DNA from: Planktothrix serta PCC 8927
GTDB taxonomy: Bacteria > Cyanobacteriota > Cyanobacteriia > Cyanobacteriales > Microcoleaceae
Direction of reading: 5' to 3'
Assembly: GCF_900010725.2 (NCBI RefSeq)
Contig: NZ_LR734880.1
Coordinates: 65,595 to 99,606 of the forward strand
Length of the DNA stretch: 34,012 nt
This document shows positions 1-34,012 of the stretch, piece after piece; positions within the stretch are counted from its first letter, which is position 1, and the number at the start of each line of letters is the position of its first letter. The translations under genes were made by a program, and so were the position numbers. Below the pieces are notes generated by a model that saw only the letters and a list, made by a program, of their open reading frames with translations, had not been told where the DNA came from and did not search any database.

Positions 1-205
1 TTCCGAGACGAGCTTTAATGATTAGTAATTATCTCCCTAAACCCGCCCTTTCTTCTGAGCAGCGATCGCATTTTAGATCCGACTTTGAAATAGCCCTGGG
101 GGGGCTACGGGGGACGTCAACGCTCAACCGTCAACCGAAACCCGAAACCTATGCTACATTGGGCGTATTGATATTGAAATTTATATTTTCTGGTTCAGCA
201 AACAG
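1..205. other. Upstream non-coding stretch with HIP1 site and heptamer repeats
   Basis: No convincing gene is seen in the first 205 bases. The short open frame here overlaps the start of the protease gene and looks like noise. The stretch holds a HIP1 octamer near 63-70, typical of cyanobacterial chromosomes, and a run of TCAAC/CGAAACC-like short repeats at about 115-149. Such heptamer runs recur in other intergenic regions of the window. The promoter of the following protease gene must lie here, but I cannot place a convincing -35/-10 pair. Confidence 0.5.
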
Positions 206-1492
206 ATGGTTATTTCAAGAAGTGGGCTTGTTCTTGGTGCAACGGCAGTAATGTTGACGGCTGTAGCAGTTGCAGGGGCGGGAATTCATCTTTCGAGTCA
301 AGCTTCTTTTCGGGAAAGTCCCAAGAAGTTAATTGATGAAGTTTGGCAGGTGATCCATAAAAGTTATGTGGATGGAACCTTTAATCAAGTGGACTGGACA
401 GCTATTAGAACGGAATATTTAAACCGTAGCTACACCAGCGACGAACAGGCTTACACCGCCATTCGGGAAATGTTGAAGAAGCTCGATGACCCCTATACGC
501 GCTTCATGAACCCCGAAGAATTCAAAAATATGAAAATTGATACCTCCGGGCAACTAACCGGGGTAGGGATTCAATTAACCCAAGATGAAAAGACGAAAAA
601 ATTAATTGTGATTTCGCCGATTGAAGATTCTCCTGCATTTACCGCCGGAGTTCAAGCGCAAGATATTATCACCGAAATTGATGGCCGTACAACCGAAGGA
701 ATGGATATTAATGACGCGGTGAGTTTGATTCGGGGGCCTGTGGGAACTAAGGTGAATATTAAAATATTACGCGGTGAGCAACCCTTAGATTTTGTAATTA
801 CCCGCGATCGGATTGAAATTCATCCGGTTCGTGCCTCTAAAAATCCCAGTTCTACGGGAGATATTGGTTATATTCGGTTAAATACGTTTAGTGAAAATGC
901 CGCCGAAGAAATGCGGGAAGCGATTAAGGATTTAGAGAAACAAAATGTTGTCGGTTATATCCTAGATTTGCGTTCAAATCCTGGGGGTTTACTCTATTCT
1001 AGCATTGAAATTGCCCGAATGTGGTTGAATCAAGGTGATATTGTTTCTACCGTTGATCGTCAAGGGGAAACTGATCGTAAACGGGCAAATAATCAAGCTT
1101 TAACGAATAAACCGTTAGTGGTTTTAGTGGATGGTGGATCAGCCAGCGCCAGTGAAATTTTATCCGGTGCATTACAGGATAATAAACGGGCACTTTTAGT
1201 GGGAACAAAAACCTTTGGAAAAGGGTTAGTACAGTCGGTGATCGGCGTGGGAAATGGTTCAGGTTTAGCGGTGACAATTGCTAAATATTTTACTCCCAGT
1301 GGTCGAGATATTAACCATGAAGGGATTCAACCGGATGTTAAAGTTGAACTCACTGAAGCAGAGCGAGATGAGTTAAGAAAAGATCGGACTAAAGTGGGAA
1401 CAACGGATGATCCTCAATATCTTAAAGGGTTAGAAATTCTCAGAAGTGAAATTTCTAAGGTTAAACAAGGAACTCAAGCACAATCTAAGTGA
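206..1492 (+). CDS. Carboxyl-terminal processing protease (CtpA/B/C family, S41)
   Basis: Periplasmic or thylakoid-lumenal serine protease of peptidase family S41A. Cyanobacterial members trim the C-termini of exported proteins; CtpA matures the D1 protein of photosystem II. The 428-residue product starts with a hydrophobic export segment (about 5-30). It then has a helical N-terminal region, a PDZ domain (about 105-195, with the TGVGIQL and SPAFTAGVQ motifs) and the catalytic core. Ser314 in GSASASEIL and Lys339 in TFGKGLVQ lie 25 residues apart, the same spacing as the Ser/Lys dyad of E. coli Prc. Length is normal and the gene looks intact. Cyanobacteria carry three paralogues (ctpA, ctpB, ctpC). 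The short N-terminus without a long extension resembles the CtpC/Prc type, but I do not assign which one. It appears to be a single-gene unit; the next gene points towards it. Confidence 0.93.
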   Translation: MVISRSGLVLGATAVMLTAVAVAGAGIHLSSQASFRESPKKLIDEVWQVIHKSYVDGTFNQVDWTAIRTEYLNRSYTSDEQAYTAIREMLKKLDDPYTRFMNPEEFKNMKIDTSGQLTGVGIQLTQDEKTKKLIVISPIEDSPAFTAGVQAQDIITEIDGRTTEGMDINDAVSLIRGPVGTKVNIKILRGEQPLDFVITRDRIEIHPVRASKNPSSTGDIGYIRLNTFSENAAEEMREAIKDLEKQNVVGYILDLRSNPGGLLYSSIEIARMWLNQGDIVSTVDRQGETDRKRANNQALTNKPLVVLVDGGSASASEILSGALQDNKRALLVGTKTFGKGLVQSVIGVGNGSGLAVTIAKYFTPSGRDINHEGIQPDVKVELTEAERDELRKDRTKVGTTDDPQYLKGLEILRSEISKVKQGTQAQSK

Positions 1493-1557
1493 TTTTTCCT
1501 TTGATCTTCTTATGAAGTATTGTAAGAGAAACCACAAAGGCACAAAGACACGAAGAA

Positions 1558-2994
1558 TTATAAACCCGGTTTATGGGCTTTTTGCAATTGTTCTAAAGCA
1601 GAGGATTGTTCAAATAACCAAACATCATCCTGATGGTATTTTAATTGAAAATGAGGGTGTTTTTGTAGACGTTTTACTAATCCGGTGACTAATTCGGGAG
1701 AACTCGGCCATCCGGGGTGACGTTGGTTTAATAAGACGTATTGAAAGGGTTCTAAATCGGTTTGTTCTCGTCCTTGAATGGCTAACTCTAGGAGCGGACG
1801 ATGGGTAAGGTGGGGGGCGATTTTATCTGTTGTTAATACGTTATCCTGAGTTTGAATATAGCTGAGGGCTTCCCGTGTGGCTTGCCAATTATTGAGGGTT
1901 GTTAAATATTTAGAGGTAAAATAACCATATTTAGCTAAGGCAAAAAAGGAAATTAAACACCATAAAATAATCCATTTTTGGTGTTTAAACCATCCTCCTC
2001 CGGTGGCTAAGTTAGCGATAATTGCTAATAGAAGAAAGGGCAAAATAGGGAGGGAATATTGTTGTGTTAAGTTCTTCATTTGCGGATTTTCGGCTAACAG
2101 ATTTAAAAATAAAATCGGTGTTGCGCCAATTAGGGGGGTTAAATGTCGCCACGATAGTCCCCAAATTAAGGGAATTAAGAGTAAAATTAGGTATTCTAAA
2201 TTGGCCAAGGTGAAAATTTTACTTAAAACTAATCCGGGTTTTAAGAGAATATTTAAGGTGATTTCGGCGAGAGAATTTCCCAGGAAACTATAAACTCCAA
2301 CGGCGATGGGGGGTGCTTGGGAAAAGTGGGGAATAATGAATTCTGTAGATAGGAAAAACCAGAATAGTCCTGAACAAATGGCGATCGCACCATAGGGCCA
2401 TTTTTTCTCAAATATTAATAACCAAATTCCCATCGCTATTAATAATAAAGATAAAACTTCTTTACAACCTAAAATAATCAAAATTGAGACGATAAACCCT
2501 AAAATATTATTGCTTCTAGCAGCTAAAACTGCATATAAAATCGCAGGTAAAGCGATAACTTCTGGGTGAAAATCAAATAAATTAACATTAAAAATTAAAG
2601 GATATAACAAATAAACAAAGGCTAAGGTTTGAGCTTGAATTTCTTTTAAACCTGCTTGTAAAGATAGCTGATAAGTTGGTAACGCACCGAGGGAGAGGGA
2701 AATCGCTTGAATGGCAAATAACCAATGAATATCGGGGTGAATTTTATAAAATAAGGCAATAATATAAAGAATATAGGCGGCATGATCTCCTAAAATATGT
2801 AATCCTCGAAAGGAGACAAAGGGTTCTTGTCCTTGACTAATTAAGTAAACCCCATTATCAAAAATTCCTAAATCATAAGCATTAGATTGAAATAAAGCAT
2901 GACGTAAACTACTACAAGCCAATAAAATCAAACTACTAATGATTATTGCTATTATAACAGGATTAATCTTAATTTTTAAAGGATAAACGCTCAT
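1558..2994 (-). CDS. DUF2079 multi-span membrane protein
   Basis: A 478-residue integral membrane protein with about ten to eleven hydrophobic segments, the first at residues 10-28. Motifs typical of DUF2079 are visible: YDLGIFDNGVY after the first membrane span, a loop with GLHILGDH, and FDFHPEV at about 140. DUF2079 proteins look like GT-C-fold enzymes that act on lipid-linked sugars, with acidic and His residues in the first external loops, but no reaction is proven for the family. The soluble C-terminus (about 395-478) includes a segment (DNVLTTDKIAPHLTHRP) typical of these proteins. The gene starts 4 bases after the stop of the decayed deacetylase frame on the same strand. The two may therefore once have been an operon for a surface-polysaccharide step. 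Confidence 0.85.
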   Translation of the reverse strand: MSVYPLKIKINPVIIAIIISSLILLACSSLRHALFQSNAYDLGIFDNGVYLISQGQEPFVSFRGLHILGDHAAYILYIIALFYKIHPDIHWLFAIQAISLSLGALPTYQLSLQAGLKEIQAQTLAFVYLLYPLIFNVNLFDFHPEVIALPAILYAVLAARSNNILGFIVSILIILGCKEVLSLLLIAMGIWLLIFEKKWPYGAIAICSGLFWFFLSTEFIIPHFSQAPPIAVGVYSFLGNSLAEITLNILLKPGLVLSKIFTLANLEYLILLLIPLIWGLSWRHLTPLIGATPILFLNLLAENPQMKNLTQQYSLPILPFLLLAIIANLATGGGWFKHQKWIILWCLISFFALAKYGYFTSKYLTTLNNWQATREALSYIQTQDNVLTTDKIAPHLTHRPLLELAIQGREQTDLEPFQYVLLNQRHPGWPSSPELVTGLVKRLQKHPHFQLKYHQDDVWLFEQSSALEQLQKAHKPGL

Positions 2995-2998
2995 GTTT

Positions 2999-3333
2999 TT
3001 AGCTTTTAATTTGCTTCATCCAGTCGGAAATGGTTGTAAATTCTGCTTGTTGTTTTAGCCAAACTAAATATTTTTCTAAACGGTTTAATAAAAACCCTGA
3101 GAGGCGATTTCATGAGTTCTAGCGATCGCTTCAATCAATTCAGGATGATGGAGGGCAAAATTTGCCGTGACAAAAAATGTCGCGCGAATGTGTAAATATT
3201 CCAGTAAAGATAGAATATTTCTTAATCCCATTAAGGAAACATCAAATTGCACTGAGGGTTTAATTTTTTCACCATATTTAAGCGGTGCGTCAAATTCTTC
3301 CCCGCCAAAACTTAGGAGAATATACTTCGTCAT
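2999..3333 (-). pseudogene. Polysaccharide deacetylase (NodB-like) remnant with internal deletion
   Basis: The intact 82-residue frame (3333 down to 3085) begins like a NodB-type polysaccharide deacetylase: ILLSFGGEEFD at the N-terminus, where active members usually have DxEEFD, then RATFFVTANFALHHPE and HEIASQGFY. It stops there. A second piece in another frame (about 3091 down to the stop at 2999) reads LLNRLEKYLVWLKQQAEF and ends SDWMKQIKS. That looks like the usual C-terminal helix of the same kind of protein. A full enzyme is about 250-300 residues, so the middle has been lost by an out-of-frame deletion. The first Asp of the metal site is Gly in the remnant. I call it a dead gene. The N-terminal fragment could still be translated, but the barrel cannot form. 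Confidence 0.8.
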
Positions 3334-3348
3334 AACACCCCAAATGCT

Positions 3349-4095
3349 CTAATTAACGGGTTGTACAATCACTTCTATATTATTAGGATTACCTTGAGTA
3401 ATCACCCGATCTTGATTCGTATTAGCCCAAGTTAATCGCCCCTCAACATAAATTTCCGCCCGAATTCTGTAAACCCCATTCGGTTGAATTTCAGTCGGAT
3501 TATAAATCAAAGAAAAAGGAATGGGAACCTGTTGACCGCGTAAGGGAATAGTTTGTTGAGCGATATTTCTCGGCGCACGATTTGAGCGAGTTGTATCTTG
3601 TAATGTAATCACAACCGTCGAATTTGGGGGTAATGCAATGCGTTGACGATAGGTTACAGTTCCCGTAACTTTTGATTCTTGAGGTCTTTGATCTCCTTGC
3701 ATTCTCAATACCCGTTCTGTGATCGGTCTTTGATTATTATTGGGTTGAATAGTAAAGGTTCGGGAGTTGACTTGAAAGAAAGCATTTTGAGAATTTCCTT
3801 GATAATTATCGCCTTGTTTTTGTACCGGAAGTCGATCAAAAAGTTGTCCATTTCGATAACTCACCGCCATGAATAAACCTGATTGTCCTTGACAAATATT
3901 AATATGATAATTATCGGTTAGAAAATAGGCTTCTTGGGGAACGCCTCGACAACCTTGGGTCGCAAAGTCTAATTGCCTTTGTGCTAGTGTTGGAGGAACA
4001 AAACTGAGAGTTGGCGTTAGCGTCAATAATGTGGAAGTGAGGAATAAGCGGAAAAGAAATTGACTTTTATTCTGATTTGGGGTGTGCATGATCAT
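3349..4095 (-). CDS. Secreted protein of unknown function
   Basis: A 248-residue protein with a clear Sec signal peptide: a charged start, a hydrophobic stretch at about 15-30, and a likely cleavage after PPTLA at about residue 38. The mature part is soluble, rich in Gln, Asn, Pro and Arg, and predicted to be beta-rich. It contains two Cys (CRGVP and NICQGQSG), which could form a disulfide. The C-terminal half (from about 140) has alternating hydrophobic patterns of an Ig-like or carbohydrate-binding beta sandwich, for example YRIRAEIYVEGRLTW. I do not recognise the family. A GGGAAA stretch just before the ATG could serve as ribosome-binding site. The decayed deacetylase follows 15 bases downstream on the same strand, which hints at a shared cell-envelope context. 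Confidence 0.7.
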   Translation of the reverse strand: MIMHTPNQNKSQFLFRLFLTSTLLTLTPTLSFVPPTLAQRQLDFATQGCRGVPQEAYFLTDNYHINICQGQSGLFMAVSYRNGQLFDRLPVQKQGDNYQGNSQNAFFQVNSRTFTIQPNNNQRPITERVLRMQGDQRPQESKVTGTVTYRQRIALPPNSTVVITLQDTTRSNRAPRNIAQQTIPLRGQQVPIPFSLIYNPTEIQPNGVYRIRAEIYVEGRLTWANTNQDRVITQGNPNNIEVIVQPVN

Positions 4096-4120
4096 TTTCC
4101 CTTTAAAGTTACTTAGATTT

Positions 4121-4249
4121 ATATAGCAAGTCTAAATGATTGCTGATCAAAACCTGTAGGGGTGGCGTCCCTCCCAACCCAGGTGCCAAGAGGGTTGGGA
4201 GACCCAACCCCTACCCTAAGATATTACAACCTATTTAGGATTGCTATAT
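4121..4249. repeat. MITE-like palindromic repeat element
   Basis: A 129-base non-coding segment bounded by imperfect 17-bp inverted repeats: ATATAGCAAGTCTAAAT at 4121-4137 and ATTTAGGATTGCTATAT at 4233-4249, which pair with two mismatches. Nested inside are GTAGGGGT (4156-4163) with ACCCCTAC (4207-4214), and TCCCAACCC (4172-4180) with GGGTTGGGA (4192-4200). The whole can fold into one long hairpin. Such GTAGGGG-type palindromes are common in filamentous cyanobacteria. A related one lies at the end of this window. It has no coding capacity, and mobility by a transposase supplied elsewhere is inference. Confidence 0.6.
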
Positions 4250-4279
4250 CATATCATTGTTGTTCCATCAAATTAATAA

Positions 4280-5605
4280 TTAACTTACCCAAAGATGTTG
4301 AGCAAAGCGAACTGAAAAACTAATCAGTAAAAGGCTAAAAAATCCCAAGGTGACATAACCCCAACGGCGATAATGGGAAAGCATTACCCCTAATGCTAAA
4401 CTGATAGAAACAATCCCATAAGCTAAACGACTCAGAGAAATTGTTCCCCCAGAGGCTAACAATAAACCTAACGCACAAAAGCCATAATTTACTGCCACTA
4501 AACTGAGTTCATGGCGTAAATACCAGAGTAAATAACCTCCTCCTAAAATAATCGCTGTATTCAATAAGGGATCACCTGCAATGAGCCATAAAATTAAGAG
4601 TAAAAGACAGAAACTATAATCAAATTTGGCATCTCCTAATTGATGACGATATCGCCAAAGCAGATAACCTATTATAGCAATAATTATAACCAGGAGAGGA
4701 TGCCAAGGATCAACAATTGCTCCTTTTTTCCAATTTTGAGAACCGATTAAAATTTGCATAATCATTTTTAACCATCCTTGGCTATCAAATCCAGTTTGAC
4801 GTTGCCATTGGGTATGTTGAACGGTAATAAAGGCAATCGGATTATTAAATTTAATCCCACAATAGAGACTATAAAAGAGTAATCCACAGCCACTTAATAA
4901 GCCGGATAAATAGGCGATCGCAGGTTTTCGTTTTTGCCAAGAGGTAATCAGAAAAGCCGGAATTAAAGCTAGTCCTGTAATGCGAGTTGCCGTTGCCAAA
5001 CTTCCCCATAAAATCACTTGAGGATATTTTTCTAAATCAAACGCTCGTAAAGCAGCAATACTCAAAAATAAAAATAAACCTTCCGTATAAATCACACTCC
5101 CAAAAATCGATAACGGACACCAAGCTAATACTGCCGTTGCCCAACGTGCGGCTTGAATATTATTCGTTGTTTCCACCCATTGATAGAGTAAAATTAAAGC
5201 CCCAAAAAACGCTAAATTATTAATTAGAATTCCGGCTAATTCAAAGGGCAACCCTAAATTTATTAATCCTCGAATTAATAACGGAAATAAGGGGAAAAAG
5301 GCTACATTTCCGCCCGGTTCTGTATGATTAATGACTTCATATCCAGACGTCGCAATTATCTGATAAAGAGAACTATCCCAAGCCGAAAAAACCTCCCATC
5401 CCCACTCTGCTTTTACTGCTTGAGGTTCAGAAAGAACTGCACAAAAGGGGGCAATAACGAAAAAAGCCAAGAGAATTATACTGCGACTTAGTACCCCCAT
5501 TGTTACTGCAAAAATAATCCCATTAGATTGACAAAATTCGACAAATGGGGTAAAAAAATCCTTAAATTTTGCCAAAAGTTGTGTTAGTTTGTTGAGAGGA
5601 TTCAT
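4280..5605 (-). CDS. PIG-V-like membrane glycosyltransferase (GT-C)
   Basis: A 441-residue polytopic membrane protein with about ten or more hydrophobic spans. The segment between the first two spans carries AWDSSLYQIIATSGY and FFPLFPLLIR. This WDxxxY...FFPLFP pattern is typical of the bacterial relatives of mannosyltransferase PIG-V, where the Asp is thought to be part of the lipid-sugar active site. Later motifs ARWATAVLAWCPLSIF and SLATATRITGLAL also fit that family. It probably transfers a sugar from a polyprenyl-phosphate donor on the outer face of the plasma membrane; the sugar and acceptor are unknown. The gene stands alone, preceded by a 214-base intergenic region shared with the divergent HD-domain gene. 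Confidence 0.75.
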   Translation of the reverse strand: MNPLNKLTQLLAKFKDFFTPFVEFCQSNGIIFAVTMGVLSRSIILLAFFVIAPFCAVLSEPQAVKAEWGWEVFSAWDSSLYQIIATSGYEVINHTEPGGNVAFFPLFPLLIRGLINLGLPFELAGILINNLAFFGALILLYQWVETTNNIQAARWATAVLAWCPLSIFGSVIYTEGLFLFLSIAALRAFDLEKYPQVILWGSLATATRITGLALIPAFLITSWQKRKPAIAYLSGLLSGCGLLFYSLYCGIKFNNPIAFITVQHTQWQRQTGFDSQGWLKMIMQILIGSQNWKKGAIVDPWHPLLVIIIAIIGYLLWRYRHQLGDAKFDYSFCLLLLILWLIAGDPLLNTAIILGGGYLLWYLRHELSLVAVNYGFCALGLLLASGGTISLSRLAYGIVSISLALGVMLSHYRRWGYVTLGFFSLLLISFSVRFAQHLWVS

Positions 5606-5751
5606 CGGTGGTTATTTTAGGCCCCTATTCACAGGTCAATTGTTAATCGGCTTTAATTGATAATTAGAGAAATTCTATCAAGAATGAGTCAAAATTAACA
5701 TTCCCCAAAAAAATGACAGATTAGGACAGGTTATGCTAGAAGAATGAACAA

Positions 5752-5786
5752 GGGGGAAAAACGGTGATCACCCGTTTCTCTCCCCC
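5752..5786 (+). promoter_or_regulatory. Stable hairpin in the leader of the HD-domain gene
   Basis: GGGGGA (5752-5757) pairs with TCCCCC (5781-5786), and AAACGG (5759-5764) pairs with CCGTTT (5772-5777) around a TGATCAC loop. This gives a two-part stem with a small internal loop, 33 bases before the start codon. TATGCT at 5732-5737 could be a -10 element, with no good -35. If that promoter is real, the hairpin lies at the 5' end of the transcript and could stabilise the mRNA. The promoter reading is weak; the hairpin is directly seen. Confidence 0.4.
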
Positions 5787-5819
5787 CTCAAAACCTCGAT
5801 ATGTGCCACGAGATGTCCT

Positions 5820-6674
5820 ATGATTTTCAATACAACTCAACTGTTAATTGATACCTTTGTTGAACAACTCCGGTCAGGATATCATCATACCTATGGTGGA
5901 TTTCATTTCAATTATGGAGATATTGTTGCCTGGGCGGGAGGGATGGCATTAGAAAATATTGCTAATAGTGATGCCCTCTATCATGATGTTGAACATACGA
6001 TTATGGTCACGTTAGTCGGTCAGGAAATTTTACGAGGAAAACACATCCGCGAAGGTGGGGTTTCTAGTGAAGATTGGCTGCATTTTATTATTTCTCTCGT
6101 TTGTCATGATATTGGTTATGTTAAGGGTGTTTGTCGTCAAGATCGAGAGGGATATTATGCCACAGGATGTGATGGAAAAATAGTCAATTTGCCCTTTGGA
6201 TGTACGGATGCCAGTTTAACGCCTTATCATGTTGATCGCGCTAAATTATTTATTCAGGAACGATTTGGCGGACATCCTTTAATTAATGCAGAGGTGATTC
6301 AATTTAATATTGAACTGACTCGATTTCCGGTTCCTCAAAAATCCGATCATCAAGATACTATTCATTATCCCGGTTTAGTGCGGGCGGCGGATTTAATTGG
6401 TCAATTGAGTGATGCTCGCTATCTCAGAAAAATTAGTGCCTTATTTTATGAATTTGAGGAAACCGGATTTAATCAAAAAGTAGGTTTTCATAACCCCGGA
6501 GATTTGCGAAGAAATTACCCTCAATTTTACTGGAATTGCGCTTATCCCTATATCAAAGATAGCTTACGGTATTTATCTCTAACTCAGCAAGGTCAGCAAA
6601 TTCTGGCGAACCTTCACGCCAATATCTTCGTGGTCGAACATGATCAAACCGCAGAGGATGCGATCGCCGTTTAA
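5820..6674 (+). CDS. HD-domain metal-dependent phosphohydrolase (Npun_R2479-like)
   Basis: A 284-residue soluble protein with the HD-superfamily metal ligands: H55 and H59 in YHDVEHT, and H96-D97 in CHDIGYVKG. A later Asp-containing segment, GLVRAADLIGQLSDARYL, completes the usual HD pattern. The set resembles PDE-type HD domains (YHNxxH, HD, D), and the length matches the cyanobacterial family named after Npun_R2479. The substrate is unknown; a cyclic nucleotide or other phosphoester is plausible from the fold. The start is the first ATG in frame, preceded by a GC-rich hairpin leader. The gene appears complete and is followed after 80 bases by the AI-2E family gene on the same strand. Confidence 0.82.
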   Translation: MIFNTTQLLIDTFVEQLRSGYHHTYGGFHFNYGDIVAWAGGMALENIANSDALYHDVEHTIMVTLVGQEILRGKHIREGGVSSEDWLHFIISLVCHDIGYVKGVCRQDREGYYATGCDGKIVNLPFGCTDASLTPYHVDRAKLFIQERFGGHPLINAEVIQFNIELTRFPVPQKSDHQDTIHYPGLVRAADLIGQLSDARYLRKISALFYEFEETGFNQKVGFHNPGDLRRNYPQFYWNCAYPYIKDSLRYLSLTQQGQQILANLHANIFVVEHDQTAEDAIAV

Positions 6675-6754
6675 TCTTTGAAGCATTCAATTTTAATTCC
6701 CATCAGGTCATCTATCCCAAAATAGGGTAAACTACTTTATATTTTAAATTTTCA

Positions 6755-7897
6755 ATGATTTCCATGACGAATTCTAATTTTTCGCCATTACAAAGTCGTT
6801 TACTCACTTCTCTGCTGATTTTAGTGGTGGGTTGGTTAAGCTTTCTATTTTTAGGTTATGTGGGTGAATTAATCAGTATATTAGTCACCTCTGGATTAAT
6901 TGCCTTTCTTCTTAATTATGCCGTCGCCAAATTAGAACGCTTTATTCCGCGAGGAATTGCCGCCGCTTTAGTGTATTTAATTGCTATCTTAAGCTTTGTG
7001 ATTATTGCTTTAACACTTTTTCCCCCTGTATTCAATCAAGGACGACAATTAATAACTCGATTACCGGAATTAATCGAATCAGGACGGCAACAGTTAGCGG
7101 AATTTCAACTCTGGAGTGTTGAACGAAAATTACCCTTTGATGTTGGAATTTTACAACAGCAACTTTTGTCTCGGATTCAATCAACTATTGAACCGATTCT
7201 CACCGGAAGTTTAGGCTTAGTTCTAGGAACTTTTAACTGGTTTTTTGACTTGATTTTTATTTTAGTCATTGCCTTTTATATGTTATTAGATGGGGAACGG
7301 TTGTGGAAGCTCTTGATAACTATTTTATCCCCTCAAATTCGAGAGGTTTTAACCTTTTCCTTAGAACGAAATTTGAAAAAATTTGTTCTCGGACAAACCT
7401 TGCAGGGAATTTTTATGGCCGCCACCTTAACCGTCGCCTTCTTAATGCTAAAAGTTCCCTATTTTCTCTTATTTGCTGTTGTGATAGGATTGCTGGAAAT
7501 TATTCCCTTTGTCGGGGCAACATTAGGGATTGGAAGTGTCACCCTAATTGTGGCTTTTATTGATTGGTGGATGGCTTTACAAGTGTTAGCCGTTGCCGTT
7601 TCTATTCAACAAGTGAAAGATAATATTATTGCCCCTCGAATTATGGGAGATTTAACCGGATTAAGCCCTGTGGTTATTTTCAGTGCTTTATTATTAGGAG
7701 GAAAAGTTGCCGGATTATTAGGATTTATTCTGGCAATTCCCATAGCCGGGGTGGTTAAGAGTATTATTGAAGTTGTTGTTGATCCAACTTTACCCCCTCA
7801 AACGGGTTCATTCTTTTATAATCCCTTAGATCCCGACGCCGATTTAACCTCAACAGAAACCTTATCTCTAGCTGAACAGGAACGCTTGAAGGTGTAA
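6755..7897 (+). CDS. AI-2E family transporter (TqsA/PerM-like membrane protein)
   Basis: A 380-residue membrane protein of the AI-2 exporter superfamily. It has about eight hydrophobic spans: two near the N-terminus (17-60), one at 66-90, a long amphipathic soluble segment (about 95-150), then paired spans from about 150 on. Family motifs include ILVIAFYMLLDGERLW, GQTLQGIFMA and the highly typical IPFVGATLGIG and QQVKDNIIAPRIMG. Members are varied: some export autoinducer-2, others act as Na+/H+ antiporters, so the substrate is unknown. An alternative ATG four codons in (6764) is equally possible, since neither start has a clear ribosome-binding site. Length and motifs are complete. Confidence 0.9.
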   Translation: MISMTNSNFSPLQSRLLTSLLILVVGWLSFLFLGYVGELISILVTSGLIAFLLNYAVAKLERFIPRGIAAALVYLIAILSFVIIALTLFPPVFNQGRQLITRLPELIESGRQQLAEFQLWSVERKLPFDVGILQQQLLSRIQSTIEPILTGSLGLVLGTFNWFFDLIFILVIAFYMLLDGERLWKLLITILSPQIREVLTFSLERNLKKFVLGQTLQGIFMAATLTVAFLMLKVPYFLLFAVVIGLLEIIPFVGATLGIGSVTLIVAFIDWWMALQVLAVAVSIQQVKDNIIAPRIMGDLTGLSPVVIFSALLLGGKVAGLLGFILAIPIAGVVKSIIEVVVDPTLPPQTGSFFYNPLDPDADLTSTETLSLAEQERLKV

Positions 7898-7963
7898 AAT
7901 TAAAAAAATAGAGACACAATTGTACAAGTTTTTCCCGTATTATTTTGAGTGAAAATTTAAACT

Positions 7964-9031
7964 ATGAAATGGTGGCAACGACTCAAAACCAATCCTTTAG
8001 CTCAATTTGGAGCCGGAATTTTACTGCTATTTTATCTAGTAGTAATTGCAGCAGATTTTGTTGCTCCTTATAGTCCTTATGAATCGCAACTAAACGCTTC
8101 CTTACTCCCCCCGACTCAAATTTATTGGTATAACCAACAACAGCAATGGATCGGCCCCCATGTCTATCCCACAACCCAAGGCCCGGTAGATATTGAAACC
8201 GGAAAACGTCAAATTAATGTAGATAGAAGTCAGCCGAGTCCCCTGCGATTATTTGTTAAGGGAGAACCCTATAAAATCTTAGGAATTATCCCCTTTGATC
8301 GGCATTTATTCGGAACAATAGGAGCCGGACAAATTAACGTACTGGGAACCGATGAACAAGCCAGAGATCAGTTTAGTCGGATTGTCTTTGGAGGTCGTAT
8401 TAGCCTAACGATTGGATTAGTTGGAATTTTGATTTCTTTCCCGTTAGGAATGATTTTTGGGGGAATTTCTGGCTATTTTGGCGGATGGTTAGATACTTTT
8501 ATTATGCGAATTATTGAAGTATTAATGATAATTCCGGGTTTATATTTATTAGTGGCATTAGTAGGTGTATTACCCCCACAAATAAGCAGTAGTCAACGTT
8601 TTCTATTAATTGTGGTGATTATTTCCTTTATTAGTTGGGCTGGGTTAGCACGAGTGATTCGAGGGCAAGTTTTATCGATTAAAGAACAACAATTTGTCCA
8701 AGCAGCGCGGGCAATTGGGGCTAATCCTTTATATATTATTATTCGTCATGTTTTACCCCAAACCGCAACCTATCTGATTATTTCTGCTACCTTATCGATT
8801 CCCAGTTTTATTATTTCAGAATCGGTTTTAAGTTTAATTGGCTTAGGTATTCAACAACCTGATCCCTCTTGGGGAAATTTACTTTCTTCTGCTACAAACG
8901 CCTCAATTTTAGTGTTACAACCTTGGTTAATTTGGCCCCCCGCAATTTTAATTATTCTCACGGTTTTAGCCTTTAATTTATTAGGAGATGGCTTAAGAGA
9001 TGCCCTTGATCCGCGTAGTATTCAACGATAA
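7964..9031 (+). CDS. Oligopeptide/dipeptide ABC transporter permease (OppC/DppC type)
   Basis: A 355-residue inner-membrane permease. It has an OppC-type N-terminal membrane helix (about 17-36) followed by a periplasmic segment of about 100 residues. The BPD_transp_1 domain with five spans follows, from about 135 to 350. The ATPase-contact (EAA) loop is visible as QAARAIGANPLYIIIRHVLP at about 245-264. ESVLSLIGLGIQQPDPSWG and GDGLRDALDPR near the C-terminus are typical of OppC/DppC proteins. It would pair with an OppB-type permease, two ATPases and a binding protein. None of these is adjacent, as is common in cyanobacteria. The long periplasmic loop between the first helix and the core is larger than in E. 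coli OppC. Confidence 0.9.
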   Translation: MKWWQRLKTNPLAQFGAGILLLFYLVVIAADFVAPYSPYESQLNASLLPPTQIYWYNQQQQWIGPHVYPTTQGPVDIETGKRQINVDRSQPSPLRLFVKGEPYKILGIIPFDRHLFGTIGAGQINVLGTDEQARDQFSRIVFGGRISLTIGLVGILISFPLGMIFGGISGYFGGWLDTFIMRIIEVLMIIPGLYLLVALVGVLPPQISSSQRFLLIVVIISFISWAGLARVIRGQVLSIKEQQFVQAARAIGANPLYIIIRHVLPQTATYLIISATLSIPSFIISESVLSLIGLGIQQPDPSWGNLLSSATNASILVLQPWLIWPPAILIILTVLAFNLLGDGLRDALDPRSIQR

Positions 9032-9058
9032 TAGAGCAGGATCAAAATTATATCTGAA

Positions 9059-9523
9059 TCATCCATAAAAGTCTTCATCTAATATTTGCTGAATGGAAAA
9101 GGGGCAAGTCAGAGGATATTCACCTTCACCAGGAATACGCACACCCAAAGCAGCAAACTTGCCTTCTTTTATGGCTAAATTACGAGCTTGAGGGTAAGCT
9201 TTATCCATTGCTTCGGGAATAAAATTTTTTAAAGACGGTGTATCTTCTAAATGAGTTAAAACTCGCTGACGATGTTCAATGACTGAATTATACCAACTGA
9301 TCTTCATAGTTTCTGGAGCATCCGATTGAACTTGGAGTTTAAGCAAGTGAGCTAATAAGATCATGAGATTACTTTTTAACGCATTCTTCTCTGATTTTCC
9401 CAAACTTGTTAATTCCTCTATCAAATTTTCTAAATCGATGGAGTCAAACTCACCATTTTTTAGCTGTTGAATCGTTGAATTTATCCACAGTTGAAAATCA
9501 TTTTCATAGAGAGAGTTTACCAT
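9059..9523 (-). CDS. DUF29 family protein
   Basis: A soluble protein of 154 residues from the preferred ATG at 9523; a GTG six codons further up (9541) is an alternative. It matches the DUF29 pattern abundant in cyanobacteria: LYENDFQLWI at the N-terminus, then LENLIEELTSLGKSEKNAL, followed by an amphipathic helix (LMILLAHLLKLQ) and a C-terminal FSIQQILDEDFYG that is characteristic of the family. The function of DUF29 is unknown. These genes occur in many copies per genome, often near transposons or toxin-antitoxin loci. I chose ATG because family members start a few residues before the LYExDF motif. Confidence 0.85.
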   Translation of the reverse strand: MVNSLYENDFQLWINSTIQQLKNGEFDSIDLENLIEELTSLGKSEKNALKSNLMILLAHLLKLQVQSDAPETMKISWYNSVIEHRQRVLTHLEDTPSLKNFIPEAMDKAYPQARNLAIKEGKFAALGVRIPGEGEYPLTCPFSIQQILDEDFYG

Positions 9524-9628
9524 AGTTTTTAAGTTGCTCACGTCTAAATTTAGATGATAATATTATAGGAATATTATTGTTTCTGGGATTCAGCTTGAAC
9601 TTGTAACTCAAATTCGCTGATCTAGGTT

Positions 9629-11272
9629 TTAAGCTAATTCCATCACCACATCAATACTATGTCCTAATACTTCATAGACTCTTCGTTGTTGAAACAGTTC
9701 TAAACAATCAACATTAATTGTATTTTTAGTTGCCTCTTGTTGTAAAATTTTTAAAGCCGTAACCGTAGGTAATCCGGTTTTGTAAGGGCGATCTCCGGCC
9801 GTTAGAGCATCATAAATATCTGCGATCGTAATAATTTGAGCTTGGATGGGAATTTCCTCTGATTTTAACCCTAGGGGATATCCAGTTCCATCCAATTTTT
9901 CATGATGTCGATAAGCAATCGTCGGAACATTTTTTAAATCATTTGTCCAAGGAATTTGTTTTAAAAATCCATAGGTATAACTAACATGGGATTCAATAAT
10001 TTCTCGTTCTTCTGCGGTTAAATTCCCTCGTTCAACTAACAATTGATTGATTTCTTCAGGAGTTAATAAAGGTTTCATTTCTCCGTCTAAATCTCGGTAG
10101 GTTAGTTGAGCCAGTTCCCGCAGTTGTTTTAAAGGATCTTCCGCTAAAACTCTGGGTTCATTGGCTTCTAATAAAATTTTCCAATATCGGCTTAATTTAG
10201 CAACTGATTCTGATAATTTTGTATCTAATTCTGGCAGAGATTGGCAAAATTGACATTCAGTTGCGTCCGCAGATTTTTGGGCAGAATGCTGCAATAAATG
10301 TTGATATTTTGTTTGGGTAGTTTCTAATTCTAAGGTGCGTTGCGCTAAGGCAAATCGATGACGGATGACCTCTAATTGACGAGGATAGAGTTTTTTCGGT
10401 TTGGTTAAAATGGCTTCAGGAACACCCACTTTTCCAAAATCATGTAACAATGCCGCATAGCGAAGTTCTTGAAGTTGACGATCACTAAAAGAAATTGCAG
10501 CTAAGGAACCTGATTGAATTGTATTAACTTCTTGACTTAAACGGACTGCTAATTCTGCGACTCGTTCCGAGTGGCCAAAGGTACAAGGATCACGAGCTTC
10601 AATCACTTGTACAGACGCTCTAACAAACCCCTCAAACAGATGTTCAATACTTTCTTGCAGGTGATTTCTTTCAATTGAAATCGCGGCTTGGGAGGCGAGC
10701 GATCGCAAAATTCGTTCTTCCCATTTAGAATAAGATTGCGTCATTTCTAACGCATTTTCAGCCGTGATCGTCACATCGGGGTTAACTTTGCGGTTAATCA
10801 ATTGTAGCACCCCGATCACTTCCCCTTTGCGGTTTTGCATCGGAACTACTAAAACTGAACGGGTACGATAACTAATATTTTCATCGAAACTGCGATCCAG
10901 TTGGTAAGGTTCATGTTCCGGTAAATTATAGGCATCGGGAATATTTAATGAAACGGTTTTTAAAGCCACATATCCGGCTAAACTTCGAGGCGTTAAAGGG
11001 ATGGCAAATTCTTTAAAAGACAAATTCGGTAAAGACGCATTTTGTGCAACTTTAAACACCAATTTTGATGTATTATCACTGTGATCGAGAAGATAAACGC
11101 TCCCGGCATCACTCCAAGTAATTTCCCGACTTTTTGTTAATATTAAATTCAGCAGCGAACTTAAATCTTGAGTTCCAGACAGAGCCGTACCAATATCGAG
11201 CAGTTTTTCAATCAGTTCGGCTTGCTCATCGAAGTTATAGAACAATTCAGGTTTCTCAAAAATTATTTTCAT
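9629..11272 (-). CDS. GAF and HD-GYP domain protein, c-di-GMP phosphodiesterase
   Basis: A 547-residue cytoplasmic signalling protein. A GAF sensor domain covers about 25-200, with VLVVPMQNRKGEVIGVLQLI as the typical strand-turn-strand. The HD-GYP catalytic domain follows from about 210. H277-D278 sit in LLHDFGKVGVP and the signature HHEKLDGTGYP at 456-466 is complete, as is ADIYDALTAGDRPYK. Active HD-GYP domains hydrolyse cyclic di-GMP to GMP or pGpG. The distance from the HD to the HHExxDGxGYP motif is 179 residues, more than 100 beyond a typical domain. The extra segment is mostly helical and holds a CxxC (340-343). All metal ligands I can identify are present, so it is probably active. 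Confidence 0.9.
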   Translation of the reverse strand: MKIIFEKPELFYNFDEQAELIEKLLDIGTALSGTQDLSSLLNLILTKSREITWSDAGSVYLLDHSDNTSKLVFKVAQNASLPNLSFKEFAIPLTPRSLAGYVALKTVSLNIPDAYNLPEHEPYQLDRSFDENISYRTRSVLVVPMQNRKGEVIGVLQLINRKVNPDVTITAENALEMTQSYSKWEERILRSLASQAAISIERNHLQESIEHLFEGFVRASVQVIEARDPCTFGHSERVAELAVRLSQEVNTIQSGSLAAISFSDRQLQELRYAALLHDFGKVGVPEAILTKPKKLYPRQLEVIRHRFALAQRTLELETTQTKYQHLLQHSAQKSADATECQFCQSLPELDTKLSESVAKLSRYWKILLEANEPRVLAEDPLKQLRELAQLTYRDLDGEMKPLLTPEEINQLLVERGNLTAEEREIIESHVSYTYGFLKQIPWTNDLKNVPTIAYRHHEKLDGTGYPLGLKSEEIPIQAQIITIADIYDALTAGDRPYKTGLPTVTALKILQQEATKNTINVDCLELFQQRRVYEVLGHSIDVVMELA

Positions 11273-11373
11273 TCAGCACTTTCGCTCCACTTCCCTCTGA
11301 CTGTTAACGCTGTAAGATTAAGTTGCTCTCAACTGACACCATTGACTCCCAAAAATCACCACCCATTTTATAA

Positions 11374-11655
11374 TTAACTGAGTGCTGAAATTTTTTGAGC
11401 TAAGGTAAAATCCATTTCAGTTAAACCCCCAGCGTCATGAGTCGTTAGGATAATTGTGACTTTGTTATAGGAAATTTCTAAATCGGGGTGATGTCCAGCC
11501 AATTCAGAGGGTTCAACCAGCTTGTTCACAAATTCAATCGCTTCAATAAAATCTTTAAATCGTTTGACTAATTTTAACTGTTGTCCCTCAATTGTCCAGT
11601 CAGGGACTTGAGGAGCAAGTTGTTGAATTTGGCTATTACTAAGTAGTGCTACCAT
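11374..11655 (-). CDS. 4a-hydroxytetrahydrobiopterin dehydratase (pterin-4a-carbinolamine dehydratase)
   Basis: A 93-residue soluble enzyme from the ATG at 11655; a GTG six codons upstream (11673) is possible. The family signature is clear: GHHPDLEISYNKVTIILTTH followed by AGGLTEMDF. The His-His pair and the following Pro-Asp form the active site, which dehydrates 4a-hydroxytetrahydropterin. In bacteria without phenylalanine hydroxylase such proteins may serve molybdopterin metabolism or another pterin pathway, so the role here is open. TATAGT at 11684-11679 (minus strand) would place the transcript start near 11672. That would make the GTG nearly leaderless and favours the ATG. A 450-base structured region lies directly upstream. 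Confidence 0.9.
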   Translation of the reverse strand: MVALLSNSQIQQLAPQVPDWTIEGQQLKLVKRFKDFIEAIEFVNKLVEPSELAGHHPDLEISYNKVTIILTTHDAGGLTEMDFTLAQKISALS

Positions 11656-11703
11656 TGGCTGATGTAGAATCACAACAAACTATAATTTAATTAAAACGAC
11701 TAT

Positions 11704-11759
11704 CCGCTCTCACCCAGGATTTGCTTTAGCAGTTGCTATCGCAGATCGGGTGAGAGCGG
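11704..11759 (-). terminator. Large hairpin with perfect 12-bp stem
   Basis: CCGCTCTCACCC at 11704-11715 is the exact reverse complement of GGGTGAGAGCGG at 11748-11759, with a 32-base loop. Read on the minus strand the stem is followed by ATAGTCGTTTTAATT, a weak T-rich tail. It could end the minus-strand transcript of the structured region before the dehydratase gene, or be part of an attenuator controlling it. The loop is longer than in classical terminators, so the role is uncertain while the stem is certain. Confidence 0.45.
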
Positions 11760-11860
11760 TCTAGCGGGTCTCCTGGATTAGAACCTGACTGCCGGAAGAT
11801 CACTCTAATGAGTCCGGTTATCTAGGTCAGCAAGTGTCCTATAAGAACACAGACTTGGCA

Positions 11861-11932
11861 CTAGAGGACAGCCCCGGCACGCAGCCGGCATTTTCCAATC
11901 CGGTGACCCATGGGTTTACTACCTTCAATCAT
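11861..11932 (-). CDS. Possible 23-codon leader peptide
   Basis: A short frame encodes MIEGSKPMGHRIGK followed by CRLRAGAVL and a TAG stop. It is preceded by AAGGAGGTGAT, eleven bases that match the complement of the 16S rRNA 3' end, placed four bases before the ATG. That is far stronger than most cyanobacterial ribosome-binding sites and is the main reason for listing it. The peptide is basic (six Arg, Lys or His plus one Cys) with no membrane segment. The ATG and part of the ribosome-binding site lie inside an 11-bp stem, so translation might be switched by refolding. It could equally be chance inside a structured RNA. Confidence 0.3.
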   Translation of the reverse strand: MIEGSKPMGHRIGKCRLRAGAVL

Positions 11933-12079
11933 GGGCATCACCTCCTTGGCTCCCTAAACGGTTTGATTCGTTCAGTGTTTACGATTTTTAAGATAACACA
12001 AGATTTTCAAATTGTCCTCCCCCAATACCTAAAAAAATCAAATATTTTCTGGGGGTAAAATTAAGATTTTACAATCTAT

Positions 12080-12104
12080 GACAGACGGTTGACGGTTGAC
12101 TGTC
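12080..12104. repeat. Heptanucleotide-type short repeat
   Basis: GACAG, then ACGGTTG repeated as ACGGTTGACGGTTGA, then CTGTC: two tandem copies of the ACGGTTG unit framed by an inverted GACAG/CTGTC pair. The same unit appears, in either orientation, around 122-140 and 19127-19153. These fit the short tandemly repeated repetitive sequences known from intergenic regions of filamentous cyanobacteria. It lies just downstream of the phosphoribosyltransferase stop. Confidence 0.6.
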
Positions 12105-12124
12105 TTTTTCTCCCTACCCCTTCC

Positions 12125-12628
12125 TTAACTTTGATGTTCCAACGCTGACAAATTCAAGGTTTCATAATATTCAAAGGGTTGATGAATCCAGGGATCATCT
12201 GCCAGATAATCGACATAATAATTAGGAACCATCACCGAACAACTTTTATACCAGAGAACAGCAGTTCTGATCTCTTGAATCTGAGGATAACGAGATTTCA
12301 ACCAACCGATAGACTCTTGTAAACTAATCCCAGAATCCACTAAATCATCTACTAATAAAACCTGACTCCCCAAGGTGTCCGTCGTCATGGTTAAGTGTTC
12401 AGCAATTTTAATCGCACCTCGAACTTTACCCCCGGCTCCATAATAGGATGATGTCGCTAAAATCGCCATCGGTTGTTCAAAAATGCGGGAGAGAATATCC
12501 CCAACTCGTAATCCTCCCCTTGCTAAACAGACAATTTGATTAAATTGCCATTGAGATTGAAAAATTTTTGTCGCTAAAGTTTCAATTTTTTGGTGGTATT
12601 CTGTCCAAGAAATATGCAAGTCGCTCAT
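12125..12628 (-). CDS. Phosphoribosyltransferase (purine PRT-like)
   Basis: A 167-residue type I phosphoribosyltransferase. The PRPP-binding loop reads VLLVDDLVDSGIS at 90-102, with the two acidic residues followed by DSG in place of the usual DTG. The upstream strand CLARGGLRVGDIL (34-46) is the usual PPi-loop region. The C-terminal WIHQPFEY resembles the W(I/V)xFPW(E/D) base-binding segment of xanthine/guanine PRTs. It probably salvages a purine base with PRPP in the cytoplasm; which base cannot be read from sequence. The gene starts 49 bases after the stop of the giant kinase/cyclase gene on the same strand and could be read through from it. Confidence 0.85.
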   Translation of the reverse strand: MSDLHISWTEYHQKIETLATKIFQSQWQFNQIVCLARGGLRVGDILSRIFEQPMAILATSSYYGAGGKVRGAIKIAEHLTMTTDTLGSQVLLVDDLVDSGISLQESIGWLKSRYPQIQEIRTAVLWYKSCSVMVPNYYVDYLADDPWIHQPFEYYETLNLSALEHQS

Positions 12629-12677
12629 GCCGGGTAATAGTAAACACGCAAAGGATTTTTTAAATCATATCAAATCC

Positions 12678-15600
12678 TTACGACATTTTAGATAAGCACC
12701 GTTCCAAATATATTTGGGCAACTTGATCGTGGGGATTGCGATTTAGGCATTCTTGGAATAATCTGGCCGCCTCTGAGTAACGTTCTAAATAATGTTGCAG
12801 TAATCCATACTCAAAGGTGGTTTTGGTAATTAATTTTCCGGCTTTAATCATTGGCAAATCTGCATCGAAGACTTCATAAACCGTCACCGCATCGGATTTT
12901 CCTTTAACTTTAACCCGATCAATAATCCGAATTGCATATTGATTCGCATCTTCTAAAGCCAGAAAAGTTCGATTAGTAATTAATAACGAAACCCCATAAT
13001 TTTTAGTTAAATTTTCAATCCGAGAAGCCACATTAACCGCATCACTAATTACCGTACTATCCAGACGATTTTTACCTCCTACAATTCCTAACATTAATCC
13101 TCCGGTATTAATTCCAACGCCTATTTTAATCGGGGGACGTTCGGGGCGTTGTCGGGTTTCATTATAGTCATTAAGTCGGTTAATCATCGCAATTCCGGCT
13201 CGAACAGCATCATCAGCAGACCCTCCAAATAATGCCATAATTTCATCCCCAATATATTTATCAATAAAACCATAATTTTCTACAATAGCAGGTTCCATCC
13301 GGCTTAAAAAAGCATTAATAAATTTAAAATTATCTTCAGGAGTCATATCTTCGGAAAGGCTAGTAAAGTCCCGAATATCAGCAAATAAAATCGACATTTC
13401 CTTTTGAACAGCCGCCCCTAACTGAACTTCTACAATACTTTCATAGCCTAAAAAAGATAGAAATTCATGGGGAACAAATCGCGCCGCCGCGTCCGTTAAT
13501 TCAAATTCGGAATCTAAAGCTTCATCTAAATTTTGATTCAATTCCGAGAGTTTTTCCATAAATTGAATTCGTTCTTCTTCGGCTGTTTTGCGTTCGGTAA
13601 TATCAACAACAAACCCTTCATAATAGAGTAATTCCTCCTGTTCATTAAAAACGGCTCGTGCATTTTCAGAAATCCAGATCATGCTGCCATCTTTGCGAAA
13701 AGCTTTGAATTCAAAGTCTGAAACTTCTCCCTGTTGATCAAGTAATTGTGTAAAATCTTTTCGGCGTTGAGGATCAACATAAACTTGTTCTTGAATATTC
13801 GTAATTGTTGACATTAAATCCCAGGGAGAATCATAGCCTAAAATCTTGGCTAAGGCAGGATTTGCACTAATATAATGTCCGTTGGGTGTGGTTTGAAATA
13901 AGCCTTCACTAGCATTTTCAAAAATACTACGATATTTTTCTTCTGCTTGTCTTAAAGCCTGTTCCGTTTGCTGACGTTTGGTAATATCTTGAAACGCGAG
14001 AATCGCATAGACTAAATCACCCTCTTCATCATAAGTAGGTGTTACCCAATTTTCAATCAAAATAGTTTGATCCCCTTGATTCACTTCTAAAATAAACGTG
14101 GTATCTGGGGTGGGATTATATAAATCACAATAAGGGACGGGTTGAGGGGATTGATTCTCCTGACATCCGTTAAGATAGGCTTGATAAATATTGAATAAAG
14201 TTTCGCAGAAAACCCCTGGAGTCACTTTAGTTTTCAGCAATTCTTGGGCTTTTTGATTGGTATAATGGGGCTTTCCAGTGGGATCTAAAACAGCAACACC
14301 AACCGGAATTCCTTCTAAGAATTGTGTCATTTGTCGTTCACTTTTGCGAACTTGAGAATAAAGTTTAGCATTGTCAATGGAAATCGCGGCTTGAGAAAAT
14401 AGAATTTTGAGAACTTCTAATCTTTCGGGTGTAAACACTGCGGTTGCTAAGTTATTTTCAAGATATAAAATTCCGATTAGTTTCCCTCGATTTTTAATCG
14501 GAGTACACAGAATAGATTTCGGTTGATGTTTTAATAAATAGGGATCGTGGCGATACCGAGATTCTTGACGAGCATCGGCAAAAATCACAAACTCTTGGGT
14601 TTGAATCACGGTATTAAGAATTAAAAGGGGTAGGGTTTCACTCTCCTCTACAGGAAGGGATTGTAATAAGGAATGAATCTCAATGGAGTCTCCATTCACT
14701 GGATTTAAACTAGCGATCGCTTCAATTGCTAATTTTCCCGATTTAGATAAAATAATACAACATTTTTCGGCTCCGGCATTTTCAATTACAACTTGAATTA
14801 ATCGCCTCAATAGTTGTTCTAAATCAATTTCCTGTGATAAGGCTTGGGAGGCTTTCATCACCGTTGCTAAATCAAGCGCAGCCGAACCTTCATGGCTACT
14901 AGAAACAATGGTTTCTGTCGTATTAGCATTGAGGGTTTTTACCGTTTGAGACAGGGAAATTTGCTCTAAAATTGAGTTTAAGAGTTGGGGATAATTGGAT
15001 TCTAAATTCTTAACTTTAGCAAAAGCTCCCCAATGAGCATAACCATAATAAGCATCAATTAGGTAGACCCTAGCAATTTTTTCTTTTCCCCAACCTAAAT
15101 AGAATTTAGCTGCTAATTCATAAGCTAAGGCTTCTTCAGGAATAAATTGATGGGTTTTAGCTCGATTTATCGCTTGTTCAAAAGCTTCAATTGTTTTGAC
15201 ATAATTACCTTGAATCCGGTTAGATTCTGCTTCTACTAAATAAAAATAATGAGAAACATTAATCTGCTCTAAACTCGACCAAGCCTTTAATTTTTCTTGG
15301 TTTTGAGCGATTTTTTCTAAAATTTGCTGTTGTTGTTCAGACGATAATTCAGAATAGAGTTCCAGATAAATTAAAGACTGATAACCATAAAAAATGGGCA
15401 GTAAAATTGAAGGAGTTTGTTGTGCTAAATAGAATTCCGCTTGCTGAGACCATTCCCTAGACTGTTGTAATTGTCCTAATCTATAATTTAAAACCATTAA
15501 ATTCACCGCCAATTGAAACGGAAGTTCCTGGGAAGAATGCCCAATTTCACTAACGCTTCTTGTCCAATTTTCGGGATAAATTGTCAAATCTAATAGAGTT

Positions 15601-18600
15601 TGAGTCTCTAATTTTCCATTTAAAATTTGCAAGCTTTGATGATAGGCTTTAAGGACAAAAAGTTTTGACCCAGATTTAACATCCTGAAATAGATTTAAAC
15701 AATCAGCAACTTCTAACTCCAGTTCAGACACATCTTTTCCGGTGAGATAAGCCATTTTAAGATAAGCCTTCGCCAGACAATAAGCTTGATCAATATTCCT
15801 AGCTTCTTGAGCTTGAAGATAGCTAGTTTGCAGAGGAGATAAAAGCTGTTTTAGGGGTTGTTTCCAGGGTTTAATTAACTCATAAACCAGGTGTTGAACT
15901 TTAAATTTTAAAGCAGAATTAGCCTTTTGCTCGGATAATCTTAAGGCTAATTCTCCGATTTGATTTCCTAACTCTATGTCCCCTTGGATACAAAGAATGA
16001 ATCCGAAAGCTGCATAGACAAGACTGGATAAAGCGGTATTACCCTGTTGACAGGATAAATTAATCAGTTTTAAAACCCAAAAGGGAAATTGTTGGGGTGT
16101 CGCCACATAAGCGCAAGGAAAAGCAGAGGTTAAAATTGTAAATAAAGGAACTAAATTAGGATTATCTAATTCAGGTAAATTCAATAAATCTAAGGGTGTT
16201 CTTCCGGCTAAATCTGTAATAAAATTCTGTTTTAAGTGTTGCCAATTTTCTAAACTTGAATCATCGCTAAAAGTAACACCCAGTTGTTGACAAACTTCTA
16301 AAGCCAGATTCACAGCATTTTGATCTTGATGTTGGCTTCTGTAACCTTGAATCATCAACTCATAAATTCTAATTTTATCGGATAAAGTTTGAGCTTTCTC
16401 TAATACAATATTACCCCAATCCTGGAGGTGATCAAAGTCATCACTGAGATAGGCAATTTCTGTTGCTTCTGTATATAATTCTAAGGTTAATTGATAGTCA
16501 GTTTCCCAACTGTTCGCCGCTAATAATCCCAGACCAATCGCTAAATGTCCAATCGCGGTTAGATAGGCGGTGGCAATTTTCGCTTTTCGTCCCGCCATTA
16601 AGTTGAATAATGCTAATTGATGCCGTTCTTTTTGATCCCGAATTAAACCCACTCCTAAATTTAACTGATTAACAATATTTAATAAAATTTCCGGCGAAAG
16701 TTCAGTTATAATAGTTTCCAGAGGTTGATTCACTTGTTGTTGAATTTGACTTAACAATAACCGTCCTATTTTTAAATGAGTCGCTTGTCGTTGAGCACTG
16801 GGAATTAACAGATAAGCCGCTTGTTGGACGCGATCATGAATAAATTTGTATTGATCAAACTCCGGCTTTAATAGGGGTAAAGTTTCATCGGGATCAAGCT
16901 GGGAAGAGGAGAGAACATCCGTTTTTAAAGGACAAAAGGGATAAATATCTCTAGCAATTATAATGAATTGAGCGTGCAAAGCAATTTCTAGCACTTTTAA
17001 AGTTTCTAAATAGGATGTTTGTGTTACCGTTGCTAAATCAATGAGATTAAATTGATGACCTAAACAAGCCGCAATTTTTAAAATGTTCTGGGTAGATTCG
17101 GGTAATTGTTGTAATTGATTAAGAATTAAATCTAAAATATTAGGACTAACAGAATGGGTTTTAATTTGAGTTAAATCACATTGCCAACCTCCGAGTAAAT
17201 CCCGATTATTGAGTGAAGATTGAGGAGGATCAAACCAAATCAGTTCTTCTGTATATAAAGATTGAATAAATTGACGGGCGAAAAAAGGATTTCCTTGGGT
17301 TTGTTGACTGACTAATTCTGTTAATGGTTTAGCCCGTTCTAAGGGACAAACTAACGTTTCTGCTATCAGTTGATTAACAGCAGATTCTTCTAAAGGATTT
17401 AAACAAATTCGATGAATAGGAGTTCCTAAATTTTGTAAGGTTTCTAAAGTTTTCGTTAACAGATGTCCTGCCTCGATATCTTCATCCCGATAGGCTAAAA
17501 TTAAAACCAAGGTTTGAGGAGTAGAATAAGTATAATTTTCAGGACTCATTAACACCTGAATTAACCGTAAAGATTCTATATCTGCCCATTGTAAATCATC
17601 CAAAAATATGACTAAGGGATGTTGCGGGTTAGCAAAAACTTGAATAAACTTTTGAATTAACCGATTAAACTGATTTTGATCGAGATAAGCATCTAATTCA
17701 TTCCCCGCAGGTTGCTGACCTAAAAAAGATTTTAATTCAGGAATAACATTAATTAAAACCTGTGCTTGATCTCCCAATACCTCTAAAAGTTTTGTTTTCC
17801 AAGCTTCAACCTTGATGGCGGGTTCCATCAATACTTGTTGAACTAATTGTTTAATCCCTTGTACCCATCCCCAGAAAGGCGTATTATGTTTAAATTGATC
17901 AAATTTACCCGCTATAAAATAACCTGGATTTTGTAGCGTTGTTTGATAAAATTCTTGAATCAGGGCAGACTTTCCAATTCCTGATTGACCTGTGATTACA
18001 ACAATTTCTGATTGAAAGTTTTGAAAAATTGAATTTAAACGAGCCAGTTCTCTCTCTCGACCATAAAATTTATCAGGAATAATGAAACGATCATTAAAGT
18101 CCATTGTCGCCAAAGAAAATAAAGGAATATCTCCTCCAGTTTCCCACTGTTCTAAACAAAATTCTAAATCATGCCGCAGTCCTAATGGGGTTTGATAACG
18201 TTCCTCTGGATTTTTAGCCATTAACTTTAAAATAATATTATTGATCATCATGGGCAAAGAAGGTTTAATTTCTCTTAAAGGCGCAGGCGTAATAGCTAAA
18301 TGAGCATGAATTAACTGCAAGGGATCAGAAGATTGAAACGGCAGTTTTCGAGTAAATAATTGATAAAGTGTTACCCCTAAAGAATATAAATCTGTCCGAT
18401 AATCAATTCTGCGATGGGTTCGTCCCGTTTGTTCTGGAGACATATAAGCTAAGGTTCCTTCTAATCCTTGAGGATTAGCAATGTCTTGGTTTCGATGGTT
18501 GAGTTGAGTAGAAATACTAAAATCGATCAGTTTAACTTTCAGAGTTTCTGGGTGAATTAAAATATTTTGTAGTTTAACATCTTTATGAATAATTTGATTT

Positions 18601-18962
18601 TGATACAACTGTTCTAAAATTTTGGTAATTTCAATGGCAATTGCCAATAATTCACTCAAGGTTAATTCTCGATTTACCCAATAATCTGCCAGTGAAACAC
18701 AACCTTGATCCTCCATAATCAATGCCAACCCATTCCCATAGGGTTCCAACTCCAAAATCGGAACAATTCCCGATATATTGAGGTCTTTTACAATCTGATA
18801 TTGATTCCTAAATTCAATTAGGGAGGGGACTGTTGGGAATTGACTGCGTAACAGTTTAATCACAACAGGGAACCCGTCAGACAGACGAATTCCACGATAA
18901 ACCAGTGTTCTAGAACCGTTATAGATAGGGTTAAGAATCTGATAGCCAGGTAGAGTGATCAT
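12678..18962 (-). CDS. Giant signalling protein: Ser/Thr kinase, AAA ATPase, GAF, PAS-PAS, adenylate cyclase
   Basis: A 2094-residue cytoplasmic protein. Residues 1-275 form a Hanks-type kinase (PVVIKLLR, HKDVKLQN with catalytic D128, DFS for DFG, AYMSPEQTG). The glycine loop is degenerate (YNGSRTLVYRG). Residues about 290-700 form a STAND/AAA-type ATPase (P-loop GQSGIGKS with K331; VIFLDDLQWAD). Then come helical TPR-like repeats (about 750-1330), a GAF domain (about 1365-1530), PAS domains near 1541 and 1674, and a class III cyclase (about 1850-2035). The cyclase keeps both metal Asp residues (D1862, D1906), the adenine-selecting Lys (K1902, with Thr in the partner position) and the NVASRIE motif, so cAMP is the likely product. 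The C-terminus resembles a TPR. Similar assemblies occur in filamentous cyanobacteria; the input signal is unknown. Confidence 0.92.
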   Translation of the reverse strand: MITLPGYQILNPIYNGSRTLVYRGIRLSDGFPVVIKLLRSQFPTVPSLIEFRNQYQIVKDLNISGIVPILELEPYGNGLALIMEDQGCVSLADYWVNRELTLSELLAIAIEITKILEQLYQNQIIHKDVKLQNILIHPETLKVKLIDFSISTQLNHRNQDIANPQGLEGTLAYMSPEQTGRTHRRIDYRTDLYSLGVTLYQLFTRKLPFQSSDPLQLIHAHLAITPAPLREIKPSLPMMINNIILKLMAKNPEERYQTPLGLRHDLEFCLEQWETGGDIPLFSLATMDFNDRFIIPDKFYGRERELARLNSIFQNFQSEIVVITGQSGIGKSALIQEFYQTTLQNPGYFIAGKFDQFKHNTPFWGWVQGIKQLVQQVLMEPAIKVEAWKTKLLEVLGDQAQVLINVIPELKSFLGQQPAGNELDAYLDQNQFNRLIQKFIQVFANPQHPLVIFLDDLQWADIESLRLIQVLMSPENYTYSTPQTLVLILAYRDEDIEAGHLLTKTLETLQNLGTPIHRICLNPLEESAVNQLIAETLVCPLERAKPLTELVSQQTQGNPFFARQFIQSLYTEELIWFDPPQSSLNNRDLLGGWQCDLTQIKTHSVSPNILDLILNQLQQLPESTQNILKIAACLGHQFNLIDLATVTQTSYLETLKVLEIALHAQFIIIARDIYPFCPLKTDVLSSSQLDPDETLPLLKPEFDQYKFIHDRVQQAAYLLIPSAQRQATHLKIGRLLLSQIQQQVNQPLETIITELSPEILLNIVNQLNLGVGLIRDQKERHQLALFNLMAGRKAKIATAYLTAIGHLAIGLGLLAANSWETDYQLTLELYTEATEIAYLSDDFDHLQDWGNIVLEKAQTLSDKIRIYELMIQGYRSQHQDQNAVNLALEVCQQLGVTFSDDSSLENWQHLKQNFITDLAGRTPLDLLNLPELDNPNLVPLFTILTSAFPCAYVATPQQFPFWVLKLINLSCQQGNTALSSLVYAAFGFILCIQGDIELGNQIGELALRLSEQKANSALKFKVQHLVYELIKPWKQPLKQLLSPLQTSYLQAQEARNIDQAYCLAKAYLKMAYLTGKDVSELELEVADCLNLFQDVKSGSKLFVLKAYHQSLQILNGKLETQTLLDLTIYPENWTRSVSEIGHSSQELPFQLAVNLMVLNYRLGQLQQSREWSQQAEFYLAQQTPSILLPIFYGYQSLIYLELYSELSSEQQQQILEKIAQNQEKLKAWSSLEQINVSHYFYLVEAESNRIQGNYVKTIEAFEQAINRAKTHQFIPEEALAYELAAKFYLGWGKEKIARVYLIDAYYGYAHWGAFAKVKNLESNYPQLLNSILEQISLSQTVKTLNANTTETIVSSSHEGSAALDLATVMKASQALSQEIDLEQLLRRLIQVVIENAGAEKCCIILSKSGKLAIEAIASLNPVNGDSIEIHSLLQSLPVEESETLPLLILNTVIQTQEFVIFADARQESRYRHDPYLLKHQPKSILCTPIKNRGKLIGILYLENNLATAVFTPERLEVLKILFSQAAISIDNAKLYSQVRKSERQMTQFLEGIPVGVAVLDPTGKPHYTNQKAQELLKTKVTPGVFCETLFNIYQAYLNGCQENQSPQPVPYCDLYNPTPDTTFILEVNQGDQTILIENWVTPTYDEEGDLVYAILAFQDITKRQQTEQALRQAEEKYRSIFENASEGLFQTTPNGHYISANPALAKILGYDSPWDLMSTITNIQEQVYVDPQRRKDFTQLLDQQGEVSDFEFKAFRKDGSMIWISENARAVFNEQEELLYYEGFVVDITERKTAEEERIQFMEKLSELNQNLDEALDSEFELTDAAARFVPHEFLSFLGYESIVEVQLGAAVQKEMSILFADIRDFTSLSEDMTPEDNFKFINAFLSRMEPAIVENYGFIDKYIGDEIMALFGGSADDAVRAGIAMINRLNDYNETRQRPERPPIKIGVGINTGGLMLGIVGGKNRLDSTVISDAVNVASRIENLTKNYGVSLLITNRTFLALEDANQYAIRIIDRVKVKGKSDAVTVYEVFDADLPMIKAGKLITKTTFEYGLLQHYLERYSEAARLFQECLNRNPHDQVAQIYLERCLSKMS

Positions 18963-19126
18963 AGCGGGATTCTCGCTTATCGAAATCGGGAAAGGATGTT
19001 GTTTGGAAACAGGCTATACACCCATTAAAACCTCACCCATTAATCATCATTAAGGCAGATTACGAAGCGGTTTGTTGGGTATGTGGAACAGGCAACATGA
19101 GTTGTTAACTAGGGTATTGGGTGTCA

Positions 19127-19153
19127 GTCAACCATCAACCATCAACCGTCAAC
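19127..19153. repeat. Heptanucleotide tandem repeat
   Basis: Three to four tandem units of CAACCAT/CAACCGT occur downstream of the NERD-helicase gene and upstream of the kinase/cyclase gene. It is the same repeat family as at 12080-12104. The rest of the 217-base intergenic region (18963-19180) shows nothing I can interpret except that it must hold the promoter of the kinase/cyclase gene. Confidence 0.6.
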
Positions 19154-19180
19154 ACCTCAGACTCTTTTAATCATAATTGA

Positions 19181-21937
19181 TCAGCGAGGGTCATCTAGGG
19201 GGTTTGCAAACATCCTACCATCAGGTAATATTGCCCCTGTCAGAATTGTTTCTGTGCAGTTTGCCTGATTGAGAACAGCGCCCTGAAGATTGGCGTGGGA
19301 AAGATTAGCCTGAGTTAAATTTGCGCCACTCAAATTCCCATCCTTTAAATTAGCATTCACCAATTGCGCCCTACTCAAATCGGCATCACTCAAGTCTGCC
19401 CCTCTCAAATCGCAATCATTTAGCAGAGTATGTTGTAAATTGGCACTAACTAACTTGACTCGCTTTAAGTTAGCACCGATCAGTTCAGCTTGGCTTAAAT
19501 TTGCTACTACTAATTTAGCGTGATTTAAGTTGGCATGGGTAAGATTGGTTTTTTGGAGATTGGCTCCAATTAAATTAGCATGACTTAAATTAACCCCGGT
19601 TAAATCCAGAGATGAGAGGTTGGCGCCTTGAAAATTGCGATCGCCGCTTTTATATCTTCGCAGAAGTTCTCCTCCATCCGTGATACTAATATCCCTTGGG
19701 GGTGAAAATAGCAAACGAAACGTTAATTTATTACCACTTTCGATCACCCGTCCTAATTCTTCATAAAGGGGATAGGAACCTAAACCGCTTAACCTCACCC
19801 AACCCCGTGAACGAGTCATTGCTACAAATAATTGATGACGAAAATTGAGATTATTCTCAACAGTGGCAATTTGATCTAAACCAACAATATAAACCATATC
19901 GGCTTCATGTCCTTTCGCCCGATGAATCCGCGAAATCGTCACGCCTCCTTCACACCAAAATTGATTGGCATTTTGGTTATTATAACTGGGTTTAATCATA
20001 TTACAATCCGGTGTTCCGGGGATAAAAATATCAATTCCTTGCTGGATTAAAAAATTAGCAATATAGGTTTCTAATTGAATTGCTTCCCAACCCATTCCTA
20101 AGACAATTACTAAAATTTCTCGACTGGGACGCAAGCCATCAATTTTTAAGTTATAAAGCAGGCGATCGCTTAAAGCTGTTAATTCTTCTGTCCGAGAATG
20201 ATAAGCTTCAAATTCAATTAAAGGTTGTTTCCATAACTCTGCAACGGGGTTAGGAGAATTTTGTTCAGAACGATAAAGAGTAATAGTTTCACCCAGTTTA
20301 AAGGGAGAATTAAAGGCAGATTTTTCCTTTACTTTTAAATTCGGTAAAATCACTTGATAACCCATCGTTTGCCAATCTTCCGCCCACTTCATTCCTGTTA
20401 ATAATCCTTGGGGACGTAATAACCCCAAACCAATCCCGTGAGCCGCCGTTAAAATCGGGGCGGGAATCCGATAACATCGAGACATAATCTCTGTTTTTTG
20501 GATGCCATTCCCATATTCCCCCGTTACTAATTGTCCCCATTCATCCCCAAATAATTCACTGGCTGTGGGTACTTTTAAACTCTCTAAACTTTGAACTTCA
20601 TCATAAGCCCAAATCAACCGTTTCTGAGGAGTTTCCGAACTATTTCCCTCCTGAAGATTAACAGGACGTAAGGCTTGATAAGCCATCCAATAAAAAGGCT
20701 GTTTTCCCTCAAATTTTAGATCCTCATCCACCATAAAATCCTGCCCTTCATCAATGAGAACGGCATCAAAAATAGTTGGAATTGTTGCCGATTTTAATAA
20801 GTGACAACAAGCTTCTGCTAAAGCTTCATTCGCTTTTAAACGAGTGGTTTGTTGTACGCTTTGGCTCCAAACTCCCGCAGCTTGACAAATAGTGCGATAA
20901 AAACCCGGTTGATCTTTTGATCCCCAAGCATGGAGAACTTTCAATTTAGAATTTTGGGGATCATAACCCATTTGATTACAACTAAACCTCCTTAACCATT
21001 GATCCACCTGTTGCAAAATTGGCTCATATAAACTCCGACTAAAAAATACTAAAACAAGATCCCATTCGGGATATTTAAGGTGCATTTGTGCCACTTTTTG
21101 ACACAATAACACCGTTTTTCCTGAGCCCGCAATTCCTCGAATTCGTTGGGGCCCTGGGGGAATCACTTTAGCAATTTGTTCCTGTTGTAAATCCAGTTCA
21201 GAAATCCGTTGTCTAACAATTGCTAACACCGCACTCCGCGTTAAAGACGTCTCTAAATGATCCGTTTGACTAAAAACAAATCGACGACTCGGCGGACGAA
21301 ACAACGGTGTTCCACTAATCACCCCCTTTAACACCCGCCATTGTTCCTCAGAAAGTTCCTCCCCCCTAGCCACTAACGGAGCTTTCTGAATGACTGCAAT
21401 TAAACTGGAGGGTTGACCGTTAAGCGACAACTGACACCCTAGATCTTCTTGAAATAAAATAGGAGGAGAACTGGGTAAAAGATCAAATCCTCGATATTGC
21501 CATTGAGATTGGAGAATGCGAGGTAAGGCGACTAATACACGACTTGGAACCTTCTGACGCAGGATTTCTTCTAAATTGCAATAGTCCAACAGGGCAAATA
21601 GTTGATGCTCCGCTTGTTGATAGGGATTTGCTTGAGTGGTATAAAATTCTTGAAGTTCCCAACAATGACCTGTAATATTAAGAATTTGGTCAATCGTTAT
21701 TGATTTCACCTCAATAATAATTAATCCCAATTCTGCATCTACGATTAAAATATCGGGTTCTTTCCGAAACCTTCCCAGTTTCGAGAAAATAGGATAACGC
21801 CAATAGGCAATACAATCTCGTTGGGCCCAGGTTTGGCAAATCACCTTCCAGACTTGATATTCAGCTTGTTCACCTGCTTGAAACAGGGGTTCAGTCGTGA
21901 TAAATTTGCGATCTTGGGACTGGGCATCTCCGATCAT
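19181..21937 (-). CDS. NERD nuclease - UvrD-like helicase - pentapeptide repeat fusion
   Basis: A 918-residue protein in three parts. The NERD domain (about 15-130) has a PD-(D/E)xK-like core: D62 in EPDILIVD, then E76-V-K78 in IIIEVKS. The superfamily I helicase (about 230-740) has Walker A GIAGSGKT at about 265-275, Walker B AVLIDEGQDFM, and the C-terminal signatures TISRIHRAKGHEADMVYI and QLFVAMTRSRGWV. About 28 pentapeptide repeats (A(N/D)LxxANL type, about 765-905) would fold into a right-handed quadrilateral beta helix. NERD-helicase proteins are presumed DNA-processing or defence enzymes. Pentapeptide proteins such as Qnr and MfpA mimic DNA, but in cyanobacteria the repeats are also common fusion modules. 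The role is inference. Catalytic motifs all look intact. There is no obvious operon partner; the next plus-strand gene is a transposon remnant. Confidence 0.87.
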   Translation of the reverse strand: MIGDAQSQDRKFITTEPLFQAGEQAEYQVWKVICQTWAQRDCIAYWRYPIFSKLGRFRKEPDILIVDAELGLIIIEVKSITIDQILNITGHCWELQEFYTTQANPYQQAEHQLFALLDYCNLEEILRQKVPSRVLVALPRILQSQWQYRGFDLLPSSPPILFQEDLGCQLSLNGQPSSLIAVIQKAPLVARGEELSEEQWRVLKGVISGTPLFRPPSRRFVFSQTDHLETSLTRSAVLAIVRQRISELDLQQEQIAKVIPPGPQRIRGIAGSGKTVLLCQKVAQMHLKYPEWDLVLVFFSRSLYEPILQQVDQWLRRFSCNQMGYDPQNSKLKVLHAWGSKDQPGFYRTICQAAGVWSQSVQQTTRLKANEALAEACCHLLKSATIPTIFDAVLIDEGQDFMVDEDLKFEGKQPFYWMAYQALRPVNLQEGNSSETPQKRLIWAYDEVQSLESLKVPTASELFGDEWGQLVTGEYGNGIQKTEIMSRCYRIPAPILTAAHGIGLGLLRPQGLLTGMKWAEDWQTMGYQVILPNLKVKEKSAFNSPFKLGETITLYRSEQNSPNPVAELWKQPLIEFEAYHSRTEELTALSDRLLYNLKIDGLRPSREILVIVLGMGWEAIQLETYIANFLIQQGIDIFIPGTPDCNMIKPSYNNQNANQFWCEGGVTISRIHRAKGHEADMVYIVGLDQIATVENNLNFRHQLFVAMTRSRGWVRLSGLGSYPLYEELGRVIESGNKLTFRLLFSPPRDISITDGGELLRRYKSGDRNFQGANLSSLDLTGVNLSHANLIGANLQKTNLTHANLNHAKLVVANLSQAELIGANLKRVKLVSANLQHTLLNDCDLRGADLSDADLSRAQLVNANLKDGNLSGANLTQANLSHANLQGAVLNQANCTETILTGAILPDGRMFANPLDDPR

Positions 21938-21987
21938 TTTTAGGCTTTTTTGTCTGTTGTCGGTTGTCTGTTAACTTACGAGGGGTT

Positions 21988-22070
21988 TGGGGGAGCGATA
22001 AGTCCCACACTGAATTTCACGCTCACAAAAAATAACCACCAAATCAGCGTGGGATACATGGACTCCCCCA
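21988..22070. repeat. Long interrupted palindrome at the left of the TnpB remnant
   Basis: TGGGGGAG (21988-21995) pairs with CTCCCCCA (22063-22070), and TCCCACACTGA (22003-22013) pairs with TCAGCGTGGGA (22044-22054) with one mismatch. Together they make a two-block imperfect hairpin about 80 bases before the tnpB start codon. IS200/IS605 elements carry subterminal hairpins at each end, so this may mark the left end. The hairpin is, however, longer than the usual left-end structure and could be an independent palindrome. Confidence 0.45.
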
Positions 22071-22148
22071 GGTTAATTTTGTTTGTCCCAATCCCGACAG
22101 AATTAACAATAGTATGATAGACTATATCCAAGAGTTTTGAAAGCGACA

Positions 22149-22838
22149 ATGTTTCAGGCATACAAATACCGTATCTATCCAAAAATTGAGCAGCAAATCG
22201 CCTTAGCTAAAAGCTTTGGCTGTTGCCGTTGGTATTGGAATTATGCCCTGAATTTATGCCAAGAAACTTATAAAACAACAGGAAAGGGGTGGTCAAGAAC
22301 AGCAATTCAAGGATTGTTACCTCAACTTAAAAAGGAATATCCTTGGCTAAGTTATGCCTATTCTCAATGTTTACAAGTTGTCGCGCTCAACTTATCTACC
22401 GCTTACAAAAACTTTTTTGAGAAACGGGCTAGATTACCTCAATTCAAATCCAAACATAGCAGACAATCAATCAGTTATCCCCAAAATGTTAAGTTTCTAG
22501 GAGATTACCTAAAATTACCCGGTAAAGTGGGGTTGGTTTATTGTGTGCGTCACCGTCCTTATGAAGGGACAATCAAAACCGTTACTGTTTCAAAGAATCG
22601 TGATGGGAAATACTACGCATCTGTGTTAGTTGATGACGGGAAGGAAACACCCAACTTATCAACTCATGACCGTGATCTCAACGCTGCGACAAATATCAAG
22701 AATGAAGCCTTGCGGATTCTGTCGTTGGGAACCAGCGATACTGCTAGTCTGAGGGGATGTCAGTCATCAGAAAAAACTTCTGTTTCTTCAGATGCTATCC
22801 CCGTTGATGCTAGAAGCCCACACTTACTCTACGAGTAA
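22149..22838 (+). pseudogene. tnpB: TnpB (IS200/IS605 OrfB) with internal in-frame deletion
   Basis: The start MFQAYKYRIYPKIEQQ is the standard TnpB N-terminus; the frame opens earlier with TTG at 22137, but ATG 22149 fits the family. The N-terminal helix-turn-helix and wedge-like part are normal to about residue 175 (TVTVSKNRDGKYYASVLV). After PNLST the sequence jumps to HDRDLNAATNIKNEALRIL, which is the RuvC-III end of the protein. The RuvC-I Asp (GIDLGL), RuvC-II Glu and the CxxC zinc finger are missing, about 165 residues in all. The reading frame stays open, giving 229 residues against about 400. It cannot be an RNA-guided nuclease. A -10-like TATGATAGACTATAT lies just upstream, so a shortened protein may still be made. 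Confidence 0.85.
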
Positions 22839-22845
22839 GTGTGGG
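22817..22845. repeat. Right-end hairpin of the IS200/IS605 remnant
   Basis: CCCACACTTACTC (22817-22829) and GAGTAAGTGTGGG (22833-22845) form a perfect 13-bp stem around a TAC loop, and TAGTTCAC follows at once. The stop codon of tnpB lies inside the stem. This matches right ends of TnpB-only elements in cyanobacteria, where the end also encodes the 3' part of the omega RNA. The tnpB transcript would also be terminated or processed near here. Confidence 0.65.
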
Positions 22846-22943
22846 TAGTTCACCATCTCCAAGAGTGTCAACTTGTGTCAAGCTCTGTTAACTTTGTTTT
22901 ACCGGATATCCACCCTAGTTGATCACAAACTCAATTGAGTCTT

Positions 22944-24035
22944 ATGGCTCCTTTTTATCGCCTAATCTTATTTATATTCGCCTGTACTGCCTACTGGGGT
23001 GGAACTTCCTGCTTTAGTAGCAGTGCGACTGCTGCGATTGAGAACAAAACCCAACAGCTTACAGACACAAGCAGGCGTGTCTCCACTCTACCTTTAGCAG
23101 ATTCCGCTAGATCTTGGCAAATTGCTCAGAACAGCCCAGAGAAACCCCCCAAAAAAGACCCTAAAACACCGCCAAAACCTAAAACACCCTTCCGTTTTCC
23201 CTCACGGTTGTTACTTCTAGGGGTAGGAGCTTTAATTGTTACAGGGGGAGCGATTTTAATTTTAATTCGGCTCCTGAGTCATCCTGATGACGGGGAAGGT
23301 ACAGTAGTGGATATTGAGGCGGAAACGGTGACGGAATCTCATCCTGAACCGCCACAGTCGTCTCCACCTCCTCCATTAGCAGAGATTAGGGCGATTACAC
23401 AGGGACAGACGCAAGCCGCCCCAACCGTAATCCAACAAAATCAGCCTTCTGTTTCCTTAGAGGAGAATGGTTATCGAGACACAACATTAAAGGTTTCTCC
23501 CACCGATACACCTTCGGAAACACCAACTGCATCTGAAAACCCCCCTGCGGTGAATAACTCGGTGACAGATACCGTTAATATTCACCCCCCCTCCTATCAG
23601 TCGAAACTTGATCCCCAGGAAAAATGGATTAACGATTTAAAACAAATCAACCCAGATATTAGGAGTAATGCCATTTGGGAACTCGCTCAAGCCGGAGATT
23701 CCAGGGCTATTCAACCTTTGTTAGAGTTATTAATTGATTCCGATTCTAATCAACGCAGTTTAGTTTTAGCCGCCCTTTCAGAAATTGGAAATCGCACGTT
23801 AAAACCCCTAAACCGGGCTTTAAGTTTGTCCCTTCAAGATGAAAATGCCGAAGTTAGAAAAAATGCCATTCGAGATTTAAGCCGAATTTATGATTTAGCC
23901 ACCCAAATGAGTCAAATCTTACAACGAGCCGTCGATGATCCCGATCCTGAAGTTCAAGAAATGGCAAAATGGGCAACCAATCGATTAAGTCGCCTCCGTT
24001 CTGTTTCCAGTCGTGATCAACCTCCTATTGGATGA
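22944..24035 (+). CDS. Membrane-anchored HEAT-repeat protein
   Basis: A 363-residue protein from ATG 22944; the frame is open from a TTG three codons earlier, which I reject. It has an N-terminal signal-like segment (MAPFYRLILFIFACTAYWGG), a Pro/Lys-rich linker (SPEKPPKKDPKTPPKPKTP), one clear membrane span (LLLLGVGALIVTGGAILILI, about 95-115) and a Pro/Thr/Ser-rich disordered stretch to about 230. The C-terminal HEAT-like helical repeats (about 235-355) read INPDIRSNAIWELAQAGDSR, then LLIDSDSNQRSLVLAALSEI and ENAEVRKNAIRDLSR. HEAT repeats bind proteins; related cyanobacterial proteins are uncharacterised. It ends 4 bases before the convergent WYL regulator and is probably not part of the CRISPR system. 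No enzymatic motif is seen. Confidence 0.75.
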   Translation: MAPFYRLILFIFACTAYWGGTSCFSSSATAAIENKTQQLTDTSRRVSTLPLADSARSWQIAQNSPEKPPKKDPKTPPKPKTPFRFPSRLLLLGVGALIVTGGAILILIRLLSHPDDGEGTVVDIEAETVTESHPEPPQSSPPPPLAEIRAITQGQTQAAPTVIQQNQPSVSLEENGYRDTTLKVSPTDTPSETPTASENPPAVNNSVTDTVNIHPPSYQSKLDPQEKWINDLKQINPDIRSNAIWELAQAGDSRAIQPLLELLIDSDSNQRSLVLAALSEIGNRTLKPLNRALSLSLQDENAEVRKNAIRDLSRIYDLATQMSQILQRAVDDPDPEVQEMAKWATNRLSRLRSVSSRDQPPIG

Positions 24036-24039
24036 CTAT

Positions 24040-24882
24040 TTACTTTTCGTATAGCTGATAAAGTTGGGTTAGTTCCCGTTTAAATTGTTCCCGCACACTA
24101 TCGGGGGCCACAATTTCACAATCTTTGCCATAACGAAACACCTCTCGAATTAACCAAAAGGGATTTACAACCCGTCGCACCACTTGGCGGATATTTCCCA
24201 AAACCTCGTTTTCAACATCTTCCAGTTTCGGTTCATAGGCATTTGCCAACCACCCCCTAAAATGTAAGTACACTTTTAGAGAATCCAGAGAACCTCGCCA
24301 CTCCCCTTCGATGGGTAATATTCCTTGAATTCGGTCTAACCTAAGACATCGATTATGGCGGAGTTCTGGCACATCTTGACTATCTTCTGTTTGATCGCAC
24401 CAAACTTGTAAGTAGAATCGCTTCTCATACAGACGCACTTCTGCATAACGGACAGTAAATTCTAACTCCTGATGTTGGGAGTTTTCATAGGACAAACGAA
24501 AAGGCTGTTGATTCCTAATATATTCGTCAACCTGATTCCGCGCACTTTGCAGAGGTTGGTTCATCTGTTGTAGTAATGCTTGACGCAGAGGAGCTTCTAA
24601 GTTTTCCTGATCCAGTAAAAGTGTAATTAGGGTTTCTGCGTCTTCCACTTGACCCGCATCTAATAAGGCTTTCGTTGCTTGTCGTAAGGCTTTGATTTGT
24701 TTGGCGTTCAGGGTTAATCGGTTACGGCTGACTTGCACTTCATTTTGAGCGATCGCAGCCACTAACCCCGATGCACTGGGATTATCGCCCCATTTAATAT
24801 CCAGGCGTTGGGCGATGTCTTCGAGCTTTTGTTTAGTTCCAGGGGGGACGGACAGGGTTAGGGTTTCTTTTTTTCTAGCCAT
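24040..24882 (-). CDS. WYL-domain transcriptional regulator, divergent to the cas operon
   Basis: A 280-residue protein from ATG 24882; an upstream TTG at 24900 would add six residues and overlap a palindrome. The N-terminus (ETLTLSVPPGTKQKLEDIAQ) resembles a ribbon-helix-helix DNA-binding arm, followed by a helical linker (50-125). The WYL domain (about 125-235) reads EYIRNQQPFRLSYENSQ, FYLQVWCDQ and HNRCLRLDRIQGI; a C-terminal WCX-like extension has VNPFWLIREVFRYGKDCEIV. WYL domains sense nucleic-acid or nucleotide ligands. WYL regulators are frequent next to type I-D loci; Sll7009 of Synechocystis 6803 was reported as a negative regulator of the I-D array. Position and divergence suggest this one controls the neighbouring operon and itself. 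Confidence 0.88.
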   Translation of the reverse strand: MARKKETLTLSVPPGTKQKLEDIAQRLDIKWGDNPSASGLVAAIAQNEVQVSRNRLTLNAKQIKALRQATKALLDAGQVEDAETLITLLLDQENLEAPLRQALLQQMNQPLQSARNQVDEYIRNQQPFRLSYENSQHQELEFTVRYAEVRLYEKRFYLQVWCDQTEDSQDVPELRHNRCLRLDRIQGILPIEGEWRGSLDSLKVYLHFRGWLANAYEPKLEDVENEVLGNIRQVVRRVVNPFWLIREVFRYGKDCEIVAPDSVREQFKRELTQLYQLYEK

Positions 24883-24891
24883 TTTCAAAAA

Positions 24892-24903
24892 TAATTGCAA
24901 TTA
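24892..24903. promoter_or_regulatory. Perfect 12-bp palindrome, candidate operator of the WYL regulator
   Basis: TAATTGCAATTA is its own reverse complement. It lies between the WYL start codon and the -35 box of cas3', and a TTGCAC half-like copy follows at 24908. A ribbon-helix-helix dimer would bind such a short symmetric site. Binding here could block both divergent promoters. The palindrome is directly seen; the regulator link is inference. Confidence 0.45.
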
Positions 24904-24907
24904 CTAC

Positions 24908-24935
24908 TTGCACTTTATAGATGGGTGTGTAATAT
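24908..24935 (+). promoter_or_regulatory. Predicted sigma-70 promoter of the cas operon
   Basis: TTGCAC (24908-24913) and TAATAT (24930-24935) are separated by 16 bases, placing transcription start near 24942. On the other strand TATAAA (24919-24914) with TTATTA 16 bases upstream can serve the WYL gene, so the two divergent promoters overlap. A start near 24942 leaves about 40 bases of leader before the GTG at 24981, with AGGAAAG as ribosome-binding site. Confidence 0.5.
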
Positions 24936-24980
24936 TAATAAGTGTCAGTGATATTTATTGTAAAACAGGAAAGCCCCATT

Positions 24981-27080
24981 GTGGATACTTACTCTATCAT
25001 ACTCAAGCCTGTTTATTCCTGTCCAGCCTCAGAACCATTGCAGGGCGTGACCTTACCCCCTGGTTGGACATTAGCATGGCATCAGGCGGAAACCTTCAAA
25101 GCGTTGAGTGATCCGAATATTGATATTGTTTTCAATACCGCCATGACAGGGGATGGTAAGAGTTTAGCGGCCTATCTGAAAGCGATGACGGGACGTAATT
25201 ACACCTTAGCCATGTACCCGACTAACGAACTCGCACGGGATCAAGAACGACAAGTCCAGAATTACAAAACTCAATTTCAGCCGGACTATGATCCTCAAAT
25301 TTACCGCTTAAATGGTTCTATTTTAGATGATTTTATCGAAACCAATCAGTTACCCTCTCGACAGCAAGCCTTAATTAATCGCACGAATAACTCAGAAATT
25401 CTACTAACAAATCCTGATATTTTTCACTATATCCATGATTTTCGTTATCTCCGTCGAAATAAGAAAGGCAAAGGCGACAACGCCGACAAACTATTTCGGC
25501 GCATTGATGAATACTATGAGTTATTTATTTTTGACGAATTTCATGTTTTTTCATCTCCTCAAATTGCTAGTGTTATGAATGCGCTGCTGTTGATTAAACA
25601 TACCTCAGTTAATAAAAAATTTCTGTTTCTTTCGGCTACTCCTAGCGAACTTCTGCAAAATTTTCTATTCAAATCAGGCTTGAAGTACCGAATTATTGAT
25701 CCGGTCGCTCAAGGTGCTTATCAATTTGATCCTAATTTAGTTACAACGGGATGGCGACAGGTTAGCCAAGGCATTAACCTAACATTTCCTAATCAGTTAG
25801 AGCCTAATTTTCGTTCCGGTTATGATTGGTTAGTTGAAAATGCTGAAACTACTATCTTAAAATTTTTCCTAGACTATCCTGGCAGTAAAGGAGCAATTAT
25901 TCTTAATTCTATTGCTTCTGTTTATAAACTGTTACCCAAACTCAGATCATTGTTTGAACCTCATGGTTTAAAAGTTATTCCTAATACGAGTTTGACAGGG
26001 GAAACAGAAAAAGCCAAATCAATCGCAGAAGCGGATTTAGTGATTGGAACCTCTACTATTGATATTGGCGTTGATTTTAATATTAATTTTCTCATCTTTG
26101 AAGCGTCTGATGCCGGGAATTTTATTCAACGCTTTGGACGATTAGGAAGACATCCTAATTTTCCCATTTACCAAGCTTATGCTTTAATTCCTAACTTTTT
26201 GGTTGCTCGGTTATTTAGTGAACAATCACCCTTAAAAGTCGGGGAAAACTATGATCGGATCACCTTTACTCAATCGATTCGTTCTTGTTGGTCTTTTGTT
26301 AATCAGTTTGAAAATTATCCTAAACGATGGGGAGGAATTCAATCGGCTTGTGTACATAACGAGTTATTAAACATGAAAAACGAGTATCCACAAGCAGTCA
26401 ATAATTTTAAACGAGATATTGAAAGTGCCTTTGGGATGAGTTTAGGTCATAAATATGGTCAAATTAAACACTGCTTGAATGAAAAGAAAAACAAAATTAT
26501 TCAAGAAGCGCGTAGTTTTCGAGGGAGTAGTCAGCTAGACTGTGCTATTTATGATATGACTAACCCAGAGGAACCGGAAAAAGAACGATTTAAAACCTAT
26601 AATCTTCCTGGCATTCTCAGTAATTTTATTATAGAATGGATGGAAGAAAAAGACTTTATGAAAAAAGTAGAAGTTGCAGGTTTACCTAAAAAACGGTTTG
26701 AAAATGCTTTGTGTTATCTCAAGTTAATTGATTACCGAGAAGTTAGGGAAAATTGGCACTTCTACTATTCAGGAGATGATTTTGATGAAATCAAGAAATC
26801 AGGAAAAGTTCAAGTTCTCAAGGGTTTAGAAATTAGTAATAGCATTAATGCCATTAGTCGGACGTTATATCGGCAAGGAGTAGTGTGTTTTATTTCTGAT
26901 CGCGATCGCAGTTATTTACAAGCTAAATTAGGCTTACCAATGCAATTTCAAGCCTATGGAATAGACGATAAGCTAGATGAGAAGCCTCGCTATACCATTG
27001 CTTTTGGACAGTCAGCCTTAATGTTAGAAACTTTAATTTGGTGTTGGAAACCGAAGGAGGATGAAGGATGGATTTGTTGA
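24981..27080 (+). CDS. cas3: Type I-D CRISPR-associated helicase Cas3'
   Basis: A superfamily 2 helicase of 699 residues from GTG 24981 (MDTYSIILKPVYSCPA, the typical start of this family, with AGGAAAG upstream). The frame opens at GTG 24942, which would coincide with the predicted transcription start. Motifs: Walker A AMTGDGKSLAAYL, Walker B FIFDEFHVF (DEFH), motif III LFLSATPSE, motif VI GNFIQRFGRLGRHPNF, preceded by GTSTIDIGVDFNINF. No HD nuclease domain is present, which is normal for I-D, where HD is carried by Cas10d. It unwinds and translocates along target DNA after Cascade binding. Unlike usual I-D operons, cas10d does not follow directly: about 1.67 kb of other sequence is inserted. 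All motifs look intact. Confidence 0.93.
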   Translation: MDTYSIILKPVYSCPASEPLQGVTLPPGWTLAWHQAETFKALSDPNIDIVFNTAMTGDGKSLAAYLKAMTGRNYTLAMYPTNELARDQERQVQNYKTQFQPDYDPQIYRLNGSILDDFIETNQLPSRQQALINRTNNSEILLTNPDIFHYIHDFRYLRRNKKGKGDNADKLFRRIDEYYELFIFDEFHVFSSPQIASVMNALLLIKHTSVNKKFLFLSATPSELLQNFLFKSGLKYRIIDPVAQGAYQFDPNLVTTGWRQVSQGINLTFPNQLEPNFRSGYDWLVENAETTILKFFLDYPGSKGAIILNSIASVYKLLPKLRSLFEPHGLKVIPNTSLTGETEKAKSIAEADLVIGTSTIDIGVDFNINFLIFEASDAGNFIQRFGRLGRHPNFPIYQAYALIPNFLVARLFSEQSPLKVGENYDRITFTQSIRSCWSFVNQFENYPKRWGGIQSACVHNELLNMKNEYPQAVNNFKRDIESAFGMSLGHKYGQIKHCLNEKKNKIIQEARSFRGSSQLDCAIYDMTNPEEPEKERFKTYNLPGILSNFIIEWMEEKDFMKKVEVAGLPKKRFENALCYLKLIDYREVRENWHFYYSGDDFDEIKKSGKVQVLKGLEISNSINAISRTLYRQGVVCFISDRDRSYLQAKLGLPMQFQAYGIDDKLDEKPRYTIAFGQSALMLETLIWCWKPKEDEGWIC

Positions 27081-27088
27081 GATCGAGT

Positions 27089-27185
27089 AGGAGAAAGGGT
27101 TTTGCCCGACATCAGAAGGCAATAAAGTTTCAATACCTGAAAGGCATTAGTTGCAGTGTTGCACTGCTCTGCTTCCCTTTCTCCT
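27089..27185. repeat. Inverted-repeat-bounded segment after cas3'
   Basis: AGGAGAAAGGG (27089-27099) and CCCTTTCTCCT (27175-27185) are exact inverted repeats, with partly matching flanks (GAGT and CGTC). They enclose 75 bases that hold a CRISPR-repeat-like sequence and a GCAGTG-TTG-CACTGC hairpin (27153-27167). It begins only 9 bases after the cas3' stop. It could be a terminator or processing structure for cas3' mRNA, or a tiny mobile element. There is no T tract directly after the right arm. Confidence 0.5.
27127..27164 (-). repeat. Solitary CRISPR-repeat-like sequence in antisense orientation
   Basis: Read on the minus strand this 38-base sequence starts GTGCAAC and ends CAGGTATTGAAAC. 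The last eight bases, ATTGAAAC, are the classical crRNA 5' handle of many cyanobacterial repeats, and CCTTTCAGG before it is the usual small repeat hairpin. Length also fits a repeat (36-38). Only one copy is seen and no second repeat lies within spacer distance on either side. It may be a relic of an array, or a degenerate repeat as used by crRNA-like regulatory guides. Without the real array of this strain the identity is unproven. Confidence 0.4.
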
Positions 27186-27291
27186 CGTCCCCATCATACC
27201 CCATAATTTTCACTTTGCCTGCATTAGCCGCAACGAGGAAGTTTATCATAAGGCTATAAAGACGTTGACAAAATTAAAAAGGACTGCCAAG

Positions 27292-27897
27292 ATGGTAGAA
27301 ACGTTTACCAGCAACTTTCCTATGCTTATCCAGCTTAACGATAGTGATTTGTTACAGATGCCACTCAGCTTGCGTGCCAATCTCCTGAACTGGGTGCAGA
27401 CGAGACAGATGAAGCCAAACCGACAAGCTCAATCTTCTCAAACCCAGCCATCTCAGATTGAGGCTTATCAGCTACCGATTGATTTTGAGAATCTTGGACA
27501 GGTACAACAGGAAAAGAAATCAAGTCCAGTCTCTATCAAGCTTGTTAAACCATCTCAAGACAGCCCAAACCTTTCGACCCAGAAATTTGATCATGTTCAT
27601 GTCCATCTTTCGCAACTCTTTGATGCGGGAATTCTTACGCAAGCAACCCCACTCCGAGTCAGATTGAAGAAGGAAAACGTTAAGAAATTCGGTTACAGCT
27701 ATATCACCACAGGATTGAAAATCTCCTCTCAAGGTACTGTCCTTTACAAAGGAGAGGAATTCGACAAGCCGAGTCCTTTAGCACAAAAAATTAATGGTAG
27801 TCCTGTTAATGGTTGGGAATATGTCGAAGCGAAAAAGAATGGTCAATGGGTTTGTTTAGATGAATTACGCAAAATTTGGAGAAAAGCTAATGATTAA
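27292..27897 (+). CDS. RAMA-domain protein inside the cas operon
   Basis: A 201-residue soluble protein from ATG 27292. The open frame reaches back to 27151, but the extra residues run through the repeat segment and look non-coding; AAAGGA lies 11 bases before the ATG. Residues 1-40 are helical (SLRANLLNWVQTRQ), 41-100 are a low-complexity Gln/Ser/Pro linker. The region 104-196 reads LSQLFDAGILTQATPLRV, then GTVLYKGEEFDKPSPLAQ and NGWEYVEAKKNGQWVCLDEL. This matches the RAMA (restriction adenine methylase-associated) pattern with the (S)PS/A and NGW motifs. RAMA domains are predicted to read modified DNA and occur in restriction and other conflict systems. No nuclease motif is visible here. 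The gene follows cas3' and precedes xisH on the same strand. Confidence 0.6.
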   Translation: MVETFTSNFPMLIQLNDSDLLQMPLSLRANLLNWVQTRQMKPNRQAQSSQTQPSQIEAYQLPIDFENLGQVQQEKKSSPVSIKLVKPSQDSPNLSTQKFDHVHVHLSQLFDAGILTQATPLRVRLKKENVKKFGYSYITTGLKISSQGTVLYKGEEFDKPSPLAQKINGSPVNGWEYVEAKKNGQWVCLDELRKIWRKAND

Positions 27898-27911
27898 AAC
27901 CTGTCCAAACA

Positions 27912-27951
27912 CTCAAAATTTGAGTAATTTTAGCTCAAATTTAACAAATTT
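27912..27951 (+). promoter_or_regulatory. CTCAAA/TTTGAG inverted repeat cluster before xisH
   Basis: CTCAAAATTTGAG (27912-27924) is a 13-base palindrome around a central A. A third half site CTCAAA follows at 27934-27939, pairing with the TTTGAG at 27919-27924. It lies 30-58 bases upstream of the xisH start codon in an AT-rich gap. It looks like an operator for a dimeric regulator of an internal promoter, though the same symmetry can form weak hairpins. No regulator can be named. Confidence 0.35.
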
Positions 27952-27969
27952 TGTATTCAGGAGGAGGGA

Positions 27970-28452
27970 ATGCCAGCCAGAGATGCGACTCACAAAATTG
28001 TCAAACAAGCTCTGATTAAAGATGGCTGGGAAATTACGGATGATCCTTATGTTATTTCTTATGGTGAACGATTTTTATTTGTTGATTTAGCTGCCAGAGA
28101 ATCCGAACCGTTAAAATCCTTAGAAGGACGATTGATTAGTGCCAAAAAAGATAATTCCAAGATTGCGATTGAAATTAAAGAGTTTAGAGGTCAATCATCA
28201 ATTGCTGATTTACAACAAGCCATCGGACAGTATATACTTTATCGAATTTTACTGTCTCAAGTTGATCCAAAACGGGTACTGTATTTAGCCGTTTCTGATA
28301 TCACTTATAACAATATTTTCAGTGAACCCGTTGGTGAATTAGCTATTGCTGAAATACCTTTAAACTTATTAGTTGTAGATGTCAAACAAGGAGAAGTTAA
28401 ACAATGGATACCTCAGCGACCTACCGAAATATCATCAAACAAATTCTCTTAA
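27970..28452 (+). CDS. xisH: XisH family protein (PD-(D/E)xK-like fold)
   Basis: A 160-residue protein with a strong ribosome-binding site (GGAGGAGGG) before the ATG. The start MPARDATHKIVKQALIKDGW is the hallmark of XisH. D39 in FLFVDLAA, E68-I-K70 in IAIEIKEF and Q87 in the following helix match a PD-(D/E)xK endonuclease core. XisH was first described with XisI as a factor needed for excision of the fdxN element in Anabaena. Homologues are abundant in cyanobacteria without any such element, and their function is unknown. This copy is about 20 residues longer than many because its end (PTEISSNKFS) reads into the start of xisI, overlapping it by 49 bases. Location between cas3' and cas10d is unusual. 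Confidence 0.9.
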   Translation: MPARDATHKIVKQALIKDGWEITDDPYVISYGERFLFVDLAARESEPLKSLEGRLISAKKDNSKIAIEIKEFRGQSSIADLQQAIGQYILYRILLSQVDPKRVLYLAVSDITYNNIFSEPVGELAIAEIPLNLLVVDVKQGEVKQWIPQRPTEISSNKFS

Positions 28453-28724
28453 AATATGCTCAACTTCGTCCCTCTCATGGAGAGATTCGATTAGATGTTG
28501 TTTTTGATGAAATCCGCGATCGCTATGCTCTCATGCAAGTTGGTTGGGATCAAGGGCGAAGAATTAGAGGAAATTTAATTTATATCACGATGCAAAATGA
28601 AAAAATTTATATCGAATACGATGGCATTGAACAGGGAATTACTAAAGAATTAATTCTAGCTGGAATTCCTGAACAGCAAATTATTTTAGCCTTTTTACCT
28701 GAACCTTTACCCGCTTTAACTTAA
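28404..28724 (+). CDS. xisI: XisI family protein
   Basis: A 106-residue protein, the usual partner of XisH. Family motifs: YRNIIKQILLKYAQLRPSHG at the start, VFDEIRDRYALMQVGWD in the middle and IYIEYDGIEQGITKELILAG, then QQIILAFLPE at the end. AAGGAG lies before the ATG, inside the end of xisH. The 49-base overlap in another frame makes translational coupling likely and argues that the two proteins form a complex. The fixed pairing of a nuclease-like protein with a small partner would suit a toxin-antitoxin-like or regulated-nuclease arrangement, but that is inference. The stop is 22 bases before cas10d. Confidence 0.9.
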   Translation: MDTSATYRNIIKQILLKYAQLRPSHGEIRLDVVFDEIRDRYALMQVGWDQGRRIRGNLIYITMQNEKIYIEYDGIEQGITKELILAGIPEQQIILAFLPEPLPALT

Positions 28725-28746
28725 TTTTAATCAGGATATCTTAACC

Positions 28747-31700
28747 ATGAATGAAGATGAACTTCCGCTAGATTTAAACTTTGACCAAATTGAAGAAGAA
28801 GAAACCCCGTCTCAACCTGAATTGTTAACTATTCGCTTATTTAGAGAAGCAATTAAAGGAACTCAGGGGAATGAAGGCGATCACTTATTAGAAACGTTTG
28901 CTGATTGTGTTTTACCTAAACTAATGACGCAATTAGTAGGAGCAACGGCAAAAGGAGGTCAATTCACAGAAGATCGACGTGCAGAGGGAAAAAATGTAGA
29001 ACGGAGTAAAGAAGATCAATCTTTTATTTCCCATCTTCTTAACGGTTTATTTCCGACTTACCGGGTTTTAAAACTTCTCAAAACTTTAGAAACCAATCCA
29101 GTAAAACGGTTTTGTAGTGAGTTAGAAGCGAGTATTTTTATAGCGTCTTATATTCTCCATGATTTTGATAAATTTCCTGACTATCCTATTTGGCTCACTA
29201 ACAATGATCCTGAGCAAAAATTTCAAGGGCGAAATTGGAGGGTAAAAACTGCTAAAAAATCAGATGCACCCAATTTAGGACGAGAATATATTGCTCAGAA
29301 AATTAAAGTGTTGGACTTAGATATTCTTCTGGGGAATAACTGGGAATCCTATATTGATGATTTAATCTGGTTGAGTAATAATGCTGGAGTTAAATATGAT
29401 GCAGATTTAGGCTTAGAAAGTCGAGGTTTGTCTCCTAAGCTAGATGGAAGAGTCAGGGGAATTTTATCAAATTTGGTTAGACTTTCTGATTTATTTGCTT
29501 CCGTGATTAAGCATCCTTTTAATAGTCAAGAAGGAAGTTTAGTTGAAATTCTGAAAGACTTAAGTAATAACCAACTTAAGTTTAGTTATCATGCTTTGTC
29601 CGACAATCGAGGCGTTTTAACCAATATTATTAATAATGCCTTGATGGATCTTCATCCTGAAGACTTTTATACTCCTTTATTGTATCTTCCTGATGGTGTG
29701 GTTTATTTAGCTAAAGTTGATGCTCCTGGTCTTCAAGTTGAAATAATTGCAGAGCAAGTTATTGCTAAAATTAAACAACTTTGTGCGAATCAACTCAAAG
29801 ATCGACAAACGGGTTTTGGTCGAGATGGAAAAGGGCTAAAATTTGCTGATTACTACTGGCTTTTTTTTGAAATTAATGGTTTAATGGAAGTATCAGTTAA
29901 TGCTGCTTGTAGAATTCTGCCATCAACAAAACCTTCCTCTGGTAAAAAACGCAGTGAAAGTTTAAGCAGTTTTCAAAAAAATGGTGAACTTCCTGCTTAT
30001 TTAAACGTGAACTTTGGGGATGATTACCGTATTGATCGATTAGCTGAATTTGGGGATGTTTTGTGTCGAGGAATTTGGCGAGATTGGTGCGATCGCTTTA
30101 ATCAATGGCAAAAACAACAACCGAAATCCAACCGTCAAAATTTACCCGATTTAGATTTAACTGAAAAACTGGCTGAATATTTAGGGTTAACGGATGAAAT
30201 TCCTGCCTTAAAAGCAATTCAATCCCTAAAAAAAACAGGCGGTGTCCCTCTTGATTGGTATTATTTGGCTGCCAAACATAACCAAAGAAATCCCACTTTA
30301 GATGAAGGACAAATTCGGGAAGTCATGGAAGGAATGGTCAACCATGCTGTTAGCTTAGTACAACCGATTGTTCAAGAATTTACCCTTCCCGATGGTTGGG
30401 ATGATTTAAGAACATACATTAATCGTGTGGTATCTTTCCCCACAGGTGCAATTATTCCACCCGAAACTCAACCTTTTTTAGTTGAACTAAGTCGATATAA
30501 AGCTGCCAAAATCACAGGGAGAGGACGGGAAAATGTCTGTGCAATGTCCAGTTCATCTTACACTGTGACGGAACAAATGGAGTCTGCAACCCTATTTACT
30601 CCTCAAGTTTATAGTAATCGTCAGATTCTATTTAATGCTCAAGCGGCAAAGCGACAAATCTGTGCAATTTGGTCAATTGAAATCATGTTGCGACAGATTT
30701 TAATGAACAAAACTAATGCAACAGGAGCAGATTTTGAGGGGGGTAAATACCGTTACTTATACCTCTATCCTGCCTATTTCTTTACCCCAGAAACCAATAA
30801 CTTTCTCCAAAAAGCTTATAGTTTTATTCGTCGAACTCGCTTCGATGCTGATATTCGTAAACACCTGATTACAGAACAACAGCAAGCGCAGTTTAGTCTG
30901 GAAAACTATCAACAAGTTGATTCTCTTTTAATTCAAGAAGAATCGGAGAAAGACCAAACCTTTAAACTCAATTATCCACCCAAACAACCGTTAACATTCT
31001 TCTTCATGGCACTTCCCCCAGGAAGGGATGCCACTGATACAGAATCCTGGGTAATGCCTGCTTGGTTAGGGTTTGTATTGCCCTTAGTTTTGGATGTGAA
31101 AGTTGTAGTTTCAGAATCTCCTGTCCCTCCTTTTATTAGTGGTGCAGATTTTGAACGAACAACGATTTTAGATGGAGAACATCAAGCAATTAACTCTTTA
31201 GTTAAACAACAAAAAGATGGGACTCGCTTAGATAGTATTCTCCCTCGTTCAAAACCGTCTTTTTCCCCTTTGAATGCGTTAAGTGCTGCTTATTGTATTC
31301 ATTTAGAAGTTAATCGCAAAAAGGATGGTGATCCAGATTGGGGTAAATTAGCCGCGTTAGCAAGGGATTTAGAAACCAGCCCTTTGTATGTTTTTCATTA
31401 CCTGACTAAATTAGTCAGAAAGTTGGAATGGGATAGCGCACCTGTCGCCAAAATTAAACTCTACCAACAGTTTTATTATTGTTTTGATCCAGAAGGAAAA
31501 GCCATGAATCAACTTCGAGAATTAACGAGACTTTATCGCGTATTTTATCGTGCCAAAAGCCAATATGCTAAACCCAATGCAGTGCTTAAACCCATTGATG
31601 AAGCAGCCGATGTCATTCTAAAAATTGACAAAGGTTTAGCCAATAATTCCGAATCTTTAACAGATGTGGTGGCGGCACGTCTCTCTAAATTAATGACGAA

Positions 31701-31995
31701 TGTAAGACGGAGAACAGCCGAAGGAAAACCCACCTTAACCTTTAGTGATGGCAAATGGAAACCAGCTTTAAATTCCGAAGAAGAACGTCAAGCAATTTAT
31801 GATTTTGCTCAATTTTTTGTTCAGCAAATTTTTGAGGGAACGTTCAAAGGCGATCGCGGTCGTTTAGCCGGAACACAACTCAATTTAATTCGTGATACTT
31901 GCGATTATCTTTATCGCTTAGAAGATGATCACGAACGTCAAAGTATTAAACAACCGGAACCTGAAGACATTCCCGAACTGGAAGAAGCTTTATAA
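28747..31995 (+). CDS. cas10d: Type I-D Cascade large subunit Cas10d (Csc3) with HD domain
   Basis: A 1082-residue protein. The N-terminal HD nuclease has H138-D139 in SYILHDFDKFPDYP; an RVKTAKKSD region and further helices follow. The central part carries the degenerate palm region and a stretch typical of Csc3, RGRENVCAMSSSSYTV and MESATLFTPQVYSNRQ. No GGDD cyclase motif is seen, as expected for Cas10d. In type I-D systems Cas10d combines the large-subunit role of the Cascade with the HD nuclease that cuts DNA, while Cas3' supplies helicase activity. The acidic N-terminus (NEDELPLDLNFDQIEEEE) and C-terminus (EPEDIPELEEAL) are disordered. The gene is intact and starts 22 bases after xisI; csc2 follows after 55 bases with AGGAAACA before its ATG. 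Confidence 0.95.
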   Translation: MNEDELPLDLNFDQIEEEETPSQPELLTIRLFREAIKGTQGNEGDHLLETFADCVLPKLMTQLVGATAKGGQFTEDRRAEGKNVERSKEDQSFISHLLNGLFPTYRVLKLLKTLETNPVKRFCSELEASIFIASYILHDFDKFPDYPIWLTNNDPEQKFQGRNWRVKTAKKSDAPNLGREYIAQKIKVLDLDILLGNNWESYIDDLIWLSNNAGVKYDADLGLESRGLSPKLDGRVRGILSNLVRLSDLFASVIKHPFNSQEGSLVEILKDLSNNQLKFSYHALSDNRGVLTNIINNALMDLHPEDFYTPLLYLPDGVVYLAKVDAPGLQVEIIAEQVIAKIKQLCANQLKDRQTGFGRDGKGLKFADYYWLFFEINGLMEVSVNAACRILPSTKPSSGKKRSESLSSFQKNGELPAYLNVNFGDDYRIDRLAEFGDVLCRGIWRDWCDRFNQWQKQQPKSNRQNLPDLDLTEKLAEYLGLTDEIPALKAIQSLKKTGGVPLDWYYLAAKHNQRNPTLDEGQIREVMEGMVNHAVSLVQPIVQEFTLPDGWDDLRTYINRVVSFPTGAIIPPETQPFLVELSRYKAAKITGRGRENVCAMSSSSYTVTEQMESATLFTPQVYSNRQILFNAQAAKRQICAIWSIEIMLRQILMNKTNATGADFEGGKYRYLYLYPAYFFTPETNNFLQKAYSFIRRTRFDADIRKHLITEQQQAQFSLENYQQVDSLLIQEESEKDQTFKLNYPPKQPLTFFFMALPPGRDATDTESWVMPAWLGFVLPLVLDVKVVVSESPVPPFISGADFERTTILDGEHQAINSLVKQQKDGTRLDSILPRSKPSFSPLNALSAAYCIHLEVNRKKDGDPDWGKLAALARDLETSPLYVFHYLTKLVRKLEWDSAPVAKIKLYQQFYYCFDPEGKAMNQLRELTRLYRVFYRAKSQYAKPNAVLKPIDEAADVILKIDKGLANNSESLTDVVAARLSKLMTNVRRRTAEGKPTLTFSDGKWKPALNSEEERQAIYDFAQFFVQQIFEGTFKGDRGRLAGTQLNLIRDTCDYLYRLEDDHERQSIKQPEPEDIPELEEAL

Positions 31996-32050
31996 CCTTT
32001 AATTCCAGTTAACCTCGACTTCAACCAACTATTCATTTAAGGAAACAACC

Positions 32051-33076
32051 ATGCAATTTATTACCACTGTAGATGCTAAACATTTTCACACCGAAATCCC
32101 TGCAAAACCAATGGGAAAATATGCCCATTTTATCACCATTCGTGTGACTGAATCCTATCCTTTATTTCAGACCGATGGAGAACTCAATAAAGCCCGAATT
32201 CGCGCAGGTATTCAGCACAAAGAAACCATTAGCCGTTTAGCCATGTTTAAACGCAAACAATCAACCCCTGAACGTTTAACCGGACGGGAATTATTGCGAA
32301 ACTATCAAATTGGGGATTGGGAAAAATGCGATTATAATGTTGATTTTAGTAAAACAACCCCTGACTGTGTTCTCTATGGTTTTGCTATTGGGGATGCGGG
32401 TTCAGAAAAATCAAAAGTTGTTGTTGATACCGCTTATTCTATTACTTCCTTTGATGATTCTCACCAAAATTTCACCCTGAATGCTCCCTTTGAAAATGGA
32501 ACCATGAGTCGTCAAGGAGTAGTAACCAGTCGTATTAATAGTCAAGATCACATTTTACCTCAAGTTTTCTTTCCCAGTATTATTACCCTAAAAGATCCCA
32601 CAGAAGCTGGATTTTTGTATGTGTTTAATAACATTTTGCGAACCCGTCATTATGGCGCACAAACAACTCGTACAGGTCGAGTCAGAAATGAGTTAATTGG
32701 TGTGGTTTTTGCCGATGGTGAAATTGTGAGTAACCTACGTTGGACACAGAAAATCTATGATTTGATGAAACATAAAGGTCAAATTGAAATGGCAGAACCT
32801 TTGAATGAAGATGATGTTTTAGTTGCTGCTCAAGACGCGATTTCTCAACTCTTGAATCAAGAATATATTCCTCATACTGATTTTATTGGAGATAGTTTAA
32901 CCCCTCTGCTGACAGAAGTTAAAGCGATCACCAGTGATGAAACACGATTGAAAGCGATGTTGGTTCAAGCCAATACAGAATCAATGGCTTATGCTCAAAA
33001 GCACATTATTAAATCAGCAGAAAAAGGTAAAAAAAGCAGCAAAAAAACAGCAACAACTGTAACGGAGTCCAACTAA
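32051..33076 (+). CDS. csc2: Type I-D Cascade backbone Cas7d (Csc2)
   Basis: A 341-residue RAMP-type protein, normal for Csc2. Recognisable segments: YAHFITIRVTESYPLFQTDG near the start (first strand of the RRM), RAGIQHKETISRLAMFKRKQ, the conserved GREFLRNY-like GRELLRNYQIGDWEKCDYN, and LYVFNNILRTRHYGAQTTRT. Several copies bind along the crRNA and form the Cascade filament. The Lys/Ser/Thr-rich tail (KGKKSSKKTATTV) is disordered. A good ribosome-binding site (AAGGAAACA) precedes the ATG. The stop overlaps the csc1 start by one base (TAATG), a strong sign of coupled translation. Confidence 0.95.
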   Translation: MQFITTVDAKHFHTEIPAKPMGKYAHFITIRVTESYPLFQTDGELNKARIRAGIQHKETISRLAMFKRKQSTPERLTGRELLRNYQIGDWEKCDYNVDFSKTTPDCVLYGFAIGDAGSEKSKVVVDTAYSITSFDDSHQNFTLNAPFENGTMSRQGVVTSRINSQDHILPQVFFPSIITLKDPTEAGFLYVFNNILRTRHYGAQTTRTGRVRNELIGVVFADGEIVSNLRWTQKIYDLMKHKGQIEMAEPLNEDDVLVAAQDAISQLLNQEYIPHTDFIGDSLTPLLTEVKAITSDETRLKAMLVQANTESMAYAQKHIIKSAEKGKKSSKKTATTVTESN

Positions 33077-33780
33077 TGACAATGATCTATCGTTGCACAA
33101 TAGAACTGCATGATAGCCTTTATTTTGCCACCCGTGAAATTGGGCGACTCTATGAAACCGAACCCATCCTGCATAATTATGCCCTTTGTTATGCGTTGGG
33201 TTTAATTGATAACCCATCCTATCAAACAACGGTTTCTGAGGAGGATTCCTATCGTTATTTCTGTCCTGAACAAGTTCCTAAATATGCCCAACATTTAACG
33301 CCTTTGAATCAACAGGGAATTTATGTAACTCCCGCCCGAACAGTTAACTATACTGCGGTTCTCAACACTTGGAAATATGCCAATAATAACTATCATGTTG
33401 AGATGGAGAAAACCCAAAAAAATATTCCTAGTTTTGGCAGAACAAAGGAAATTGCTCCCGAAAGCAAGTTTGAGTTTTTTATTCTGACTGAAAACTTGTT
33501 AAAACTGCCAAAATGGATTCGCTTAGGAAAATGGGCAAGTAAGGCAGAATTAACGGTTGAAGAACTGCCAAAACTCAAACGATATCAAGAGAATGAATTT
33601 ATTTTTCCCTATCCTTTGAATCCTCTGGATGTGATGTTTACCCATCAAGTTTTGAGTTATGACACGATTAATATGCCTCCAGTTAGTTTAATTCGTAATG
33701 TCAGAATGCGAGGGGAATATTACACCGTTGAAGGTCTAAAATTGCAAATTCCAGCCCAAATGCAATACCGTTTTAACTAA
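33076..33780 (+). CDS. csc1: Type I-D Cascade subunit Cas5d (Csc1)
   Basis: A 234-residue RAMP protein of normal Csc1 length. It opens IYRCTIELHDSLYFATREIG with RLYETEPILHNYALCYALGL next, the typical Csc1 N-terminus, and ends VSLIRNVRMRGEYYTVEGL. It caps the 5' handle of the crRNA and helps PAM recognition in the I-D Cascade. The ATG overlaps the csc2 stop by one base; a second ATG two codons later is possible. In most I-D operons cas6, cas4, cas1 and cas2 follow closely. Here at least 232 bases of non-coding repeats come next and no cas6 start is seen before the window ends. Confidence 0.95.
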   Translation: MTMIYRCTIELHDSLYFATREIGRLYETEPILHNYALCYALGLIDNPSYQTTVSEEDSYRYFCPEQVPKYAQHLTPLNQQGIYVTPARTVNYTAVLNTWKYANNNYHVEMEKTQKNIPSFGRTKEIAPESKFEFFILTENLLKLPKWIRLGKWASKAELTVEELPKLKRYQENEFIFPYPLNPLDVMFTHQVLSYDTINMPPVSLIRNVRMRGEYYTVEGLKLQIPAQMQYRFN

Positions 33781-34012
33781 TCCATATCTATCTACCCGTA
33801 GGGGCGAGGTCTCCTCGCCCAGTGAGTTACGATTTGGGCAGGGTTTGGGCGGGAAAACCTCGCCCCTACAAAATCTTGAAAATCAGATAGGGGTTTGTGT
33901 TTTAAGCAAGGGTTTGGGCGGGAAAACCCATCGGTGTCAACTTAAGTCTAAAAGCCTTGAAATAAATTTCAGGCTCAAAGCTAAAACCCGTTAAAACGGG
34001 TTAATGAAGAAT
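33781..34012. repeat. Palindromic repeat region downstream of csc1
   Basis: There is no gene in this end stretch. GTAGGGGCGAGGT (33798-33810) and ACCTCGCCCCTAC (33857-33869) are exact 13-bp inverted repeats. GGGTTTGGGCGGGAAAACC occurs twice in direct orientation (33841-33859 and 33910-33928). A hairpin GCCTTGAAAT/ATTTCAGGC spans 33954-33974, and AACCCGTT/AACGGGTT (33985-33992, 33995-34002) forms a perfect 8-bp hairpin. The first palindrome is of the same GTAGGGG type as the element at 4121-4249. These are common dispersed cyanobacterial repeats. No CRISPR array is present here. Confidence 0.6.

Follow-up and report, generated by a model that had tools for sequence, protein, structure and literature searches.

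A putative CreA-guided guard module between cas3' and cas10d in a type I-D CRISPR-Cas operon of Planktothrix serta

Degenerate CRISPR units that guide an effector to a cellular promoter are known as CreTA from haloarchaeal type I-B and Acinetobacter type I-F systems. In the parts of the source papers available, CreTA has one or more degenerate repeats outside the array and a guide that pairs at positions 1-5 and 7-11 with a PAM-flanked site in a nearby promoter, a seed rule established by experiment for haloarchaeal CreA (PMC8501985). In Acinetobacter type I-F, CreTA lies within the cas locus, between cas3 and csy1, with creA divergent from the repressed gene, creT (PMC10097628). A review, also available in part, describes CreP, the protein counterpart in CrePA, as a protein that typically has a KilA-N domain and blocks division, and CreR as a Cas-regulating RNA (PMC12737573). 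Type I-D is the commonest type I system in cyanobacteria, found in 63.2% of surveyed genomes according to the accessible part of PMC11903412. The main texts of PMC8501985, PMC9458426, PMC10097628 and PMC12737573, in the portions available, mention neither type I-D nor cyanobacteria, and the similarly available main text of a type I-D review does not mention a toxin. Among the literature matches listed, none described CreTA, CrePA or CreR for a type I-D system or for a cyanobacterium; the founding papers may hold an earlier mention of type I-D.

The interval between cas3' and cas10d of Planktothrix serta PCC 8927 probably carries, within a type I-D operon, a guard module that is guided by CreA and resembles CreTA and CrePA. 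It shares with CreTA the degenerate repeat outside the array, the 1-5/7-11 pairing to a PAM-flanked site at a predicted promoter and, as in type I-F, a creA divergent from the gene that it would repress within the cas locus. Unlike CreTA, it belongs to a cyanobacterial type I-D system, its pairing extends to about position 17, the creA of the window's clade combines a single repeat with a 5'-3' terminal stem, and a protein gene (RAMA or one of four other small families) rather than a small toxic RNA lies behind the target. As in CrePA, the gene that a CreA-like guide would silence encodes a protein that probably has a DNA-binding domain; whereas CreP is typically a KilA-N protein, here the domain is RAMA. 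If true, type I-D would join the CRISPR systems whose effectors control genes under RNA guidance, with swappable protein families as the controlled products. It would also account for the presence of accessory genes between cas3' and cas10d and offer a direct test of addiction as a reason why CRISPR systems stay in genomes; deletion of I-D genes in carrier strains, among them the cultured Fischerella thermalis PCC 7521 (L056), may be toxic.

The type I-D operon and its variable gap

The window is the whole stretch analysed, 34,012 nucleotides of contig NZ_LR734880.1. Its cas genes and their regulator are:

24040-24900, minus strand: WYL-domain regulator gene, divergent from cas3' (Pfam WYL/WCX; PADLOC WYL)
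24942-27080, plus strand: cas3', type I-D helicase (TIGR03158, 290 bits; PADLOC Cas3d)
28747-31995, plus strand: cas10d/csc3 (TIGR03174, 618 bits)
32051-33076, plus strand: csc2/cas7d (TIGR03157, 334 bits)
33076-33780, plus strand: csc1/cas5d (TIGR03159, 228 bits)

NCBIfam, PADLOC and Pfam place cas3', cas10d, csc2 and csc1 in type I-D families (Cas3d, Cas10d/Csc3, Csc2 and Csc1 in NCBIfam and PADLOC), in agreement with the type given in a preliminary description of this DNA. With its WYL neighbour, GTN PAM and 8-nt handle, the gene set resembles the type I-D systems of Synechocystis and Microcystis, as described in sources available in part. A CRISPR array with a matching repeat lies 39 bases beyond the window end on the same contig, and an assembly gap falls between csc1 and this array. 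In the same genome, cas6-cas4-cas1-cas2 lie on contig C31, which has the same repeat, and this cas6 is 70% identical to the I-D cas6 of a relative (L035).

The gene order cas3', RAMA-type ORF, xisH, xisI, cas10d, all on the plus strand, was confirmed by a check of sequence and ORFs. The preliminary description had correctly placed a RAMA gene and an overlapping xisH-xisI pair between the end of cas3' (27080) and the start of cas10d (28747). Its view that cas3' and cas10d are normally neighbours in type I-D does not fit these cyanobacteria: the gap spans 132 to 3043 bp and is at least 500 bp in 63 of 75 loci (distance between tblastn match ends). These are the loci with both ends found among 80 fetched (five lacked a usable gap and were dropped), and the sample is skewed to kin because the best 80 of 150 relatives were taken. 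In four diverged loci of the same genus the gap is only about 85 bp. Its contents vary strongly and include DUF433, DUF5615, YhcG, HepT and MNT genes. The DUF433-DUF5615 and HepT-MNT pairs and YhcG are presumably toxin-antitoxin or conflict genes. The gaps, 99 kb in all with that of the window, contain 84 repeat-like matches (≥ 17/24, both strands), compared with 4 in 220 kb of cas10d gene.

A creA-like RNA gene and its target

The proposed module comprises the following features:

27090-27184, minus strand: inferred creA-like RNA gene (leader hairpin, degenerate repeat, guide, terminal stem)
27127-27163, minus strand: degenerate CRISPR repeat, downstream of cas3' and opposite to it in strand, with the 8-nt handle ATTGAAAC at its end
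27092-27126, minus strand: guide (pseudo-spacer), read from 27126 downwards and kept in relatives
27089-27099, no strand: inverted-repeat arm, 100% complementary to the other arm, which would pair both ends of the creA-like RNA
27175-27185, no strand: the other arm of this inverted repeat
27226-27260, minus strand: guide target (protospacer), with PAM GTC at 27263-27261, adjoining the -35 box of the RAMA gene
27265-27293, plus strand: predicted promoter-like site of the RAMA gene (TTGACA at 27265-27270, 17 nt, CAAGAT at 27288-27293)
27322-27897, plus strand: RAMA-type gene, proposed to be CreA-repressed (191 aa; Pfam RAMA E 5e-6, below the cut-off)

The 'repeat segment' of the preliminary description proves to be one degenerate copy of the CRISPR repeat, which lies on the minus strand, outside the array but inside the cas locus. 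It shares 20 of 24 core bases with the repeat of the array on this contig. The creA-like RNA has a predicted fold of -37 kcal/mol (z -4.5). In its alignment with 21 relatives, 92.7% of cells held standard pairs in the proposed structure, and in helix 1 both partners have changed in 3 of 10 pairs. For a creA promoter the signal is weak: the -10 hexamer matches at 5/6 in 6 of 21 loci, shuffles giving 13%.

In the window the guide matches its target at positions 1-5, 7-11 and 13-16, with mismatches at 6 and 12, a pattern like that of known CreA guides. All ten seed positions (1-5, 7-11) match the PAM-flanked site at the predicted RAMA promoter, and 14 of the 15 positions read agree (mean of shuffles 7.5, p = 0.0025). 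The 6.27-Mb genome has a single copy of the pattern GTN-TTTAT-N-GCCTT-N-TGAT; it has two of the bare 10-base seed with PAM and seven of the reversed control of that seed. One base from the PAM, the promoter-like site has 9 of 12 consensus bases, a moderate signal. Its second hexamer fits at 3/6, under the limit of the generic promoter scan, which lists neither this promoter nor that of creA.

The window and 46 other loci could be tested for pairing of this kind, and 45 of the 47 show it: 20/20 in the window-like clade (p 0.0025-0.0224 each) and 25/27 in a second clade (p ≤ 0.01), combined p-values being overstated because the loci are related. Loci without a target region (L036, L061) or with an inner repeat only (L093) were omitted. 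Match rates in the window clade are 1.00 at positions 1-5, 0.10 at 6, 0.80-1.00 at 7-11, 0.05 at 12 and 0.65-0.90 at 13-17, and low beyond. With positions 1-5 and 7-9 as the sole basis for picking targets, the pattern persisted at 10-17 in the window clade and, less sharply and to 16, in the second clade (25 of 27 loci usable). A score of 11/15 was reached by 37 of 38 creA guides but by only 3 of 883 real array spacers from the same 38 loci. Guides also prefer their own targets to swapped ones, with mean scores out of 10 of 9.62 versus 7.90 in the window clade plus L139 (entered by hand) and 9.08 versus 3.79 in the second clade; 0 of 20,000 permutations equalled this advantage in either clade. 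In L139 the same module stands ahead of a different I-D effector, and guide and target are both altered at position 1. Four of five previously unused loci with an outer repeat pair showed guide-target pairing; three loci (L087, L101, L120) have a mini-array and no target within the stretch searched.

Accessory genes behind the target

Alignment with relatives sets the RAMA start at ATG 27322, not TTG 27151, and the protein is 45-52% identical to the 13 relatives aligned. Its RAMA domain (PF18755) scores weakly (26.8 bits against a cut-off of 35.2), whereas that of one relative passes (L047, 36.8 bits). RAMA is the only relevant Pfam match, KilA-N was not found in the protein, and a profile search of solved structures for RAMA found nothing. 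It is probably a DNA-binding reader of modified bases. Among 388 genomes searched across the order, at least 14 have a RAMA gene, with one match each; up to nine candidates per genome were scored, so matches can be missing. Two of the 14 are tails only and one lacks its start, and ten of the genomes have the match on a contig equal in length to that of a locus already among the 80 and are not new evidence. Thirteen matches lie beside I-D cas genes. A strict confinement of RAMA to type I-D is rejected by the remaining one (L145), which lies in a Dnd locus beside dndB, dndC, dndD and a dnd-associated gene (NCBIfam).

An intact RAMA gene was present in 13 of 21 window-clade loci with intact creA and in none of the 20 without it (Fisher's test, 1.6e-5; with independent pairs, p has a median of 0.016 and lies between 0.008 and 0.06), both states being assigned by hand and L061 counted as lacking creA. 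Of the eight remaining creA-intact loci, six have a decayed RAMA frame and two (L036, L076) have none. As the guide is kept there, some other use for it may remain.

In the second clade, conserved small proteins follow the targets, and guide groups track four unrelated small-gene families. Six guide groups (assigned by hand) of two to six loci each go with one gene family only (22/22 loci); three further loci are singletons. Guides and gene families both switch repeatedly on the Cas10d tree, the families changing at least 11 times; one locus (L101) was hand-labelled in one step of this comparison and omitted from the next.

Behind RAMA, the window has genes for relatives of the fdxN excision controlling factors:

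27912-27924, no strand: palindrome CTCAAAATTTGAG in the RAMA-xisH intergenic region, noted on reading the sequence, a possible operator
27970-28452, plus strand: xisH (PF08814, 163.2 bits, E 4.8e-48, cut-off 25; PDB relatives 2okf, 2inb)
28404-28724, plus strand: xisI (PF08869, 112.9 bits, E 1.3e-32, cut-off 25; PDB relatives 3d7q, 2nwv)

Both are full-length family matches and overlap by 49 bp; they differ from the known factors in lying inside a cas operon. XisH is taken to have a PD-(D/E)xK core. Neither protein was found by tblastn in any of the 75 other gaps, and nothing over 40 bits was found in L118-L133, so XisHI is rejected as a recurrent I-D component; XisH has four matches in its own genome. 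Relatives have DUF433-DUF5615 pairs in this position, and XisHI was probably swapped in locally, into a slot occupied in relatives by toxin-antitoxin-like genes. The earlier suggestion of a cassette dependent on the I-D system, or guarding it, survives, by a mechanism that it had not foreseen, for RAMA, which recurs beside I-D cas genes and has a CreA-like guide aimed at its promoter, and not for XisHI. The alternative offered with it, a one-strain insertion of parts scattered elsewhere, describes XisHI among these loci and does not describe RAMA.

Proposed mechanism and alternative readings

Since the guide matches the promoter of the accessory gene, this gene is probably repressed by the CRISPR machinery. 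The minus-strand degenerate repeat and guide would yield a creA-like RNA used by I-D Cascade, which would bind the PAM-flanked partial target beside the RAMA promoter and repress RAMA; pairing over about 17 bases presumably suffices for DNA binding and not for cleavage. Loss of Cascade, or its inhibition by an anti-CRISPR, would open the promoter, and RAMA protein, perhaps with the XisHI pair, would be made and would harm the cell or attack an invader. RAMA would then be, we infer, an effector released on Cascade failure. A more speculative extension, less likely than not, is that cyanobacterial I-D operons have an exchangeable guard slot, whose cassettes carry their own degenerate CRISPR guide, promoter and effector (at least five unrelated families) and fit different Cascades. 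On this reading, released RAMA would read modified DNA (one relative lies in a phosphorothioation locus), and loss of CRISPR activity would pass defence to a modification-based second line, with XisHI as nuclease.

The guided promoter might instead drive cas10d-csc2-csc1 through the gap, so that Cascade limits its own supply and the accessory genes are bystanders. Like CreR, this would involve a crRNA-like guide near cas genes and Cascade-directed repression, here predicted. The genes share a strand and the generic scan lists no plus-strand terminator-like site between the module and cas10d, so these genes could be regulated too; guide and target also persist where RAMA has decayed. Such autoregulation is nevertheless unlikely. 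Guide groups stay with the accessory gene through its switches along the Cas10d tree, 16 of the 41 loci in the window clade lack both creA and RAMA, L036 retains creA without a target region, and L163 has lost its target together with the RAMA start. Moreover, among the matches listed (top three per guide), none falls in the WYL-cas3' intergenic region that contains the cas3' promoter, where a CreR-type guide would act; cas10d may still have an internal promoter of its own.

Retention of the guide where RAMA has decayed would also be accounted for if the repressed product were a CreT-like RNA toxin in the transcript leader, with RAMA merely downstream; known I-B and I-F CreT are small toxic RNAs with mini-ORFs (PMC8501985, PMC10097628, both available in part). 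This is a good deal less probable, as only a few dozen bases separate the -10-like box from the RAMA start, no conserved mini-ORF was seen there by eye in the window clade, and the second-clade targets are followed by conserved small proteins.

It is very improbable that accessory genes simply land in a passive hotspot between cas3' and cas10d with no functional link. The highly variable gap content and the restriction of XisHI to the window's gap are as expected of such a hotspot, and for XisHI itself passive insertion may well be true; for RAMA it is disfavoured, as chance does not yield guide-target pairing, mismatches at 6 and 12 and co-variation. Although cyanobacterial I-D transposons exist (PMC12669027, available in part), the chance that this is a transposon homing guide or an ordinary self-targeting spacer is negligible, since the target lies 100-200 bp away in the same gap, pairing covers only about 17 bases, and creA guides are common to several loci whereas array spacers are not (0/976 12-mers).

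Operon layout and gap genes

The window operon reads cas3', RAMA-type gene, xisH, xisI, cas10d, csc2, csc1, so that the preliminary description was right about a RAMA gene and xisH-xisI splitting cas3' from cas10d. A WYL regulator gene lies divergently in front of the cas3' operon, and upstream of it an ORF (22137-22838) carries the IS605 OrfB helix-turn-helix domain. The window is part of contig C60 (65595-99606) of a 6.27 Mb cyanobacterial genome; a 26-copy CRISPR array begins 39 bases beyond its end. The operon lacks cas6, cas4, cas1 and cas2, which for this I-D system are found on a separate 3,340-base contig (G000:C31, L174:1-3340), with 69-78% identity to their counterparts in another locus, L035. 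Since that contig carries these genes and starts with the repeat of the window-side array, the I-D system of this genome is probably complete, and an assembly break or locus rearrangement between csc1 and the array is likely. The stretch behind csc1 (33798-33928) contains an inverted repeat as well as a 20-base direct repeat. A second, diverged I-D csc2-csc1-cas3 set occurs at L055:691-3589, upstream of the WYL gene of that locus.

A Cas10d scan supplied 80 further loci (the best 80 of 150), in 75 of which both the cas3' end and the cas10d start were located. Their gaps span 132-3043 bp between match ends and are crowded with small genes (191 gap ORFs, clustered). ORFs of the DUF433 and DUF5615 clusters occur together in 26 of the 75 gaps, and the gene pairs in gaps are presumably toxin-antitoxin genes.

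Gap ORF clusters (Pfam scan of one representative per cluster)
DUF433: 41 ORFs
DUF5615/PIN-like: 28 ORFs
RAMA: 20 ORFs
YhcG/DUF1016 PD-(D/E)XK nuclease: 20 ORFs
HepT-like: 13 ORFs
MNT-type nucleotidyltransferase: 11 ORFs

A degenerate repeat behind cas3'

Because the first bases of many gaps, when translated, resembled translated CRISPR repeats, gaps were scanned for degenerate repeats with each locus's own repeat, or with the consensus if no array was seen. Matches at ≥ 17 of 24 core bases numbered 84 in gaps (99 kb, window included) versus 4 in cas10d genes (220 kb). Such a repeat is present in the window and 47 of the 75 loci, with L040 and L044 added at lower score. It lies on the minus strand behind cas3', except where the near-palindromic core gives matches of 17/24 on the plus strand. 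Gaps of the window clade mostly hold one repeat; those of the second clade (Cas10d approximately 46-48% identical) usually hold two, mostly 62-85 bases apart. The guide sequence behind the repeat is kept across species, where the equivalent array position would hold a private spacer; none of 976 array 12-mers was common to different loci. The elements in the window are:

27090-27184, minus strand: putative creA-like RNA gene
27092-27126, minus strand: its guide
27226-27260, minus strand: target with GTC PAM, beside the RAMA promoter-like site

In the predicted fold the two ends of the RNA would pair with each other (z -4.5 in the window, -2.6 to -4.6 in three relatives), and the terminal stem has double changes at three pairs, largely inside one group of related loci. 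A minus-strand promoter for the putative creA is weakly supported.

Pairing of guide and target

When whole loci were searched for seed matches preceded by a GT PAM, 42 of 49 guides (two from some loci) had their top match within their own gap, at +157 to +326 relative to cas3'. Pairing was assessed in the 265 bases behind the repeat over the 15 positions read by a type I effector (400 shuffles each, P floor 0.0025). All 20 window-clade loci gave P = 0.0025-0.0224 and 25 of 27 second-clade loci P ≤ 0.01; L087 and L101 failed. In the window clade, guide positions 1-5 always match, position 6 matches at 0.10 and position 12 at 0.05, and pairing stops at 17; in the second clade positions 6 and 12 match at 0.37 and pairing stops at 16. 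This pattern persists with targets picked on eight seed positions only. A score of ≥ 11/15 was reached by 37 of 38 creA guides (38 loci) versus 3 of 883 real array spacers from those loci.

The only occurrence of GTN-TTTAT-N-GCCTT-N-TGAT in the window's genome is the target site at the predicted RAMA promoter. The seed alone is unremarkable genome-wide, since the 10-base seed plus PAM by itself has two occurrences in that genome versus seven for the reversed control. Guide and target change together: across nine different seeds (window clade and L139), guides scored on average 9.62 of 10 on their own target versus 7.90 on swapped targets. Ten further loci of relatives comprise four without a repeat, one with the inner repeat only and five with the outer repeat, four of which pair with a target (two in the window's genus); the fifth, L120, is unpaired. 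The gaps of L087, L101 and L120 hold a mini-CRISPR but no target within approximately 300 bases; L087 and L120 have similar guides.

The best -35-like hexamer lies 0-3 bases from the PAM; the predicted site of the window RAMA gene is TTGACA-17-CAAGAT. Best promoter scores beside the PAM average 8.0/12 versus 6.6 in shuffles, a score of 9 is reached by 7 of 20 loci versus 3.8% of shuffles, and 8 of 20 have at least five bases of TTGACA. These sequences lend moderate support to a predicted RAMA-side promoter.

The putative guarded gene and proposed exchange of cassettes

The suggestion that the inserted genes depend on or guard the I-D system holds in part. For RAMA, a CreA-like guide aimed at the predicted promoter is proposed as the mechanism by which the accessory gene would be guarded; XisH-XisI, however, occurs in none of the 75 other gaps and is probably an ordinary swap-in. 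A palindrome, CTCAAAATTTGAG (27912-27924), between the RAMA gene and xisH is a possible operator of the XisHI pair, and another such pair lies several kb downstream of a different I-D operon (L091:21598-22286).

By hand assignment, the RAMA frame is intact in 13 of the 21 window-clade loci whose creA is intact, decayed in 6 and absent in 2; where creA is not intact, 0 of 20 loci have intact RAMA. L049, L061, L071 and L072 have lost the promoter and RAMA start and retain the RAMA tail. L163, outside the set, keeps a creA-like stretch and has lost the target and RAMA start.

The RAMA family occurs in at least 14 of the 388 genomes examined from the order and in at least 4 of a 386-genome phylum sample. 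Homologues lie beside I-D genes in 13 of the 14, 10 of these already among the 80 loci. At L145:1632-13709 a full-length homologue sits in a DNA phosphorothioation locus, next to dndB, dndC, dndD and a dnd-associated gene; no creA was seen there by eye. A profile search returned no solved structures related to the RAMA protein. RAMA is termed a modified-base reader in PMC12839542. CreP of CrePA typically carries a KilA-N domain, according to PMC12737573; a putative DNA-binding RAMA effector would parallel it.

Behind the target in the second clade (25 loci) comes a gene for one of four small, mutually unrelated proteins, named here helix-turn-helix-like (10), coiled-coil-like (7), 'LFD' (6) and 'MSQQ' (2), whose scanned representatives had no Pfam family over cut-off. 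Six guide groups of 2-6 loci (22 loci) each have one protein family, besides three singleton loci, and the Cas10d tree (FastTree) requires at least 11 changes of protein family and at least 16 of guide group. The fit of guide group to family and the repeated switches on the Cas10d tree speak for guide, promoter and gene as a putative travelling cassette, and against retention of the guide to control Cas10d.

The pairing rule and the guard idea are already known from CreTA and CrePA. As far as the literature searched tells, CreA-like guides in type I-D are new, as are their spread among cyanobacteria, the protein families that follow the target and whole-cassette exchange. One locus, L139 (3156-8102), has a window-type creA-target-RAMA cassette with DUF433- and DUF5615-like genes before a different I-D effector set (cas10d of 907 aa, csc2, csc1 and cas3).
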